Part shown: positions 1-64,000 of the stretch, piece by piece
Layout: each line of letters begins with the position of its first letter
Numbering within the stretch: the first letter of the stretch is position 1
NCBI GenBank assembly: GCA_001899635.1
Contig: MKVQ01000006.1
Coordinates: 62,001-126,000 of the forward strand
DNA length: 64,000 nucleotides
Origin: Myxococcales bacterium 68-20
GTDB lineage: Bacteria > Myxococcota_A > Polyangia > Polyangiales > Polyangiaceae
Reading direction: 5' to 3'
The notes under the pieces: generated by a model
What the model saw: only the letters and a program-made list of their open reading frames with translations
Databases searched by the model: none
What the model was told of the DNA's origin: nothing
Program-made: the position numbers and the translations under genes

Positions 1-831
1 GCCGCCGATGCGAACCACTCCGACGTCGTCCCCGACGGTGTATTGGGCAAGCTCGCGCTGCTCGTCGTCGCCGAAGTCACCCTCGCGGACCACCGTGAGC
101 GGCTGACGGGTACCGGCCGGCCCCGGGAAGGGCGCACCGAGCGGAAGGATCGACGTGTGGTCCTCCTCGCCGAGCACGGCGAACGCGTGGCTCGCGCCGC
201 AGAGGAGCGACACGTCCTTCTCCTTCGGCAGATCGATCTTCAGCGACGCGCCGCTCCACGGCCGTGAGCTCGCCTGAGCGTCGTCACTGAACCAGAGCGC
301 GTCGCGCGTCACGCACGACGCAGCGGCGACCTCTTCCGGCTCGCCCTTCGGAGCGAGGTCGGGGCCGAGGATCACGAGCTCCCTCACGAGCTTGCCGCCA
401 CGGAGACCTCGCCACGTGACCGCTACACCTTGGGTCGCGTGCACGGACACCTTGAGTTCGGAGTCCGGCGACCACGCGACGTCGTCCAGCGCGACGCGCT
501 CGGCGACGATCGCGTCCTTCACATCGATGCGCTGTACACGGATCGCCTTCGCACTCACGTCCAGGCCGGCGACGATGACGTTGCCATTCGCGAGATGCGC
601 GGCGGCGATCGGCGCGCTGAGCCCTGAAGCACCGGGGGCGCCGGGAGCATCGCTCGACGCGGATGGGCTCGTCGATTCCGCGTCGGCCGTGCTCGGCGTG
701 GCCGGCCCCTGTGCTTGCCGGTCTGTCTCGGCCCTGCGCTGCCCCTCGCATGCCCGCCAGCCGACGGCGAGTGCGACGACCCCTGCCGCCAGCGCGATCC
801 CCAACCGCTTCGAGCTCCCCGCGTCCGCCAT
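1..831 (-). CDS. Partial membrane-anchored protein of unknown function
   Basis: The frame is open from an ATG at 831 to the window edge (277 codons), so the C-terminus is missing. The first 30 residues hold a short positive segment (SSKR) and one hydrophobic helix (LGIALAAGVVALAVGW) followed by RACEG, which looks like a signal anchor. A true lipobox is not present. After a low-complexity Pro/Ala/Ser stretch (residues about 38-70) comes a beta-rich region with repeated short strands such as ANGNVIVAGLDVS and DDVAWSPDSELKVSVH, reminiscent of a WD40-like or beta-propeller protein, though no diagnostic motif is visible. It lies 54 bp downstream of the sigma54 activator on the same strand, so the two could be co-transcribed. 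Function unknown. Confidence 0.6.
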   Translation of the reverse strand, partial: MADAGSSKRLGIALAAGVVALAVGWRACEGQRRAETDRQAQGPATPSTADAESTSPSASSDAPGAPGASGLSAPIAAAHLANGNVIVAGLDVSAKAIRVQRIDVKDAIVAERVALDDVAWSPDSELKVSVHATQGVAVTWRGLRGGKLVRELVILGPDLAPKGEPEEVAAASCVTRDALWFSDDAQASSRPWSGASLKIDLPKEKDVSLLCGASHAFAVLGEEDHTSILPLGAPFPGPAGTRQPLTVVREGDFGDDEQRELAQYTVGDDVGVVRIGG

Positions 832-885
832 CGCCCCTGCTATCGCAAGGGCCACGGGCGAAAGCAAGGTCGGCCGCCGATCGGC

Positions 886-2196
<1,311 letters not shown>

Positions 2197-2317
2197 GCGT
2201 CGTCCATCGACCAGCGCGCGCCGAAGTTGCGCACCACGTGCGATAGGTCCAATCGCGAGCCCAGCTGAAGCCCGGCTGTGGAAAGATGATGCGCAGCTCG
2301 GCATCGCCACGACTAGG

Positions 2318-4222
2318 ATGCGCCGCGTGAGCGACGACACGCGCGAGGCCGTCGATGTGCCGGAACGGGAGACGGCGCGGACGACGCTGATCGCGCCCCT
2401 CGGTCAGGTCGACGTGGTCATCCCGCAGGCAGCGCCCGAGGACGCGCCAAAGCTCTTCTATCGACGCGGCAAGCGCTGGCCGCGCGCGATCGCGTGGCTC
2501 GGCTTCAAGTCGTTCTGGGGCCATCTCTGGCACCTCGCGGCGAGCGTCATCGCGACCGAGGACATCGACTCGCGCAACTGGATGCAGCCCGACTCGGCGC
2601 GGGCGCTCACGCGCCGGCTCGCCAAGACCATCGGCGCCGGCCGTCCCGACGCGCAGACGCTCACCGAGGCGCTCGACGACGACCTGTGGATCGACTTCGT
2701 CGCCGACACGGGAGACGACTTCTCGCTGAGCCAGGCGGTCGCGAAGCTGATCGCCTCGGAGTACGAGGTCGACGATCCCGATGCCGCCGGACGGAAGCTC
2801 GTCCTTCCGCGCGGGCAGGTCCTCCTCTTCGGCGGCGACACCGCTTACCCGGTCGCGACCGACATCGAGATCCACAACCGCGTCATCGTCCCCTTCAACC
2901 AGGTGCTTCGCTCGGCGTTCGACGGCAAGCCGCGCGCTCTCCTCGGCATCCCCGGCAACCACGACTGGTACGCCGGCCTCGACGGATTCGGCCGCATGTT
3001 CCGCGCACGGCGCGCAAAGCTCGATCGCGCCGAGCGCCACAAGGACATCGCGAATTCGACCGACGACCTCGCAGTCGACCGCCTCGGACAGATCGGCCAC
3101 TTCATCGACTGGGTCGAGGCCTTCAGCGTCGGCAAGCACGTCGTCAAGCGGGCCGCGCTCGCGCTCACGGGCTACACGCCGGTGCAATCAGCGAGCTACT
3201 GGAGCCTCCGCATCGCGCCGAACATGGACCTCTGGGGTGTCGACCGCCAGCTCCGCCTCGTCGACTTCGCGCAGCGCGGCTTCTTCGCGGAGGAGCGCGA
3301 CCCCTCGCGCGGGCTCGTCCTCTGCGTGGCCGATCCGCCGTTCGCAATGCTCGAGCCGAACCCCGCCGGACAGAAGGCGCTCCAGGCGCTCGATCTCGGC
3401 ATCGCGGAAGACAGCCTCCTCGTGCTGACGGGCGACACGCATCACTACTGCCGCCAGACCTTCGGCGCGGGGATGCAGGTCATCGCCGGCGGCGGCGGCG
3501 CGTTCCTCCATCCGCAGTGCATCGCGCGCGGCGGGCTCCCGACGCCCGACGCCGAGTTCCCCGGCCCGAAGACCTCACTCGTGCTCGCGCTCCAGGTGCC
3601 GTGGCAGATCGCGCACGGCCGCTCGGGCTTCCTCGTCCACGTCGCGGTGGCGCTGACGTACATCCCGCTCTTCGGCGTCCAGTGGTCGACCGGCACTTCC
3701 GCGCCGGCGACGAGCCTCATCACCGCGGCGGCAGCCGCCGTCGTGTGCCTGTTCCTCGGCGGCTGGCGGCACAACCGCGGTCGCGTCGGGGCGTTGTCCG
3801 TCGTCACCGGCGCGGTGATCGGCTTCCTTCCGCTCCTCGTCTTCGAGGCGGTCCGGCTCGCGGCCGGCTGGTTCGACCATCTCCCGCAGGCCTTCTCGCT
3901 CGCCACGATCGCGTTCGGCCTCTCCGTCTACATCGGCACGCTGGCGATCGGGACGTACCTGATGCTCCTGACGATCCTCGGGATCGAGCAGCATCAGGCC
4001 TTCAGCGCGCTCGCGCATCCGGGCTACAAGCACTTCGTCCGACTTCGCTTCCGAAAGGACGGCAGCCGCGCCGACGGCTGGGTGTTCGGCCGCGTCGACC
4101 CGCTCGCAGCCGACGACGAGGTCATCCTCGTCGATCGGTTCTCGTGGGAGAACCCGAACCACCCGGCCGCCACGCCGAAGACGAACGGCGCCGCTTCAGG
4201 AAGCTCGACACGCAGTAGTTGA
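2318..4222 (+). CDS. Membrane-bound metallophosphoesterase (calcineurin-like)
   Basis: A 634-residue protein with a calcineurin-like phosphoesterase domain in the first two thirds. The metal-site motifs are GGDTAYP (about residue 175), PGNHDWYAG (about 210) and TGDTHHY (about 370). The C-terminal third has about four to five hydrophobic segments (for example LSVVTGAVIGFLPLLVFEAV), so the enzyme is probably membrane attached. Start choice: ATG 2318 or GTG 2327; an AGGA 7 nt before the GTG favours 2327, giving a protein three residues shorter. The substrate is unknown. Oddity: the last 15 or so codons ([15 protein letters not shown]) run through DNA that on the other strand encodes the C-terminus of an MMPL transporter, so the natural C-terminus may have been replaced. 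Confidence 0.85.
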   Translation: MRRVSDDTREAVDVPERETARTTLIAPLGQVDVVIPQAAPEDAPKLFYRRGKRWPRAIAWLGFKSFWGHLWHLAASVIATEDIDSRNWMQPDSARALTRRLAKTIGAGRPDAQTLTEALDDDLWIDFVADTGDDFSLSQAVAKLIASEYEVDDPDAAGRKLVLPRGQVLLFGGDTAYPVATDIEIHNRVIVPFNQVLRSAFDGKPRALLGIPGNHDWYAGLDGFGRMFRARRAKLDRAERHKDIANSTDDLAVDRLGQIGHFIDWVEAFSVGKHVVKRAALALTGYTPVQSASYWSLRIAPNMDLWGVDRQLRLVDFAQRGFFAEERDPSRGLVLCVADPPFAMLEPNPAGQKALQALDLGIAEDSLLVLTGDTHHYCRQTFGAGMQVIAGGGGAFLHPQCIARGGLPTPDAEFPGPKTSLVLALQVPWQIAHGRSGFLVHVAVALTYIPLFGVQWSTGTSAPATSLITAAAAAVVCLFLGGWRHNRGRVGALSVVTGAVIGFLPLLVFEAVRLAAGWFDHLPQAFSLATIAFGLSVYIGTLAIGTYLMLLTILGIEQHQAFSALAHPGYKHFVRLRFRKDGSRADGWVFGRVDPLAADDEVILVDRFSWENPNHPAATPKTNGAASGSSTRSS

Positions 4223-4300
4223 GACCGCCGAGGAGGCGCATCGTCGACGGGACGAGCGCCCCGCACGAGCGCTACCGCGAGGGCCGCACGGACGCACGGC
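4166..4300 (-). pseudogene. MMPL-family transporter C-terminal remnant (copy 1)
   Basis: Read on the minus strand, this stretch contains [13 protein letters not shown] followed by SSFLKRRRS, the typical end of an MMPL/RND-type lipid exporter. The upstream piece ALAV is in a different frame. Against the second copy at 7576-7720 it lacks about 12 bp (the part coding ALDAT) and has several substitutions, including loss of the WWAP motif. No other part of a transporter is visible. It overlaps the 3' end of the metallophosphoesterase gene. The remnant call is inference from a short match made by eye. Confidence 0.55.
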
Positions 4301-4379
4301 CGAGGCGCCAGACGCAACGATGCGGTCACCACCGACGCGCCCCGAACGCTCGGGTCGGGCTTCGAGTCGCCGAGCGGGC

Positions 4380-5774
4380 TCAGCGGCAGCGCTGGGTTAT
4401 CGTGGACGTCGTCACACTCGGCGATTGGCCGACATCAGGACAGGTACCGCAAATCTTCCTCAATCCGGCGACTCCGCATGCGACGACCGACGTGAAGCCG
4501 ACGGTGGTGCCGTCGCTGTTGCAGACGAAGTACGGAGGTCCGCCCCGGCCGCAGGAGAGGTTGCTGCGCTGCCCCTTGGTGGAGCACTTGGTGGAGAACG
4601 AGCAGCCGTTGAGCGCAAGGCCGGAGCAGTAGCCGCATGCGCCCGCATGCTCCAAGATCTCTTCCGTCTCCTTGACCACCTTGCCGTCGCAGTCATAGTC
4701 GAACGTCGGTACGCCACCCGGCGGCGTGTACGAACTGGCAAAGTAGCCCGTCTGGTTCGGACGGACGGAGGCCGCGACCGTCGTAGTCGGATTGCCGTCA
4801 TAGCAATCGTCCTTGTTCGCTACGAAGCCGGCGGGCGGCTGCCCCACGCATCCGAACGCCGCACGACCGTTATCGATCGTGCCCTTCGAGTCACCGTACC
4901 CATCGCCGTCTTCGTCCCGGTAGAAGAGCTCGCACGGTCCGGTGGCGCATGCGGAGCACCGGCAGCTACCGACGCTGCCGGGCGCCTTGCAGGTCCCGCC
5001 CGCGATCTCGCACGCATCGTTGCAGCAGACCTGGTCGATGCAGAAGCCGCTCTTGCACTGTGCGACCGACGAGCACGCCGAACCGTTCGCGACCTTCGGC
5101 TTGCACGTGCTCGAGACCGCGTCGCAGAAATGCGTCGGGAGGCAGTCCGCTTCACCGGTGCACATCGTCTTGCAGCCAGGCGAACCGTCCGAACACGCAT
5201 ACGCGCTGCACTCCTCGATCCCGTAAAGGCAGTGCCCCTTGCCATCGCACGAGGCTCGCCCCTGATGCGTGGCGCTTCCGCAAAAGGCAGTTCCGCAGGT
5301 CCGCTCGCTCCCGGCGAAAGCGCACGCGCGCTTGCCATTGCACTTGCCGGCGCACTGATTGTCGTCCGGCGCGACGCCGCCGTCCGGGAATACGAAGGAA
5401 CCACCCGCGTCGCCTCCCGAACCACCGCCAGCGTCTGGCGAGAGCGGCGTGGTCGGGCACTCATCATCCGGATCCTCGCCATCGGCGATCGCCTCGCAAC
5501 GGCCCGTCGACCCGGGCAGACTGCATTTTTCGCAGGTGCCGTCGCATGGCGAATCGCAGCAGACGCCATCGGCGCAATTCCCCGATGCGCACTCGGTCGC
5601 GACCGTGCACGCCGCTCCGTTGTCCTTGGCCCCCGGCGAATTTTCGGACGGGTTGCTCGCATCGCCCTCTGGCGGCGTCACCACGCCCGGATTGTCCTCT
5701 CCGACGCAGCCCACGGAGACGTGCCCAAGAACGAGAGCGGCACCCGCGACCACGGCAACGACAACGCGCTTCAT
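4380..5774 (-). CDS. Cys-rich secreted lipoprotein with DxDGDG motif
   Basis: A 464-residue exported protein. The N-terminus is a signal peptide ending in VSVGC, a probable though imperfect lipobox. The mature part has many CxxxxxCxSGxC units (TECASGNCADGVCC, QCKSGFCIDQVCC), a pattern frequent in myxobacterial surface proteins. Near residue 285 a DEDGDGYGD motif resembles calcium-binding thrombospondin type-3/MopE-like repeats, followed by DCYDGNP and YDCDG, typical of the same family. It is likely an outer-surface lipoprotein stabilised by disulfides and calcium. It stands alone on the minus strand, convergent with the phosphoesterase. Specific function unknown. Confidence 0.85.
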   Translation of the reverse strand: MKRVVVAVVAGAALVLGHVSVGCVGEDNPGVVTPPEGDASNPSENSPGAKDNGAACTVATECASGNCADGVCCDSPCDGTCEKCSLPGSTGRCEAIADGEDPDDECPTTPLSPDAGGGSGGDAGGSFVFPDGGVAPDDNQCAGKCNGKRACAFAGSERTCGTAFCGSATHQGRASCDGKGHCLYGIEECSAYACSDGSPGCKTMCTGEADCLPTHFCDAVSSTCKPKVANGSACSSVAQCKSGFCIDQVCCNDACEIAGGTCKAPGSVGSCRCSACATGPCELFYRDEDGDGYGDSKGTIDNGRAAFGCVGQPPAGFVANKDDCYDGNPTTTVAASVRPNQTGYFASSYTPPGGVPTFDYDCDGKVVKETEEILEHAGACGYCSGLALNGCSFSTKCSTKGQRSNLSCGRGGPPYFVCNSDGTTVGFTSVVACGVAGLRKICGTCPDVGQSPSVTTSTITQRCR

Positions 5775-6162
5775 GGCCCGGATCCTAGCTCAGCCGCAAA
5801 GAGAGTCTTTACGTGATCCCCGCATGCCGCGATCACGTGACCCAACAGGGGATACGACGGCGAATCCGACGACATAGACGCGCGGCGACAAGAAAAGCGA
5901 GCTCTCGTCGATTGGAGAGGGCCGCCCTTCATGCGTCATGACGGTCTGACCGGGACCAGCCATCCCTATCCCGAGCGCCTCGCGGAGCTGGCAGCAAAAG
6001 GTGGTCGCGTCGGGCCGCTGTCGCTCGCCACCGGCGCGGTGATCGGCTTCCTTCAATTCGACGAGCCACGGATGCATCGCACGCCTGATCGCGACGTCAG
6101 GGACAGCTGCGAGGAACAACGGGCTCGCGTCCTGGCGCGCGTGATGTTGGTATCGCCCGCCG
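5775..6162. other. Intergenic region with a phosphoesterase-gene remnant
   Basis: This 388-bp spacer separates two divergent genes and should hold both promoters; no convincing hexamers were found. Positions 6003-6054 match positions 3779-3830 of the metallophosphoesterase gene at about 47 of 52 bases in the same orientation. The match covers the membrane segment around TGAVIGFL and then stops abruptly. No intact frame continues from it. I read it as a relic of a second phosphoesterase copy. Confidence 0.55.
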
Positions 6163-7509
6163 ATGAACGTCGCTCGATTCCGCGCGCTGATGCGCGCAGC
6201 TCTCCTCTCCACCGGACCGTTCGCGGCCTTCGCCTGCTCATCCGAAGATCCGACGCCGATGCCGGAGCGCGCCGAGTGCATCGACCTCAGATCGCCCTCT
6301 CGTTACGCAACGCTCACCCTTGGCCCGGACGTCGACGGCATCGCCTTCGCGACGCGGTCCCTCGCGGACATCGTCGAGAGCGTCGGCGCCCCCGTGCCGT
6401 CCGAACGTCTGCCGGACCTCGGCGCTCCTTGTCTGCGCGCGAAGGACCGAGACGCATGCACGAGACGCGTCGCCGAGATCCTCGCCGATTCGGCGGTCCA
6501 GGGCTGGTACATCTCGGAGGGCCCCTGGATGACGCTCTCGCAGGACGTGGGGGTGATCACGGCGGGCGACGACATCCGGATCGCCACGTTCGACGACGTC
6601 GTCGCGGCCGCGGCGCCGATCGAGACACTCGATGAAGCCGCCGCCATCCTCCGCCTCGACAACAAAGGGCCCGAGTGCGGGAGCAACAACGCACGCACCG
6701 AGCCTGACGGCTGGACGTTCAAGTCGACGTACGGGGCTTGCGACGGAGAGGTCACGGAGAGCTTCTACCGGGTAACGCGTGGGGGCGAGATCGTATGGAG
6801 TGGCCAAAAGGTGGTCACCGAAGGCGACGACAGCTGCGTCGACGGGCGCCGTCCCGCAGGCCTCGAGCCGACGAACGTCCCATGGCTCTCTTCGCTCCGC
6901 GCATGCTTCTCCGAGATCGCGCACATGGAGGAGGCCGCGGTGCTCGCCTTCGACGAGCTCGATCGGCAGCTGCGTGCGCTCCGCGCGCCGGAGGCGCTCC
7001 TGGTCCGCGTCCGTCGCGCACGCGCGGACGAGATCGCGCATGCGAGGGTCACGACCGCGCTCGCGGAGCGCTTCGGCGGGCGTCCACCGGCGCCGCGCGT
7101 CAGCGGCGCACGTGACGCCAACGCGCCGGACGCGCTCCTGCAGCTCGCGCTCGAGAACGCCGCCGAGGGTTGCGTGCGTGAGGCCTACGGCGCGCTCGTC
7201 GCTGCCTATCAAGCGTCACACGCGACCGATGCCGGCGTGCGCGAAGCCTTCGCGCGCATCGCCGTCGACGAGGCCGCCCACGCCGAGCTCTCGTTCGCGC
7301 TCGATGAGTGGCTCTCGACGCGCCTCTCGGACTCCGACCGACGCCTCGTCGCGCACGCGAAGGCGAACGCGTGGGCGAACCTCGCCGTGGCCTGCGCGGT
7401 CGAGCCCGCGCCCGAGGTCGTGAGCGTAGCCGGGATGCCGACCGCAGCTGCAGCGCGTGCGCTTCTCGATCAACTGCGCTGGGCGTCGATCGCCGCCGCT
7501 GCCGCCTGA
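6163..7509 (+). CDS. Lipoprotein with C-terminal ferritin-like diiron domain
   Basis: A 448-residue protein starting with a signal peptide ending in AFACSS (probable lipoprotein cysteine). Residues about 30-235 form an uncharacterised domain with several Cys. From about 240 a four-helix ferritin-like domain is visible, with the full set of diiron ligands: EIAHMEEAAV in helix 1, ADEIAH in helix 2, AAEGCVREAY in helix 3 and VDEAAHAEL in helix 4. The two ExxH motifs and the two extra Glu positions fit a ferritin/rubrerythrin-type metal site. An exported, lipid-anchored ferritin-like domain is unusual outside myxobacteria; a role in iron or oxidant handling at the envelope is inference. The start could also be the Met at 6190. 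Confidence 0.8.
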   Translation: MNVARFRALMRAALLSTGPFAAFACSSEDPTPMPERAECIDLRSPSRYATLTLGPDVDGIAFATRSLADIVESVGAPVPSERLPDLGAPCLRAKDRDACTRRVAEILADSAVQGWYISEGPWMTLSQDVGVITAGDDIRIATFDDVVAAAAPIETLDEAAAILRLDNKGPECGSNNARTEPDGWTFKSTYGACDGEVTESFYRVTRGGEIVWSGQKVVTEGDDSCVDGRRPAGLEPTNVPWLSSLRACFSEIAHMEEAAVLAFDELDRQLRALRAPEALLVRVRRARADEIAHARVTTALAERFGGRPPAPRVSGARDANAPDALLQLALENAAEGCVREAYGALVAAYQASHATDAGVREAFARIAVDEAAHAELSFALDEWLSTRLSDSDRRLVAHAKANAWANLAVACAVEPAPEVVSVAGMPTAAAARALLDQLRWASIAAAAA

Positions 7510-7575
7510 CCACGACTGCCCGCGGCCACCGAGAGCGCGCTGGCGATGTCCTCGTCGTCGTCGGCACCGAGCCGG

Positions 7576-9578
<2,003 letters not shown>

Positions 9579-9691
9579 GCAAGCACCCTCCGATCGACCA
9601 AGGCCCCCCGGCCCCGAAGACATTTCGGTAGCATCCGCGCCCGCGCCTGCTCATTGCAAAATCGTTTGCAGCCCGGCGGGCGCACGAGCTC

Positions 9692-11008
9692 TCAGTCGTA
9701 TGCGCCGGGGAGCTCGACGATCACCTCCGCGCCTCCGGTCGAGCGAGTCTTGCGGTCGAGCGAGCCTCCGGTCGCGGAGACGATGGTGTGGACGAGGAAG
9801 AGGCCAAGCCCCGAGCCGTCCGCCTTCGTCGTCGGGCCTCGTGCATCGAGAGACGCCGCGAGCACCTCGGGAGAGAACCCCGGCCCATCATCGCAGACGC
9901 GAATGGCCACGCGGCTCCCGTCGCGAGGCTGGACATCGAGGTGGACGTGCCTCGGCTTCTCGCGTCCATCTCCCTCGCAGGCGTTCACGAGCAGGTTGGA
10001 GAGCACGCGATCGAGGCTCGTGCGCCCTCCGGCGATGACGACACGCGCATCGCTCGCGCCGGTCCGCTCGATCACGAGCTCCGGGAAGCGCGCACGGACG
10101 CGGGCGACGACGATCTCGGCGATCTCCGCCACATCCACGCGCATGGCGCCTTGCATCGCGGCGAGCTCGGCGTACGTGTGCTCGCGGATCCCGGCGACGA
10201 GCGCGTTGAGCCGGGTGAGCTCGGCGCGGAGATCGGCTGCGGTGCGCACCACCTCCTCTTGATCGACGCGCGGGTCTTCGCCGCGCGCCCCCTTGCCCTG
10301 GACGGCACGAAGAAAGAGCTCCGTCTCGAGCGCGACGGCCGAGAGCGCGCTCCGCATCTCGTGATTCCCCTCCAGGACGTGCCAGAGGTTCATCTTCGCG
10401 CGCTCCGCTGCGAGCTGCTGCATGGCACCGGCGCGCACGAGCCGGCGTACTCGCGTGGCGATGACGAGCGCGAGCAGCATCGCGCTCCCGACGAGGATCG
10501 CGAAGAACACGACGTTGGGCCGGCGGTAGCCGAGGAGCTCCTCGTTCCGCGTCACGTCGATCGCGATCAGCACGCTCGCACTCACTGCGTGCAACGCGCA
10601 TCCGAGCCAAGCCGCGCTCGGCGACAGCCGAAAGCCGGCGGCCATCACGACGACGAGGAGCGTCGCGGAGTCGGGGATGCGGAGGATCCCGTCGTAGCCG
10701 GGCCATGGATCGAGGACGTTCGCGAGGAGCGCGAAAAAGCAGCCGACCGCGTCGATCGTCACGGAGGCGAGCAGCAGCTTCTCCGTGGCTCGGCCCGAGC
10801 GCGCGCGGAGGGCGGCCAGGACGGAGAAGACGATGATCCCCACGAGAAGCGGTGCCTCGAGCAGCACGCGCCCCACCAAGAGCGGTCCCGTCGTGAGCAG
10901 CCGCCCGAGGACGACGGCGCAAAAGATCGCACGCACGCACGAGATCACGACCTCCCAGCGGAAGGCCGACTCCCGTACGATCATCTCGACTGGATCGAGC
11001 CGTCCCAC
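9692..11008 (-). CDS. Membrane sensor histidine kinase
   Basis: A 438-residue kinase. About five or six transmembrane helices (residues 20-185) have no sizeable periplasmic loop, so it probably senses within or near the membrane. The phosphoacceptor region contains NHEMRSALSAVALETELF, with His near 216. The ATPase domain shows the N box (LSNLLVNACEGDG), G1 (DDGPGF) and G2 (GSGLGLFLVH). The GTG at 11008 has GAGGGG 5 nt upstream; an ATG at 10984 is the alternative. It is divergent from the response regulator at 11131, its obvious partner. The architecture resembles RegB/PrrB-type kinases, which also pair with Fis-HTH regulators, but the redox-box Cys motif of RegB is not obvious. Confidence 0.88.
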   Translation of the reverse strand: MGRLDPVEMIVRESAFRWEVVISCVRAIFCAVVLGRLLTTGPLLVGRVLLEAPLLVGIIVFSVLAALRARSGRATEKLLLASVTIDAVGCFFALLANVLDPWPGYDGILRIPDSATLLVVVMAAGFRLSPSAAWLGCALHAVSASVLIAIDVTRNEELLGYRRPNVVFFAILVGSAMLLALVIATRVRRLVRAGAMQQLAAERAKMNLWHVLEGNHEMRSALSAVALETELFLRAVQGKGARGEDPRVDQEEVVRTAADLRAELTRLNALVAGIREHTYAELAAMQGAMRVDVAEIAEIVVARVRARFPELVIERTGASDARVVIAGGRTSLDRVLSNLLVNACEGDGREKPRHVHLDVQPRDGSRVAIRVCDDGPGFSPEVLAASLDARGPTTKADGSGLGLFLVHTIVSATGGSLDRKTRSTGGAEVIVELPGAYD

Positions 11009-11130
11009 GACAACCCCTCGGTCGATTGTACCGATCGACCGGAGCCGGTGCTCGTAGTCCCGACGGGTGACCCCAACCGCAGCTATGATCCGCGACGCGG
11101 TCCGTCGAACGGGTCGTGCCTGCCCGATCC

Positions 11131-11679
11131 ATGCAGCGACTCCTCATCATCGAAGACGACCCCTCCCTGCGGCGCGCGCTCGTCGCGGCCCTCTCGACGC
11201 ATGCCGCCGTCGTGAGGGCGTGCAGCACGGTGGCGGAGGCCCGGGCGACGCTCCCCGACTTCCGACCGGAGCTGATGGTTCTCGACGTCTCGCTGCCCGA
11301 CGGCGACGCCTTCGACGTGCTCGCCTCCGCCCATGCCCTGCCGGCCATGCCGATCGTCATCGGCATCAGCGGCGAGGCGCGCGCCGACCAGGCCTTTCGC
11401 CTCGCCCAGCGTGGCGTGCGAGCGTTCATCCCGAAACCTCTGGACCTCGCGACCCTCGAGCGTGCGCTCTCGAGCGTGCTCGCCGAACCGCCGGATCTCG
11501 TCCCGCATCTCCGCGCTGCAGTCGGATGTGCCCCGGTGCGCGAGGTGGAGGCCGTCGTCCGGCGAACGATGGTCTCGGAGGCGCTCGGTCGAACGCGCGG
11601 GAGCAAGAACGGCGCGGCCAAGATCCTGCGCGTCTCGCGCCAGCTCCTGCAGCACATGGTCCGCGGCGCGCTCCAGTAG
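11131..11679 (+). CDS. Two-component response regulator, RegA/PrrA-like
   Basis: A 182-residue protein with a receiver domain (residues 3-118) and a short C-terminal Fis-type helix-turn-helix. Receiver residues are the acidic pair IIEDDPS, phospho-Asp in LMVLDVSLPDG and Lys in FIPKPLD. The end, SKNGAAKILRVSRQLLQHMV, is the DNA-binding helix pair. This REC plus Fis-HTH layout without an AAA+ domain is that of RegA/PrrA/ActR. I chose the ATG at 11131, immediately before the first receiver strand; GTG 11116 is the alternative. It is divergent from the membrane histidine kinase, with which it should form one signalling pair. Confidence 0.88.
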   Translation: MQRLLIIEDDPSLRRALVAALSTHAAVVRACSTVAEARATLPDFRPELMVLDVSLPDGDAFDVLASAHALPAMPIVIGISGEARADQAFRLAQRGVRAFIPKPLDLATLERALSSVLAEPPDLVPHLRAAVGCAPVREVEAVVRRTMVSEALGRTRGSKNGAAKILRVSRQLLQHMVRGALQ

Positions 11680-11781
11680 TAGCCCCCCCAGTCGACGAAT
11701 CTCGGCGCCATCGGGTTCATTCGGCGCAATCGCTCGGCTATAGCGACACCGATGGGTAGACCGTGTCTCCCCGGAGCCGCG

Positions 11782-13149
11782 ATGTTGCGGCTGTTCGGAC
11801 GCTGCTTCCTCGTTGTGCTCGCGGCGCTCCTCGGTTGCGGTGGGTCATCGGGGGCGCCGGTCTTCGTGCGCGCGAGCCTGGCGTCCCATCGGTTCACGCT
11901 GGCGAACGGCCTCGACGTCGTGCTCCATCCCGACCCGTCGTTTCGGAGCGTCGCGGTGAACATGCGCTACGACGTCGGATCACGGAATGATCCCGAGGGA
12001 AGGACCGGACTCGCGCATTTGGTCGAGCACCTCACGTTCCGAGGGAAGCCGGACGGCAAGCTCGACACGTTCTCCCTACTCGAGGAACGCGGGAGCACGG
12101 AGCACAACGCGACGACGTCGACGGATGCCACTTGCTACTTCGAGACGGTGCCCTCCGAAGAGCTGCCGCTTGCGCTCTTCATCGAGGCCTTCCGCATGGC
12201 GAGGCCGCTCGACGGTGTCGACGAACCGGTGTTCGCCGCCGAGACCCACGTCGTCCGCAACGAACGTCGCGAGCGCGTGGACAACGTGCCCTACGGCAAC
12301 CTCGACGACCTCGCGACCTACCTCCTCTTCGATGGGCATGCCTACGGTCGCCCCACGGTCGGATTCGCCGAGGATCTCGATCGCCTGACGCTCGCGGATG
12401 CTCGGAAGTTCGTCGCGCAATACTATCGGCCGAACAACGCAACACTCGTCATCGCGGGCGGCTTCGAGCCGCGTCGTGCGACCGAGCTCGTTCACGAGCT
12501 CTTCGACGCGATTCCAGGCGCGCCGATCCCGGCAGCCAATGCCGTGCAGTGGGCGTCGCTCGGTCGGGAGCCGGTCCACGCCACGATGGCCACGGGAGCC
12601 GACGCTCCCGCCGTCGCGCTCGGCTGGGTCGTTCCGGCTGCGGGTGCCCTCGGCTGGCACGAGATGGTGCTCACCGCAGAGATGTTCGGCGGCTGGACCA
12701 AGTACCGAATGGGGGACAAGGTCCGAAGGATCTGGACGGAGGTGAGCTCGATGGAGCAGGTCAGCGTGTTCATGGTGCGCGCCGAGCTCAATGCGGGCGC
12801 GAGTCCTGACGAGCTCATCGCCAACATCGATCGCGAGATCGAACTGTTCGCGGACACTGGGGAGGACGTGAGGCTCGGTGGAGAGAAGAGTCGACTTCTC
12901 GCCCAACGCACGTTGGCCCTCGAGGACATCGAGCATCGCGCAGGCATTCTCCAAACGTACGTCGCTCGCTACGGCAACCCGGACAGCATTCAGGCCGAGC
13001 TTCACGAGTTCTCGGTCGTCAGTCGCCGCGATATCGCGGACAACGTCGAGCGCTTTCTGCAGACGGGGAGACGCGTGCGTGTCGATGCAGTTCCTCGACC
13101 CGGCGCTCCGAAGGCAGGCACGTGGCCAACGATCGGAGGTCGTCCGTGA
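11782..13149 (+). CDS. M16-family zinc metallopeptidase lipoprotein
   Basis: A 455-residue protein with a lipoprotein signal (LAALLGC). The inverted zinc motif HLVEH (HxxEH) lies near residue 85 and the downstream glutamate is in AAETHVVRNERRE, so it appears catalytically intact. The layout is the usual two M16 half-domains (insulinase/processing-peptidase fold). The start ATG 11782 has GGAG 6 nt upstream; an in-frame ATG at 11752 would precede the signal. The stop codon overlaps the GTG start of the next M16-fold gene (GTGA), so the two are translationally coupled and probably form a heterodimer, as M16 pairs in other bacteria do. Confidence 0.87.
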   Translation: MLRLFGRCFLVVLAALLGCGGSSGAPVFVRASLASHRFTLANGLDVVLHPDPSFRSVAVNMRYDVGSRNDPEGRTGLAHLVEHLTFRGKPDGKLDTFSLLEERGSTEHNATTSTDATCYFETVPSEELPLALFIEAFRMARPLDGVDEPVFAAETHVVRNERRERVDNVPYGNLDDLATYLLFDGHAYGRPTVGFAEDLDRLTLADARKFVAQYYRPNNATLVIAGGFEPRRATELVHELFDAIPGAPIPAANAVQWASLGREPVHATMATGADAPAVALGWVVPAAGALGWHEMVLTAEMFGGWTKYRMGDKVRRIWTEVSSMEQVSVFMVRAELNAGASPDELIANIDREIELFADTGEDVRLGGEKSRLLAQRTLALEDIEHRAGILQTYVARYGNPDSIQAELHEFSVVSRRDIADNVERFLQTGRRVRVDAVPRPGAPKAGTWPTIGGRP

Positions 13150-14648
13150 GCGCGCGTCGAAACACGACCACCAGCGCGCTCGCCGCCGTCGCCATGCTCG
13201 TGACGAGCTGTGGACATCCGCATGGAGAACGGCGGTCGCCCGATGTCGCGATCGGACGTGGAAGCGCCGTGCGAACGTTTCGACCGAGTGCCGCGCCCAC
13301 CGACCCGGCGTGGCTCCGTACGGCACCACCTTCGCTGCCAATGCGCCCTGCCGTCGATCCCACCATCGCCGAGCGGCGCCTTGCGAACGGCTCGCGTGTG
13401 CTCGTCGTCGAGCGGCACGACTTTCCGAGCGTCAGCCTCGCCTTCGTCCTGGACCGCGGCATCTGCGATGGTGGTACCGCGGCGGCGATCTATGGCCGCG
13501 CGCTTGGAAGCTCGCCGGGACGAGATTGCAACGACAACCTCCTCTACCTCCACGCTGTCGCCGCAGACGTCTACAAGACCGTGACGGACGACTCGGTCAT
13601 TCTGAGGACGACCGTTCTTCCTCCTCTTCTCGCATCCGCCATCTCTCGCCTCGCTCCCATGTTCTTTGCGCCGGGGCTGGCCGCGCGGGATCTCGAAATG
13701 GCTCGACGCAGCCTCAAGAGCACGCTCTCCGTCGAGGGGTCGCGACAAGATCGCGTCGCGGAGCGAGCGCTTCGAGAGGCTCTCCTCGGGCGGGGCGGCT
13801 ATGGCACCGTCATCGTCGATGCCAGCGAGGTCGATGGCGAGTCGGACGCCCACGTTCGCGAGTTCCGAGCAGCGGCTCTCTCACCGGCGCACGTGACCGT
13901 CGTTGCTGTCGGAGACACGACTCCGAACGACGTGGTGACGTTGCTCAATCAATACACCGAAGGCCTACCGCGCGCCGACGTCGGCGTGTCGGCATGCGCG
14001 GCCCTTCCGGCAGCGCCGCTCACGGGTGAGATTCTCGTCGTCGACGATCGAGGCGCAGAGCAGTCCCGCGTTTACGTCGGCGTGGTGGGAGTTCCGGTCG
14101 GGCACGTCGATGGGCCCGCACTCGACGTCCTCTCGGCTGCGCTCGGGGTTTCGCTCTCCAGCCGTCTCAGCCTGAAGATCCGCGAAGAGCATGGCTACAC
14201 GTACAACGTTCGCATGCGCTCGCGAGAATGGCGGGCCCATGGTCTCGTCGAGGTGAGGACCTCCGTCGAGACTGCGAGGACGGCCGAGGCATTGAGAGGG
14301 ATCATGACGGAGCTCGATCGCGCCGCGACTGACCCGCTCGACGACGGAGAGTTCCTTCGCGCGAAGGTGAAGGCGACGTCGGACCCGGGAGGGCACACCT
14401 CGGTGGTCGCATCACTCCTCGGCATGGCAACGTATGGGAGCCGCGCCGATTCCGTCACGCGCCAGCAGCACGTATCGAACGTGACGGTTGGCGAGCTCAC
14501 TCGTGTCGCCGCGACCTATCTTGCGGGCCCGAGGCGCGCCGTCACGATCGTCGGCGACGCCTCGAGCGCTCTCGCGCGAACGAGCTCCCATGAGCGAACG
14601 GGCCGCCCTCAGGTTCGAGGACGGCCCGCATCGCGGCGCAAACAGTGA
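13146..14648 (+). CDS. Inactive M16-fold partner lipoprotein
   Basis: A 500-residue protein with a lipoprotein signal (AVAMLVTSC). It has the M16 fold but no HxxEH; the corresponding place reads DRGICDGGTAAAIYG. The C-terminal half keeps the substrate-gripping motif EEHGYTYNVRMRS, equivalent to the R/Y pair of active M16 complexes. It should therefore be the non-catalytic subunit binding substrate for the upstream protease. The start GTG 13146 overlaps the upstream stop and has GGAGG 6 nt upstream, better than the GTG at 13122. The last 15 codons overlap a GC-rich hairpin shared with the convergent giant gene. Confidence 0.85.
   Translation: MSARRNTTTSALAAVAMLVTSCGHPHGERRSPDVAIGRGSAVRTFRPSAAPTDPAWLRTAPPSLPMRPAVDPTIAERRLANGSRVLVVERHDFPSVSLAFVLDRGICDGGTAAAIYGRALGSSPGRDCNDNLLYLHAVAADVYKTVTDDSVILRTTVLPPLLASAISRLAPMFFAPGLAARDLEMARRSLKSTLSVEGSRQDRVAERALREALLGRGGYGTVIVDASEVDGESDAHVREFRAAALSPAHVTVVAVGDTTPNDVVTLLNQYTEGLPRADVGVSACAALPAAPLTGEILVVDDRGAEQSRVYVGVVGVPVGHVDGPALDVLSAALGVSLSSRLSLKIREEHGYTYNVRMRSREWRAHGLVEVRTSVETARTAEALRGIMTELDRAATDPLDDGEFLRAKVKATSDPGGHTSVVASLLGMATYGSRADSVTRQQHVSNVTVGELTRVAATYLAGPRRAVTIVGDASSALARTSSHERTGRPQVRGRPASRRKQ
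14600..14627. terminator. GC-rich hairpin between convergent genes
   Basis: An 11-position stem with one C/A mismatch (GGGCCGCCCTC against GAGGACGGCCC) and a 6-nt loop. It sits inside the last codons of the M16-fold gene and 34 bp past the end of the giant TPR gene read from the minus strand. There is no U-tract on either side, so intrinsic termination is uncertain; it may instead block 3' exonucleases or reduce convergent transcription. Confidence 0.4.
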
Positions 14649-14660
14649 CGTCGAGGTCGA

Positions 14661-17600
14661 CTAGCCGATCGCGATGCCGAGCGCCTTGCGGAGCGCCAGG
14701 TACTGCTCGCTCACGCTGAAGACGATGAGCTCCTTCAGCTTGTCCGGCGGGGCGAGATCACCCGGGAGCTGCGGCTCCGCGGCGATGATCTTCTTCGCGA
14801 TCTCGAGGTCCGCGCAGAGGAGGAGACCCGCGCGCGCACCCGAGACGTCGACCGACTGCATCCAGCGCTTCAGGTCCGCCTTGGCGCCGTCCTCGATGAA
14901 CTTCTGGACGACGAGGCGGAGCGAGTCGCGCTCGACCGGCTGCATGTACTTCACGAACTCGCTCGCCGTCATGTTCACCGCCTGCGCCATCTCGGCGGGG
15001 ACGTTGAACTCCGGCTGGATGATCTTGATCGCCGAGTAGAAGACGACCTTCAGCTCACCCAGAGTCGGGAAGAGGTTCTTGATGTAGTGCTCACCGCGGT
15101 AGTAGCTGAGGTGCTTGCCGACGATGAACGTGAGCTCCTGCGGCGTGTAGCCGGTGAGCACGGACTGACCGGCCACCGACGCCGGCGGACGCGACGGCAC
15201 CGCGACGAGAGCGCCGGGGACGTCGTTGCGCACGTAGAGGTCGGGCAGCTGGATGCCGAGGACCTGCGCCGCCCAGCCGAACGTCTTCGCGAACGTGACG
15301 GTGGAGGTCGCGGGGTCCTGCTTGAAGCGGCGGTCCAGCGCCGGCAGCTGCTTCGCCTTCGCGAGGGCCTGCGTCTTCGCGACGATCGCCGCGGGCGTGA
15401 CCATCTCGAAGATCTTGCCGATGAAGATGTTCTCGTCCTTGTGGAAGAGGTTCTTCACCCACTGCTCGTTGTCGAGGCGGCTCTTCACCTGGATCATGCC
15501 GCGCGGGCGGTAATCCTCGAAGAAGCGCTGCTCCTCCTCGTCGGCCTTGTGCAGGAACGCGAGCGCCGCGCACATGCACCACGCGCGGTCGTAGTCGTGC
15601 ATCTTCAAGGCGAGCTTGTAGAGCGCACGGTACGGGTCGACGCGGAGCGGGTCCTTCTGGAGCACCTGCGAGTGCTCACCGACGGCAGCCTCGAGCTGAT
15701 CGGTGGTCTCGTAGAGCTCGGCGAGGATCTGGCGCTCGACCGGCTCGTCCTTGTACCGCGTCGCCATCTTGAACGCCTCGATGGCGCTGTTGATGTCGTT
15801 CAAGCGGTCTCGGTAGATGAGGCCGAGGTTGTGCCAGAGGTTGAACTCGAGGTCCGAGTTGCCCGCGTTCGCCGTGGAGAGTCGGCGGAGCATCTTGCGG
15901 AACGCGCGCTCGAGCTGCTTCCAGTCCTTCTGCGCGGTGAGGATCTTGTTGATGCGCTCGAAGGCCTCGAGGTAGCTCGGGTTGAGATCGAGCGCCTCGT
16001 TGAACATCTCGACGGCGCGATCCTGGTCGCCCATCTTGTCGCGATACAGCTGCGCGACGGTGAAGATGAACTTGGCCTTGCGACCGCCGTCCTTCTCCAT
16101 GTCCGCGATGGCGTGGATGGTCTCGATCATCCGCGTCCAGTTCTGCGTCGCCTCGTAGAGAGGCAGCATCTTGTTGAGGAGCGGACGGTTCTCCGGCTGG
16201 AGATCCTTCGCGTCCTCGAGCGCCTCGAGCGCCTTGATCGAGTTCTTGTCCTGGTCCTGCCAGATGTCCGCGATCTCGACGAGGACCTTGAAGCGCTCTT
16301 CGCCGTCGACGACGGAGTCGAGGATCGAGCGCTTGTAGGCGACGACCTGCTTCCAGTCCTTGAGATCGGTGTAGATGCCGACGAGGGCTTCGAGCGTGGC
16401 GCGGTGGGCGCTGTCGACGCCGAGCGCCTTCTCGAAGTTGTTGATCGCCTGCTTCGCCTGGCCCTGCTCACGCTTGATGCAGCCAAGCTTGAAGTAGACC
16501 TCGGCGCGCTCCGCGTTCTCGTCCTCGCTGAGCGAGGTGAGAACCTTCTGGAAGTTGGTGAGCGCCGCGCCCCAGTCCTTGAGGCGGAAGCACACCTCGG
16601 CGAGGCCGCGGATCGTCAGCTGATCGGTGAGATCGAGCTGGTGCGCCGCGCTGTACGCCTTGAGGGCCTTGTCATCGCGGTTCAGCGCCGCGCAGACCAT
16701 ACCGAGCTTGTTGAAGAGCGTGTGCTGCTCGCCGCGATCACGCTTGCCCGCCTTACGGGTGAGCATGTCGAGGAGCGGCTCCGCCTTCTCCCAGCTCTCC
16801 TTCGCGATGTACTCGTCGACGAGCGGCAGCGCGGCGTCCTCGTTCTCGGGATCGGCCTCGTAGCCGGCCTCCCAAGCGAGCACGGCGCTGTCGTGGTCAC
16901 CGAGCATCTCCTCGCGGAGACGACCGAGCTCGACGAGGAGGCGAGCACGCTGGCGCGGGGCCGGCGTGTAGCTCTGCTCTTGGTCGATGTAGCGCGCGGC
17001 CTTGTCGTAGTCGGCGTTGTCGGTCGCGATCTGGCGCAGCGCCCCGAGGGTCGGGAGGTGCGACGGATCGAGATCGAGCGCCATCTCGTAGCGGTCCTGC
17101 GCCGAGACGCGGTCGCCGAGCTTCTCGTCGAGGGCCTTACCGATTCGGTAGAAGCTCTCGACGCGCTGCTTGGTGTCCTGCGTCAGCTCCGCGACGCGCG
17201 TCATGTAGTCGATCGACTGCGACGCATCTCCCTGCTTGTCGTAGAGCTTCGAGAGCGCCTCGAGCGCGGGGAGGTTCGTGTCGTCGAGGTCGACGATGTT
17301 GCGATACGCGTCGATCGCGCGGTCGGTGTCCTCGACCTCGTCGGCGTAGACCTGAGCGATCGCGCCGTAGAGATCGACCTTCGTCTTGCGGTCGAGCGTC
17401 GCCGAGATGTGACGCTCGTAGACGTTGATGAGCTCCGTCCACTGGCGCAGCTTGCGGTAGCAGCGCTCGAGGGCGAAGTACGCGTCCTCGTGGTTCGGAT
17501 CGATCTCGAGGACCTGCTCGAGACGCGCCGCCGCGATGTCGGCCTTGAGGAACTGCTCCTCGTGGATGCTCGCGAGCTGCATCAGGATGTCGATGCGCTC

Positions 17601-20600
17601 ACGCTCGGTCGTGACGACCTCGAGCTGCGCTTCGAGCACGCGGACGAGGTCGGCCCACTGGTTCAGGACCTCGTAGACCCTCGCGAGGCCGCGGAGGCCC
17701 TGGAGGTTCTGCGGCTCGAGCTCGATGACCTCGCGGAACGTCTGCGCCGCGCGGTTCGCATCGCTCATCTCCTCGTGGAGCGAGCCGATCCGGAGCTTGG
17801 TCGTCGCGATCTCGGACGGCTCCTGCAGCGCCTTCACCTTGCGGGTGAGGATGTCGACGAGCTGCCTCTTCTCGCCGCGTGAAGCGTAGATGCGCTCGAG
17901 GTTCTCGATCGCCGGGATGAACAGACCGTCGACTTCGAGCGCACGGTTGAAGTGCGTCACCGCCTGGTCGGTCTGGCTCATCTGGCTGTCGAGCAGCTCG
18001 CCGAGCTCCGTGAGGATCTCCTTGCGATCGACGTCGGCGACGGCCACGTCGAGCGCACGCGTGAGCGTGGCGCCGAGCTGCTGCCAATTGCCGTTCTTGC
18101 GATAGAGCTGCCCCATCTGGCGCAGCGCACCGACGTTGTTCGGATCGAGCGCGACGATCTGCGCGTAGTAGGGCTGCGCGTACTCGGGGTGGCCGAGGTC
18201 GTCGCCGTACCACTTGGCGAGGTGCAGGCAGAGGCGGATCTTCTGGGGTGCCTCGGTCTGCGCCTGGAGCCAGTTGTTCGCCGTCTGGATGACCTCACCC
18301 CAGCGGCCCGTGCCCTGCGCCATGCGCTCGAGGTACTTGGCCGTGTCGCGATCGTGGAAGTCCTCCGCGAGCGCGTTGATGAGGGCGTCGAGCGCCTGGT
18401 TCTTGTCGTCGAGCTTCTCCTCGAAGACCTTCGCGATCCGACGGAGCAGATCCGTGCGGTCGCTCGTCTCCTCGCGCGTGTCGAGGCGGCCGAGATAGAG
18501 CTCGATCAGCGGCTCCCAGCGGTTGCCCGCCGTGTGGAGCTTCTCGAGCTGGGCGAACGCCTCGTCGTGCGCGGCCTCGACCTCGAGGATCTTCTGCCAG
18601 GAGAGCGTCGCCTTGTCCGGCTCCTGGACCGTCTCGCGCCAGAGCTCGGCGACCTGACGGTACTCCTCGATCTTCGCAGCCGGGTCCTCGAGGGCCGCGG
18701 CGCGCTGCATCTTCACGTCGATGACGTCGGTCCACTGCTCCTGGCCGCGGTAGATCGCCTCGAGGGCGTCCATCGCCTCGAAGTCGGGGCCGACCTCGAG
18801 GAGCTTCCGCCAGGCATCGGCGGCGTCGTACGGCTGCGAGAGCTGCTCGCCGTAGACCTTGCCGAGCTCGCGGAAGATCTCCTTGAGCTCGTTCTCGTCG
18901 AACATCGCCGCGGCGCGGTCCACCTGCTGGTGGAGCGCCGTGACGAGCTCCTGCGCATCGCCCTGACGACGCCGGATGGCGCTGAGCGCGCGGAGCGCCG
19001 CAAGGTTCGCGTAGTCGATGTCGAGGACGCGGTTCCAGTCGTCGAGCGCGAGGTCGTCGCGCGTGAGCTTGCCTTCGAACGTGCGCGCCTTCCGCGTGAG
19101 GATGTTCACGCGGTCGTCGTCGCTCGCAGCGATGTCGTACTGGCGCTCGAGGACGTCGACGAGCTCACGCCACTGCTGCTGGTTCTCGTAGAGGTTCGAG
19201 AGCGCCTGGAGCGCCTCCGGGTCCTCGCCGCGGAGATCGAGCACCAGCTTCCAGGTGTCGATCGCGCGGGTCGGGTCGTTCAGGCGGTCGGCGGCGAGGT
19301 GCGCGAGCTTCGCGCGGATCTCGGCCTCGGCCACGTCGCCCGAGGCGTTCTCGAGCTCGCGCTCGTAGACGCCGTTGAGCTCCACCCAGTTCTCCTGGCC
19401 TGCGTAGATGCGGGCGAGCGCCTGGATGGCGCCGTCGTGCGTCTTGTCGAGGCCGTCGAAGATCTTGCGGAACGCGCGCGTCGCGTTCGCGACGTCGCCG
19501 AGGCGCGACTCGTACACCTCACCGAGCCGTGCGTAGAGCTCGGTCAGCTCGAGGTCGTCGGCCGGAGCGCGCACGCGCATCTCGAGGATGCCCGCCAGCT
19601 CCGCCCACGCCTCGGTGGAGAGGTAGATGCGATCGAGGTTGGCGAGCGCCTCCTGATCGAGCTCCTCGACCGACAGGACGTAGCGGTAGGTCTCGACCGC
19701 CTTCTCGATGTCGCCGAGGTCGTCCTCGAACGTCTTCGCAAGGCGGCGGCCGATCGTGCACTGCACCGTCTTGTCCTGGTGCAGGCCGAGGATGTCGGCG
19801 TAGGCGTTCGCGAGCGTCTCCCAACCGCTGTCGATCGAGCCGGCGAGACGCGGCGCCTCCTCACCCGACTTCTCGTCGAGCGGGAACTCCTTGAGGGAGC
19901 GGATGAACACGTCGAGCGTGCGCACCGGATCCATCAACTTGTCTTCGAGGAGCTCCGCGATCCGGTAGTACGCGGCGAGGCGCTCCTCGTTGCCGTTCTC
20001 CGGGTTCGCCGGCGTGTGCGCGAGCTGCGCCTCGTGGACTCCGGCGAGCTTCTCCCATTCGCCTGCGGAGCGGTACAGCGGCTCGAGGGTCTCGGCGATC
20101 TCGAGCTGCTTGATTCCACCGGCGAAGAGGCCTTCGAGCGCCTGCGCTGCGTTCTCGTGCTCGGGAGCAGCGCTGAGCACGTCGCGGTAGGCGGCGATCG
20201 CCGCCTCGACGTTGTTCAGGCTGACCTGCTGCACCTGACCGAGGCGGTACTTGAACTCGAGGATCTCGTCGGGCGTCTGGCCGATCTCGGCCTCGCGCTC
20301 GAGGATCGTCGCGAGCTCCGCCCAGCGCTCCGTCTGCAGGTACAGACGGTCGAGCGAACGGACGGCGTTCTGGTTCTCGGCCTCGACCTCCATCACGCGG
20401 CGGTAGCGCACGATGGCGTTGTCGACGTCCTCGAGCTGGACCTCGTAGATCTGCGCGAGGCGGAGACCGAGCTCCACGAAGCGCTCGGGCGACTCGGTGA
20501 GCTTGTCGAGCTCCGCGTCGTAGAGCGCCGCGACCTGCGGCCAGCGGTTGACCACCATCGCGAGGCGCTCGAGGTTCTGGAGCGTCGCCTCGTTGCCGTT

Positions 20601-23600
20601 GTCGAGACCGAGAGCGCGCGCGTACGTGTCGAACGCGGCGCCGTGGTTCTCGAGCGCGTCCTCGTAGAGGCGCGCGATGCGGTGGAGGAGATCCACCTTC
20701 TGGAACGCGTCGTCCGCGTGCGCGACCTGCACCTCGTGGACGGAGATGAGGCGCGGCCAGTCGCTCGCGGCCTCGTACACCGGCTCGAGGACGGCGGCGG
20801 CGCCGAGCGGATCCTTCTGCCCGCTCTTCAACCCTTCGAGGGCTGCGAGCGTCGGCTCGTGATCGACCTGACGCTGGAGGATCTCGCGATAGAGCTCGAT
20901 CGCGCGCGTCACGTCGTCGAGGCGCTTCTCGTAGAGCTCGGCGATCCGGTACTGGAAGCTGATCGCCTCGTTCGGGTCCTCGCACATCTCGCTCTCGCGA
21001 GTGAGGACGCCGAGGAGCTCCTGCCAGTTCTGCGCCTGCTCGTAGAGGACGTCGAGACGCGAGAGCGCCTGGAGGTCGTCGGGATCGAGCTCGAGGATCT
21101 TCGAGTACGTCTCGATCGCCTGCTCGACGCTCCCGAGCTCACGCTCGTAGACGGCGCCGACCTGGTAGTAGATGCGCTTCTTCTCGTCGGGATCGGCGAC
21201 GAGATCCGCCTTGCGCTCGTAGACCGCGAGGAGGTCCTGCCAGCGCGACAGACCGAGGTAACGCTTGATGAGGGCGTCGAGGGCGCGGACGTCGTCCTCG
21301 TCGATCGCGAGCACCTTCTTGTAGACGGCGATCGCGTCTTCCGGCTTCTCGAGGACGTCTTCCTCGATCGCCGCGGCCTGGAAGAGGGCGTCCTTCTGGT
21401 CCTGCGGCTCCTGAAGGATCTCCGCCTTGCGCTGGAGGATCAGCGAGAGGTCGCTGTAACGCTCCGTCTGGCGGTAGAGGCGCTCGAGCGACTCCGCGGC
21501 GGCGAGGTGCGTCGCGTCGATGTCGAGGACCTTGGTGTAGAGACCGATCGCGGTGTCGAGGTTGCCGATGTCCGACTCGTAGACGCGCGCGCTCATCATC
21601 GTGAGCGAGGCGCCGAGCGCGGGATCGTTTCCGACGACCTCGGCGCCGAGCTGGCGATACACCTGCGCGAGATCCTCGAACCGCCCGGTCGCGCGGGCGA
21701 CGCGGTCGATCTGCGTCTGCGTCTGATCGTTCGCGGGGTCTTCCTTGAGCGCGCGAGCGAGCGTGGCGAACGCGTTGTTCAGATCCGCGGCAGCGTCTTC
21801 GTGGAGCTGCGCGATCTGGTGGAGGAGCTCCACACGCCGGCTCGGATCCTCCGAGCGGCGGACCTGGACCTCGTGCGCGCCGATCAGCTTCTGGTAGTCG
21901 CCGATCTGGCGGTAGAGCGGCTCGAGCAAGTCGGCGATCACGAGCTCGTGCGCCGGCTCGGCCCCCAACCGCTCGAGCGCCCCGAGCGCCTGCTGGCTGC
22001 CGATGTCGCGCTCGAGGACGGAGCGATAGCCCTCGATCGCCTGCTCGATCTGCTGCATCTCGGTCTCGCGGAGGGCCGCGAGGCGGAGCATGAGCGCGAT
22101 CTGCTGCTCGTCGTCGGCCGCGAGCGCGAGCTGCGCCTCGAGGTTCTCGGCGAGGTCGCTCCACATGCGCTGGCGCGTGAAGAGCGCATCGAGCGCGGAG
22201 AGCGCGGTCTGGCTCGCCGGGTCGAGCTCGAGGACGCGCTTGTACGACGACACCGCGTCATCCGGCCGACCGAGCTGCTCGTCGTAGATGCGCGCCATGC
22301 GCACGTAGAGCTGCTCGCGGCTGTCCGGATCGGCGGTCTGCTCGATGCGACGCTCGATGACGCCGATGAGGTCCGTCCAGCGCTGCGTGCGCGTGAACAG
22401 TGCCTCGAGCGCGTCGAGGGCTTCCGGATCGGCGGGGTCGAGCGAGAGGACGTGGGCGTAGCCCTTCGCCGCGTCGTCGACGAGGCCGAGCTGCTGATCC
22501 TGGATCTGCGCCGAGCGCATCCAGTACGAGCGCGCGAGCTGCGCGTCCGTCAGGTTCTCCGCGATCGACTCGTAGAGGGCCGTGAGGTCCTTCCACGTGC
22601 TCGACATGTCGGCGATGCGCTCGATCTCCGCGCGCGTCTCGCCGTGGTGCGACTGCTCTCGCAGCGCCGAGGCGAGCGCCTTGAAGGCGCGCGGATGGTC
22701 GTTCAGCATCTCGCTCGAGACGCGCGCGACCTTGCGAAGGAGCTGCACGCGCTTGTCGCTGTCGCCTTCCGACTCCGCGAGGATGTCGAGCGCGACGAGC
22801 AGCTTCAGCCAGTCTCCCCTCTCCTCGTAGATGTTCTCGAGGATGGCGGCGGCCTCGCCGCGGAGCTCCGCGTGCTGCAGGAGCGCCTCGAGGGCCTCGC
22901 GCGCGCCTTCGTGCTGCGCGTCGAGGAAGAGGATCTCGCGGTAGTTCTCGAGCGCGCCGGCCGGGTCGCCGGTGTGCTTCTCGAGCGTCTGGCCGAGACG
23001 GAACTTGAGGTCGATGATCTCGCCCTCGTTCACGTCGAGCTCGATCCGACGGCGGAGCGTGTCGACGTACGGCTCCCACCGCTCGAGCTGTCCGTAGAGG
23101 ATGTCGAGCGCCTTGAGCGCATGCGCGTCGGTCGGCTCGTCCTCGAGCACGCCGTTGTAGGTGTCGATCGCCCGATCGAGGTCCTTCACCTCGGTCTCGT
23201 ACAGCTTGGCGATCTCGTAGCTGATCTGCTTCTTCTCGCCGAAGTCGGTCGAGAGCTCGCGGCGCTTCTCGTAGATCCCGAGGAGGTCCGCGTAGCGCGA
23301 CGTCGCGCGGTAGAGACGCTCGAGCGCGGCGAGCGCCTCGGCGTTCTCGCTGTCGGCGTCGTAGACGGCGCGATAGACGACGAGCGCCTCGTCGACCTGC
23401 TGCATCTCCTCGACGAGCACGCGACCGAGCTTCAAGCGAAGCGTGATCGCGAGGCCCGCGTCGCCGCTGCCCTCCGCCTGCTCGATCGCGGTGCGGTAGG
23501 CGGCTTCGACCTCCTGCCACTGGCCGGTCGCCTTCGCGGCGCGCTCGACGTCGACGGTGGTCTGCTCGTCCGCCGGGAAGAGCACGAACGCGGCGAGGTA

Positions 23601-26096
23601 GCGCGCGTACGCCTTCTGGGGCTCCTTGACCTTGCCTTCGTAGAGGGCGGCGACCTCGCGGAGGAGCGAGAGCTTCGCGTACGCGTCCTCTTCGTGACCG
23701 AGCTTCACCTCGATCGCGTTCGCGAGGGCCTTGCTGTTGCCGGCCTGCGAGTAGATCGGGATCAGCGCTTCGGCGGCGCGAAGGTTCGAGGCCTCGAGCT
23801 CGAGGACCTTCTCGTAGGCGCGAGCCGCGCGATCGTTCTTCTGCTTCTTGTCCGCCCAGAGCTCGGCGATCTTGAAGAGCATGCCGATCTTGGCTTCGGA
23901 GCCGGCTTCCTTCGCCTCCTGCTGCTCGAGGACGCGGATGAACTCGTCCCACTTGCCGCTCTCGGCGTAGAAGACCTCGAGGTCGTCCCAACGACCGAGG
24001 GCGAGGTACTTCTTCTTCAGAGCCTCCTGCGCCTTGCGGTCGTTCGGCTCGATCGCGAGGAGCGCGCGCCACGCGTTGACCGCGCCCTCGTCGTTGTTCA
24101 GGCGATCGCCGTAGATCGTCCCGAGCTTCGTGAGGATCTGGACCTTCTGGCCGTTGTCGTACGTGACCTCGGCCTGCTTCTCGAGGACGTCGACGAGCTT
24201 GTCGAAGTCCTTGCTACGCTCGTAGAGACCGCCGAGTGCTCCGAGCGCCTCGGCGTTCGACGGATCGGAGTCGAGCACCTGCTGCCAGAGCTCGATGCAG
24301 ACCTCGGGCTTCTTGACGCGCTCGGTGGCGAGCTTCGCGATGTCGAGGAACTTCCGCGCACGCTCGTCGCCATACAGGCGCTCCGCTTCGCGACGCTCGA
24401 GACCGAGGAGCTTCTCCCAGTCGCGACGCTTCTCGTACATCTGCCGGAGGTACTCGATCGCGCTCCCGTTCTCCGGGTCGATCGCGATCACCGCCTCGTA
24501 CGCCTTCACCGCCTCCGCCTGGTTGGCGAACTTGCCGGTGTAGAGCTCGGCGGCCTTCGTGTAGAGGCTCACCTTCTCGTCGGCGTCGGGAACGATCGCC
24601 GCGAGCTGGAGCAGCGTCTTGACGTACTCGTTGTAACGCTTGTTCGCCTCCTGCTTGTCGGCGAGGGCGCGGAGCTCGGCGATCTTGCCCGGGTCACCCT
24701 CGACGACCGGAGCCGCGGTGGGCGGCGCGGCGGGAGGCGGCGCGGGCCGCTCGGACGGCGCGGCGGCGGGCGGCGGCGCGGACGGAAGCGGCGCGGGCCG
24801 TTCGGACGGAAGTGCCGGCGGAGGCTCGGCGACCGTCACAGGCGGGGGCGGCGGCGTCGCATCGCTGATGCTCGCCTGGCGTGCATCGAAGCCCTGCGGC
24901 GGCGGGCTCGTCTCCATCCGCGCGGGCGGCGTGCTGAGATGAGCGAGCGGCGGCAGCGACGCGGACGCCGGCGGCGGGCTCGTGAGCGACTCGCCGATCT
25001 GCGCCTCGAACGCGCGGAGGATCGGATGCTCGGGGCTGATCTGGCTGAGACGCTCGAACACCGTGCGAGCGCGGATCAAGTTGCCGAGCTGACGCCACGC
25101 GATGGTCCCCGCCTGCGCGAGGAGGAACGTCGCGTTGCCGTTCTCGCCCGAGGTCGTGACGGCTTCCTCCGCGAGCGTGAGCACGCGGTCCCAGTCGCCC
25201 CCCTTCCGGCCGTACGCGTCGCGGAGGAAGTGGAACGCGCCTTCGTTCTCGGGATCGAGCTTGATCGCCTCCTCGAGGAACTTCGCTCCGGTGTCGACGT
25301 TCTGATGACGCGAGACCCAGCGCGTGCCAAACGTGAGCGCGAGGCTCGCGCGGCGCTCACGCTGGTTCTCGTTCTCCAGAAGACGGAACTGGAAGCTCTC
25401 GAGCTCCTCGAGCCTTCCGAGCTCGCCGAGCGCACCCTCGAAGAGCGCGGCGGCTTGCTTGTTCGCGGGGTCGGCGGCGTAGGCGCGCTCGAGCAGGCCG
25501 ACGACGGCGTCGGGCTGGAAGCGGCGCGTGACACGCGCGGCGCGGAGATACTGGCGGCAGCGCTGCGCGTGGGATCCTTCGGTCGCCGCGTTGGCGAGCG
25601 CGCTCACGTGCGACTGCCACGAGCCGCTCTCGGCCTGCACGTCCTCGAGACACGCACGCGCCTCCGCGTTCTGCCCGTTGCTCGTCGCGAGCGCCCGCGC
25701 GTACGTGCTCGTCGCCTTGTCGTAGTCGCCGAGATCGCAGAGCACGTCACCGAGCTCGAGGAGCAGCTCGCTCGCGACATCGCCTTCCTTCTGCGTGCGG
25801 AGCTCCAACTCGAGGAGCTTCTGCACCATGTTCAACTTGCCGAGGCTCCAGTAGACCGAGCGCGCTGCTTCGAGGCTCTCACCGAGCGCAGGATTCAGCT
25901 TGTACGCGTCCTGGAAGTGCTTCAGCGCCTTCACGCCGGAGAGGAACTTCGACTCGAGGACCTGTCCTAAGCGCAGGTGAAAACCCGCCTTGGCTTCGTT
26001 CGCATCCGAAGACTGGATTCCTTTCTCGAGCTCTTCGACGAGCCCCTGCCAGTCGCGAACGTTTTCGAGCTGCTTCAGGCGGTCCTGCAGGTCCAT
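14661..26096 (-). CDS. gltI: Giant TPR protein, GltI/AgmK-like gliding motility component
   Basis: A 3,811-residue protein of one open frame. Residues 1-365 are TPR-like helices and about 367-467 are a Pro/Ala/Ser-rich linker (SERPAP, PPAAP). From about 475 to 3500 there are roughly 40 modules by eye of about 74 residues, each with two TPR-like helix pairs; the recurring core is ALxxLERLYxxxxRWxDL and LYExxLxDxxxAIxxYxxVL. The last 280 residues (after EEEQRFFEDYRPRG) are a separate domain with TPQELTFIVGKHLSYY. No signal peptide is visible. Myxococcus AgmK/GltI, as I recall it, is also a TPR protein of about 3,800 residues, and other glt-like genes lie 16-47 kb away. GAGGG precedes the ATG by 5 nt. 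Function as a scaffold for gliding complexes is inference from this similarity. Confidence 0.75.
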   Translation of the reverse strand: MDLQDRLKQLENVRDWQGLVEELEKGIQSSDANEAKAGFHLRLGQVLESKFLSGVKALKHFQDAYKLNPALGESLEAARSVYWSLGKLNMVQKLLELELRTQKEGDVASELLLELGDVLCDLGDYDKATSTYARALATSNGQNAEARACLEDVQAESGSWQSHVSALANAATEGSHAQRCRQYLRAARVTRRFQPDAVVGLLERAYAADPANKQAAALFEGALGELGRLEELESFQFRLLENENQRERRASLALTFGTRWVSRHQNVDTGAKFLEEAIKLDPENEGAFHFLRDAYGRKGGDWDRVLTLAEEAVTTSGENGNATFLLAQAGTIAWRQLGNLIRARTVFERLSQISPEHPILRAFEAQIGESLTSPPPASASLPPLAHLSTPPARMETSPPPQGFDARQASISDATPPPPPVTVAEPPPALPSERPAPLPSAPPPAAAPSERPAPPPAAPPTAAPVVEGDPGKIAELRALADKQEANKRYNEYVKTLLQLAAIVPDADEKVSLYTKAAELYTGKFANQAEAVKAYEAVIAIDPENGSAIEYLRQMYEKRRDWEKLLGLERREAERLYGDERARKFLDIAKLATERVKKPEVCIELWQQVLDSDPSNAEALGALGGLYERSKDFDKLVDVLEKQAEVTYDNGQKVQILTKLGTIYGDRLNNDEGAVNAWRALLAIEPNDRKAQEALKKKYLALGRWDDLEVFYAESGKWDEFIRVLEQQEAKEAGSEAKIGMLFKIAELWADKKQKNDRAARAYEKVLELEASNLRAAEALIPIYSQAGNSKALANAIEVKLGHEEDAYAKLSLLREVAALYEGKVKEPQKAYARYLAAFVLFPADEQTTVDVERAAKATGQWQEVEAAYRTAIEQAEGSGDAGLAITLRLKLGRVLVEEMQQVDEALVVYRAVYDADSENAEALAALERLYRATSRYADLLGIYEKRRELSTDFGEKKQISYEIAKLYETEVKDLDRAIDTYNGVLEDEPTDAHALKALDILYGQLERWEPYVDTLRRRIELDVNEGEIIDLKFRLGQTLEKHTGDPAGALENYREILFLDAQHEGAREALEALLQHAELRGEAAAILENIYEERGDWLKLLVALDILAESEGDSDKRVQLLRKVARVSSEMLNDHPRAFKALASALREQSHHGETRAEIERIADMSSTWKDLTALYESIAENLTDAQLARSYWMRSAQIQDQQLGLVDDAAKGYAHVLSLDPADPEALDALEALFTRTQRWTDLIGVIERRIEQTADPDSREQLYVRMARIYDEQLGRPDDAVSSYKRVLELDPASQTALSALDALFTRQRMWSDLAENLEAQLALAADDEQQIALMLRLAALRETEMQQIEQAIEGYRSVLERDIGSQQALGALERLGAEPAHELVIADLLEPLYRQIGDYQKLIGAHEVQVRRSEDPSRRVELLHQIAQLHEDAAADLNNAFATLARALKEDPANDQTQTQIDRVARATGRFEDLAQVYRQLGAEVVGNDPALGASLTMMSARVYESDIGNLDTAIGLYTKVLDIDATHLAAAESLERLYRQTERYSDLSLILQRKAEILQEPQDQKDALFQAAAIEEDVLEKPEDAIAVYKKVLAIDEDDVRALDALIKRYLGLSRWQDLLAVYERKADLVADPDEKKRIYYQVGAVYERELGSVEQAIETYSKILELDPDDLQALSRLDVLYEQAQNWQELLGVLTRESEMCEDPNEAISFQYRIAELYEKRLDDVTRAIELYREILQRQVDHEPTLAALEGLKSGQKDPLGAAAVLEPVYEAASDWPRLISVHEVQVAHADDAFQKVDLLHRIARLYEDALENHGAAFDTYARALGLDNGNEATLQNLERLAMVVNRWPQVAALYDAELDKLTESPERFVELGLRLAQIYEVQLEDVDNAIVRYRRVMEVEAENQNAVRSLDRLYLQTERWAELATILEREAEIGQTPDEILEFKYRLGQVQQVSLNNVEAAIAAYRDVLSAAPEHENAAQALEGLFAGGIKQLEIAETLEPLYRSAGEWEKLAGVHEAQLAHTPANPENGNEERLAAYYRIAELLEDKLMDPVRTLDVFIRSLKEFPLDEKSGEEAPRLAGSIDSGWETLANAYADILGLHQDKTVQCTIGRRLAKTFEDDLGDIEKAVETYRYVLSVEELDQEALANLDRIYLSTEAWAELAGILEMRVRAPADDLELTELYARLGEVYESRLGDVANATRAFRKIFDGLDKTHDGAIQALARIYAGQENWVELNGVYERELENASGDVAEAEIRAKLAHLAADRLNDPTRAIDTWKLVLDLRGEDPEALQALSNLYENQQQWRELVDVLERQYDIAASDDDRVNILTRKARTFEGKLTRDDLALDDWNRVLDIDYANLAALRALSAIRRRQGDAQELVTALHQQVDRAAAMFDENELKEIFRELGKVYGEQLSQPYDAADAWRKLLEVGPDFEAMDALEAIYRGQEQWTDVIDVKMQRAAALEDPAAKIEEYRQVAELWRETVQEPDKATLSWQKILEVEAAHDEAFAQLEKLHTAGNRWEPLIELYLGRLDTREETSDRTDLLRRIAKVFEEKLDDKNQALDALINALAEDFHDRDTAKYLERMAQGTGRWGEVIQTANNWLQAQTEAPQKIRLCLHLAKWYGDDLGHPEYAQPYYAQIVALDPNNVGALRQMGQLYRKNGNWQQLGATLTRALDVAVADVDRKEILTELGELLDSQMSQTDQAVTHFNRALEVDGLFIPAIENLERIYASRGEKRQLVDILTRKVKALQEPSEIATTKLRIGSLHEEMSDANRAAQTFREVIELEPQNLQGLRGLARVYEVLNQWADLVRVLEAQLEVVTTERERIDILMQLASIHEEQFLKADIAAARLEQVLEIDPNHEDAYFALERCYRKLRQWTELINVYERHISATLDRKTKVDLYGAIAQVYADEVEDTDRAIDAYRNIVDLDDTNLPALEALSKLYDKQGDASQSIDYMTRVAELTQDTKQRVESFYRIGKALDEKLGDRVSAQDRYEMALDLDPSHLPTLGALRQIATDNADYDKAARYIDQEQSYTPAPRQRARLLVELGRLREEMLGDHDSAVLAWEAGYEADPENEDAALPLVDEYIAKESWEKAEPLLDMLTRKAGKRDRGEQHTLFNKLGMVCAALNRDDKALKAYSAAHQLDLTDQLTIRGLAEVCFRLKDWGAALTNFQKVLTSLSEDENAERAEVYFKLGCIKREQGQAKQAINNFEKALGVDSAHRATLEALVGIYTDLKDWKQVVAYKRSILDSVVDGEERFKVLVEIADIWQDQDKNSIKALEALEDAKDLQPENRPLLNKMLPLYEATQNWTRMIETIHAIADMEKDGGRKAKFIFTVAQLYRDKMGDQDRAVEMFNEALDLNPSYLEAFERINKILTAQKDWKQLERAFRKMLRRLSTANAGNSDLEFNLWHNLGLIYRDRLNDINSAIEAFKMATRYKDEPVERQILAELYETTDQLEAAVGEHSQVLQKDPLRVDPYRALYKLALKMHDYDRAWCMCAALAFLHKADEEEQRFFEDYRPRGMIQVKSRLDNEQWVKNLFHKDENIFIGKIFEMVTPAAIVAKTQALAKAKQLPALDRRFKQDPATSTVTFAKTFGWAAQVLGIQLPDLYVRNDVPGALVAVPSRPPASVAGQSVLTGYTPQELTFIVGKHLSYYRGEHYIKNLFPTLGELKVVFYSAIKIIQPEFNVPAEMAQAVNMTASEFVKYMQPVERDSLRLVVQKFIEDGAKADLKRWMQSVDVSGARAGLLLCADLEIAKKIIAAEPQLPGDLAPPDKLKELIVFSVSEQYLALRKALGIAIG

Positions 26097-26216
26097 GGAT
26101 TCCCTCGGTTATCCCCAAACCACTTTGTGTGTCTCGTGACCGCTACGCTCGGTACGAGACTGCCAACGCGGGAGTGAAAGGCTATCAAAGCCCACAGCAG
26201 TGTGGGGTTCCTTGAT

Positions 26217-26276
26217 CACAATTTGGGGCTCGCGCCCCAACCACCCGCAGAGGTGGGCCTTCGGCCCTCGTTGAAT
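26217..26276 (+). repeat. Dispersed palindromic repeat, copy A
   Basis: The core palindrome TTGGGGCTCGCGCCCCAA is followed by CCACCCGCAGAGGTGG and a GGGCCTTCGGCCC hairpin. The same order of elements occurs in inverted orientation at 52450-52537, with 22 identical bases at the core and a 21-bp extra unit in that copy. It looks like a REP/BIME-type dispersed element. Both copies lie upstream of glt-like genes. Confidence 0.6.
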
Positions 26277-26532
26277 CGCGGACGAGTACTTCGGCGACGA
26301 ACCGGGGGCGCTTTCGCCGTGACCGGTGTGGCGTCGTGTGGGCACGAAACGCCCATCGTGCAAGACGATCCGGCACTCACTGAACCGGATTGAAAGAGCC
26401 CGCGCACCGTTCGGAACGCGGGCTTCACAAAGAGCTTCGATCGGAATCGCGCGCGGGGGACACTCTCCCGCGGAAGACAGACTCGTGCTCGGGCTACCTG
26501 CGAGCCCGCGAGTCGCTGCCCCGACTGTTTCC

Positions 26533-26554
26533 GGCCCCACGAGAGCGTGGGGCC
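26533..26554. terminator. Perfect GC hairpin after the TPR lipoprotein gene
   Basis: A 9-bp perfect stem (GGCCCCACG / CGTGGGGCC) with loop AGAG, 22 bp past the stop of the minus-strand TPR lipoprotein gene. There is no U-run. A very similar stem (CCCCACG / CGTGGGG, loop TCTT) sits at 51969-51986 in the leader of gltC, so this may be a repeated structural element and not a simple terminator. Confidence 0.4.
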
Positions 26555-26576
26555 CGAGGCGATCGTCGTAGGTCAC

Positions 26577-27494
26577 TTACTGGAGGTTACCGCCAAGCTT
26601 CGTTGCCATCTGCTGCGCCTGGGTGCACTGATCCGCGTAGCGCTGGGCAGCCGCGCCCTTGCAGATCATCTTCTGGAAGGACTGCAGCTGGGCCATCGCC
26701 TCGCTCTTCTTCGGCGGGTTGAGGCTCGCGTACGCGGCGCCCAAGTTGAAGAACGCGATCTGCTGGCCGGCCTCGTTGCACTGGCCGCACGCCTTCTTCG
26801 CTGCCTCGTACTCGGTGACGGCCTTCGACGTGTCGCGCTTCCGATCGGCGATGTCGCCGAGGAGGCTGTGGACGACGAAGAGCGCCTTGTCGCCTTCCTT
26901 TGCGAAGGGGAGGCTCTGCGTGAGGACCTGCTCCGCCTGGTCGATGTAGTTCAGACGGACGTAGAGCTCGGCGAGGGGACCGTAGAACGTGAGGACGTCC
27001 GGCTTGGTCGTGATCGCCTTCGTGTAGGACTCGATCGCGGCCGCCTCGTCGTCGAGGTGGAGGTGCACCTCCGCGAGCTCGAAGTGCGCGTCGGCGATGT
27101 TGGGATCGAGCTTGATCGCTTCCTCGAGCGGGCCCTTCGCGTCAGCCCAGCTCGTCGGGCCCTTCACCGCCTGGCGCGCGAGCGCGAGGCCATGCTGGAA
27201 GAAGTAGTTCGCGTGCTTCGGCGCGAGCTTCTCGGCCTTCGCGCACGTGGTCGCGACCTTGTCCCACTGCTCTTTCTTCTGGTACGCGTTCGCGAGCTTT
27301 CCGAGGATCTTGTGATTCGTCGGATCGAGATTCGTCGCCTGCTCGTACTTCGAGATGGCGCCGTCGATGTTAGCCGCCTTGTCCCTGTCGCCTTCGTTGG
27401 CGAGGTTGACGGCCTCGATGTTGTTTCGGCTGCAGGCGGAGCCGAAGAGCGCAAGCGCCGATACCGCGAGAACCGTTCCCAAAACCCTCTTCAT
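26577..27494 (-). CDS. TPR lipoprotein
   Basis: A 305-residue lipoprotein (signal MKRVLGTVLAVSALALFGSAC). Residues 45-280 hold about five or six TPR-type repeats (AISKYEQATNLDPTN, AIKLDPNIADAHFELAEV, AIESYTKAITTKPDV). The start at ATG 27494 is set by the signal peptide; the frame runs further up to 27593 without meaning. It likely sits on the periplasmic face of the outer membrane and acts as a protein-protein adaptor. It lies directly upstream of the giant TPR gene on the same strand, but 480 bp of structured spacer separates them. It resembles GltE/AglT in type, though the gene at 44871 is the better GltE candidate by position. Confidence 0.85.
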   Translation of the reverse strand: MKRVLGTVLAVSALALFGSACSRNNIEAVNLANEGDRDKAANIDGAISKYEQATNLDPTNHKILGKLANAYQKKEQWDKVATTCAKAEKLAPKHANYFFQHGLALARQAVKGPTSWADAKGPLEEAIKLDPNIADAHFELAEVHLHLDDEAAAIESYTKAITTKPDVLTFYGPLAELYVRLNYIDQAEQVLTQSLPFAKEGDKALFVVHSLLGDIADRKRDTSKAVTEYEAAKKACGQCNEAGQQIAFFNLGAAYASLNPPKKSEAMAQLQSFQKMICKGAAAQRYADQCTQAQQMATKLGGNLQ

Positions 27495-27691
27495 GGCCGC
27501 GAGAGTGTAAGGGACGGGGTGCTCTATACAAAGAGGAAACAAGGACGGTTTCGGCTTGCATGACCGCAAGCGTCGACCGAATTTCGTCTCCACCGTGGCA
27601 GTCCGATGGATCCTGCCCTCATCGCGCGGGTCCTCTTTGCGTCTCGACTCGTCGACCGGGTTGCCCCACCCCTCGACGGGCGTCGCGGGGC

Positions 27692-29791
27692 TCAGGGACT
27701 GAAGCGGTATCCGATCGAGAGCGCCGCCGCCGACGCGTCGATCGCAGGGCCGCTCGTCGCGCCTTCGATCTCGAGCATGTAACGGCCGCTGAGCTCCACG
27801 AAGACAGCGCTCCGCCCGTCGACCCGGACTTCGAGACCGGCGCTCGCCCCGAGCCCGGCCGCGAGCGAGCTGCTCCGAACGCCCGCGCTCTCCGCACCGA
27901 CATGCGCTCGCGTCCCGAGCAGCTCGGGCGCCAAGGTGATGTACGGGGCGTGCCGCGCATTCGCCCCTCCGAAGCGGTAGCCGAACGGGAGCCGGCCTCC
28001 GAAGACATTTGCGCGGACGCGCGTTTCACCGACGCCGTCGACGTTGCTCGTCCCCGGCGGGGTCGCCTCGAAGACGCCCTCCGCGCCGAGCAACATCTCT
28101 CCGGGCCCGCGCGGCATCGCGAGCCGGATACCGAGGCTGCCGCCGAAGCCCGGTCGATTCAGCACCGTCGTGACCCGTCCTGCCAGAGTGAGCTCGAGGT
28201 GTGTCGTAGCGTCGGCGATCGGTCCGTCCACCTGTTCACCCGAGGTGAGCGAGAGCGCGTTCGTCTCCACCAACGTCTCCCCGGCGATCCGCAGGCGGAG
28301 CGCTCCGCCCGTCGCCGCCGGAGCGAGCGCGAGCGGCGCGACGAACGCGCCCGCGCCACCAGCGCCGAACGGGCCGATGCGCATCCCCGACGGAGCAGTC
28401 TCGACGGCCACGGACACGTTCTCGATCGGAGCCCCGGCGTCATCGGTGAGGCGCACGCGCACCGACGTCGCGGCCCCGGCCGCCGGCACCAGCTCGGCGA
28501 CTGCGTTCACGCGTCCGAACGGCAGCCGCGGCATCTCGAGGCTCGCACGCTGGCCGCCGTCCTCCGTCGAACAAGCGATCGTCTGCGCGGCGTTACGGTC
28601 GATCTCGAAGGGGCTCTGCTGCACGACTCCGTCGATCGCGCACGTGACGCTCGAAGGCGTGACCTCGATCCGCGTCTTCCGCCCGGGGAGCGGCGTGCTC
28701 GCGAGCGACGCGACGACGACGCTCGCGACCGAGCTCCACTTGCCCTCGAACTGGTCGTCGTCGATCGCGCTCGCACGCGCGTAGTACTTCCCCACGCTCG
28801 CGCCCTTTGCCTCGATCGCGCGCGTCGCGAACGGCACGCGTGTGTCGACGAGAAGGTCGTCGAAGTCCGCGTCTCGCGAGAGTTGGATATGCCACTGCGC
28901 CGCGGCGGGCCCGGACGGCGACGCCGGCGGCGCGAATGCGAGCGCGAGATCCGCCTCGCCCTCCGTGAGCGCGAGACCGGGCACCGGCGTGCTCCATACG
29001 GGCGCGTCCGGAAGCGGCTTCGGCGGCGTCGGGGGCCGGCCTGTCTCCGCCTTCGACCCGAAGCCGCTCTTCACGTCGACCGACTTTCGCTGGGCCGTCA
29101 GCTTCGAAGCACCGTCGTAGACGGCGAGCCTCGTCGTCTTCTTCTCGTCGACGCTCACCTGCGCCTCGCCGTTCTTCATCTCGACGGCCCCCGAGTCGGT
29201 CGCGACGCGATGCTTGTCGGCGCTCCCTCCGGCAAGCTCGGAGAGGCGAGCGCGAAGGCTGCCGGTCACGAGCGTGGTCTCCGTCGCGGAGGGTCTCGCA
29301 CCGAGATGCGCGGCGCGCGACTGGGCATCACCGAGGATGACGACGAGAGTGTTCTCTCCGAGCTTCACCTGCGTCTCGTCGCGGAAGGTGACGTCGGCCG
29401 TCGACCTCTCCTTCGTCCCGACGCGGTTGCCCCGGAAGAGCGGATCGTTCGGCTTGCCCGACCTCGGCTCGGGCGCGCGCACCTCGACGACGTTCTTCGT
29501 CCGCGTGAGCCGGGCATCGGGCCCCGCCGAGGGGGCCGCCGGCTTTGGCGGGAGGATGAGCACGCGTCCGGCCTTGAGCGAGTGCGGGGCCGGTCCCATC
29601 CCCGGATTCGCGTCGTGGATGATGTCGACGAGGCGTGAGTCGCCGTAGAAGCGCGCGGCGATGGCTGCGCAGGTGTCTCCGCGCACCACCGTGTACTTCA
29701 CCTCGGCCGAATCGGCGTACGCCGCGCGGTGCACGAGCGTGATGGACGAAACGAGCGACGCTCCCAGAGCGAGGCGCAACAGCGACTTCAT
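27692..29791 (-). CDS. LysM-FecR domain protein with C-terminal barrel-like region
   Basis: A 699-residue exported protein. It has a signal peptide ending RAAYA and a LysM domain at about 30-80 (YTVVRGDTCAAIAARFYGD), which would bind peptidoglycan. A FecR domain follows at about 100-215 (NDPLFRGNRVGTKERSTADV, ETQVKLGENTLVVIL). A fibronectin-like middle part is next, then about 200 residues of alternating short strands ending GYRFSP, like an outer-membrane barrel with a terminal aromatic. It is the last gene of the signalling operon, its ATG overlapping the kinase stop (ATGA). A GC hairpin at 27669-27690 just past the stop may terminate the operon. It probably spans from peptidoglycan to outer membrane and may be the envelope sensor or output of the pathway (inference). 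Confidence 0.83.
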   Translation of the reverse strand: MKSLLRLALGASLVSSITLVHRAAYADSAEVKYTVVRGDTCAAIAARFYGDSRLVDIIHDANPGMGPAPHSLKAGRVLILPPKPAAPSAGPDARLTRTKNVVEVRAPEPRSGKPNDPLFRGNRVGTKERSTADVTFRDETQVKLGENTLVVILGDAQSRAAHLGARPSATETTLVTGSLRARLSELAGGSADKHRVATDSGAVEMKNGEAQVSVDEKKTTRLAVYDGASKLTAQRKSVDVKSGFGSKAETGRPPTPPKPLPDAPVWSTPVPGLALTEGEADLALAFAPPASPSGPAAAQWHIQLSRDADFDDLLVDTRVPFATRAIEAKGASVGKYYARASAIDDDQFEGKWSSVASVVVASLASTPLPGRKTRIEVTPSSVTCAIDGVVQQSPFEIDRNAAQTIACSTEDGGQRASLEMPRLPFGRVNAVAELVPAAGAATSVRVRLTDDAGAPIENVSVAVETAPSGMRIGPFGAGGAGAFVAPLALAPAATGGALRLRIAGETLVETNALSLTSGEQVDGPIADATTHLELTLAGRVTTVLNRPGFGGSLGIRLAMPRGPGEMLLGAEGVFEATPPGTSNVDGVGETRVRANVFGGRLPFGYRFGGANARHAPYITLAPELLGTRAHVGAESAGVRSSSLAAGLGASAGLEVRVDGRSAVFVELSGRYMLEIEGATSGPAIDASAAALSIGYRFSP

Positions 29792-31134
29792 GCCTTTCTC
29801 CTCGGACGCCTCAACAGGCGCGTGACACGTGTGGCGAGCTCGGCATCCGCCGTCTCGGCCGCAACGAAATCGCTCGCGCCCGCGCGAATGCAGTCACGAG
29901 TCTGGTCCACGTCGCGGACGTCGACGACGATCGTCGCGGCGCCCTCGAGCACCGCGCGGCGAACCTCGTCGAGCCCCTCCCTCGCCGACAGGACGACGAC
30001 ATCGGGCGCCGCTCCGCTCGAGTCGCCGGCCGGGCCCGCGGGCGCGCCGCCTGCACGCGGAGGCACGATGACGGAGCCGATCCCCGCAACCGCCAGCGCG
30101 CTGCGGAGGAGCGAGGCGCGCGACGCGTCACCGACCCGGAGTTCGACCCGCGCGCCCGGCCGCGCCGGCATCTCGGTGGGCACTCCGACTCGACCGGTGA
30201 CCGCGCGCTCGCCACGACTCAGCGCAGCGACCCGCGTACGCTCGCGGGACGCACCTTCCGCGACCGAGAGCGGATCGGTCCCGCGAATGATCGCTGCCAG
30301 CTCGCGCCTCATCGCGTCCGCGGTGGGACGAGACTCGGGCAATTTGGACAGCGAACGCAGCACGAGGTCCTCGAGCGCTCGCGGCAAATCCGGCGAGCCC
30401 CCGCGCGAGGCCAGCGACGGAGGCTCGACGAAGAGGTGCTGGACCATGAACTGCGCCGCACCCGGGCCGTCGAACGGAGAGTTCCCCGTGAGGCATTCGT
30501 ACAGCATCGTTCCGACGGAATAGATGTCCGCCGCGCCGCTGGTCTCCTTCCCCTCGCATTGCTCCGGAGCCATGTACTCGGGAGTCCCGTGCACCATCCC
30601 GGTCACGGTCAGCTTCTCGATCGACATGCCGGGGAGGTGAACGAGACCGAAGTCGAGGAGCTTCACGTGGTCCGAGCCGACGATCATCACGTTGCTCGGT
30701 TTGATGTCGCGATGAACGATTCCCGCGTCGTGAGCGACCGCGAGCACCTCGAGGAGCTGATCGAAGACCGCGGCGATGAACGGGATCGATACCGGTCTCC
30801 CCTCGATGATGTCCGCGAGGGGCTTCCCGCTCATCAGCTCCATGACCATGAACGGCTCGCCCGCGTGCTCACCGAAGTCGAGGAGCGACACGATGCACCG
30901 ATGACGGAGGCGCGCCAGAGCGACTGCCTCCCTTCGGAAGCGCGCGCGGAGCTCGGGGGTCGATGCGAAGACCGGATGGAGGAACTTGATCGCGACCGGC
31001 TCGTCGAGCTCCATGTGGGTCGCGCGGTAGACCGCTCCCATGCCGCCGCGGCCGATGAGGTCCGCGATCCGGTATTTCCCGCCGACCGTCGCGTCGATTC
31101 GCGGGTCGGGACCTTCGTCTCTTTCCTGGTTCAT
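29788..31134 (-). CDS. Hanks-type Ser/Thr kinase with C-terminal receiver-like domain
   Basis: A 448-residue cytoplasmic kinase. The kinase domain (about 20-285) is complete: glycine loop GRGGMGAVYRATH, VAIKFL lysine, HRDIKPSNV catalytic loop, DFGLV, and GTPEYMAPEQ. There is no transmembrane helix. After a linker, residues about 335-445 read like a degenerate response-regulator receiver (ARVELRVGDASRASLLRSAL, PDVVVLSA, RAGASDFVAAETADAELATR) in which the usual acidic pocket and phospho-Asp are not evident. Its ATG overlaps the cyclase stop (ATGA) and its stop overlaps the LysM-FecR start, so the three are translationally coupled. Likely targets are the FHA-bearing activator in the same operon or FHA proteins elsewhere in the window, including GltG. 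Confidence 0.9.
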   Translation of the reverse strand: MNQERDEGPDPRIDATVGGKYRIADLIGRGGMGAVYRATHMELDEPVAIKFLHPVFASTPELRARFRREAVALARLRHRCIVSLLDFGEHAGEPFMVMELMSGKPLADIIEGRPVSIPFIAAVFDQLLEVLAVAHDAGIVHRDIKPSNVMIVGSDHVKLLDFGLVHLPGMSIEKLTVTGMVHGTPEYMAPEQCEGKETSGAADIYSVGTMLYECLTGNSPFDGPGAAQFMVQHLFVEPPSLASRGGSPDLPRALEDLVLRSLSKLPESRPTADAMRRELAAIIRGTDPLSVAEGASRERTRVAALSRGERAVTGRVGVPTEMPARPGARVELRVGDASRASLLRSALAVAGIGSVIVPPRAGGAPAGPAGDSSGAAPDVVVLSAREGLDEVRRAVLEGAATIVVDVRDVDQTRDCIRAGASDFVAAETADAELATRVTRLLRRPRRKA

Positions 31135-32882
31135 GAAACGAGCTCGAAGAGCTCCATCGGCTCCGTCTTGCCGCGGATCGGGTGAAGGCCGAGCGAGCGG
31201 AGCTCGAACTCCGAACCGGCACGCTCGGCGACCTTCGCGGTGACGAGGGTCTGACCAGGTCGTGCGAGGGTCTCGAGACGCGCGGCCACGTTGACGGAGT
31301 CGCCGACGGCGGTGAACTCCATCCGGAGGTCGCTCCCCAGGTTGCCGACGAGGGCCTCCCCCGTCCCGACGCCGATACCGAGCTTGACGTCGACCGCGAA
31401 GCGCTCGCGCCACCGCGGGCTGCTGGCGGTCACGAAGCGGTGCATGTCCTCTGCGGCGGCGAGCGCACGAGCGACGTGCTCGCCGTCCTCGTCGTTGCGC
31501 ACGCCGAACACCGCCATGATCGAGTCGCCCATGAACTTGTCGACCATCCCTCCGTGACGGAAGACGACCTCGGAGAGTACGGTGAAGAGCTCGTTGAGGA
31601 GCGCCACGACGTCCTCGGGGCTCGATCGCTCCGCGAAGGGGGTGAACGCCGACACGTCGGCGAACACGACCGTCACGTCGGCGCGACGACCTCCGAGCGC
31701 GAGCGGACCGCCGCCGCTTGCAACGGCCGCCGCGACCTCGGCGGGGAGGTAGCGTGCGAGGCCGGCCTCGATCCCTGCCCGGCGGACGATCTCTTTCTCG
31801 CTCGCCGCGAGCTCGTCGGCCATCCGGCCGAGCGACGCTCCGAGGACACCGAGCTCGTCGTTCGAGCGCACCTCGTTCTTCGCGTCGAACTCTCGCCGCG
31901 CGTAGGCGCGCGTGAGCGAGACGAGCTCTCCGATCGGTCGCGTGGTGCGGCGCGCAATGACGCTGCCGACGACGATCGCCAGAGCCGCGAGCGCGAACGC
32001 CGTGATCACGAAGGCGCGCCTCGCCTCTCCGAGCGCGCGGAAGGCCTCCGCCTCCGGGCGCTGGACGACGACGGCCCACCGCTGCGCGGGCAACGTCCGG
32101 ACCGTGCCGATCATCGGCTCGCCGTTCGCGGCGCTCCAGCTCCCGCGCATCACGAGCGTGCGCGTGAACGTCTCTTTCACGAGGCCGACGCGCTTGAAGA
32201 CGCCGTCGCCCGCCAGCGACTGGCCGTGCGTCCACGCCGAGCCGGCGCCCGCGACCACACGAAGCTCGTCATCGACGACCACGAGGAGGTCCTGGCGACC
32301 GAAACGAGCGACCCCGAGCTCGTCGACGATGGTGTCGAGGTGAGCGGCCTTCGCTCCACCGAGGAGGAAGCCCGTCACGACGCCATCGACCATCAACGGC
32401 TCGAAGTACCGAGAGCCCACCTTCGGATCGTGGATCCACTGCGGACGCTCCCGATCGACGATCGCGGCGCCGAGCTCGGTCACGCCCTTCCCCGTACCCT
32501 TCTCGACGCTGCCGATGAAGGTTCCGTCCTTCGCGAACACCGAGACCCACTCGATCAGGTCCGAAGCGCCGATCGCCTCGCGCGCGAACGTCAGGCGCAG
32601 CTCCTCGTCCTCGATGCGGTCGCTCGCGAGCACGTTCGCGGCGCGATGCACGGCCCGCTCACCGTCGTCGAGCGCCGCGGCGAGCTCGCGGCTCGTCTGA
32701 TCGGCGATCGCGAGCTCGAGATCGCCCTCCACCTCCGTTAGCCCTGCGCGCTGGATGCGGACGACGAGGATCGCCGCCACGAGCAGCGGGACCAGCGCGA
32801 CGGCGAGCATCGCGGCGGTCCACTTGACTCGAAGCGACACACCTACGCGTGCGCTGGCGACGGATTGCTGCTCGGCGGTCAT
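31131..32882 (-). CDS. Membrane class III adenylate/guanylate cyclase
   Basis: A 583-residue enzyme. TM1 is about 20-42 and a Cache-like extracytoplasmic sensor about 45-285 (SVFAKDGTFIGSV). TM2 is about 290-312, followed by a HAMP linker (ARRTTRPIGELVSLTR). The cyclase homology domain covers about 395-575. Catalytic-core motifs are present: metal Asp in VVFADVSAFTPFAE, second metal Asp in VDKFMGDSIMAVFG, and VGDSVNVAARLE near the transition-state Asn/Arg. It should make cAMP (the bacterial class III default; substrate residues were not resolved) in response to an external ligand. It starts 33 bp after the FHA-sigma54 gene and overlaps the kinase gene. Confidence 0.9.
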   Translation of the reverse strand: MTAEQQSVASARVGVSLRVKWTAAMLAVALVPLLVAAILVVRIQRAGLTEVEGDLELAIADQTSRELAAALDDGERAVHRAANVLASDRIEDEELRLTFAREAIGASDLIEWVSVFAKDGTFIGSVEKGTGKGVTELGAAIVDRERPQWIHDPKVGSRYFEPLMVDGVVTGFLLGGAKAAHLDTIVDELGVARFGRQDLLVVVDDELRVVAGAGSAWTHGQSLAGDGVFKRVGLVKETFTRTLVMRGSWSAANGEPMIGTVRTLPAQRWAVVVQRPEAEAFRALGEARRAFVITAFALAALAIVVGSVIARRTTRPIGELVSLTRAYARREFDAKNEVRSNDELGVLGASLGRMADELAASEKEIVRRAGIEAGLARYLPAEVAAAVASGGGPLALGGRRADVTVVFADVSAFTPFAERSSPEDVVALLNELFTVLSEVVFRHGGMVDKFMGDSIMAVFGVRNDEDGEHVARALAAAEDMHRFVTASSPRWRERFAVDVKLGIGVGTGEALVGNLGSDLRMEFTAVGDSVNVAARLETLARPGQTLVTAKVAERAGSEFELRSLGLHPIRGKTEPMELFELVS

Positions 32883-32915
32883 ACCGAACGGCGCGGAGCG
32901 ATTCCGGATCGACCG

Positions 32916-34268
<1,353 letters not shown>

Positions 34269-34286
34269 CGTTTGAGAGCTCAAGAG

Positions 34287-35069
34287 CTACGAGAGCCCGT
34301 TATACTCCGCGATGGCCGCGGCGACACGGTTAGTGTCGGACGGCCCGAGCACGCTGAAGTGTGGGACAGCTCCGGCGCACGAAGCAAGCGCCTCGAGAGC
34401 GGCTGGGCTTGGGCGCAGGCGAGCCATCGAGAGCAGGGTCAGCAACGCGCGTTCCGACGAGAGCCGCGAGAGCCTGAGCCCGTCGGTCTCCGTCGTCCCC
34501 ACCGCCCAGACCTCGAGCGCCGGAAGGACCTCTCCCCATGCGCGGGAGCGCAGGGTCGGTGCGCCGTCACTCTCGACCGCGATGGCATCCCATCCGATCG
34601 CGTCGACGCCGGCATCGCGGAAAGCTCGGGCAAACGCAGCCGCTTCGCGCATCGTCCCCTGGACGAGGAGCGCCCCGCCTCGGAGTCGAACCAGCGCCCC
34701 AGCGACGTCGACCGAGGCCCCCGCCTCGAGCGACGACCGACGCCACTGGACCGGCGCCGGATAGCGGCGGAAGAGGACCTCGCCCTTCTCACCGTCGACG
34801 CCGACGGACTCGTGCGGCCCGAGGATGCGCTCGCCGAGGATCTCGCGACGCAGACCACGCAGCAGACGGCGGATGCGCTGCGCGCTGACATGCGATGGGG
34901 GCAGGAACGGGTAGAGATCGCTCACGATGTCGAAAGCCTGGGCGGCTTCGTCGAAGAGCTCGTAGAGCGATTGGCTCTCGTCGTCGAGGACGACGGCCGC
35001 TCGCTCGAAGCGCACGACGGTGAAGCGCCCGGCCGTATGGACGATCGGGCAGCGTCGTTGTTCAACCAC
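34287..35069 (-). CDS. Unknown protein leading the signalling operon
   Basis: A 260-residue protein from GTG 35069. No known domain is recognised. The first third is helical and acidic (SQSLYELFDEAAQAFDIV), then a basic segment (QRIRRLLRGLRREILG). The rest alternates strands and helices (VDVAGALVRLRGGALLVQGT, GEVLPALEVWAVGTTETDGL). No signal peptide or membrane helix is present, so it is likely cytoplasmic. It is followed after 18 bp by the FHA-sigma54 activator and is divergent from the OmpA-type gene, with 295 bp between the starts. It could be an adaptor or regulator of the pathway. Confidence 0.7.
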   Translation of the reverse strand: MVEQRRCPIVHTAGRFTVVRFERAAVVLDDESQSLYELFDEAAQAFDIVSDLYPFLPPSHVSAQRIRRLLRGLRREILGERILGPHESVGVDGEKGEVLFRRYPAPVQWRRSSLEAGASVDVAGALVRLRGGALLVQGTMREAAAFARAFRDAGVDAIGWDAIAVESDGAPTLRSRAWGEVLPALEVWAVGTTETDGLRLSRLSSERALLTLLSMARLRPSPAALEALASCAGAVPHFSVLGPSDTNRVAAAIAEYNGLS

Positions 35070-35364
35070 GCGCCCGCGAAAGCGACGACCGTGCCGCTCG
35101 CTCGTGCGCGCGAGCGCGAACGAAAATGCGCGGCCCTCGAGCGCGCGTTCTGCGTGACGAGCGCAGATTCGTCGCGACGACGCGACGGTTCGATGTAGCG
35201 CCGACGCAGCAGCGCCGCTCGGAAGCTGCGCAAATCATTGGTCCGCGGAGCTGGTACGCCCAATGCTCCAGCGCGCCGCGCCGGCCCGCTTTTTGTTGAC
35301 CGAGGCATCGCGCTCGCGCCAAAAGGCACCGCTTCTTGTTCCCACTTCCACAGAGGTAACGACC

Positions 35365-37185
35365 ATGGTCACCAGGCGTTTCTTCGCCTTGACGCTCGCG
35401 GCAAGCAGCGTCTTCGCGGCCTCCCCTGCCCTCGCGCAGGAGCAGGCCGGCTACGCATCCAATCACTTCAATCCGTCCGAGCGAGGCAGCCAGTGGTTCG
35501 TCCTCGACTCGCTCGACATGCGTGGTCATGGCCGACTCGCGATCGGCATCGTCAACGACTACTCGTATCGCTCACTCGTCGGCTACCACGCCGATGGTGA
35601 CGTCACCTCGGTCGTCCGTAACCAGTACTACGCGCACCTCGGTGGCTCGGTCCTCCTCGCCGACCGCTTCCGCCTAGCGCTCAACGTGCCGCTCCAGGTC
35701 TACGGCGACGGGAACACGGCGACGATCAACGGGGTCGTGCACCGACCGGCGAGCGACGTGGCCGTCGGCGACGTTCGCGTCTCCGCCGATGCGCGCCTCT
35801 TCGGCGAGAAGGGCGACGCCGCGACCATGGCCCTCGGTGCAGAGCTCATGCTGCCTGCCGGCTCGACCGCCGCGTACACCGGCGACGGGCAGCCGCGCGT
35901 CCTGCCTCGTCTCCTCTTCGCCGGCGAGGCGAGCTCGTTCATCTATGCCGCGAAGGCCGGCTTCATGGTCCGTCCCCGCGACGAGGCCTGGGGCAACGGG
36001 TACATCGGCAACAGCGTCGTCTACGCCGCGAGCATCGGTGCGCAGCTCGCCAACAAGAAGCTCGTCGTCGGCCCCGAAATCTTCGGCTCCACCGTCACCG
36101 CCGACAGCCGAGCCTTCGAGAAGCGGACCACGCCGCTCGAGGTCCTCCTCGGCGTCCACTATAACGTCGGCGAGAACATCCGCCTCGGCGCAGGCGTCGG
36201 CACGGCCCTCGTGCGCGGCTACGGCGCCCCCGTCGCTCGCGGCCTGCTCTCGCTCGAGTGGGTCCCCGGAAATCCGAAGCACGAGGTCGCCGCCGCCCCG
36301 GTGGAAGATCGCGACGGTGACGGCGTGCCCGACTGCGAGGACGCCTGTGGCTGGGTGAAGGGACCGCGCTCGAGCGACCCCGCGAAGAATGGATGCCCGC
36401 CCGCAGACGCGGACGGCGACGGCATCCCCGACGAGGTCGACGCGTGTCCCCTCGCCGTCGGGCCCGCGACCGCGGATGCCAAGACGAACGGCTGCCCGCT
36501 CGACGCGGACGCCGACGGAATCCCCGACAGCGAGGACGCCTGCCCGCGCGAGCGCGGCAAGCGCTCGCTCGATCCGAAGCTGAACGGCTGCGCCGAGCAC
36601 GACCAGGACGGTGACGGAATCCTCGACACGGACGACGCCTGCCCAGGAGTCGCCGGGGTGAAGACGACCAATCCGAAGACCAACGGCTGTCCCGATCTCG
36701 ACCGTGACAAGGACGGCGTGCCGAACGACGTCGATGCCTGTCCGGACGAGCCGGGCAAGGCCGATCCCGATCCGAAGAAGAACGGATGCCCGAAGGCGTT
36801 CCTCGACAAGGGCGTCATCAAGATCACCGAGCAGGTCCGCTTCAAGACCGCGAGCGCGGAGATCGTCCCCGGCAAGGACAGCCAGGAGATCCTCGACGCC
36901 GTCCTCTCGGTGCTGAAGGCGCATCCGGAGGTCAAGCATGTCCGCGTCGAAGGCCACACCGACGATCGCGGAGCCCCCGCCAAGAACAAGGCGCTGAGCA
37001 AGGCGCGCGCAGAGACGGTCGCGAAGTGGCTGACCGCTCACGGCATCGAGAAGACGCGCGTCAGCGCGGAAGGCTTCGGTGAAGAGAAGCCGATCGAACC
37101 GAACACCACGGAGGCAGGACGCACGGCCAACCGCCGCGTCGAGTTCCACGTCGAGCAGGGTCAGGCTGGAGGAAACGCGCGATGA
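35365..37185 (+). CDS. OmpA-family outer-membrane protein with calcium-binding repeats
   Basis: A 606-residue protein. The signal peptide ends SPALA-QEQ. A beta-barrel-like region covers about 25-310. Five thrombospondin type-3-like repeats of about 36 residues follow (DRDGDGVPD, DADGDGIPD, DADADGIPD, DQDGDGILD, DRDKDGVPN, each with a paired Cys and NGCP). An OmpA C-terminal peptidoglycan-binding domain ends the protein (VRVEGHTDDRGAPAKN, ALSKARAETVAKWL, RTANRRVEF). Start ATG 35365 with AGAGG 7 nt upstream. It would tie the outer membrane to peptidoglycan, with calcium-stiffened repeats as a spacer. The stop overlaps the next start (ATGA), so it is co-translated with the DUF481 protein. Confidence 0.9.
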   Translation: MVTRRFFALTLAASSVFAASPALAQEQAGYASNHFNPSERGSQWFVLDSLDMRGHGRLAIGIVNDYSYRSLVGYHADGDVTSVVRNQYYAHLGGSVLLADRFRLALNVPLQVYGDGNTATINGVVHRPASDVAVGDVRVSADARLFGEKGDAATMALGAELMLPAGSTAAYTGDGQPRVLPRLLFAGEASSFIYAAKAGFMVRPRDEAWGNGYIGNSVVYAASIGAQLANKKLVVGPEIFGSTVTADSRAFEKRTTPLEVLLGVHYNVGENIRLGAGVGTALVRGYGAPVARGLLSLEWVPGNPKHEVAAAPVEDRDGDGVPDCEDACGWVKGPRSSDPAKNGCPPADADGDGIPDEVDACPLAVGPATADAKTNGCPLDADADGIPDSEDACPRERGKRSLDPKLNGCAEHDQDGDGILDTDDACPGVAGVKTTNPKTNGCPDLDRDKDGVPNDVDACPDEPGKADPDPKKNGCPKAFLDKGVIKITEQVRFKTASAEIVPGKDSQEILDAVLSVLKAHPEVKHVRVEGHTDDRGAPAKNKALSKARAETVAKWLTAHGIEKTRVSAEGFGEEKPIEPNTTEAGRTANRRVEFHVEQGQAGGNAR

Positions 37186-38114
37186 AGACGATCTCGATTC
37201 TCGGGCTGCCCGTCGTGATGGCGACGGCGCTCATCTCCACCTCCGCCTTCGCGCAGAGCACGCCTCCGGCGGGGCCGACCATTCCAGCCGAGACCGTCAA
37301 GGCGCAGACCGCGACGACCGGCAAGACCGAGGTCGCCAAGGGCGGGTTCGCGACGAGCGGCCTCCCGGCCGAGGACGATCCGAGCGAAGCGACCGAAGCC
37401 TCGATCGCGGCAGGCGGACTCTTCTCGTCCGGCAACGCGCGCACGGTGGCGCTCACCTCGAGCGGCAAATTCCGACTCCGCCGTGAAGCGCACCAGCTCA
37501 CGGTGCAGGCCGCCGCGAACTTCGCGCGCGCCGGAAAGAAGGACGAGCCCGTCGATACGACGGTCGAGAACTACCAGGGAGTGCTCCGTTACGATCACTT
37601 CTTCACCGACCACATCGCCGCCTTCTTCCAGTCGAGCGCGCGACGCGACCGGTTCCAGGGCCTCGATATGCGACTCAACTTCGACCCTGGTGCCGCCTAC
37701 TACTTCGTCAACACCAAGCAGCAGCAGCTCCGCGGCGAAATCGGCTACGACCTCCAGCACGACGTCCGCCGGGACGCGTCCCGCGTGGTGGCGAATCCGC
37801 CCGGGGCCAACGGCGTCGCATCGCCGCCGACGATCGTCGACAAGACGCAGACGCTCCACAACGTCCGTGCCTTCCTCGGCTACGACAACAAGCTCTACAA
37901 GGAGGTCGGGTTCATCACGAGCTTCGAATACCTCCAGAACGTGTCCGACCTCGGGACCTACCGCTTCGTCTTCGACATCGGTCTCAAGACGAACATCGCC
38001 GAGAATCTCGCGATCGCGACGACCTACACGATGCGGTTCGAGAACAAGCCGCTGCCGGACGTCGAGAAGGCCGACTCGATCGCTTCGGTGAACCTCGTGT
38101 ACACGCTATTCTGA
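37182..38114 (+). CDS. DUF481-type outer-membrane barrel protein
   Basis: A 310-residue protein with a signal peptide (ISTSAFA-QST), an Ala/Thr-rich leader and a DUF481/YdiY-like domain. The domain is recognised from its opening ASIAAGGLFSSGNARTVAL and repeated amphipathic strands (LTVQAAANFARAG, AAFFQSSARRDRFQGLD), ending in VNLVYTLF with a terminal aromatic typical of outer-membrane barrels. The ATG overlaps the OmpA stop, and mscL follows 10 bp later, so the three form an operon. The family is linked to envelope or salt responses in other bacteria; the specific function is unknown. Confidence 0.83.
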   Translation: MKTISILGLPVVMATALISTSAFAQSTPPAGPTIPAETVKAQTATTGKTEVAKGGFATSGLPAEDDPSEATEASIAAGGLFSSGNARTVALTSSGKFRLRREAHQLTVQAAANFARAGKKDEPVDTTVENYQGVLRYDHFFTDHIAAFFQSSARRDRFQGLDMRLNFDPGAAYYFVNTKQQQLRGEIGYDLQHDVRRDASRVVANPPGANGVASPPTIVDKTQTLHNVRAFLGYDNKLYKEVGFITSFEYLQNVSDLGTYRFVFDIGLKTNIAENLAIATTYTMRFENKPLPDVEKADSIASVNLVYTLF

Positions 38115-38124
38115 CGAGAACAAC

Positions 38125-38544
38125 GTGAAGATCCTCACAGAGTTCAAAGAGTTCGCGCTCAAGGGCAACTTCATCGATCTCGCGATCGCCGTCGTGCTCG
38201 GCGGCGCGTCCGGAAAAGTGGTCACCGCCATCGTCGAGAAGGTGATCATGCCGCCGCTCGGCATCTTGCTCGGGAAGGTCAACTTCACCGACTTGAAGGT
38301 CGTGCTCCAGAAGGCGACCTTCGCCGAGGACGGTGCGGAGCTGACGAAGGAGGTCGCGCTCGGCTACGGCGCTGCCCTCCAGGCGCTGCTCGACTTCGTC
38401 ATCATCGCGTTCATCGTGTTCCTCATCGTGCGCGCGATGAACCGGTTCAAGGCGGCAGCGCCCCCGCCCGAGACGCCCGCGCAGGAGAAGCTCCTCGCGG
38501 AGATTCGCGATCTCCTCAAGAAGGACGCGAAGAGCGCGAAGTAA
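38125..38544 (+). CDS. mscL: Large-conductance mechanosensitive channel MscL
   Basis: A 139-residue protein, the usual MscL size. N-terminal amphipathic helix (EFKEFALKGN), TM1 with the pore line IDLAIAVVLGGASGKVV, a short periplasmic loop, TM2 (LLDFVIIAFIVFLIVRAMN) and the charged C-terminal helix (EKLLAEIRDLLKK). It opens under membrane tension to protect from hypo-osmotic shock. GTG start at 38125, 10 bp after the DUF481 gene. Co-expression with an OmpA-type protein would fit an osmotic or envelope-stress operon. Confidence 0.97.
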   Translation: MKILTEFKEFALKGNFIDLAIAVVLGGASGKVVTAIVEKVIMPPLGILLGKVNFTDLKVVLQKATFAEDGAELTKEVALGYGAALQALLDFVIIAFIVFLIVRAMNRFKAAAPPPETPAQEKLLAEIRDLLKKDAKSAK

Positions 38545-38615
38545 GCGCAGCGAACGCGAGCATGTCCCACGTCCGCCCGTCCCGCAGATCACCGGCACGA
38601 CCGTCGCGCACAGCG

Positions 38616-38993
38616 ATGAGCGTGGACATGGGCATCGTGCAGACGGCCGAGGACCTCGTCGGCATGCTCCGCGTTCGGCTCCGTCGCCTCGGCGCCTCGG
38701 TCGAGCGACGCAAGCTCGAAGCCGAGCTCTGGACCTATCGAAAGACGGTGAACCGCTGGCGGACCGTCGCTCCGCGCGAGGAGCAGGCCAGGGCCCTCTT
38801 CGACCTCCTGCTCGACCTCGAAGCCCGAACGCAGCGTTGTGCGATCGCGTCCAAGCCTCCGGTCGCACCTCGTCACGAGCTCCCGACCGTGCCGGGGCGT
38901 ACAGCCACCGGCACCGTCGGGCCCGTTGCCCGGACGCCGCAGTCCGGCGCGCGGCGCTCGGCCCGTTCCGCCGCTACACGCCGAAGTAGTTGA
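38616..38993 (+). CDS. Small unknown helical protein
   Basis: 125 residues from ATG 38616 (an in-frame ATG at 38562 adds a basic, probably untranslated, stretch). Residues 5-75 are predicted helical with heptad-like leucines (AEDLVGMLRVRLRRLGASVE, LFDLLLDLEARTQR). The tail is Pro/Ser/Arg-rich and low complexity. No domain recognised. It follows mscL on the same strand and overlaps the 3' end of the convergent membrane-protein gene by 20 bp. Confidence 0.5.
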   Translation: MSVDMGIVQTAEDLVGMLRVRLRRLGASVERRKLEAELWTYRKTVNRWRTVAPREEQARALFDLLLDLEARTQRCAIASKPPVAPRHELPTVPGRTATGTVGPVARTPQSGARRSARSAATRRSS

Positions 38994-41605
38994 GCAGCGG
39001 CTCGATCAGCGACACGCCGCTCCAGCCACTGAATGGGATCAGCACCGCCCGCAGGAACGGCTGCTGGAGCAAGGGCCGGAAGGGCCCTTCGCGCGTCGTA
39101 TCGATGCGCTCGACGAGCATCCGGATCTGCGCCGGCGCGGCTTTGCGGGTGCCGTCGCGGAGCTGATCGAGCGTGAGCGGCGCATGCTCCGGACACCCGT
39201 CCGGACCGCGCGTCTCCGCATAGCCGCTCGGTCGCGCGTCGCCCTCGCCGTCCTCCAACCGCAGGAGGTCGGCCTGGTAGTGCGCGATGGCCGTGCGCTT
39301 GGCGCGCTCGGCGGCGCGACGCAGCACCAGCATCGCGTAGAGCACGTAGAGGAGCGACAGCGCGGCTACGACGACGAGCGGGAGCGGGAGCTCGCTGTCG
39401 TCGAAGATCGGGTGGAGGGCGAATCCCAGCAGGAAGATCTGCACGAAGGGGACATAGACGATCGGGTTGATACGCCCGGCGGCGCGCACGATCAGCTCGA
39501 AGTCGAGTGACTCGACGAGCAGCACCTCCGGCACCCCGCTCTCCTCGCGCCGTCGATCGAGCGTGGTCGCCGGCCACGAGCTGCGCGCGGCGGAGAGTCG
39601 GTTCACGAGGTGCACACACGCGCGCGCCTCGAACACCGTCCAGAAGATCGTCGCCCAGAGCACGGCTACGTTCGCCGCCCAGAGCAGGTCGTTCACGCCC
39701 ACGACGTGCTGGCCCCGATGGGGGAAGAACGGCGGGTCGACGAGGTAGAGCGCGCCCGCGAAGGCGCCGAACAGCGCCGTTGCCAACGCGATCCAGGACC
39801 AGAAGCCGAGCCCGGACGTGCGATCGAGGTAACGCTGCCAGAGCCGATCGACCGAGACACGCTCCTCGCCTTCGGAGCCGGGCTCCAGCCGTTCGGTGCG
39901 CGTGAAGTCGACGAACGGCCCGCGAAGCCACTCGATGCGCCGGCGCCACACGTCGGCCGGCGACCATCGCGGGCCGTCGTCGGAGGCCCGGCTCGGGCGC
40001 GAACGTCTGTTCCGCGAATGCCCGCCCGGCTCCGGCAACCCGAGCGCGAGAGCGATCGCGTGAGCGCGCCTTCGAAGACGTACGAGCCCGACGGCGCCGA
40101 GCGCGAGCGCGACCAACAGCGCAAGGAAGCGGATCACATGCGATGGCAGCGCGCTCACGCCTTGCAGCCAGACGACGGGCTCACCTTCGTACTGGGAGGC
40201 GATCCACCTGCCGGCGTGCCAGACGACCCATGCTGCCGCGAGCGCCACGACGAGGGCGAGGACCAGCCACACGAGCAGTCGCTTGCGGCGAGCCCACGCG
40301 AGCTCGAGCCCTTGCTCGACGGTCGCGAACGATCGATTCGCGCGTATCGTGAGCAGCACCACCAGCGTGCCGAGAACGGCGATCGCCAGGCCATGCGGCC
40401 AGTGAACACGCCCGACCTCGCCGCTCGGAGGTGGATGGAACGAACCACAATCGGAGGGCCAAGCCTTGCAGGCCTCGTCCTCGCGCGTCGTCAGATCCAC
40501 CGCACGCGTGCGTCCGATCTCGAAGCTGCGGGGCTTTCCACGCCTCCACCCCACGTTCTCCGAGGTGTCGATGGAGCTTCCCCCGACGGCGAGCCGCGTC
40601 GCGAGATAGGCGGCGGTCTGGTAGCCGCTCCGGAACGCCGGAACGGCGTCCTGGATCTTGGGATGGAGCGCCAGGCCGAAGTGCGATGCGACGAGCAAGT
40701 TGTGCGTCCAGCGACGCTGATCACGGTGCAGAAAGCGCGCATCGAGGTCGGTGGTGAAGTAGACGGCGTCGCGGATCCGCGGCCGCATCGCCTGGAGGAT
40801 GAGGAGCTTGTCGTAGACGTCGGATCCGAAGATGCCGATCGCTCGGACTCGCCGATCCGTCCCGCCCTTGGCGTTGCTCTCGACGACGCGATCGACGACA
40901 CGCTGGAGATAGTCGTACTGGCTGTGGCCCTCGGCGTGCTCCCCCTGCTCGCGACGTGAATCGGCCGGTGGCTCGTCCTGCCATGGCCGGGCACGGTCGG
41001 CAGCTGACCATCGACGCCGCGGAAGTAGTCGAAGACGAGCACCGGCGCCGCGTCGGCATCGTCCTTCTCCTCGGCGTCGGCGCACTTCTCGCGGACCGAC
41101 TGCGCGAGCTCGTTCCCGAGCGCGCGTCCGTACGCATAGTCCGCTTCGACGAGCAGCACGATCTGGTCGTGACACGGCAGCCTCCGCGTGAGCTCGGATC
41201 GACGCGCATTCACATGCGCGCGTCGAGCTCCTCGAAGAGAGCGTCGACCAGTTCGTCATCCGCGCCGATGACGCGCACGACCGACTCGTGCCCTCCATCG
41301 CTCGCGACTCCGGTGCCGAACGCCTCACGCGCCGCGGCGTCGCTCGGGAGCGTCGCGCCGTACGAATAGAAGCGCATGCGCTCACCGCCGGAGGTCGGTC
41401 GCCCGCCCACTCCGAGCTCCGCCGGGATGAGCGACCGCGACTGGCTCCGTCGCAGCGCGGAGAGGAGGCTCACGTAGAGGGTGGACGTCGCCGGCCCCAC
41501 CACCGCCATCCGCCATTGCGCCTTCCTCTCGAGCTCGCGCGGCACCACCTCGGAGGTCAGCTTCTGCAAGGCCCCGAGCGGGTCCTCGTAGAAGTCCCCG
41601 AGCAT
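38974..41605 (-). pseudogene. Frame-disrupted multi-pass membrane protein gene
   Basis: Three successive minus-strand frames read as one protein. Segment 1 (41605-41210) has MAVVGPATSTLYVSLLSAL and VVRVIGADDELVDALFEELD. Segment 2 (about 41213-40990) has QIVLLVEADYAYGRALGNEL and VLVFDYFRGVDGQLP. Segment 3 (about 41000-38974) has SQYDYLQRVVDRVVE, AIGIFGSDVYDKLLILQAM and then about six or seven membrane helices. The order (VVGPATS, IGxDD, YGRAL, RGxDG, QxDYLxR, GSDVYDK) matches a bacterial protein family I recognise only as uncharacterised. Continuous coding would need two frame changes, near 41210-41150 and 41010-40985. It is either a decaying gene or sequence error. GTGA overlap at 41213 could allow coupled translation of segments 1 and 2. 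Confidence 0.6.
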
Positions 41606-41967
41606 CGCTCATGGCCCGCGCTCGTGATGGACCGAGCGTGATGCCAGCGTCGTGCCGGACGCAACGACGAGATCGACGCCCTGCAGCTGCCCCCGGTGCG
41701 CAAGGCGGCTCCCTTCACCTCGAGAGCAACGACGTCGTCGAGCGCAACCACGGGAAGCCGAGCGCGACGGTCGAAGCGAGGCTCCGAGTCGAACCGAGGC
41801 CGCTCTTGGTCTTCACGCCGGCGGCGTCGGCTCCGCCGCGATCTCGCTCGCACACGCAGGCCGGAAATCAGCGCGCGGGGACGCACCAAAAGCCGCGAGG
41901 GCTGCGCAGCCTCTTCGGCGCGCAGCCCTCGTCCGTTACACGTGCACTCTACAACGCTCCGGAGAGG
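41606..41967. other. Spacer between the disrupted gene and gltG
   Basis: No gene is supported in these 362 bp. The part at 41610-41890 may hold a decayed 5' portion of the disrupted membrane-protein gene, but no frame has recognisable similarity. The gltG terminator lies at 41896-41931. Confidence 0.4.
41896..41931 (-). terminator. Intrinsic terminator after gltG
   Basis: A 12-bp perfect stem (CGAGGGCTGCGC / GCGCAGCCCTCG) with a 12-nt loop, 36 bp past the gltG stop. Read on the minus strand it is followed by CGGCTTTTGG, a short U-tract. It ends the gltF-gltG unit. Confidence 0.7.
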
Positions 41968-44097
41968 TCAGTCGCCGGGGTTGAAGATGATCGGGTAGAC
42001 GACCGTGACGATGCCGCCTTCGGGCTGCGGGAACGAGAGGTTGCCGAAGCCGCGGACGACGCACGAGATGACGCCCTGGTCCGGGAGCTCGCTGCCGCCG
42101 TCCTGAGCCGTCGAGACGGCGCCGGAGCGGTCGATGACGAACTTGACCGAAACACGACCCGAGAGCGTCGGGTTGTTGCGGAGGCCGTTCTCGTAGCAGA
42201 GACGGAAGCGACCGAAGTTCTGGCGAACGATGCGCTGGATGACCTCGGGCGGGAGGCGACCGTTGACCTGGGTCTGGCCCTGGCGGAGCGACGGGGCCTT
42301 GGTCTGGTGAGCGCCACCGAGACGGCCGTGGCCGTTGCCGAAGCCCTGGCCGGTACCGGTGCCGGCGCCGTGGCCGAGCGTTCCGATGTTGCCGAGGCCG
42401 ATGCCTTCGCCGCGACCACCGCCGCCTTCACCGACGCCGGAGAGGCCGAGACCGCCGGCGCCGAACGCGTCGCCGATCGAGTCACCCCACATGTTGCCGC
42501 GGGCGGAGAGCGGGTCGTTGCCGAGCGAGTCGTCGCGTCCCCAGGGAGCCGTCGGGGCGTTCGGATCGCCGCCCGCGCCGACGTTGATGAGTCCGATCAT
42601 GCCGAACTCCTGCGCCTCCTTCATCGCGGCCTGACGCGCGATGTGCGGATCCGGGTTGTCCGCAGGGCCCTGGACGCCGTAGCGCTTGTTCGTGTCCTTG
42701 GTGTTCGGGTTTCCCATGGAACCCTCTTCACCCTTCGCACGAGTGCCGGTGCCGCCTTCCTTGTTGTCGGCGTTCTGATCCGGCTGCTGCTCGGTCTCCT
42801 TCTCCTCCTGCTCACGCTCGGCTGCCGCGTTGAGCATCTTCTGCATGAGGAGGAGCTGGTCGCGATCGATCGCCTCGGCGTCGTCGCTGCCCATCGACGG
42901 CATGAAGAACGCCATCGAGGCGATGATGCCGATGTGGAGGAGGAACGAGAGGCCGATGAACGCGTACGCGGCCGGCTCGAAGCTCGCCAACACGCCGGTC
43001 GCCACCGCCTTGCCGGCGTTGACCGCGCTGACCTCGAACACGAGACCGGTGCCCTCGACCTCCATCCGCGCCTTCGCGTTGTTCGGAAGGTCGAACTCGT
43101 GCGCGCCGCTCAGCTCCGAAGAGGAACGGGCGCGGCCGCCGGAGATGAGGTCCTGGAACGTGAAGGTCCCCTGCCCCGGGATCTCGACGGTGCCGGTCGA
43201 GCGCGGGAGCATCACGAGGGTGGCGCTGACGCCGCGCGCGACGACGACCGGCGCGCGCGTGGTGCCGAGGACCTCGCTCGGAACGAAGTAGTCGGCGCCC
43301 GGCTCCTCACCAACGAAGAAGCTCTTCGGCGGCGAGTTGTGCGCGACGTGGAGCGTGTTCTGGTCCCACTTGACGATCACCTCGATGGCCGCGGCGTGCG
43401 TCTCGACCTCGTCGGGGTGGACGTCGGGGCCGCTCTTCACGAGCGAGAACGTGTAGGGCTGGCTCGGATCGAAGTCGCTGCCGCCGGGCGCGTTGATCGC
43501 GTAGCCACCAGCGCCCTGATCCGCCGCCGAGGCGACGAACGGGTTGGCGACCGCGGCGAACGGGCTGGCGACCGCCGCGAACGGGTTCGCCTGGGCGAAC
43601 GGATTCGCCGCGGGGGCCGGCGGCGGCTGCGATGCGGACTGGGACTGGAAGGGGTTCGCTGCCGGCGGCGCCGACTGCGGCGCGATCGCCTCGGTCGGCG
43701 TGTTGACCTGCATCTGATGCGGGGGCACCTGCGGCGTCACGGGCGCCGGCGGCACGGCCGCGGCAGCGTCCGCGCTACCCGCGAGCTCGGCGCTCTCGAG
43801 ATGAATCATGGTCGACCCGATCTGGATCTGATCTCCAGGGCGGACCTTGCACTTGTTCACCCGCTGGCCGTTCACCATCGTGCCCGGCTCGTTGCCGAGG
43901 TCGATCAAGGTGATGTCGTTCGGGCCGGCGACCTCGATGACCGCGTGCATGCGCGACGCGAGGTCATCGTCCACCCGCAGGTGGCTGCGCGGGTCCTTGC
44001 CCACCTTGACGATGTCCTGTGCGATCGCCTCCCTACGCACGAGCTGATCGCCCTGGTAGAGCGCGAACGTCAGCGCAACCTTCGCCTTGCCTTCCAT
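41968..44097 (-). CDS. gltG: FHA/AgmX-PglI domain protein, GltG-like
   Basis: A 709-residue single-pass protein. It has a cytoplasmic FHA domain at about 25-100 (DIVKVGKDPRSHLRV, SRMHAVIE, GNEPGTMVNGQRV), then a Pro-rich region with five NPF-like motifs (about 148-190). A middle domain is about 215-365 and one membrane helix about 375-397 (AYAFIGLSFLLHIGIIASM). An acidic/Gly-rich periplasmic linker precedes a C-terminal AgmX/PglI TonB-like domain (about 608-706; LPPEVIQRIVRQNFGRFRLC, LSGRVSVKFVIDRSGAV). FHA plus helix plus AgmX/PglI is the layout of M. xanthus PglI/GltG, an inner-membrane link between the AglRQS motor and periplasmic Glt proteins. The neighbours gltC, gltD and gltE support the call. 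The FHA domain suggests control by a Ser/Thr kinase. Confidence 0.83.
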   Translation of the reverse strand: MEGKAKVALTFALYQGDQLVRREAIAQDIVKVGKDPRSHLRVDDDLASRMHAVIEVAGPNDITLIDLGNEPGTMVNGQRVNKCKVRPGDQIQIGSTMIHLESAELAGSADAAAAVPPAPVTPQVPPHQMQVNTPTEAIAPQSAPPAANPFQSQSASQPPPAPAANPFAQANPFAAVASPFAAVANPFVASAADQGAGGYAINAPGGSDFDPSQPYTFSLVKSGPDVHPDEVETHAAAIEVIVKWDQNTLHVAHNSPPKSFFVGEEPGADYFVPSEVLGTTRAPVVVARGVSATLVMLPRSTGTVEIPGQGTFTFQDLISGGRARSSSELSGAHEFDLPNNAKARMEVEGTGLVFEVSAVNAGKAVATGVLASFEPAAYAFIGLSFLLHIGIIASMAFFMPSMGSDDAEAIDRDQLLLMQKMLNAAAEREQEEKETEQQPDQNADNKEGGTGTRAKGEEGSMGNPNTKDTNKRYGVQGPADNPDPHIARQAAMKEAQEFGMIGLINVGAGGDPNAPTAPWGRDDSLGNDPLSARGNMWGDSIGDAFGAGGLGLSGVGEGGGGRGEGIGLGNIGTLGHGAGTGTGQGFGNGHGRLGGAHQTKAPSLRQGQTQVNGRLPPEVIQRIVRQNFGRFRLCYENGLRNNPTLSGRVSVKFVIDRSGAVSTAQDGGSELPDQGVISCVVRGFGNLSFPQPEGGIVTVVYPIIFNPGD

Positions 44098-44186
44098 CGT
44101 ATCGACCTTCCTCTATTGCCGCCGCGTCTCGTCGCGGAGAGTGCGGCGGTTACCGCACACGATTTCGTCTGCTGGTTTCGATGAGA

Positions 44187-44459
44187 TCAGAGGTTCTCGA
44201 CGCTCTTCAACATCTCGGGCACGAACGACGTGCGGGGGCGGATCAGCGTCGTACGCACCGGACCGGGACGCACGCGGATCGTCGCGTCGTTCGGCCCGAA
44301 GCCTCCGGCCGCGAGCGGATCGTCCGAGAACTCGTAGCCGTAGCCCTCGTCCTTGCCGGCAGCGCCCGTCGCCTTGACGCCAGCGCCCTGCGCAAACGCC
44401 GGCGCGGCGGAGAGGACGAACGTTGCTGCGATGAGACCGAAAAGAACCCGCTTCTTCAT
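44187..44459 (-). CDS. Small exported protein in the gltF position
   Basis: 90 residues with a clear signal peptide (MKKRVLFGLIAATFVLSAAP, cleavage after AFA). The mature 67 residues contain GYGYEFSDDPLAAGGFGPND and a basic, Pro-rich end (RVRPGPVRTTLIRPRTSF). AGGAGC 7 nt upstream supports ATG 44459. It sits 89 bp upstream of gltG on the same strand, with a good promoter of its own. M. xanthus has a small gltF gene in its gltD-gltG region, so this could be GltF, but I cannot confirm it by sequence. Confidence 0.75.
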   Translation of the reverse strand: MKKRVLFGLIAATFVLSAAPAFAQGAGVKATGAAGKDEGYGYEFSDDPLAAGGFGPNDATIRVRPGPVRTTLIRPRTSFVPEMLKSVENL

Positions 44460-44590
44460 CTTCCGCTCCTGACCTCTTCGACGTCGAACATCACGGTTCG
44501 CGCCCCCTGCGGGGGGCACGTTAGCGGCATTCGGGCCAGAGGTGTAAATCTTCCAATTTCCCAGGAATTTTGCGCCGCTATTACAGTGAG

Positions 44591-44619
44591 AGTGTACCTT
44601 CGGATGACGCTTGCGGCAA
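44591..44619 (-). promoter_or_regulatory. Predicted housekeeping-type promoter of gltF-gltG
   Basis: Minus-strand TTGCCG (44619-44614), 17-bp spacer, TACACT (44596-44591). The start would fall near 44584, giving a leader of about 125 nt. Good spacing and both hexamers one or two bases from consensus; read by eye only. Confidence 0.45.
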
Positions 44620-44815
44620 GACGTTCGTTGTGACGCGGACGCAGCAATCCCACTGGTCTCGCCGCCTTTCTAGCCGGGAAGCACCGGGTTCAAGACGTCC
44701 TGACAACGTCTCGACCCGGAAGGTTCCCGATAATCGCAACACGCCTACCGGGCTCGACCTTTGGTCGGCTTCACCCCGGGTGCGATCCTTCCCCTTCCCC
44801 GCCCTCGTTGCAGAA

Positions 44816-44843
44816 AGGCCCCCCTGGCGAACCAGGGAGGCCT
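44816..44843 (-). terminator. Intrinsic terminator after gltE
   Basis: A 12-position stem with one mismatch and a TTCG tetraloop on the minus strand, followed by TTTCTGC, 27 bp past the gltE stop. It closes the gltC-gltD-gltE operon. Confidence 0.8.
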
Positions 44844-44870
44844 TCGTGCCTTCGTCGATCGCGAGACCGA

Positions 44871-46322
44871 CTACTCCTTCTTCTCGCCCTCGGAAGCAGC
44901 GTCCGCCGAGCTCTGGTTCACGGCGTCCTTCTGCGCGTTGGCGTCGAGCTCGAGGAACGCGATCGTGTCGTCGATATCGCCGAGACGACCGAGGTCCTTC
45001 TTCGACCCGTCACCCTTCACGCGCTTCACGACGCCGTCGTACTCGGGCTTGCCGGAGGCCTTCTCGAGGAAGGTCTGGAAGATCGACTTCGCCTCCTTGA
45101 GCGAAGCGATCGTCTTCTCCTTCGGACCGCCCGCCTTCGCCTTGAACTCCTGCGTGAGGATGCCCTCGTTGTAGTAGGCGTCCGGGCGGTTCGGGTCGAT
45201 CTTCTTCGCCGCGTCGAGCTCGGCCTGAGCCGCCGCGACGAGCTGGTCGTAGTTCGCCTCCGCGCCCGTGATCGGGCCGCGGATGGCGAGCGCCAGACCG
45301 AGGTGCGCGTCGTAGTCGTTCGGGCGCATCTCGAGCGCCTTCTTGTACGCCGTCGCAGCCTGGTCGAAGCCGCGGAATCCGAGGTTGACCGCGGCGTAGT
45401 TCATCTGCGCCTCGAAGAACTTCGGATCGAGCTTCGCCGCGGTCGCGAACGCGGCGACCGCGCCGTTGACCTGACCGAGCTCGTTCTGGATCAGACCCGC
45501 GGTGTTGTGGATCGGCGCGTAGTTGGCGTTCTTGCGAATCGCCTGCGAGCACACGAGCGCCGCGAGCTCGAGCTGCTGCACGTCGGCCTTCTTCTGCGCC
45601 GAAGCGTGCGTGATGACCTGGCGGCCCTTGCTGCTCTTGCTCGTTCCCTTCATCGCTCCAGCGCGCTTCTTCGCGAGCTGGAAGTAGTAGAGGGCGAGCT
45701 GGTTGAACGCCGGCATGTAGGCGTCGTCGATGGCGAGCGCGCGCTGGAGGTTCAGCTTCGCGCAGTCCATGTCGTCCTTGCAGCCCTGCCCGCCCTGCGC
45801 GCTGTCACGCGCCATCTGCACCATGGCGAGGTTGACGAGCGCGGGGACGTTCTGGAACTGCGCGTCGGTGACGGCCTGCTGGAGGGCGCCGATGGCGGTG
45901 TCCTCGTTTCCGTCAGCCTTGTACTGGTAGAGCGCGATCTGCGCGCGTGCGTGGTGGAACTTCGGGTCGATCTGGAGAGCCGACTCGAACTTCGCCCTGG
46001 CGTTCTTGTCGTCGTTGCAGCGCTGGTAAGCGAGCCCCGCGTTGAACGTCGCCTGCGCGTTCTTTCCGACTGCCTCGAACTTCTTGGCGACGTCGGCGCA
46101 AGCCTCGTTGTTCCAGTCGTTCTTCTTGTCGTGCTCGACGAAGAGGTCGATCCCGGCGTTGAACTTCGCCTGATCGTCCTTGCTCAGCTCGGGAGCCCCC
46201 GAGCCGCCGCCCGCTGACTTGCCGCCCGCGCCCGTCTTGGGCGACGGCCCGGAGGTGCCGCCGCCACACGCCGCCGTGAGGACGAGGAGTCCCGTGCTGA
46301 TGAGAGTGGTGATGCGCTTCAT
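44871..46322 (-). CDS. gltE: TPR lipoprotein, GltE/AglT-like
   Basis: A 483-residue lipoprotein (MKRITTLISTGLLVLTAAC). After a Gly/Ser/Lys linker come about nine TPR-type repeats (ARAKFESALQIDPKFHHARA, AVAAFATAAKLDPKFFEA, AATAYKKALEMRPNDYDAHL, ELDAAKKIDPNRPDAYYN). The end is acidic (ASEGEKKE). Start ATG 46322 is set by the signal; the frame continues upstream without meaning. It follows gltD by 16 bp and is the last gene of the operon. M. xanthus AglT/GltE is a TPR outer-membrane lipoprotein in the same neighbourhood as AgmU/GltD and PglI/GltG, so synteny and type agree. It would anchor the periplasmic part of the machine to the outer membrane. Confidence 0.78.
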   Translation of the reverse strand: MKRITTLISTGLLVLTAACGGGTSGPSPKTGAGGKSAGGGSGAPELSKDDQAKFNAGIDLFVEHDKKNDWNNEACADVAKKFEAVGKNAQATFNAGLAYQRCNDDKNARAKFESALQIDPKFHHARAQIALYQYKADGNEDTAIGALQQAVTDAQFQNVPALVNLAMVQMARDSAQGGQGCKDDMDCAKLNLQRALAIDDAYMPAFNQLALYYFQLAKKRAGAMKGTSKSSKGRQVITHASAQKKADVQQLELAALVCSQAIRKNANYAPIHNTAGLIQNELGQVNGAVAAFATAAKLDPKFFEAQMNYAAVNLGFRGFDQAATAYKKALEMRPNDYDAHLGLALAIRGPITGAEANYDQLVAAAQAELDAAKKIDPNRPDAYYNEGILTQEFKAKAGGPKEKTIASLKEAKSIFQTFLEKASGKPEYDGVVKRVKGDGSKKDLGRLGDIDDTIAFLELDANAQKDAVNQSSADAASEGEKKE

Positions 46323-46338
46323 GTGCCTTCTCCTCAGC

Positions 46339-49300
46339 TCACTTCTTCTTGCCGCCCGGGAGCGGCTTGACAGGACCCTTGGGCTTCGCGGCTGCGCCGC
46401 CACCACCACCGGCCGCGGCCTTCGCCGCGTCCTTCTTGTCGCCCTCCTCCGAGTTGACCGTGGTCTTCTCGGGAGCGGCTGCCGGCGGATGCCAGAAGGA
46501 TCCATCCGGAAGGACCGGCGGCGCCTTCTCGTCGAGACCGCTGTTCGAGAGCGTGGGCGCTCCGCGCAGCTCGTCGACGACGTGGTATTCGGCCTTGTAG
46601 TTCTTCGCGAGCCACACCTCGCAGCTGCGGCTGAAGTCGTCGAAGTACTGGTACTTCACCGACAGATCGAGGCACTTCTTGAGCGCCGGCTTGGCGTGAT
46701 TGACCTTGAAGGGCTCGCTCGCCGCGTCGAGAGCGTCGTAGTAGGTGCCACGGATGTCGGCGTCCTTCTTCCACCCCTCCGGGATCGGAGCGCGGCGGAA
46801 GTCGTCGACGAGGTCACCCCACATGAGGCCCGCGCGCGAGCCTGCTGCGATGACCCACTTCGGCGGCGGAACGGGCTTGAGCTCGAGGATCTTGACGTAC
46901 TCGGGCTCGACCTTGCCGATCGCGTCGCGCTTCTTCGTGTACCAGTCCTTGACCTTCGTGTTGATGTGCTTGAGGACGGAGTCCTTGTCGCCCGCACCCT
47001 TGTAGGCCGGGAACTTCACCGTCTCGACTTCGGCCTTACGACGCTCCTCGGCGGCGTAGAAGTAGGCCTCGCCGACCGAGTTGAGCGCCTTGGCGAGACG
47101 ACGATCGTGCTGCGCGTTGTCCTCGTCGGGGTACGCCGCCTTGATCTTCGCCTCGGCATCCGCCGGGTTGCTCCAGAGCGCGCGGACCTTGGCGTACTCG
47201 GCCTTGGCCTGGTTGTCCTGGCCGCGGAGCTTCGTGTGCGAGCGCGCGAGCATCGCACGCGCCTGCACCTGGATGTCCGGAGCAGCGCGGGAGATGGTTC
47301 CCATCGCGCCCGAGAGCGCCTTCTGGGCCTTGTCCCACTGCTCGTTGTCGGCGTAGTGCGAGCCGACCGCGAACGCGATCTGCGCCGTCTGCGCCGGCTT
47401 GCTGCTGCCGTAGTTCCTGGTGAAGAGCTGCGCGTCCGCGATCGCCTGGTCCTCCTGGCCGAGGCCGAGGCGGAGGATGACGGCGTCGGAGAGCGCCTTG
47501 TCGGCGTCGGGCGCCTTCGGATCGTTCTTCGCGTACTTCTCGTACCACTCGGCCGCGAGGTCGTAGACCGCGATGGCCTGGTAGTTACCGCCGATCTCGT
47601 AGATCGCCTTCTTCGCGAGCGGCGAGTTGCCCTTCGTCTTCTCGTCGAAGGCGAGGAGCGCGCGACGAACCGTGATCGCCTTCGCGACGAGGCGGGCCGC
47701 CTGGAAGGAGCGCGCCGCGTTGTACGCGATCTCGTCGCACTTCTCCGCCTGCGGCGCCTGCCCGGCGTTCACCGGGTCCTGGCAGTAGCGACGGAACATC
47801 TCGAAGTACGAAGTGCCGCCCTTCTCGTAGAGGGCGATCGACTCCTTGCCGCCTTCCTTGTCCGCGCGCTCGACCAGCTTTTGGGCCTTGAGGCGGAGGA
47901 TGTCGACCTGGATCTTGTTGAGCGTCGTGCACTGGTCGGCGTTCTTCGCCGCCTTCTCGCCCGAGCAATAGAGCTCGATGAACTTCGGAACGTCCTGCTC
48001 CATGTCGTCGAAGCAGTTCGTCTTCGAGAAGTGCGAGCCGAGGACGTTGATGCTCTCGAGGTAGAGCTGCGCGGCGTAGATGCCGACGTCGCGATCCGCG
48101 TGGTTCATCGCGATGTCGCGGAACCCGAGCGCCGACTCCTCCCAGTGCTGCGCCTCGAAGTACGTGCGCGAGCGCGCGTACTTCACCTCGACCAGCTGCT
48201 CCTGCCCGGCGGCATCGTTCGCGGCCGGCTTGATGTAGCAGATGTACTTATTGAAGGCCGAGACCATGCCCTTCTGGGTCTCGGTCATGTCCTTCGGCTT
48301 CAGCTTCTCGGCTTCCGCCGCGGCCTGGGCCTTCTTGTCGCCCTTCTTGTCCTGACCGGGGAGGTTGCCCGCGCCCTTCCTGCCGGCGTCGCCCTTGTGG
48401 GTCTCGTCGTAGATGTTCTGGTAGCAGAGCACCGCGGCGTACGCGGCCTCGGCGGCCTCGGGCGCCTGCGGGTTCTCCTGAACGACGGAGTCGAATGCGG
48501 GACCGCACTTCGCCCAGTCCTTCTGGAAGTAGAGCAAGTCCGCCATCGCGTACTTGATCTTGTAGATGCTCGGCCAGTCTTCCTTGACGATGCGCTTGAA
48601 CTCGAACTTGGAGTACTCGTCCGAGTTCCAGTTATCGACGACCTTCTTGTAGAGCTGCGCCGCGAGCGCCATCGACTTCTGGTCGCCCGTACCGCGCTGG
48701 CCCTGCGAGCCGACGGCCTCGAGGTGCCACGCCATCGCGGTCTCGGTCGCGAGCGCGGCGGTGGTGTTCGCACACTCCGCCTTCTGCTCGGCGGTGAATC
48801 CGCCGCTCTTGATCTCGTTGTAGACCTTAACCTGGTTGTCGATTTCCTTGACGATGAGGTCCTTGTTGCCGGACTTCATGGCCATGGTCGCTTCGGTGAT
48901 GTGGCCCTGATAGACGCAGTGCCGCCCGCTCTTGTCGCGGACCATCAGGTCTTTGTAGAGGATGATGGACTCGGGGTAGTGGCCGGTATCCAGGTAGTTG
49001 TTACCCAGATCGTCCATCATCTTGAACGTCTTCTCGTTCGCACCGCTCTGGTCGCCCGAGATGTTGTGCATGAAGTTGTAGGCCTGCGCGGGGTCACCCT
49101 TCAGCGCGTAGACCGGGATGACGTCGCGGCGCGCCGAGTCGGCGAGCTTGCTCGCGCCCGGGAGCTGGGCGTGGACGACGCCGAACTCGATCGTCTTCTT
49201 GAACGCGTTGAGCGCCTTCTCGAGCTCACCCTTGTTCCAGAAGACGTAGCCGAGCTTGTACCAGGCGTAGCCGAACACCTTGTTGTTCGGCGCCGGGTAC

Positions 49301-50169
49301 TTGGTCACCTCGGTGTACGCCTGCGCGGCGAGGTCCCACTTGCTGGGATCGCCCTGCGCCTCGTTGAAGAACAGCTCACCGAACGCGAGGTACGCGTTCG
49401 GGATGTACTTCGACTGCGGCGCCTTCTTGATGAGGTCGTAGTAGACCGAACGCGCGTTTTTGAGGTCGTTCGCCTGCTCGTACTCGTACGCGAGGTAGTA
49501 GAGGACCTCGTCGATCTGCCCGTAGTTCGGGTACTCGTTGACGATGAGCGTGTAGTTGGCGATCGCCTTCTTGCGCGCGGCCTTCATCACCGCGTCGGCC
49601 TGGTTCGCCTGCGTCTGCTGCTGGCCGGCCGCGTTGGCGTTCGTCTTCTTCAGCTCGTCGCGCTTCATCTCCGCCTGCGTCTTGTCGCGGAACGCGGCGG
49701 ACTCGAGCTCGACGTACGCCTCTGCGAGGCGGCGCGCGAGCTGCGGGCGATCGGGCTTGTTCTTCGCGGTCGTCTCGAAGAGACGCTCGAGGCCCTGGAT
49801 CTCGGTGACGAGGAGGGCGCGCTGGCGAGCCTGGAGGCGGCTCTTGCGCTCGTCGCGCGGAGCCTCCTCGATGTTCGGCTTGCCGGGCTTCGTCTGCTGA
49901 TCCTTCTTCTTCAGCTCAGCGGCCTGGGGCGCGGAGTGGAAGTTCGTCGCGGGCGTCTTGCTGCCCTTGAACTCCTTCGGAGCGACGCCACCGGCGCAGG
50001 CGTTGAGCGACTGCTTCGCCTTCTCGTCGATGCAGACGTCGGCTGCGAGCGCCTCGGTCCCGACCGTGACGGCGGTACCGACGAGCAAGAGTTGAAGGAG
50101 ACGACTCGAGGCGCTGCCCCGACGCCCCCGCTTCGATGTCGGGCTTCGCCCGTCGTTATTCGCGATCAT
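46339..50169 (-). CDS. gltD: Large periplasmic TPR protein, GltD/AgmU-like
   Basis: A 1,276-residue protein. It has a long basic N-terminus, then a hydrophobic signal (LLQLLLVGTAVTVGTEALA) predicted to be cleaved before ADVCIDEK. TPR and TPR-like helices run through about 150-1150 (AIANYTLIVNEYPNYGQIDE, YYDLIKKAPQSKYIPNAYLA, ALNAFKKTIEFG). The C-terminus is Gly/Ala/Lys-rich (GGGGGAAAKPKGP). Size and repeat type match what I recall of M. xanthus AgmU/GltD (about 1,200 residues). ATG 50169 lies 7 bp after the gltC stop, with GGAGG and TAGGG upstream, so the two are coupled. It would form the periplasmic scaffold that tracks with the gliding complexes. Confidence 0.8.
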   Translation of the reverse strand: MIANNDGRSPTSKRGRRGSASSRLLQLLLVGTAVTVGTEALAADVCIDEKAKQSLNACAGGVAPKEFKGSKTPATNFHSAPQAAELKKKDQQTKPGKPNIEEAPRDERKSRLQARQRALLVTEIQGLERLFETTAKNKPDRPQLARRLAEAYVELESAAFRDKTQAEMKRDELKKTNANAAGQQQTQANQADAVMKAARKKAIANYTLIVNEYPNYGQIDEVLYYLAYEYEQANDLKNARSVYYDLIKKAPQSKYIPNAYLAFGELFFNEAQGDPSKWDLAAQAYTEVTKYPAPNNKVFGYAWYKLGYVFWNKGELEKALNAFKKTIEFGVVHAQLPGASKLADSARRDVIPVYALKGDPAQAYNFMHNISGDQSGANEKTFKMMDDLGNNYLDTGHYPESIILYKDLMVRDKSGRHCVYQGHITEATMAMKSGNKDLIVKEIDNQVKVYNEIKSGGFTAEQKAECANTTAALATETAMAWHLEAVGSQGQRGTGDQKSMALAAQLYKKVVDNWNSDEYSKFEFKRIVKEDWPSIYKIKYAMADLLYFQKDWAKCGPAFDSVVQENPQAPEAAEAAYAAVLCYQNIYDETHKGDAGRKGAGNLPGQDKKGDKKAQAAAEAEKLKPKDMTETQKGMVSAFNKYICYIKPAANDAAGQEQLVEVKYARSRTYFEAQHWEESALGFRDIAMNHADRDVGIYAAQLYLESINVLGSHFSKTNCFDDMEQDVPKFIELYCSGEKAAKNADQCTTLNKIQVDILRLKAQKLVERADKEGGKESIALYEKGGTSYFEMFRRYCQDPVNAGQAPQAEKCDEIAYNAARSFQAARLVAKAITVRRALLAFDEKTKGNSPLAKKAIYEIGGNYQAIAVYDLAAEWYEKYAKNDPKAPDADKALSDAVILRLGLGQEDQAIADAQLFTRNYGSSKPAQTAQIAFAVGSHYADNEQWDKAQKALSGAMGTISRAAPDIQVQARAMLARSHTKLRGQDNQAKAEYAKVRALWSNPADAEAKIKAAYPDEDNAQHDRRLAKALNSVGEAYFYAAEERRKAEVETVKFPAYKGAGDKDSVLKHINTKVKDWYTKKRDAIGKVEPEYVKILELKPVPPPKWVIAAGSRAGLMWGDLVDDFRRAPIPEGWKKDADIRGTYYDALDAASEPFKVNHAKPALKKCLDLSVKYQYFDDFSRSCEVWLAKNYKAEYHVVDELRGAPTLSNSGLDEKAPPVLPDGSFWHPPAAAPEKTTVNSEEGDKKDAAKAAAGGGGGAAAKPKGPVKPLPGGKKK

Positions 50170-50176
50170 TGAAACC

Positions 50177-51937
50177 CTACCTCCCACACTTCGAGGTGAT
50201 GGTCTGCCGGTAGAACCCGAGCTCATCACGCCAGTACTCGCCGTCGAACGGCCAGATCACGTGCTCTTCGTCCGGCTTCACGATGTTGCGCTCGGACTCC
50301 TGGGCCGTGACCTGAGAGCCCGCGATCGCCGCGTCGAGCTGGTTGCGCTTCGCGGACGTGATGTCGATGAGGATCTTCGCGCTGTCGCGGAGGTGCTCGT
50401 TGAGCTCGTCGAGGTTGCGCTGGTAGCGCTCACGAGCGAGCTGACCGGCATTCCGGACGGCGATGTCACGCGCGAGCTGCATCGCGTCCTTGACGTCGTT
50501 GCCGAGCGCCGAGTCGCGGAACGCCGCGGGCGCCTTGTTGAAGCGCTTGTTCTCGTCGTCGAGCACCTGCACGTACTGCAGGTGGCGGAGCAGCTGACGA
50601 TCACCGAGCGCGTTCTCGACGACGATCTTGATGCGCGGCGGGAGATCCGCCTTGCCGTCGCGAACTTCCTTCAGGAACTTGTAGAACGGCTCGTCCTGGT
50701 CCTCGCCCTGGAAGCGCTTCAGGACCTTGTTCAAGTCGTCGTACATCGGCTGGTACTTCGTCTGGAACTTGGCGACGATCGTCTCCGCATCGTCGTACTG
50801 GCAGTTCGCGAAGTAGATGACCGCCTTGAGGATCTCCGCCTCGGGGTAGTACGAGTTCGGGAAGTACGGCGACTCGATCGTGTGGACGTTGCCGAGCGCG
50901 TGCGCGTAGTCGCCGGCCATGAAGTACGCCCACGACTGCTCGAAGAGCGCGTCGAGCCAGTACTCGCTGCCCTGGTCGACCTTGTTCCAGTACTTCACGG
51001 CGGCCGACAGCTTGGCGCTGTCGATCGTCGGCGCGTTGTTCTCGTCGAGGCGGACCGACGCCGAGTAGTACGTGCGCGCCATCGAGAGGAACGCGAGGTC
51101 CCTCATGCGGTCCTCGTCCTCGAGGCCCTCGAGCTCGCCGCTGTCGATCGCACCGACGATGCGCTGGAACGACTGCACCGCAGGAATCGAGCGGCGGAGC
51201 TGAACGTTCGAGATGCCGGAGAAGAACTGACCGCGGACGTAGTACTTCGACTGGCGGTCGACCTTGCCGAAGAGGCGAAGCGCGTCGTCGTACTGACGGT
51301 TGCGGTACTTGTACCGGCCGAGCAGGTAGTTCAGCTGCCAGAACAGCTCGCGCTGGTTCGGGTTGTTGAACTTGTCGATCTGCGAGTCGTTGTACTTACC
51401 AACGCGCTCGACGATGTCCGCCGGCTCCGGGAGGTCGGTCGCGAGCTTCGCGAGCCAGAGCAGCGTCTCGTTGAACTTCATGTGGTTCGGCTTGTCGGCG
51501 ATCTCGGAGAAGATGCCGTACGAACCCTGGTAGAACTTGAGGCGGTACAGCGCGATCGCGAGGTGGTACTGCGCGAGCTGCTTGTTGCCCTCGTCGTCGC
51601 CGGTCTCTCCCTTGTAGACGCGATAGAGAGCAGCGGCGGCGTCGCCCCACTTCTCACCGTCGAAGAGGCGCTTCGCCTGCGCGGCCTGCTCGGTCATCTG
51701 ACCGGCAACGGGGGCGGGCCCCATGTCCGCGGCCTTCGCCGCCGGCGCGCCCTGCGCGTCACCGTGCGCTTCGGGCTCGTCGAGCTCGATCGCCTGCGAT
51801 CCGCCAGCCGGCTTCGCGGGCTTCGCTGCGGGCGTCTTCGGCTTCTTCTGCGCCATCGCAGGCGAGGTCGCGAGCGAGACCGAGAGCATGCACGTTGCCG
51901 ATGCGATCAGGACCTTGCGCAATAGAGTGAGACGCAT
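50177..51937 (-). CDS. gltC: Periplasmic TPR protein, GltC-like
   Basis: A 586-residue exported protein (signal ending SPAMA-QKK) with a Lys/Pro/Ala-rich linker. Helical repeats cover about 85-420 (AQAKRLFDGEKWGDAAAALY, YHLAIALYRLKFYQGSYGIF, DALRLFGKVDRQS, SWAYFMAGDYAHALGN). A long coiled helix follows (about 480-545), and a conserved-looking end reads WPFDGEYWRDELGFYRQ. It is first in the gltC-gltD-gltE operon, 7 bp ahead of gltD. In M. xanthus gltC lies with gltA and gltB; here the barrels are 8 kb away and in the other orientation. Assignment rests on the TPR/periplasmic type and the neighbouring genes. Confidence 0.72.
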   Translation of the reverse strand: MRLTLLRKVLIASATCMLSVSLATSPAMAQKKPKTPAAKPAKPAGGSQAIELDEPEAHGDAQGAPAAKAADMGPAPVAGQMTEQAAQAKRLFDGEKWGDAAAALYRVYKGETGDDEGNKQLAQYHLAIALYRLKFYQGSYGIFSEIADKPNHMKFNETLLWLAKLATDLPEPADIVERVGKYNDSQIDKFNNPNQRELFWQLNYLLGRYKYRNRQYDDALRLFGKVDRQSKYYVRGQFFSGISNVQLRRSIPAVQSFQRIVGAIDSGELEGLEDEDRMRDLAFLSMARTYYSASVRLDENNAPTIDSAKLSAAVKYWNKVDQGSEYWLDALFEQSWAYFMAGDYAHALGNVHTIESPYFPNSYYPEAEILKAVIYFANCQYDDAETIVAKFQTKYQPMYDDLNKVLKRFQGEDQDEPFYKFLKEVRDGKADLPPRIKIVVENALGDRQLLRHLQYVQVLDDENKRFNKAPAAFRDSALGNDVKDAMQLARDIAVRNAGQLARERYQRNLDELNEHLRDSAKILIDITSAKRNQLDAAIAGSQVTAQESERNIVKPDEEHVIWPFDGEYWRDELGFYRQTITSKCGR

Positions 51938-52171
51938 CCTGTGATTTCCTCTTCTTCGTGATGAGGGGCCCCACGTCTTCGTGGGGAGAAAGAGCTTGCT
52001 CCTGCGACGACCGAGGAGCGCGAGAAAGCGGTGCTACTACTGCTTGCGACGGGGCGCGATCACGACGCGCCGCAGGCGACGCGATTAGAGTCGATGAAGC
52101 ACCGTGAATCCACGGAAGAGTTCGTCAAAATCCCGAACGTTTTAGCAAAGATATTCCCCGCGGGCGGCGAG

Positions 52172-52201
52172 ATGGTACGGAGGCCGCCGAGAATTTGTCA
52201 A
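52172..52201 (-). promoter_or_regulatory. Predicted sigma70-type promoter of the gltCDE operon
   Basis: Minus-strand TTGACA (52201-52196), a perfect -35, then an 18-bp spacer and TACCAT (52177-52172). The transcript would begin near 52165 and carry a leader of about 228 nt with a strong hairpin close to the gltC ribosome-binding site. Read by eye. Confidence 0.5.
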
Positions 52202-52449
52202 GCCGGATCAAAGTCTGCGTGAGCGGGGACAGCAGGACGCGACGGCGTCCGCGGTGACTGGAACCGGTAGGAGAACCCTCTCGACCCAGTGCGCATTGGA
52301 TCGTCGATGGCCGCACGCTAGCCGACCAATGCCGCTCTCGGGAGCTGTGTTCGGACGGGACGCGATCGAGACGCCACGCTTCGGCGCCTTCCCCGCTGAC
52401 CACGACCGGAGTTGGGGACAGCAGAGCCGAGACGCCCATCGATCGTCCA

Positions 52450-52537
52450 ACGATCGATGAAACGCGGGCCGAAGGGCCACCACTGCGGGTGGTTGGGGCA
52501 CCATTGCAGGTAGTTGGGGCGCGAGCCCCAAATTGGC
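52450..52537 (-). repeat. Dispersed palindromic repeat, copy B
   Basis: Inverted relative to copy A at 26217-26276. It shares the core TTGGGGCTCGCGCCCCAA and the CCACCCGCAG-GGTGG and CTTCGGCCC segments, and adds a 21-bp unit (CTACCTGCAATGGTGCCCCA plus one base) that looks like a duplication of the adjoining segment. It lies about 285 bp upstream of the gltC promoter. Confidence 0.6.
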
Positions 52538-52806
52538 TGAGCGGTTCGGGGCCACGCGCGATAAAGAGGAGCGCGATGGTCGAACGACGGAGTCTCCGGT
52601 TCGCGGCCATCGGAAGGACGGCGTTCGGTGTCACCGCGCCGACTTCCTTCGACGGACGACGTTGGGGCTCGCGTCCCGACGCCCAGCGGTAGTCGCCCGA
52701 GGACACGCACCGTCGTTCCGACCAAACCCAAGAGGCGCGCCCTCGGCGCTCCTCGAATCCGCTGCCGACGCGAGCCGACACGGAATGATGAGAGAGGGAC
52801 AAACCT

Positions 52807-53523
52807 ATGCTTGACGCTCTCGCCGCGAAACCAGTACCGTCGCGCCCGATGACGAGCGACGCTCTGGTCAAGTCCGGCACCTGGCAGTTCGGCCGTTTCC
52901 TTCGCCCGCTGGCGACCATGGTCGTCATGGGTGGGACGCTCCTCTTCGTGGCGGGTCCCGGTTGCGCCGACGAAGGCATCGGCGATCCGTGTACCCCCGA
53001 GCAGGAGTACAACCCGGAGTTCCTCGGCTTCGACGAGAAGGAAGTCAACACCGAGTCGAGGAGCTTTCAGTGCCGCACGCGCCTCTGCCTCGTGAACCAC
53101 TTCCGCGGCCGCGTTTCGTGTCCGTACGGACAGGGCCCGGGCGGTGAGGCTCCTGCAGGCGCGAAGGGCGCCTGCACGGTCCCCGGCTCCGAGACCCCGA
53201 TCGAGGGCGCGAAGGATCCGGCGACGAACGACTTCGTCGACACGCGTAAGAAGTCGTCGGTCCCGGCTCAGTGCGTCGACCGCAAGGCCGACTCGGCAGT
53301 CTACTGCTCCTGCCGCTGCGCCGACATCAACGGCCAGCGCCCGAGCGACCAGACGTTCTGCGACTGCCCCGAGGGCTTCAGCTGCGAGCGCCTCGTGACC
53401 TCGGTCGGTCAGGGCGACGAAGGCCTCACCGGCTCGTACTGCATCAAGAAGAACACCAAGTACGATCCGGCCACCGCCTGCAGCCAGGGCGACTGCGACC
53501 CGACGCGCGGCAACTGCAACTGA
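52807..53523 (+). CDS. Cys-rich lipoprotein
   Basis: A 238-residue protein with an unusually long pre-signal segment, then TMVVMGGTLLFVAGPGC, a lipoprotein-type end (PGC as lipid site is imperfect). The mature part has about 16 Cys in CxxxxC patterns (QCRTRLCLVNHFRGRVSC, CSCRCADINGQ, CDCPEGFSCERL). ATG 52807 has GAGGG 8 nt upstream; ATG 52849 lacks a ribosome site. Probably a surface lipoprotein. It is divergent from the gltCDE operon. No function recognised. Confidence 0.75.
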   Translation: MLDALAAKPVPSRPMTSDALVKSGTWQFGRFLRPLATMVVMGGTLLFVAGPGCADEGIGDPCTPEQEYNPEFLGFDEKEVNTESRSFQCRTRLCLVNHFRGRVSCPYGQGPGGEAPAGAKGACTVPGSETPIEGAKDPATNDFVDTRKKSSVPAQCVDRKADSAVYCSCRCADINGQRPSDQTFCDCPEGFSCERLVTSVGQGDEGLTGSYCIKKNTKYDPATACSQGDCDPTRGNCN

Positions 53524-53635
53524 GCCGCGAGCGGCAAGCTCGCGCTCGAGTCTGAAGAGGGCGCGGTGACCAGCAGGTCGCCGCGCTCTTCGCTTTTGTG
53601 CGCAACCCGCCGCGTGCGCGGCCGACGACTCGCCC

Positions 53636-54022
53636 GTGGTGGAGATCCATCGCACCGCGATCGGTCGTGGCGCCGAGGCGCTCGCCTCGGATCACGTCGC
53701 TGCGGACGGCTTCCGGGTCCTGTGGCGGAACGTCCGGATCGGGCCTCTCGAGATCGACCTCGTCGCGAAGAAGGACAACCTCGTGATCATCGTCGAGGTG
53801 AGATCGCGCGGCCCTGGCGCGCTCGAGGGCCCGCTCGCGAGCATCACGTGGAAGAAGCGCCGCCTGCTGCTGCGCGCCGCGCGAGGTCTCTGGCGCGGTC
53901 GCCTGAAGAAGATGCCGGACGTGCAGCGCGTCCGGATCGACGTGATCGCGATCACGTCATCGCCGACCGAGCCGCCACGCATCGAGTGGATCCGCGGCGC
54001 GATCACTGAAGACACCCGCTGA
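53636..54022 (+). CDS. YraN/UPF0102 family protein
   Basis: 128 residues with the family layout: GRGAEALASDHVAADGFRVL, then NVRIGPLEIDLVAKKDN, VIIVEVRSR, and ITWKKRRLLLRAARGLW. The Asp of EIDLVA and the ExR of VEVRSR correspond to the restriction-endonuclease-like active site (D-ExK type, with R in place of K). The family is often encoded near rnhB/rsgI-type housekeeping genes and linked to DNA processing, but its role is not settled. GTG starts at 53636 and 53639 are equally possible. Confidence 0.85.
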   Translation: MVEIHRTAIGRGAEALASDHVAADGFRVLWRNVRIGPLEIDLVAKKDNLVIIVEVRSRGPGALEGPLASITWKKRRLLLRAARGLWRGRLKKMPDVQRVRIDVIAITSSPTEPPRIEWIRGAITEDTR

Positions 54023-54150
54023 ACGCCAAGGGCACCGCGCTTCTGCCCTTCTTCGCACGCCCTCGATGCGCTCCGACGCGCACGACACGCTCGACGCACT
54101 CCGAGATCCTCGACACGCTCGACTCGCTCCGACGCGCGCAGAGAGAGAGA

Positions 54151-54230
54151 ATTTCACAGGGAGACAGATGGCCCTGCTTCTTTTGCAACCTGGACCCTCA
54201 TGGGCGCTCCCAGAATCGCTTCGCGATTCT
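54151..54230 (+). repeat. Structured repeat, left copy
   Basis: Begins ATTTCACAGGGAGACAG, then ACCTGGACCCTCATGGGC, and ends in the hairpin AGAATCGCTTCGCGATTCT (stem 8 bp). It pairs with an inverted copy at 54504-54589. The hairpin bases differ between copies but pairing is kept. Confidence 0.65.
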
Positions 54231-54503
54231 GCTCGCAGAATTGAGCCTCCCTTTCGACCTGCGAGGTGATTCAGCACAGGCACTGGCGTCATTGCCGGCT
54301 GCCCAACTCGCCTTTTGCCGCCCACTTTCGACCATGCAGAACGGCTCGAGAAGGAAGCTCTCGATTCATGCAGTCTGCACGCACACGAACCAAGTACGTG
54401 CACGGTGCAACAACAATCCCCCGAAGGTCTCGGACCGAAGCCCGGAAGGCGCACCGTTTGGGGAAGGCCCATGGAGCCTGGTAGTGAGGTCTCCCTTTCC
54501 GAA

Positions 54504-54589
54504 GGAAATGCGAAGCATTTCCTGAGGCCCAAGAGGCACCAGGTCGAGAGAGAAGGAGCCCCCTCTCGCTCCCTGTCTCCCTGTAAAAT
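54504..54589 (-). repeat. Structured repeat, right inverted copy
   Basis: On the minus strand it begins ATTTTACAGGGAGACAG (16 of 17 identical to the left copy), then ACCTGGTGCCTCTTGGGC, and ends in the hairpin GGAAATGCTTCGCATTTCC (stem 8 bp). The two copies bound a segment of about 440 bp. Confidence 0.65.
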
Positions 54590-54700
54590 CCCCTCTTCGT
54601 CTTCGAGCTGCGAAACGCGCGTCACGGCGGCGACCACCTCGCGAGCGCCGCCCGCACCATCCCGTCGCCTTCGAGCTGCGAAACGCCCGTCGGGGTGCGG

Positions 54701-55447
54701 CTACCGCTCGAGCGCGGCTCGCATCTCGTCGCGCACCTTGGCGATCCTCGCGATCGCGGCCTCGCTCGCGCCGCTCTCCTTTGCTTCGGTGATCGCGGCG
54801 GCGAGCTCTTCGACCTCGGCGGCCTGGCGCGCCTTGAGCTTCTCGACCATCCCCGCGAAGACCTCGAAGAAGTCCTGGAGCTCGTCGCCCTTCCGCAGCT
54901 TGCCCTGGAAGTTCAGCTTCCCGTCGCCGACCTGACGAAGGAGCATCTTCATCTTGTAGATCGGGCCCACGACCTTGTGCGTGAAGTAGATGCCGAGCAG
55001 GCCGATGAGCACGACGAGGAGCGTGAGGCCGGCGATGAGCGCGAGCATCATCGTCTGCTGCTGGCTCTTCGTCGTCGCAGCCTGCGCCTCGAGCGCCGTG
55101 TGCTTCTGCTGGAGCTGCTTGTCGAGCTCGTCGGCGCTCTTGTTGAACGTCGCAGCGAGCTCGGGGGAGTCGGCGTACTGATCCTTGATCTGCATCTTCA
55201 CGAGGTCAGAGTTCTTCTGACTCTCGTTGATGAGCGCGGTGCCCTGCGCGATGACCTTCTGACTCTGCTCCGTGACCTCGCGGCTCGTCTGGTAGAGGAA
55301 CACGCCCATGAGCGCGCTGATCGCGAGCGCCACGAGGATGATGCGCCCCGTCCATTTGAGCTGGAACTTGGCGTCCAGCAGGTAGTTCTTGATGCTGCGC
55401 TTGTACTTCGGGGCTGCGGCGGACGCGGGCTGTGCGGACGTTGTCAT
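54701..55447 (-). CDS. Two-helix HAMP-domain membrane protein without output domain
   Basis: A 248-residue protein. A basic N-terminus (KYKRSIKNYLLDAKFQLK) precedes TM1 (about 35-53). A periplasmic helical region of about 80 residues follows (EVTEQSQKVIAQGTALINES) and TM2 is about 132-153. A HAMP domain (THKVVGPIYKMKMLLRQVGD) leads into a helical tail that ends after about 50 residues. It resembles the front half of a chemoreceptor but has no methyl-accepting or kinase module, so it must act through a partner. It lies 52 bp downstream of the HEAT-repeat gene, probably in one operon. Confidence 0.83.
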   Translation of the reverse strand: MTTSAQPASAAAPKYKRSIKNYLLDAKFQLKWTGRIILVALAISALMGVFLYQTSREVTEQSQKVIAQGTALINESQKNSDLVKMQIKDQYADSPELAATFNKSADELDKQLQQKHTALEAQAATTKSQQQTMMLALIAGLTLLVVLIGLLGIYFTHKVVGPIYKMKMLLRQVGDGKLNFQGKLRKGDELQDFFEVFAGMVEKLKARQAAEVEELAAAITEAKESGASEAAIARIAKVRDEMRAALER

Positions 55448-55499
55448 GGGAGCCTCATCGGTGACGCGACGGAGGTGCTCGGGGACGCGACGCCTCGAA

Positions 55500-56348
55500 T
55501 CATAGGAATGCGCTCGCGTTCTGGGCGAATTGTTCGCTCGCGAGCCCAGCAGCGAGCTCGAGGAGCCGATCCTCCGAGGCCCGGTCGCCGCTGGACACGC
55601 CCTGCGCGGTGAGCGTCTTGTCGACGTTCCCGAGGAGCGACTTGTTGGGATAGTTGAAGACGCCGATCTTGACCTTCACGCGCAGGTTGCCGTCGGCGTA
55701 GTCGAACCGGTCGACGGCGATCGCGAGGTAGAAGCCCTTCATCTTGCGCGCCTTCATCACCTCGCGCGCCTTCTCCGGCGCCTCCGACGAAGGCGCGAGC
55801 TGGACGACCCCGGCGGCCTCGAGCTTCTGGCGGACGGAGTTGAGGACGATCTTCTCGACCTCCGTCTGGGCGCGGCCAGTCTGGTTCGCGACCGTCGACA
55901 GCGAGATGTAGTACTTCGCGTTCGGGTTCTCCTTGATGGTCTCCCCGGCGCCGCCGCCCCCACCGCCCTCGCCGCCCGAGGCGATCGCCTCGATGGCGCG
56001 GGTGATGGCGATCTTGACCGCCTCGTTCGACTCGCTCGATTCGCGCGGCCGAAGGCACTCGAGCGAGCGGGTGCGGTTGAGGCGCTTGAGCGCGACGGCC
56101 GCCGCCTGACGAACGACGTCTTCCTTGTCGCCGAGGCCGCCGCAGAGCGGATCGACGGCGCCATCGGCGTTCGACGCGCCGAGCGCGAGCGCGGCGCTCG
56201 TTCGAACGCGCGGGTCGCTGTCCTTCATCTTCTCGGAGAGGAACCTCAGGCGCGCTTCGTCCGCACGAGCCACGCGAGGCGCGAGCGCGATCAACGCGGC
56301 AGCAAGCAGCGAAGCTGCGAGGACGAGTCCTCCACGCCTCGCGCGCAT
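55500..56348 (-). CDS. Exported HEAT-repeat protein
   Basis: A 282-residue protein with a signal peptide (GLVLAASLLAAALIALA, cleavage after RVARA). About two to three HEAT repeats follow (DSDPRVRTSAALALGASNAD, LGDKEDVVRQAAAVALKRLN, NEAVKIAITRAIEAIASG). A Gly-rich linker leads to a C-terminal alpha/beta domain (AKYYISLSTVANQTGRAQTE, FYLAIAVDRFDYADGNLRVK). ATG 56348 is set by the signal; the frame is open to 56426. It is upstream of the HAMP protein on the same strand; the two may form a periplasmic sensing pair (inference). Confidence 0.8.
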   Translation of the reverse strand: MRARRGGLVLAASLLAAALIALAPRVARADEARLRFLSEKMKDSDPRVRTSAALALGASNADGAVDPLCGGLGDKEDVVRQAAAVALKRLNRTRSLECLRPRESSESNEAVKIAITRAIEAIASGGEGGGGGGAGETIKENPNAKYYISLSTVANQTGRAQTEVEKIVLNSVRQKLEAAGVVQLAPSSEAPEKAREVMKARKMKGFYLAIAVDRFDYADGNLRVKVKIGVFNYPNKSLLGNVDKTLTAQGVSSGDRASEDRLLELAAGLASEQFAQNASAFL

Positions 56349-56627
56349 CACGCGACCAGTCTTCAGCGCATCCGCGTCTGATCGAGACAGGCGTCGCGTC
56401 GACACTGCGCCAAGGTTATCACGCATAGAGCACGCCTCCGGAACAGCTTTTCGCTACCCTCTCGCCAGACTCGGTGAACCTGCGAAGAGGGCCAGATGGA
56501 TCGACGACGCCTGAAGCGAATTTAGTCACTGCAGACTCACTCGCATCTGTTCCTCCCGCGCTCCACTCGATCAGAGGACGCGATTTCGCGAGCAACCAAC
56601 ATACTGAACCGGCAGCGTCTGCAACAC

Positions 56628-58541
56628 GTGATCTTCGACTCTCCCCTCCGTCTTCTCCACCGAGCACTCTTCCGCCTCGCGACAGCGATGCTGGTGGGGA
56701 TGGTGTTCGCGCTCGTCTCGCTCTGCCACGCGTCGAGCGCCGATGCTGCGCCGCTGAGGGTGCGGGTGCGCGGAACGGCGAAGCTCACCGCACGGGCGTC
56801 CCGCGATCAACCCACCCCGGGGGTGAACGAGCTGCTCCTCAACGGCGCGCTCACCGACGATGCCGGACAGCCACTCGCCCTCCAGCCCGTCATCATTCGG
56901 ATCGCGAAGGAGATCGACCCGCACGACGCCCGCACCGCATCCGGCGTGGCCGGCGCGCGGGGGTGCGAGAGAGGAGCGGATCCCGGTCCAGGCGCCGCAC
57001 CCGCCCCGCGACGAGGCCCCATGGCCTGGGGGATCACCGTCTCCGGCGGAGGGGACGCCCCCGAGGTCACCGCGATCACCGACGAGGACGGCCGCTTCTG
57101 TCTTCGAGCGCGCCTCGATCCCGATCGGTACAAGGCGACGCTGGTCTACACCCCGCCCGCGGCGAACGTGCTCGTCGACGGCGTCGAGCGCGAGGTCTCC
57201 TTCGACCTGTCGCGGCGCGGGCTCGCCCTTCGCTTCGACCCGACGCCGCGGGTCGTCCAGCTCGACACGCCGAACACCACCGTCGATGCCGTCGCCATCC
57301 TCGACGACGACGAGACACCGCGCGTCGCGCCGATGCTCGGCCTCGTGCTCTCCAACGAGAAAGAGGAGCTCGCCCGCGGGGCGACGGACGCCACCGGGCG
57401 GGCGCGCTTCGTCGTTCCTGGCGCGAAGCTCGGCGCGCCGGGGCCTGGTGAGCTACGGGTCTCGTTCGCCGGTGACTCCGAGACCGCAGGCGCCACGCAC
57501 ACCGAAGAGATCGAGCGTCACGTGAAGGTGGCGGTGAAGGTCCCGGCCGCCGATCGCGGCGAGCTCACCGCGGGCATTCCGGAGGACGGCATCGCGCTCC
57601 TCGCGGAGGTCGGCACGAGCATCGGCGCGCCGCTCTCCGAAGGAGCGATCGAGGCACGCATCGGCGACGTGGTCGTGGGCGCGGCTCCAGTCGAGCGCGG
57701 GATCGCGCGACTGATGCTGACGTTCACCGGTCAGGGCAGCGAGGCGCTCGTACGCCTCCGGTACGTGGCCGTCTCGCCGTGGTACGAGCCGCTCGGTGAG
57801 CCGACGGTGCGCGTCCCCATCCGCGGCCCGAGCCTCTGGTCGAAGGCACCGATCCTCCTCGCGGGTCTCGCCGTTCTCGCCTTCTTCCTCGTCGGACGCG
57901 TCTCGGGGCAGAAGCAGAAGCCCGAGCCGGCGCCCGCGAAGGCAGACGGCGAAACACGCGAGGCCAAGCCGCGCGTCGACGTCGTCCGTCCGGCGGAGCG
58001 AGGTCAGGAGGGCTGGACCGGGTGTGTGGTCGACGCCCATGAAGGTACGCCGGTCCAGGGCGCGCGGGTGTGGGTCGAGCGCGGCACGTTCGACGGGCGC
58101 TCGGTGCTCGCGAGCGTCGAGACCGACGCCCACGGGCGCTTCACCCTCCCCGGCATCGGGGGGATCGCGGGCGACGAGACCATCGCCGCCGAGGCGCGCC
58201 TCCATGCCCGCCTCACCCAGGACCTCCCCGCGCCCGGCGAAATCGCGATCGCGATTGCCCAGCGCCGCCGCGCCTTGCTCGCCCGGCTCGTGAAATGGGC
58301 CCGCCGGCGCGGTCCTCCGTTCGATGCGCGCCCCGAGCCGACCCCCGGCCACGTACGCCGGGCGGCGGGTGAAGAGCTGGGAACGGCGCGGTGGGCGGAC
58401 GCGGTCGAGCGCGCCGTCTTCGGCCCAGGTGACGTCGACGCCCACGCCGAACAAGATGTCGAGCGCCTCGTCCCCGACGACGACAAGAAGGCCCCAGAGG
58501 CGGCGCCGAGGGACATCGGGCGCGAGCGCGACGGCCGGTGA
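56628..58541 (+). CDS. Membrane protein with carboxypeptidase-regulatory-like domains
   Basis: A 637-residue protein. It has a signal (AMLVGMVFALVSLCHASSAD) and beta-sandwich domains with typical openings (VTAITDEDGRFCLRARLDPD, ARGATDATGRARFVVPG). One membrane helix lies at about 402-420 (ILLAGLAVLAFFLVG). A cytoplasmic or C-terminal carboxypeptidase-regulatory-like domain follows at about 450-515 (TGCVVDAHEGTPVQGARVWV, VETDAHGRFTLPG), and the tail is charged (VERLVPDDDKKAPEAAPRD). GTG 56628 is used; ATG 56688 is a shorter alternative. It is divergent from the HEAT gene. It is probably a surface or adhesion-type scaffold; no specific function can be assigned. Confidence 0.72.
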   Translation: MIFDSPLRLLHRALFRLATAMLVGMVFALVSLCHASSADAAPLRVRVRGTAKLTARASRDQPTPGVNELLLNGALTDDAGQPLALQPVIIRIAKEIDPHDARTASGVAGARGCERGADPGPGAAPAPRRGPMAWGITVSGGGDAPEVTAITDEDGRFCLRARLDPDRYKATLVYTPPAANVLVDGVEREVSFDLSRRGLALRFDPTPRVVQLDTPNTTVDAVAILDDDETPRVAPMLGLVLSNEKEELARGATDATGRARFVVPGAKLGAPGPGELRVSFAGDSETAGATHTEEIERHVKVAVKVPAADRGELTAGIPEDGIALLAEVGTSIGAPLSEGAIEARIGDVVVGAAPVERGIARLMLTFTGQGSEALVRLRYVAVSPWYEPLGEPTVRVPIRGPSLWSKAPILLAGLAVLAFFLVGRVSGQKQKPEPAPAKADGETREAKPRVDVVRPAERGQEGWTGCVVDAHEGTPVQGARVWVERGTFDGRSVLASVETDAHGRFTLPGIGGIAGDETIAAEARLHARLTQDLPAPGEIAIAIAQRRRALLARLVKWARRRGPPFDARPEPTPGHVRRAAGEELGTARWADAVERAVFGPGDVDAHAEQDVERLVPDDDKKAPEAAPRDIGRERDGR

Positions 58542-58655
58542 GCGCCGCCCGAGCGAGCGGTCACCAAGGACGAGCTGACCGTCGGAGCCGAGCCCGACGA
58601 GACCGACACGACTCGCGGCGTCGTGCTACGTCGGACGTCGGCTCGTCCGGCGGCG

Positions 58656-58685
58656 TTGACGTCGCATGCTCCGGCTCCTTATAAG
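58656..58685 (+). promoter_or_regulatory. Possible promoter of ftsY overlapping its ribosome site
   Basis: TTGACG (58656-58661), 18-bp spacer, TATAAG (58680-58685). The -10 overlaps AAGGAG, which also looks like the ribosome-binding site of ftsY (ATG 58698). Only one of the two readings can hold unless the message is nearly leaderless. Confidence 0.35.
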
Positions 58686-58697
58686 GAGCGACCCCCG

Positions 58698-59951
58698 ATG
58701 GACAACTTGCCTATCCTCATTGGCGTCGTCGTCGTCGTGGTGGCGGTGATCGCCTATTTCCTGTTTTTCAGGAAAAAGGAGCTTCCCCCCGCTCCCGCCG
58801 CAAAGGAGCCGGTAGCGGCCCCGACGCCGGCACCTCCGCCGAAGGCCAAGGCCCCGCCGAAAGAAGAGCTCCCCGCCCGCGCCCCCGAGGCTGCGGTCGC
58901 GGCACCGCCGGCAGAGGCGAAGGCCGCCGTCGAGGTCGCTCCGGCCGAAGCCGAAGAGCTGGCTCCCCCGATAGTCGCCCCCTCGGCCGAGCCGCCTCCG
59001 GTCGTTTCGAAGAAGGACGTCGCAGGGCTCCGCAAGGGCCTCGCGGCGACCCGCGGCGGCTTCATGGCGCGTCTCAAAGCCCTCATCACGGGCAAGAAAG
59101 AGATCGATCCGGCCATCCTCGAGCAACTGGAGGAGGTCATGCTCACGAGCGACGTCGGCGTGAAGACCACGCAGGCGATCCTCGAGCGCCTGCGCGAGAA
59201 GATGAACCGGAGCGAGCTCGCCGACACGGATGCCGTCTGGGCCGCGCTCCGCGCCGAGGCCACGCGCATCCTCTCGCTTCCCGCGCCGACCCTCGGCGGA
59301 AAGGGGTCCCCCAAGCCGCTCGTCGTCCTCATGGTCGGCGTGAACGGCGTGGGCAAGACGACGACCATCGGCAAGCTCGCCACCAAGTGGAACGCCGAGG
59401 GCAAGAAGGTCATGCTCGGCGCCGGCGACACGTTCCGTGCAGCCGCGGTCCAGCAGCTCGAGGTCTGGGGCAAGCGCGTAGGCGCCGACGTCGTGAAGGG
59501 CAAGGAGGGCGCGGATCCGGGCGCCGTTGCCTTCGAGGCGACGAAGGCCTCCGTTGACGGCCAGGCCGACATCCTGCTCGTCGACACCGCAGGACGCCTT
59601 CACACGAAGGTGAACCTGATGGACGAAATCAAGAAGGTGAAGCGCACCATCGGCAAGGCGCTCGACGGCGCGCCGCACGAGACGCTTCTCGTGCTCGATG
59701 CCACCACCGGCCAGAACGCGCTCACGCAGGCGGCCCTCTTCAAAGAGGCCCTCGAGCTGACCGGGTTGATCTTGACGAAGCTGGACGGGACCGCCAAGGG
59801 CGGCGTAGTCCTCGGTGTTTGCGACGAGCTGAAGGTGCCCGTCCGCTACATCGGCCTCGGGGAGCGCGCGGAGGACCTCCGCGAGTTCGTCGCCGCCGAC
59901 TTCGTGGAAGCACTGTTTGGCAAAGATGATGACGAGGCCGCAGCGGCCTGA
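58698..59951 (+). CDS. ftsY: Signal recognition particle receptor FtsY, membrane-anchored form
   Basis: A 417-residue GTPase. It has an N-terminal membrane helix ([19 protein letters not shown]), then a Pro/Ala/Glu-rich linker (about 30-115). The N domain is at about 120-200. The G domain has [15 protein letters not shown] (G1), [15 protein letters not shown] (G3), [10 protein letters not shown] (G4) and [14 protein letters not shown] (G5). It receives ribosome-SRP complexes at the membrane for co-translational insertion. E. coli FtsY uses an amphipathic A domain, while this form uses a real transmembrane anchor. ATG 58698 has AAGGAG 9 nt upstream. It stands upstream of the outer-membrane barrel genes with no shared transcript evident. 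Confidence 0.96.
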
Positions 59952-60118
59952 TCGCGGAACGTGCAGAATGCACAACGTCGCCGCGAAGCTGACACCTCGC
60001 GTTCTTATTTGACTTCCCTACGAAACCGCCGTCTGAGTGGTGTCGACCGACAATCGGCATCCGATGGCGGCCACCTGAACTCGATCAGGGTTGTTGTTGG
60101 GGTCCCCCCCAATTTGGA

Positions 60119-60147
60119 TTGCTCGGCTAAAAAGATCCGTGTTATCG
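60119..60147 (+). promoter_or_regulatory. Possible promoter of the gltB-gltA pair
   Basis: TTGCTC (60119-60124), 17-bp spacer containing AAAAAGATC, TTATCG (60142-60147). It is 96 bp ahead of the first barrel gene. Hexamers are weak; by-eye call. Confidence 0.3.
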
Positions 60148-60242
60148 TGCCGCGCAACTCTGCAGTACCCCTGATTCCCCAATTTTTCTCACGTGTTGCA
60201 GGCCCGAATGTCCAAGCGGCCAGGATGTGGAAGGGGTTCTTG

Positions 60243-61211
60243 ATGAAGCACGCTCGACGCTGGCTCCTCCTGGTGGCAGCCCTGTGGCTGCTGCCACAGG
60301 CTGCCTTGGCGCAGCCGAAGAAGCCCGCTGGAGGCAACAAACCTCCTCCCACTGCTCCCGCAGCTGGCGGCGATATCGAGATCGACGATCCGAACGCGCC
60401 CGCGCACGAGGAGCAGCCGGCGGAGCCTGCGCCAACTCCCACCGAGGAGACTGGCGCGGGCGGTGGTGGCATCTGCGAAATCGATCCGTCTGCCTGCCCC
60501 AAGCAGGGTGACATCAAGAAGCTGGCGGATCGCCAAGTCGCGGCGGACGTCTACGCGGTGCAGCAGATCTACGCTCTGCGCCGTGGTCGCTTCGAGATCA
60601 ACCCGTACTGGAGCCAGAGCCTCAACGATCAGTTCGTTGGTCACCCGGGCCCGGGCCTCGCGGTCAACTACTACCTGACGAACGTCCTCGCGGTCGGCGT
60701 GAACGGCACCTACTACCAGCCGTTCAACTCTGACGCAGACTTCAACTTCGAGAACCGTCGCGCGACGCGCCTCGCGGTGCCGCTCAACGAGTACCTCGGC
60801 GGCTACGCGGTGAACTTCACGTACGTCCCGATGTACGGCAAGTTCTCCGGCTTCGGCAACTTCATCTTCCACTACGACGGGTACCTCGTCGGCGGCGTCG
60901 GTGGTCTCTTTACCCGCCCGATTGCGGTCATCGATCCCGACAACCGCAAGTTCGACTTCGAGCACCGAATCGCCTTCAACGTCGGCTTCGGTCTCCGCAT
61001 CTTCCTGAACCGCTGGTTCTCGGTCATCGGCGAGATCCGCGACTACATCTACATCGAGCAGCTCGAGAACACGCAGGTGGCTGCTACGCAGGCCGGGCAG
61101 CAGGACCGCAACACGTGGTTTGGCGAGAAGCCCCTCACCAACAACGTCCAGGCCCAGATCGGCATCAGCATGTTCTTGCCGTTCAGCTGGGAATACAGGT
61201 TGCCCAAGTGA
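60243..61211 (+). CDS. gltB: Outer-membrane beta-barrel protein, GltB-like
   Basis: A 322-residue protein with a signal peptide (RRWLLLVAALWLLPQAALA). A Pro/Glu-rich spacer and ICEIDPSACPKQGDI with two Cys follow. Then comes a myxobacterial outer-membrane barrel domain (YALRRGRFEINPYWSQSLND, FVGHPGPGLAVNYYLTNVLA, NFTYVPMYGKFSGFGNFIFH, LRIFLNRWFSVIGEIRDYIY), ending WEYRLPK. ATG 60243 has AAGGGG 6 nt upstream, better than ATG 60225. The barrel type is that of M. xanthus GltA/GltB, which form the outer-membrane part of the gliding complex. A second barrel follows 29 bp later. Which of the two is GltA or GltB is not certain. Confidence 0.68.
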   Translation: MKHARRWLLLVAALWLLPQAALAQPKKPAGGNKPPPTAPAAGGDIEIDDPNAPAHEEQPAEPAPTPTEETGAGGGGICEIDPSACPKQGDIKKLADRQVAADVYAVQQIYALRRGRFEINPYWSQSLNDQFVGHPGPGLAVNYYLTNVLAVGVNGTYYQPFNSDADFNFENRRATRLAVPLNEYLGGYAVNFTYVPMYGKFSGFGNFIFHYDGYLVGGVGGLFTRPIAVIDPDNRKFDFEHRIAFNVGFGLRIFLNRWFSVIGEIRDYIYIEQLENTQVAATQAGQQDRNTWFGEKPLTNNVQAQIGISMFLPFSWEYRLPK

Positions 61212-61240
61212 TCTCCTCGAACCGGCACCAAGGACGAACC

Positions 61241-62092
61241 ATGAAGCAAGGCTTCAAGCTCGCTCTGGCGGCAGCTGCACTCGCGACCGGCGTCGTCGCC
61301 GCTCCGCAGACTGCGAACGCGCAGGAGATCCAGATCACGGGCCCGCTCGCCGGCGCACCGGCGGTGCGCAAGCTCCGTCTCTACCGCGAAGGTCGCGCCG
61401 AGCTTGCCGTTGGTGGTGGCTTCACGCTCCTCGACGAGTACCAGCGCACGCCCTTCATTTCCGGCCGCCTCCAGTACAACATCTTCGACTGGCTCGGCGT
61501 TGGCGTGTTCGGTGGATTCTCTCCGGCAAGCCTCCCCACCGACCTCACGGAGAAGATTGATTCGACCGCGCCGCGTAACAGCCGCACGGCCGTCAACCTC
61601 CCCGGCACGGGCGGGCCGAAGTTCGAGGAGCAGACCGGAAAGATGGGATGGATGGCGACCCCGCAGGTCACGTTCAGCCCCTTCCGCGGCAAGCTCGCTC
61701 TCTTCCAGAAGCTCTTCGTCGACACCGACCTCTACGTTCACGGCGGCGTTGCCTTCGTGGGCGTCAAGGAGCGCGGTGATTGCGGCGGGGCCGGGGGTCA
61801 GCCGGCGTGCAACACGGCGGCGGGCTTCAAGACCGCCGATCGCGTCGCGGTTGCTCCGTCGTTCGGCCTCGGGCTCACGCTCTACCCGTCGAACTTCGTG
61901 AGCATCAACTTCGAGTACCGCGCGTTCCCGTTCTCGTACAACCGCGGTGGCTTCGACTCGCGAGGCAGCGGTCCCGACGCGTCGTTCCCGGACAACAAGA
62001 TCGACTCCGAGGACCGGACCTTCAAGTTCAACCAGATGATGTTCGTGGGAGTCGGCTTCCATCTGCCGACATCGCCGAAGATCAGCGAGTAG
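61241..62092 (+). CDS. gltA: Outer-membrane beta-barrel protein, GltA-like
   Basis: A 283-residue protein with a signal peptide (LALAAAALATGVVAAPQTANA). The barrel domain opens LRLYREGRAELAVGGGFTLL and continues FISGRLQYNIFDWLGVGVFG, MATPQVTFSPFRGKLALF and YPSNFVSINFEYRAFPFSYN. It ends with the strand FNQMMFVGVGFHL. Start ATG 61241 with AAGGAC upstream. It is the second gene of the barrel pair, co-transcribed with the gltB-like gene. A GAGGCAC/GTGCCTC hairpin at 62138-62159 may end the message. In M. xanthus gltA, gltB and gltC are contiguous; here gltC is about 8 kb away on the other strand. Confidence 0.66.
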   Translation: MKQGFKLALAAAALATGVVAAPQTANAQEIQITGPLAGAPAVRKLRLYREGRAELAVGGGFTLLDEYQRTPFISGRLQYNIFDWLGVGVFGGFSPASLPTDLTEKIDSTAPRNSRTAVNLPGTGGPKFEEQTGKMGWMATPQVTFSPFRGKLALFQKLFVDTDLYVHGGVAFVGVKERGDCGGAGGQPACNTAAGFKTADRVAVAPSFGLGLTLYPSNFVSINFEYRAFPFSYNRGGFDSRGSGPDASFPDNKIDSEDRTFKFNQMMFVGVGFHLPTSPKISE

Positions 62093-62137
62093 AACCAGCG
62101 CGTTGTAAGGCGCGCGCCTCCACGGACATTGGGCTGT

Positions 62138-62159
62138 TGAGGCACCGGTCGTGTGCCTC
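62138..62159 (+). terminator. Possible terminator after the gltA-like gene
   Basis: A GAGGCAC/GTGCCTC stem (7 bp) around CGGTCGT, 46 bp past the stop. No U-tract. A further hairpin CGCGAGCTTGCTCGCG lies at 62174-62190, just ahead of the next gene, and may lie in its leader. Confidence 0.35.
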
Positions 62160-62202
62160 TAACGTGTAGGGCGTCGCGAGCTTGCTCGCGGCGCCTTCGT
62201 CT

Positions 62203-63666
62203 ATGTCCCAGACGCTCTCGCAGACCCGGCGCGAAGACCTCTCCTCCAAGGAAGAGGCGACGCTCGTTCAGCCGGCAGTCTACGTGGTGCTCGAAGGCGA
62301 GCGCGCGCTGTCCGGTGGACTGCGTGCGCCGCTCGATGGCATCGACGAGGTGCGGATCGGCCGCGGCTCCACGCGATCGTTCCGCATCGAGGGCGGCGGC
62401 AAGGCGACGCTCGAGATCCCCGACCCTCGCATGTCGAGCAAGCACGCTCGACTCGTGCGCGAGGGCTCGGCGACGGACGACGGCGGCCGCGGATGGATCC
62501 TCGAGGACCTCGGCTCGACAAACGGCTCTTTCGCGTTCGGGAAGCGCACCACGCAGGCGCTCCTCGACATGCCCACCGTCATCACGCTGGGCGCGACATG
62601 CCTCCTGTTCGATCCCGAGGAGGCGGTGCCTGGAGGGGTCAAGGCGGACGTCGTCGATGCGACGTCCCTGAAGGCACGCCCGCGCGGCACGGCTACGCTC
62701 GTCCCTACCGTCGAGCACGCGATGCCGCGACTGGTTCGCGTCGCGATGTCGAAGCTGTCGGTGCTGCTGCTCGGCGAGAGCGGCGCCGGCAAGGAGGTGC
62801 TCGCGCGGACGGTTCACCAGCTCTCCGGACGCCAGGGGCCATTCGTCGCGATCAACTGCGGTGCGCTCGCGCCGACGCTGGTCGAGAGCCAGCTCTTCGG
62901 CCACCTGAAGGGCGCCTTCTCGGGAGCGACGCGTGACGAGCCCGGCCTCATCCGGACTGCTTCGGGTGGGACGCTGTTCCTCGACGAGATCGGCGAGCTA
63001 CCTCCGAACGCGCAAGCGACGCTCCTCCGAGTCCTCCAGGAGAAAGAGGTCCTGCCGGTCGGCGGCACGAGGCCCATCCCGGTCGACCTCCGCGTCGTCG
63101 CGGCGACGCTCAAGCCGATCGACGAGACCCCGACCTTCCGCGCCGACCTCTACGCGCGTATCTCGGCGTTCGTGCATCGGCTCACGCCGCTCCGCGAGCG
63201 ACGGGGCGACATCGGCCTGATGGTCGCCGACCTTCTCCCGCGCGTATCCGCCGAGCGCGCGCAGAACGTCCGCTTCGCGCCGGACCTCGCGACCGCCCTC
63301 GTCTCGCACACGTTCCCGCTCAACGTTCGCGAGCTCGAGCACATCCTCTCCGTCGCGCTCGTGACGTCGACCGAAGATCTGCTCCGCCTCGAGAGCGTCG
63401 GCGATGCGCTCCGCCGCGAGCGCACGTCGAACGCGCCCGAGCAACGCGACTCACGCCGCGAGCCGCTCCCCGCGAGCACCCCTGCCCGTTCGGCGCAGCG
63501 ACCGCTGACAGATGACGAGCTGAAGCTGAAAGAGGAGCTGACCGAGGCCCTCACACGCACGCGCGGCAACGTGAGCGAGATCGCGCGCACGATGGGCAAG
63601 ACGCGGATGCAAATCCACCGCTGGATGAAGCGGTTCGGGCTCGATCCCGAGACGTTCCGCGGCTGA
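62203..63666 (+). CDS. FHA-domain sigma54-dependent activator with GAFSGA loop
   Basis: A 487-residue protein. The FHA domain is about 45-140 (DEVRIGRGSTRSFRIEGGGK, SSKHARLV, DLGSTNGSFAFG). The AAA+ domain is about 165-390 with Walker A GESGAGKEVLA and Walker B GGTLFLDEIGEL. The Fis-type helix-turn-helix reads GNVSEIARTMGKTRMQIHRW. The sigma54-contact loop reads GAFSGA instead of GAFTGA; the Thr-to-Ser change keeps a hydroxyl but alters the most conserved contact residue. ATG 62203 is used; a TTG at 62182 is possible. It lies 110 bp after the gltA-like gene on the same strand and could regulate it or nearby motility genes (inference). Confidence 0.88.
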   Translation: MSQTLSQTRREDLSSKEEATLVQPAVYVVLEGERALSGGLRAPLDGIDEVRIGRGSTRSFRIEGGGKATLEIPDPRMSSKHARLVREGSATDDGGRGWILEDLGSTNGSFAFGKRTTQALLDMPTVITLGATCLLFDPEEAVPGGVKADVVDATSLKARPRGTATLVPTVEHAMPRLVRVAMSKLSVLLLGESGAGKEVLARTVHQLSGRQGPFVAINCGALAPTLVESQLFGHLKGAFSGATRDEPGLIRTASGGTLFLDEIGELPPNAQATLLRVLQEKEVLPVGGTRPIPVDLRVVAATLKPIDETPTFRADLYARISAFVHRLTPLRERRGDIGLMVADLLPRVSAERAQNVRFAPDLATALVSHTFPLNVRELEHILSVALVTSTEDLLRLESVGDALRRERTSNAPEQRDSRREPLPASTPARSAQRPLTDDELKLKEELTEALTRTRGNVSEIARTMGKTRMQIHRWMKRFGLDPETFRG

Positions 63667-63683
63667 TCGCTTGCTCGCCGCCC

Positions 63684-64000
63684 TCAGTTGGAGGAGCAGA
63701 CGACCTGCACCGGGTAGCTCTCGAGGACGGAACACGAGCGTCCGGCCGCACACTGGAGCGCGCTGCAGGGATCTCCCGAGATGCAGACCGGCTCGATGCG
63801 CTCGCCGATGTTGACCGCGATCGAGCCGCACGTCGATCCGTCGGGGCAGGAAGCCCCTTCCGCGCCGCATGGAGCGCCGAGGCGCGACCGGTCGAGCGTG
63901 TTGCAGGTTCCGTCCTCCACCGAGCAGGGCTTCGGAAGGCAGCTCCGGCGCCACTCGCACGGCCCACGATCGATCGACTCACACGATCCCTGCTTGCCGA
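63684..64000 (-). CDS. Partial Cys-rich exported protein
   Basis: The frame enters from the right edge of the window, so its N-terminus is missing; 105 codons are visible. It has about 16 Cys in regular spacing (GSCESIDRGPCEW, RSCLPKPCSVEDGTC, GAPCGAEGASCPDGSTC, GDPCSALQCAAGRSC). This is the same style as the Cys-rich lipoproteins at 4380-5774 and 52807-53523 and typical of secreted myxobacterial proteins. Convergent with the sigma54 activator gene. Function unknown. Confidence 0.7.
   Translation of the reverse strand, partial: GKQGSCESIDRGPCEWRRSCLPKPCSVEDGTCNTLDRSRLGAPCGAEGASCPDGSTCGSIAVNIGERIEPVCISGDPCSALQCAAGRSCSVLESYPVQVVCSSN

Follow-up and report, generated by a model that had tools for sequence, protein, structure and literature searches.

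A 437-bp palindromic element and a wider class of gene-end palindromes associated with GxxExxY nuclease genes

The 64,000-nucleotide stretch of DNA analyzed here (the window) contains a 437-bp palindromic element, a member of a family dispersed through the 11.9-Mb genome that contains the window (G000; the window lies on contig C6). Within the bacterial family, these elements are part of a wider class of palindromes whose arms consist of tandemly repeated units, each about 8 bp long, and most of which lie near the 3' ends of genes. We found that the arms of such palindromes switch type between sister species and that the palindromes are associated with genes of the GxxExxY family (TIGR04256/PF13366, PDDEXK_3), a member of the PD-(D/E)XK nuclease superfamily. 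The window element is probably best read as a REPIN- or MITE-like non-autonomous palindromic mobile element linked to GxxExxY, with this nuclease taking the role of RAYT. Palindromes of similar build bracket this small and little-studied nuclease gene in four bacterial phyla, a hint that a new type of miniature mobile DNA may be involved. The element and its surroundings comprise the following features.

53636..54022, + strand: UPF0102 family gene, directed at the element (Pfam PF02021, E 5.5e-16)
54140..54167, + strand: left end, purine-rich outer tract and arm TTTCACAGGGAGACAG (read from the sequence)
54152..54588, no strand: whole palindromic element, copy C6 (437 bp; paired ends and homology to seven other full copies)
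54168..54302, + strand: left conserved domain (eight-copy alignment)
54188..54205, + strand: inner inverted repeat, left side ACCTGGACCCTCATGGGC, pairing with 54527-54544
54212..54230, + strand: hairpin 1, AGAATCGC-TTC-GCGATTCT (eight-copy alignment; one position C-G or T-A)
54303..54416, no strand: variable centre, aligning poorly among copies (eight-copy alignment)
54417..54572, + strand: right conserved domain (eight-copy alignment)
54504..54522, - strand: hairpin 2, read on the minus strand as GGAAATGC-TTC-GCATTTCC (eight-copy alignment)
54527..54544, - strand: inner inverted repeat, right side, complement of ACCTGGTGCCTCTTGGGC (read from the sequence)
54573..54603, - strand: right end, inverted arm CTGTCTCCCTGTAAAA and outer pyrimidine-rich tract (read from the sequence)
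54701..55447, - strand: gene without a confident family (Pfam matches sub-threshold only), directed at the element and kept in congeners

The preliminary description of this DNA had reported inverted structured repeats at 54151-54589, and we could confirm them as outer ends, an inner repeat and two 8-bp hairpins with TTC loops on opposite strands. The inverted ends (54144-54167 and 54573-54596) are 24 nt long and 88% complementary, and the element is flanked by a convergent gene pair (53636..54022 on the plus strand and 54701..55447 on the minus strand). The left arm holds about one repeat unit in the window copy, three GGGAG units in the other seven copies, or four in the case of C4. Folding z-scores were -5.2 for the plus strand and -6.9 for the minus strand, and none of 100 shuffles folded as well on either strand. 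A codon-usage gene caller placed no gene inside the element, as had been stated for the approximately 440 bp bounded by the pair.

The two hairpins had been compared as two copies; they are in fact both ends of one 437-bp element, and the compensatory argument as originally put is weak for this reason. Across the eight copies, one position of hairpin 1 is C-G in six and T-A in C2 and C36, so that all eight pair, and the stem of hairpin 2 is identical in seven copies with a variable loop and broken in C20, where half of it is deleted (both by eye). The covariation within the G000 family is real but slight, and alone it is weak evidence that the fold is selected.

The genome search proposed at the outset did recover further copies, so that the part of the stated refuting condition that concerns copies does not hold. 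BLAST with the window element returned seven other full-length copies, mostly in pieces, and together with a pattern search it defined eight full copies of 418-715 bp including the window copy (C2, 491 bp; C4, 418 bp; C6, 437 bp; C16, 715 bp; C20, 442 bp; C36, 638 bp; C41, 451 bp; C43, 431 bp), besides a 48-bp remnant on C15 of which only the two ends are left. The pattern TTTYACAGGGAGACAG, allowing up to two mismatches, occurs 9+9 times in the 11.9 Mb of G000 and 0 times as a reversed-pattern control, which argues that the repeats did not arise by chance. All 18 of these ends stand in inward pairs. The ends are conserved across copies, with about one to four GGGAG units, and the left and right domains can be aligned but the centre cannot. 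The long centre of C16 (L057, approximately 5180-5500) has TGTCAC-type repeats and may be an insertion-sequence remnant, and the left flank of C2 (L054, approximately 4985-5085) is similar to the centres of C16 and C36 (both by eye). When 4.5 kb on each side of the copies were compared, sharing was limited to GA repeats, to 59 bp on the right side of both C16 and C36, and to a few segments whose offsets are unrelated; the flanks are essentially unrelated. A search of 107 other genomes from the bacterial family at E 0.001 gave no match to the window element, a DNA search of phages and plasmids likewise gave none, and the end pattern was absent from viral contigs.

Seven of the eight full copies (C2, C6, C16, C20, C36, C41 and C43) lie between convergent genes according to the codon-usage gene caller and Pfam, compared with five of the 31 gene gaps in the window, the element's own gap being counted (P 2e-5). 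One neighbour is distant for C2 (1127 bp) and for C43 (781 bp), and at C41 the upstream ORF extends 33 bp into the element. The remaining copy, C4, has ftsA and ftsZ on either side in the same direction (L055, G000:C4:116300-126700, element at 4978-5395), and no strong palindrome was found in the ftsA-ftsZ spacer of the six congeners examined. The C15 remnant has a tandem gene setting. The spacer orthologous to that in the window lacks the element in two congeners, measuring 93 bp in G059 and 109 bp in G058. The check for empty sites in relatives, which had been suggested, gave these two spacers, but a clean empty site with a duplication was not found; the single occupied/empty sister pair (G082 2472577) resembles a deletion scar. 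Likewise, no clean target-site duplication was seen, the flanks being purine or pyrimidine tracts and the relatives too diverged. The idea of a non-autonomous mobile element, raised in the preliminary description, is well supported for the window family because its copies are dispersed, their flanks are essentially unrelated, the spacers of two congeners lack the element, no end was found unpaired and one copy has a candidate enzyme gene beside it.

With at most one mismatch allowed, the end motif is present in 12 genomes out of 183 from the order; one of these is G017, the matches of which were set aside as an apparently different repeat. In G082, the copies measure approximately 84-142 bp and are palindromes in which arms of about three units, (GGGAG[AG]CG)n, enclose a hairpin-forming interior. 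Genome-wide, the arms are balanced between orientations, with 86+84 in G082 and 163+161 in G083 and 0 for the reversed-pattern control in both; within the stretches studied, 9+9 of 9+9 arms were mated in G082 and 14+14 of 14+15 in G083. Arm copy number varies widely among congeners, down to 0 in G058 and 1+1 in G081 by pattern. The called neighbours of 20 G082 elements are convergent in nine cases, tandem in seven, divergent in one and undefined in three, as given by a simple gene caller that scored the element at G082 2539338 once as convergent and another time as tandem. We also scanned all spacers of at least 20 bp for inverted repeats of any sequence with a score of at least 16, in syntenic stretches of 180 kb of G082 and 200 kb of G083 picked around a known element. 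Strong inverted repeats were present in 17/41 convergent, 14/99 tandem and 0/57 divergent spacers; the convergent excess over other spacers gives a Fisher P of 4e-6 with the sister genomes pooled, the two sets of counts not being independent because G082 and G083 are sister species.

The comparison of these two species, which are roughly 86-92% identical in long syntenic blocks, revealed how the arms change. All 14 comparable elements occupy the same site in both species, namely the nine paired-arm elements of the stretch and five of 13 further G082 elements tried, the other eight lacking both flanks in the G083 stretches, the places of which had been guessed. The arm type differs at 12 of the 14 sites, and the other two are of the beta class in both species. 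The G082 arms are of the alpha type ACAGGGAGRCGGGGAG, and those of G083 are of the beta type ACAGGAAGACGGGAAG (or its variant ACATGAAGG) or the gamma type ACAGGGAGATCGGGAG; two additional G082 sites with CGCCAGG-type (delta) arms carry gamma or beta arms in G083. Both arms are altered at switched sites, with pairing largely kept; in the first nine sites, pairing survived a two-sided change at 31 of the 216 arm positions. This two-sided change in the wider class is far stronger than the covariation within the window family, and it is as indicative of homogenization among copies as of selection for a fold. At one locus (L120), the interior is common to both species (54/58 aligned bases) and the arms are alpha in one and beta in the other; at another (G082 2457710, G083 2553434), the interior is inverted in place. 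An interior similarity test over 13 pairs gave a fraction of 0.026 at or above the observed value, carried by three pairs, these two loci among them, with ten pairs not ranked first. Conversion of arms on a retained interior and replacement thus both seem to occur.

A 422-bp element of G082 with alpha arms encloses a GxxExxY gene (PF13366, TIGR04256). In the G083 ortholog of this element, beta arms flank the orthologous gene (97/114 aligned residues identical). A PF13366 search of eight genomes gave 17 matches, corresponding to approximately 15 genes, in six of them; the two genomes without a match are G058 and G081, which have few or no arms by pattern. The sole match in G000 (G000:C41:194191-194538) ends approximately 170 bp from copy C41, and in G059 the sole match ends 64 bp away from the one element that end patterns detect there, the gene lying beside rather than between the arms in both cases. 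In a Labilithrix MAG (L064, 2990-3576), ends are nested twice around a tandem array of 33-bp units that adjoins the only GxxExxY match of that genome.

Inverted arms span the GxxExxY gene at 13 of the 21 loci tested, in four phyla, each scoring beyond all 30 shuffles of its flanks. Among 360 random 345-bp control segments, one reached a score of at least 15 and three a score of 14 (Fisher P 6e-18 for loci against control, with loci pooled and partly related). The spanned loci comprise nine of 14 within the bacterial family (L250-L263) and four of seven plasmid-borne ones, the latter being seven of eight plasmid matches. Plasmid loci with spanning arms come from Gemmatirosa, Bacteroides, Bernardetia and Sphingomonas, and by the flank-shuffle test no spanning arms were found at those from Prevotella, Treponema and Fusobacteria. 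Among the eight loci without spanning arms, five belong to the bacterial family: the adjacent cases of G000 and G059, and three with arm-like sequence on one side (by eye). One further locus, L264, has arms around the gene and was left out of the count as cut by a contig end, and L265 and L266 represent second fragments of genes that were counted or are cut; L258, likewise cut by a contig end, has gene limits that are off by 186 bases, and its arms still span the gene.

The arm sequences vary by phylum (CCGCAGAGGACGCAGAGG, CCACAGAGGACGCAGAGG, CACGCGAAGGCGCGAGG), and the repeat-unit build is common to all. On Gemmatirosa plasmid 1 (L267/L275-L279), a split GxxExxY match lies between two complete palindromes; ten paired palindromes were found in the 230 kb examined, none of them in two of the five stretches, and the eight with clear contexts showed no convergent bias (two convergent, four tandem, two divergent). 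In Sphingomonas parapaucimobilis, a GxxExxY unit lies between fabD and fabG, and the corresponding spacer of S. paeninsulae is approximately 30 bp long without such a unit (by eye). The GxxExxY proteins of G082, G083, G000 and G059 all have a D...E-L/I-K pattern, which we take to be of catalytic meaning. Three nuclease pairs from G082 and G083 are 95% identical with the same arms, 85% identical with switched arms and 77% identical with partly different arms, so nuclease divergence and arm change are not strictly correlated. No GxxExxY relatives were found in viral contigs and phages. We also considered the interior of the giant copies as a decayed GxxExxY gene and rejected this, the best tblastn match being no better than E 1.5. 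The sources consulted stated no function for GxxExxY beyond the nuclease superfamily; in the open-access papers searched, PDDEXK_3 gave no match, and the name GxxExxY appears in two, an RT survey (PMC8934634) and another paper (PMC12085832).

We infer from these associations that GxxExxY mobilizes the palindromes. The nuclease would recognize the arms in trans and spread or convert small palindromes, as RAYT is thought to do for REPINs. Resident palindromes might be cut and then repaired from another copy, and such cleavage and repair is the reason we propose for arms switching type in blocks at fixed sites. Insertions would mostly be tolerated downstream of stop codons, and the transcript there would fold into a long hairpin that may also serve as a bidirectional 3'-end structure. 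A broader version, which we put forward tentatively and hold to be a little short of probable, is that an undescribed class of mobile DNA, spread across phyla, is moved by GxxExxY proteins: this PD-(D/E)XK nuclease would recognize tandem-unit arms and copy or convert them in a homing-like manner, often at gene ends, while co-evolving with the arm type, and the 437-bp window element would be a giant non-autonomous member. Alternatively, something else may move the palindromes, with the nuclease gene simply carried along inside them. Counting against mobilization by GxxExxY, neither movement nor cleavage was seen, eight of the 21 loci lack spanning arms (the gene lies beside the arms in G000 and G059), arm change does not strictly follow nuclease divergence, and the Gemmatirosa palindromes lack a convergent bias. 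If GxxExxY does drive a REPIN-like system, intergenic palindromes gain an enzyme, and there would be a second, unrelated way to move miniature palindromes. The in-place, two-sided arm switch between G082 and G083, whose flanks are roughly 89% identical, offers a natural experiment on the homogenization of dispersed palindromes, and enzyme-arm co-evolution could be tested in these two single-contig genomes.

The REPIN-RAYT system, according to the portion of its description cited here (PMC3116915), consists of inverted doublets around a variable spacer that shows compensatory changes, together with a single-copy enzyme gene beside the cognate repeats. The palindromes studied here are alike in their inverted pairs of conserved ends around a variable, hairpin-forming spacer, in compensatory changes, in being dispersed and non-autonomous with several families per genome, and in a single-copy enzyme gene beside cognate repeats. 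They differ in that the candidate enzyme is GxxExxY and not a Y1 transposase, and in that the arms are tandem units of about 8 bp that change type in place between sister species. The Y1 transposase family PF01797 had no match in G000, G059, G046, G099 and G103, and matches were present in G082, G083 and G017; a Y1 transposase as the mover in G000 was rejected accordingly. Given the different enzyme and the lack of a Y1 match in G000, we do not class the window family as a REPIN/RAYT member. The GTAG/CGTC REPs and TIRYT elements, as far as the cited part of PMC3733652 describes them, are also palindromes located mostly in convergent and unidirectional spacers, but the arm build is different here and their tyrosine (Y1) transposase is unmatched in G000.

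Among competing explanations, the one that survives best, albeit as a rather unlikely one, holds that selection maintains the palindromes as bidirectional transcription terminators or as 3'-end structures of mRNA, with dispersal being secondary and arm change reflecting compensatory or termination-factor co-evolution. The position at gene ends and the absence of strong inverted repeats from divergent spacers in the scan would suit it; a called stop codon is no more than 35 nt away from 16 of 20 G082 elements, and the predicted folding energies of 21 elements range from -35 to -92 kcal/mol. Outward of the arms, G is absent from positions 4-9 (38 ends in G082, 18 in G000) and the tail is T-rich on both sides, with T enriched over approximately 17%; a GC-rich hairpin is present, and the tail is mixed U/C with 45-66% T at positions 4-11 in G082. 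The G059 window spacer carries a plain perfect hairpin in place of the element (by eye), and compensatory change is known in terminators from the cited part of PMC5381666. However, an obligatory terminator is argued against by copies between co-oriented genes, one between ftsA and ftsZ and the GxxExxY unit of a relative between fabD and fabG, and one of the 20 G082 elements has divergent called neighbours. Moreover, copy number differs widely among congeners, whole arms are exchanged between distinct repeat types, and the link to GxxExxY is left unexplained. A terminator role is thus possible, not general. The RNA-level element suggested at the outset beside a mobile one is possible in that the location at gene 3' ends, the stable predicted hairpin and the two-sided, G-free pyrimidine tail would fit it.

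We regard it as improbable that the element is a conventional MITE mobilized in trans by a transposase that escaped detection, with GxxExxY as a passenger. MITEs share terminal inverted repeats, the lack of coding capacity and a variable interior with the window family, the ends of which are conserved and the middle variable, and the absence of a Y1 transposase match from G000 is compatible with this account. Yet a parent transposon with these ends was not found, and between arm ends we saw no transposase but the GxxExxY gene, enclosed by alpha ends in G082 or beta ends in G083. Furthermore, every end found in G000 lies beside its mate, a clean target duplication is lacking, and GxxExxY is associated with palindromes in four phyla despite their different arm sequences. 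That the 440-bp form represents a family of structured non-coding RNA genes is very improbable: the strong predicted fold and the conserved left and right domains speak for it, and against it the window element has no Rfam family match, the centre aligns poorly, the 48-bp remnant keeps the ends only, and covariation among copies is slight. The 23S rRNA intervening sequences are another known arrangement in which a hairpin stem surrounds a small ORF and is harmless in transcripts. They differ from the elements described here in their protein family and in lying within rRNA.

DNA uptake sequences occur as many single copies, not in pairs only. That the palindromes are an uptake signal, made of inverted pairs and differing between species as dialects, can hardly be credited, because the arms are mostly paired (18/18 ends in G000 and nearly all in the G082 and G083 stretches), even if inverted pairs at terminators and genome-wide sequence change, reported for Neisseriaceae in the cited part of PMC3630211, have their likeness here in gene-end inverted pairs and species-wide change. 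These dialects are the nearest parallel for the species-wide arm change; they differ from the present elements, which are mostly paired palindromes of tandem units. Counter to the pairing, seven plus and five minus arms of a second G000 family are mateless at up to two mismatches and nine further mateless arms were listed, most of them with a degraded partner (by eye).

This second family in G000 consists of palindromes of mostly approximately 70 bp with ACAGGAAGGCGGGAAG arms, at about 20 sites (L210-L229). The centre is often TTGATCAA-like, and outer flanks of approximately 30 bp are conserved. With mateless arms counted, 20 contexts comprise ten convergent, nine tandem and one divergent. Lastly, pairs of inverted, telomere-like TTTAGGG units lie near gene ends at two G082 sites (G082:C1:2478288 and 2528388; L191 and L194), and these pairs are shorter in the sister species.
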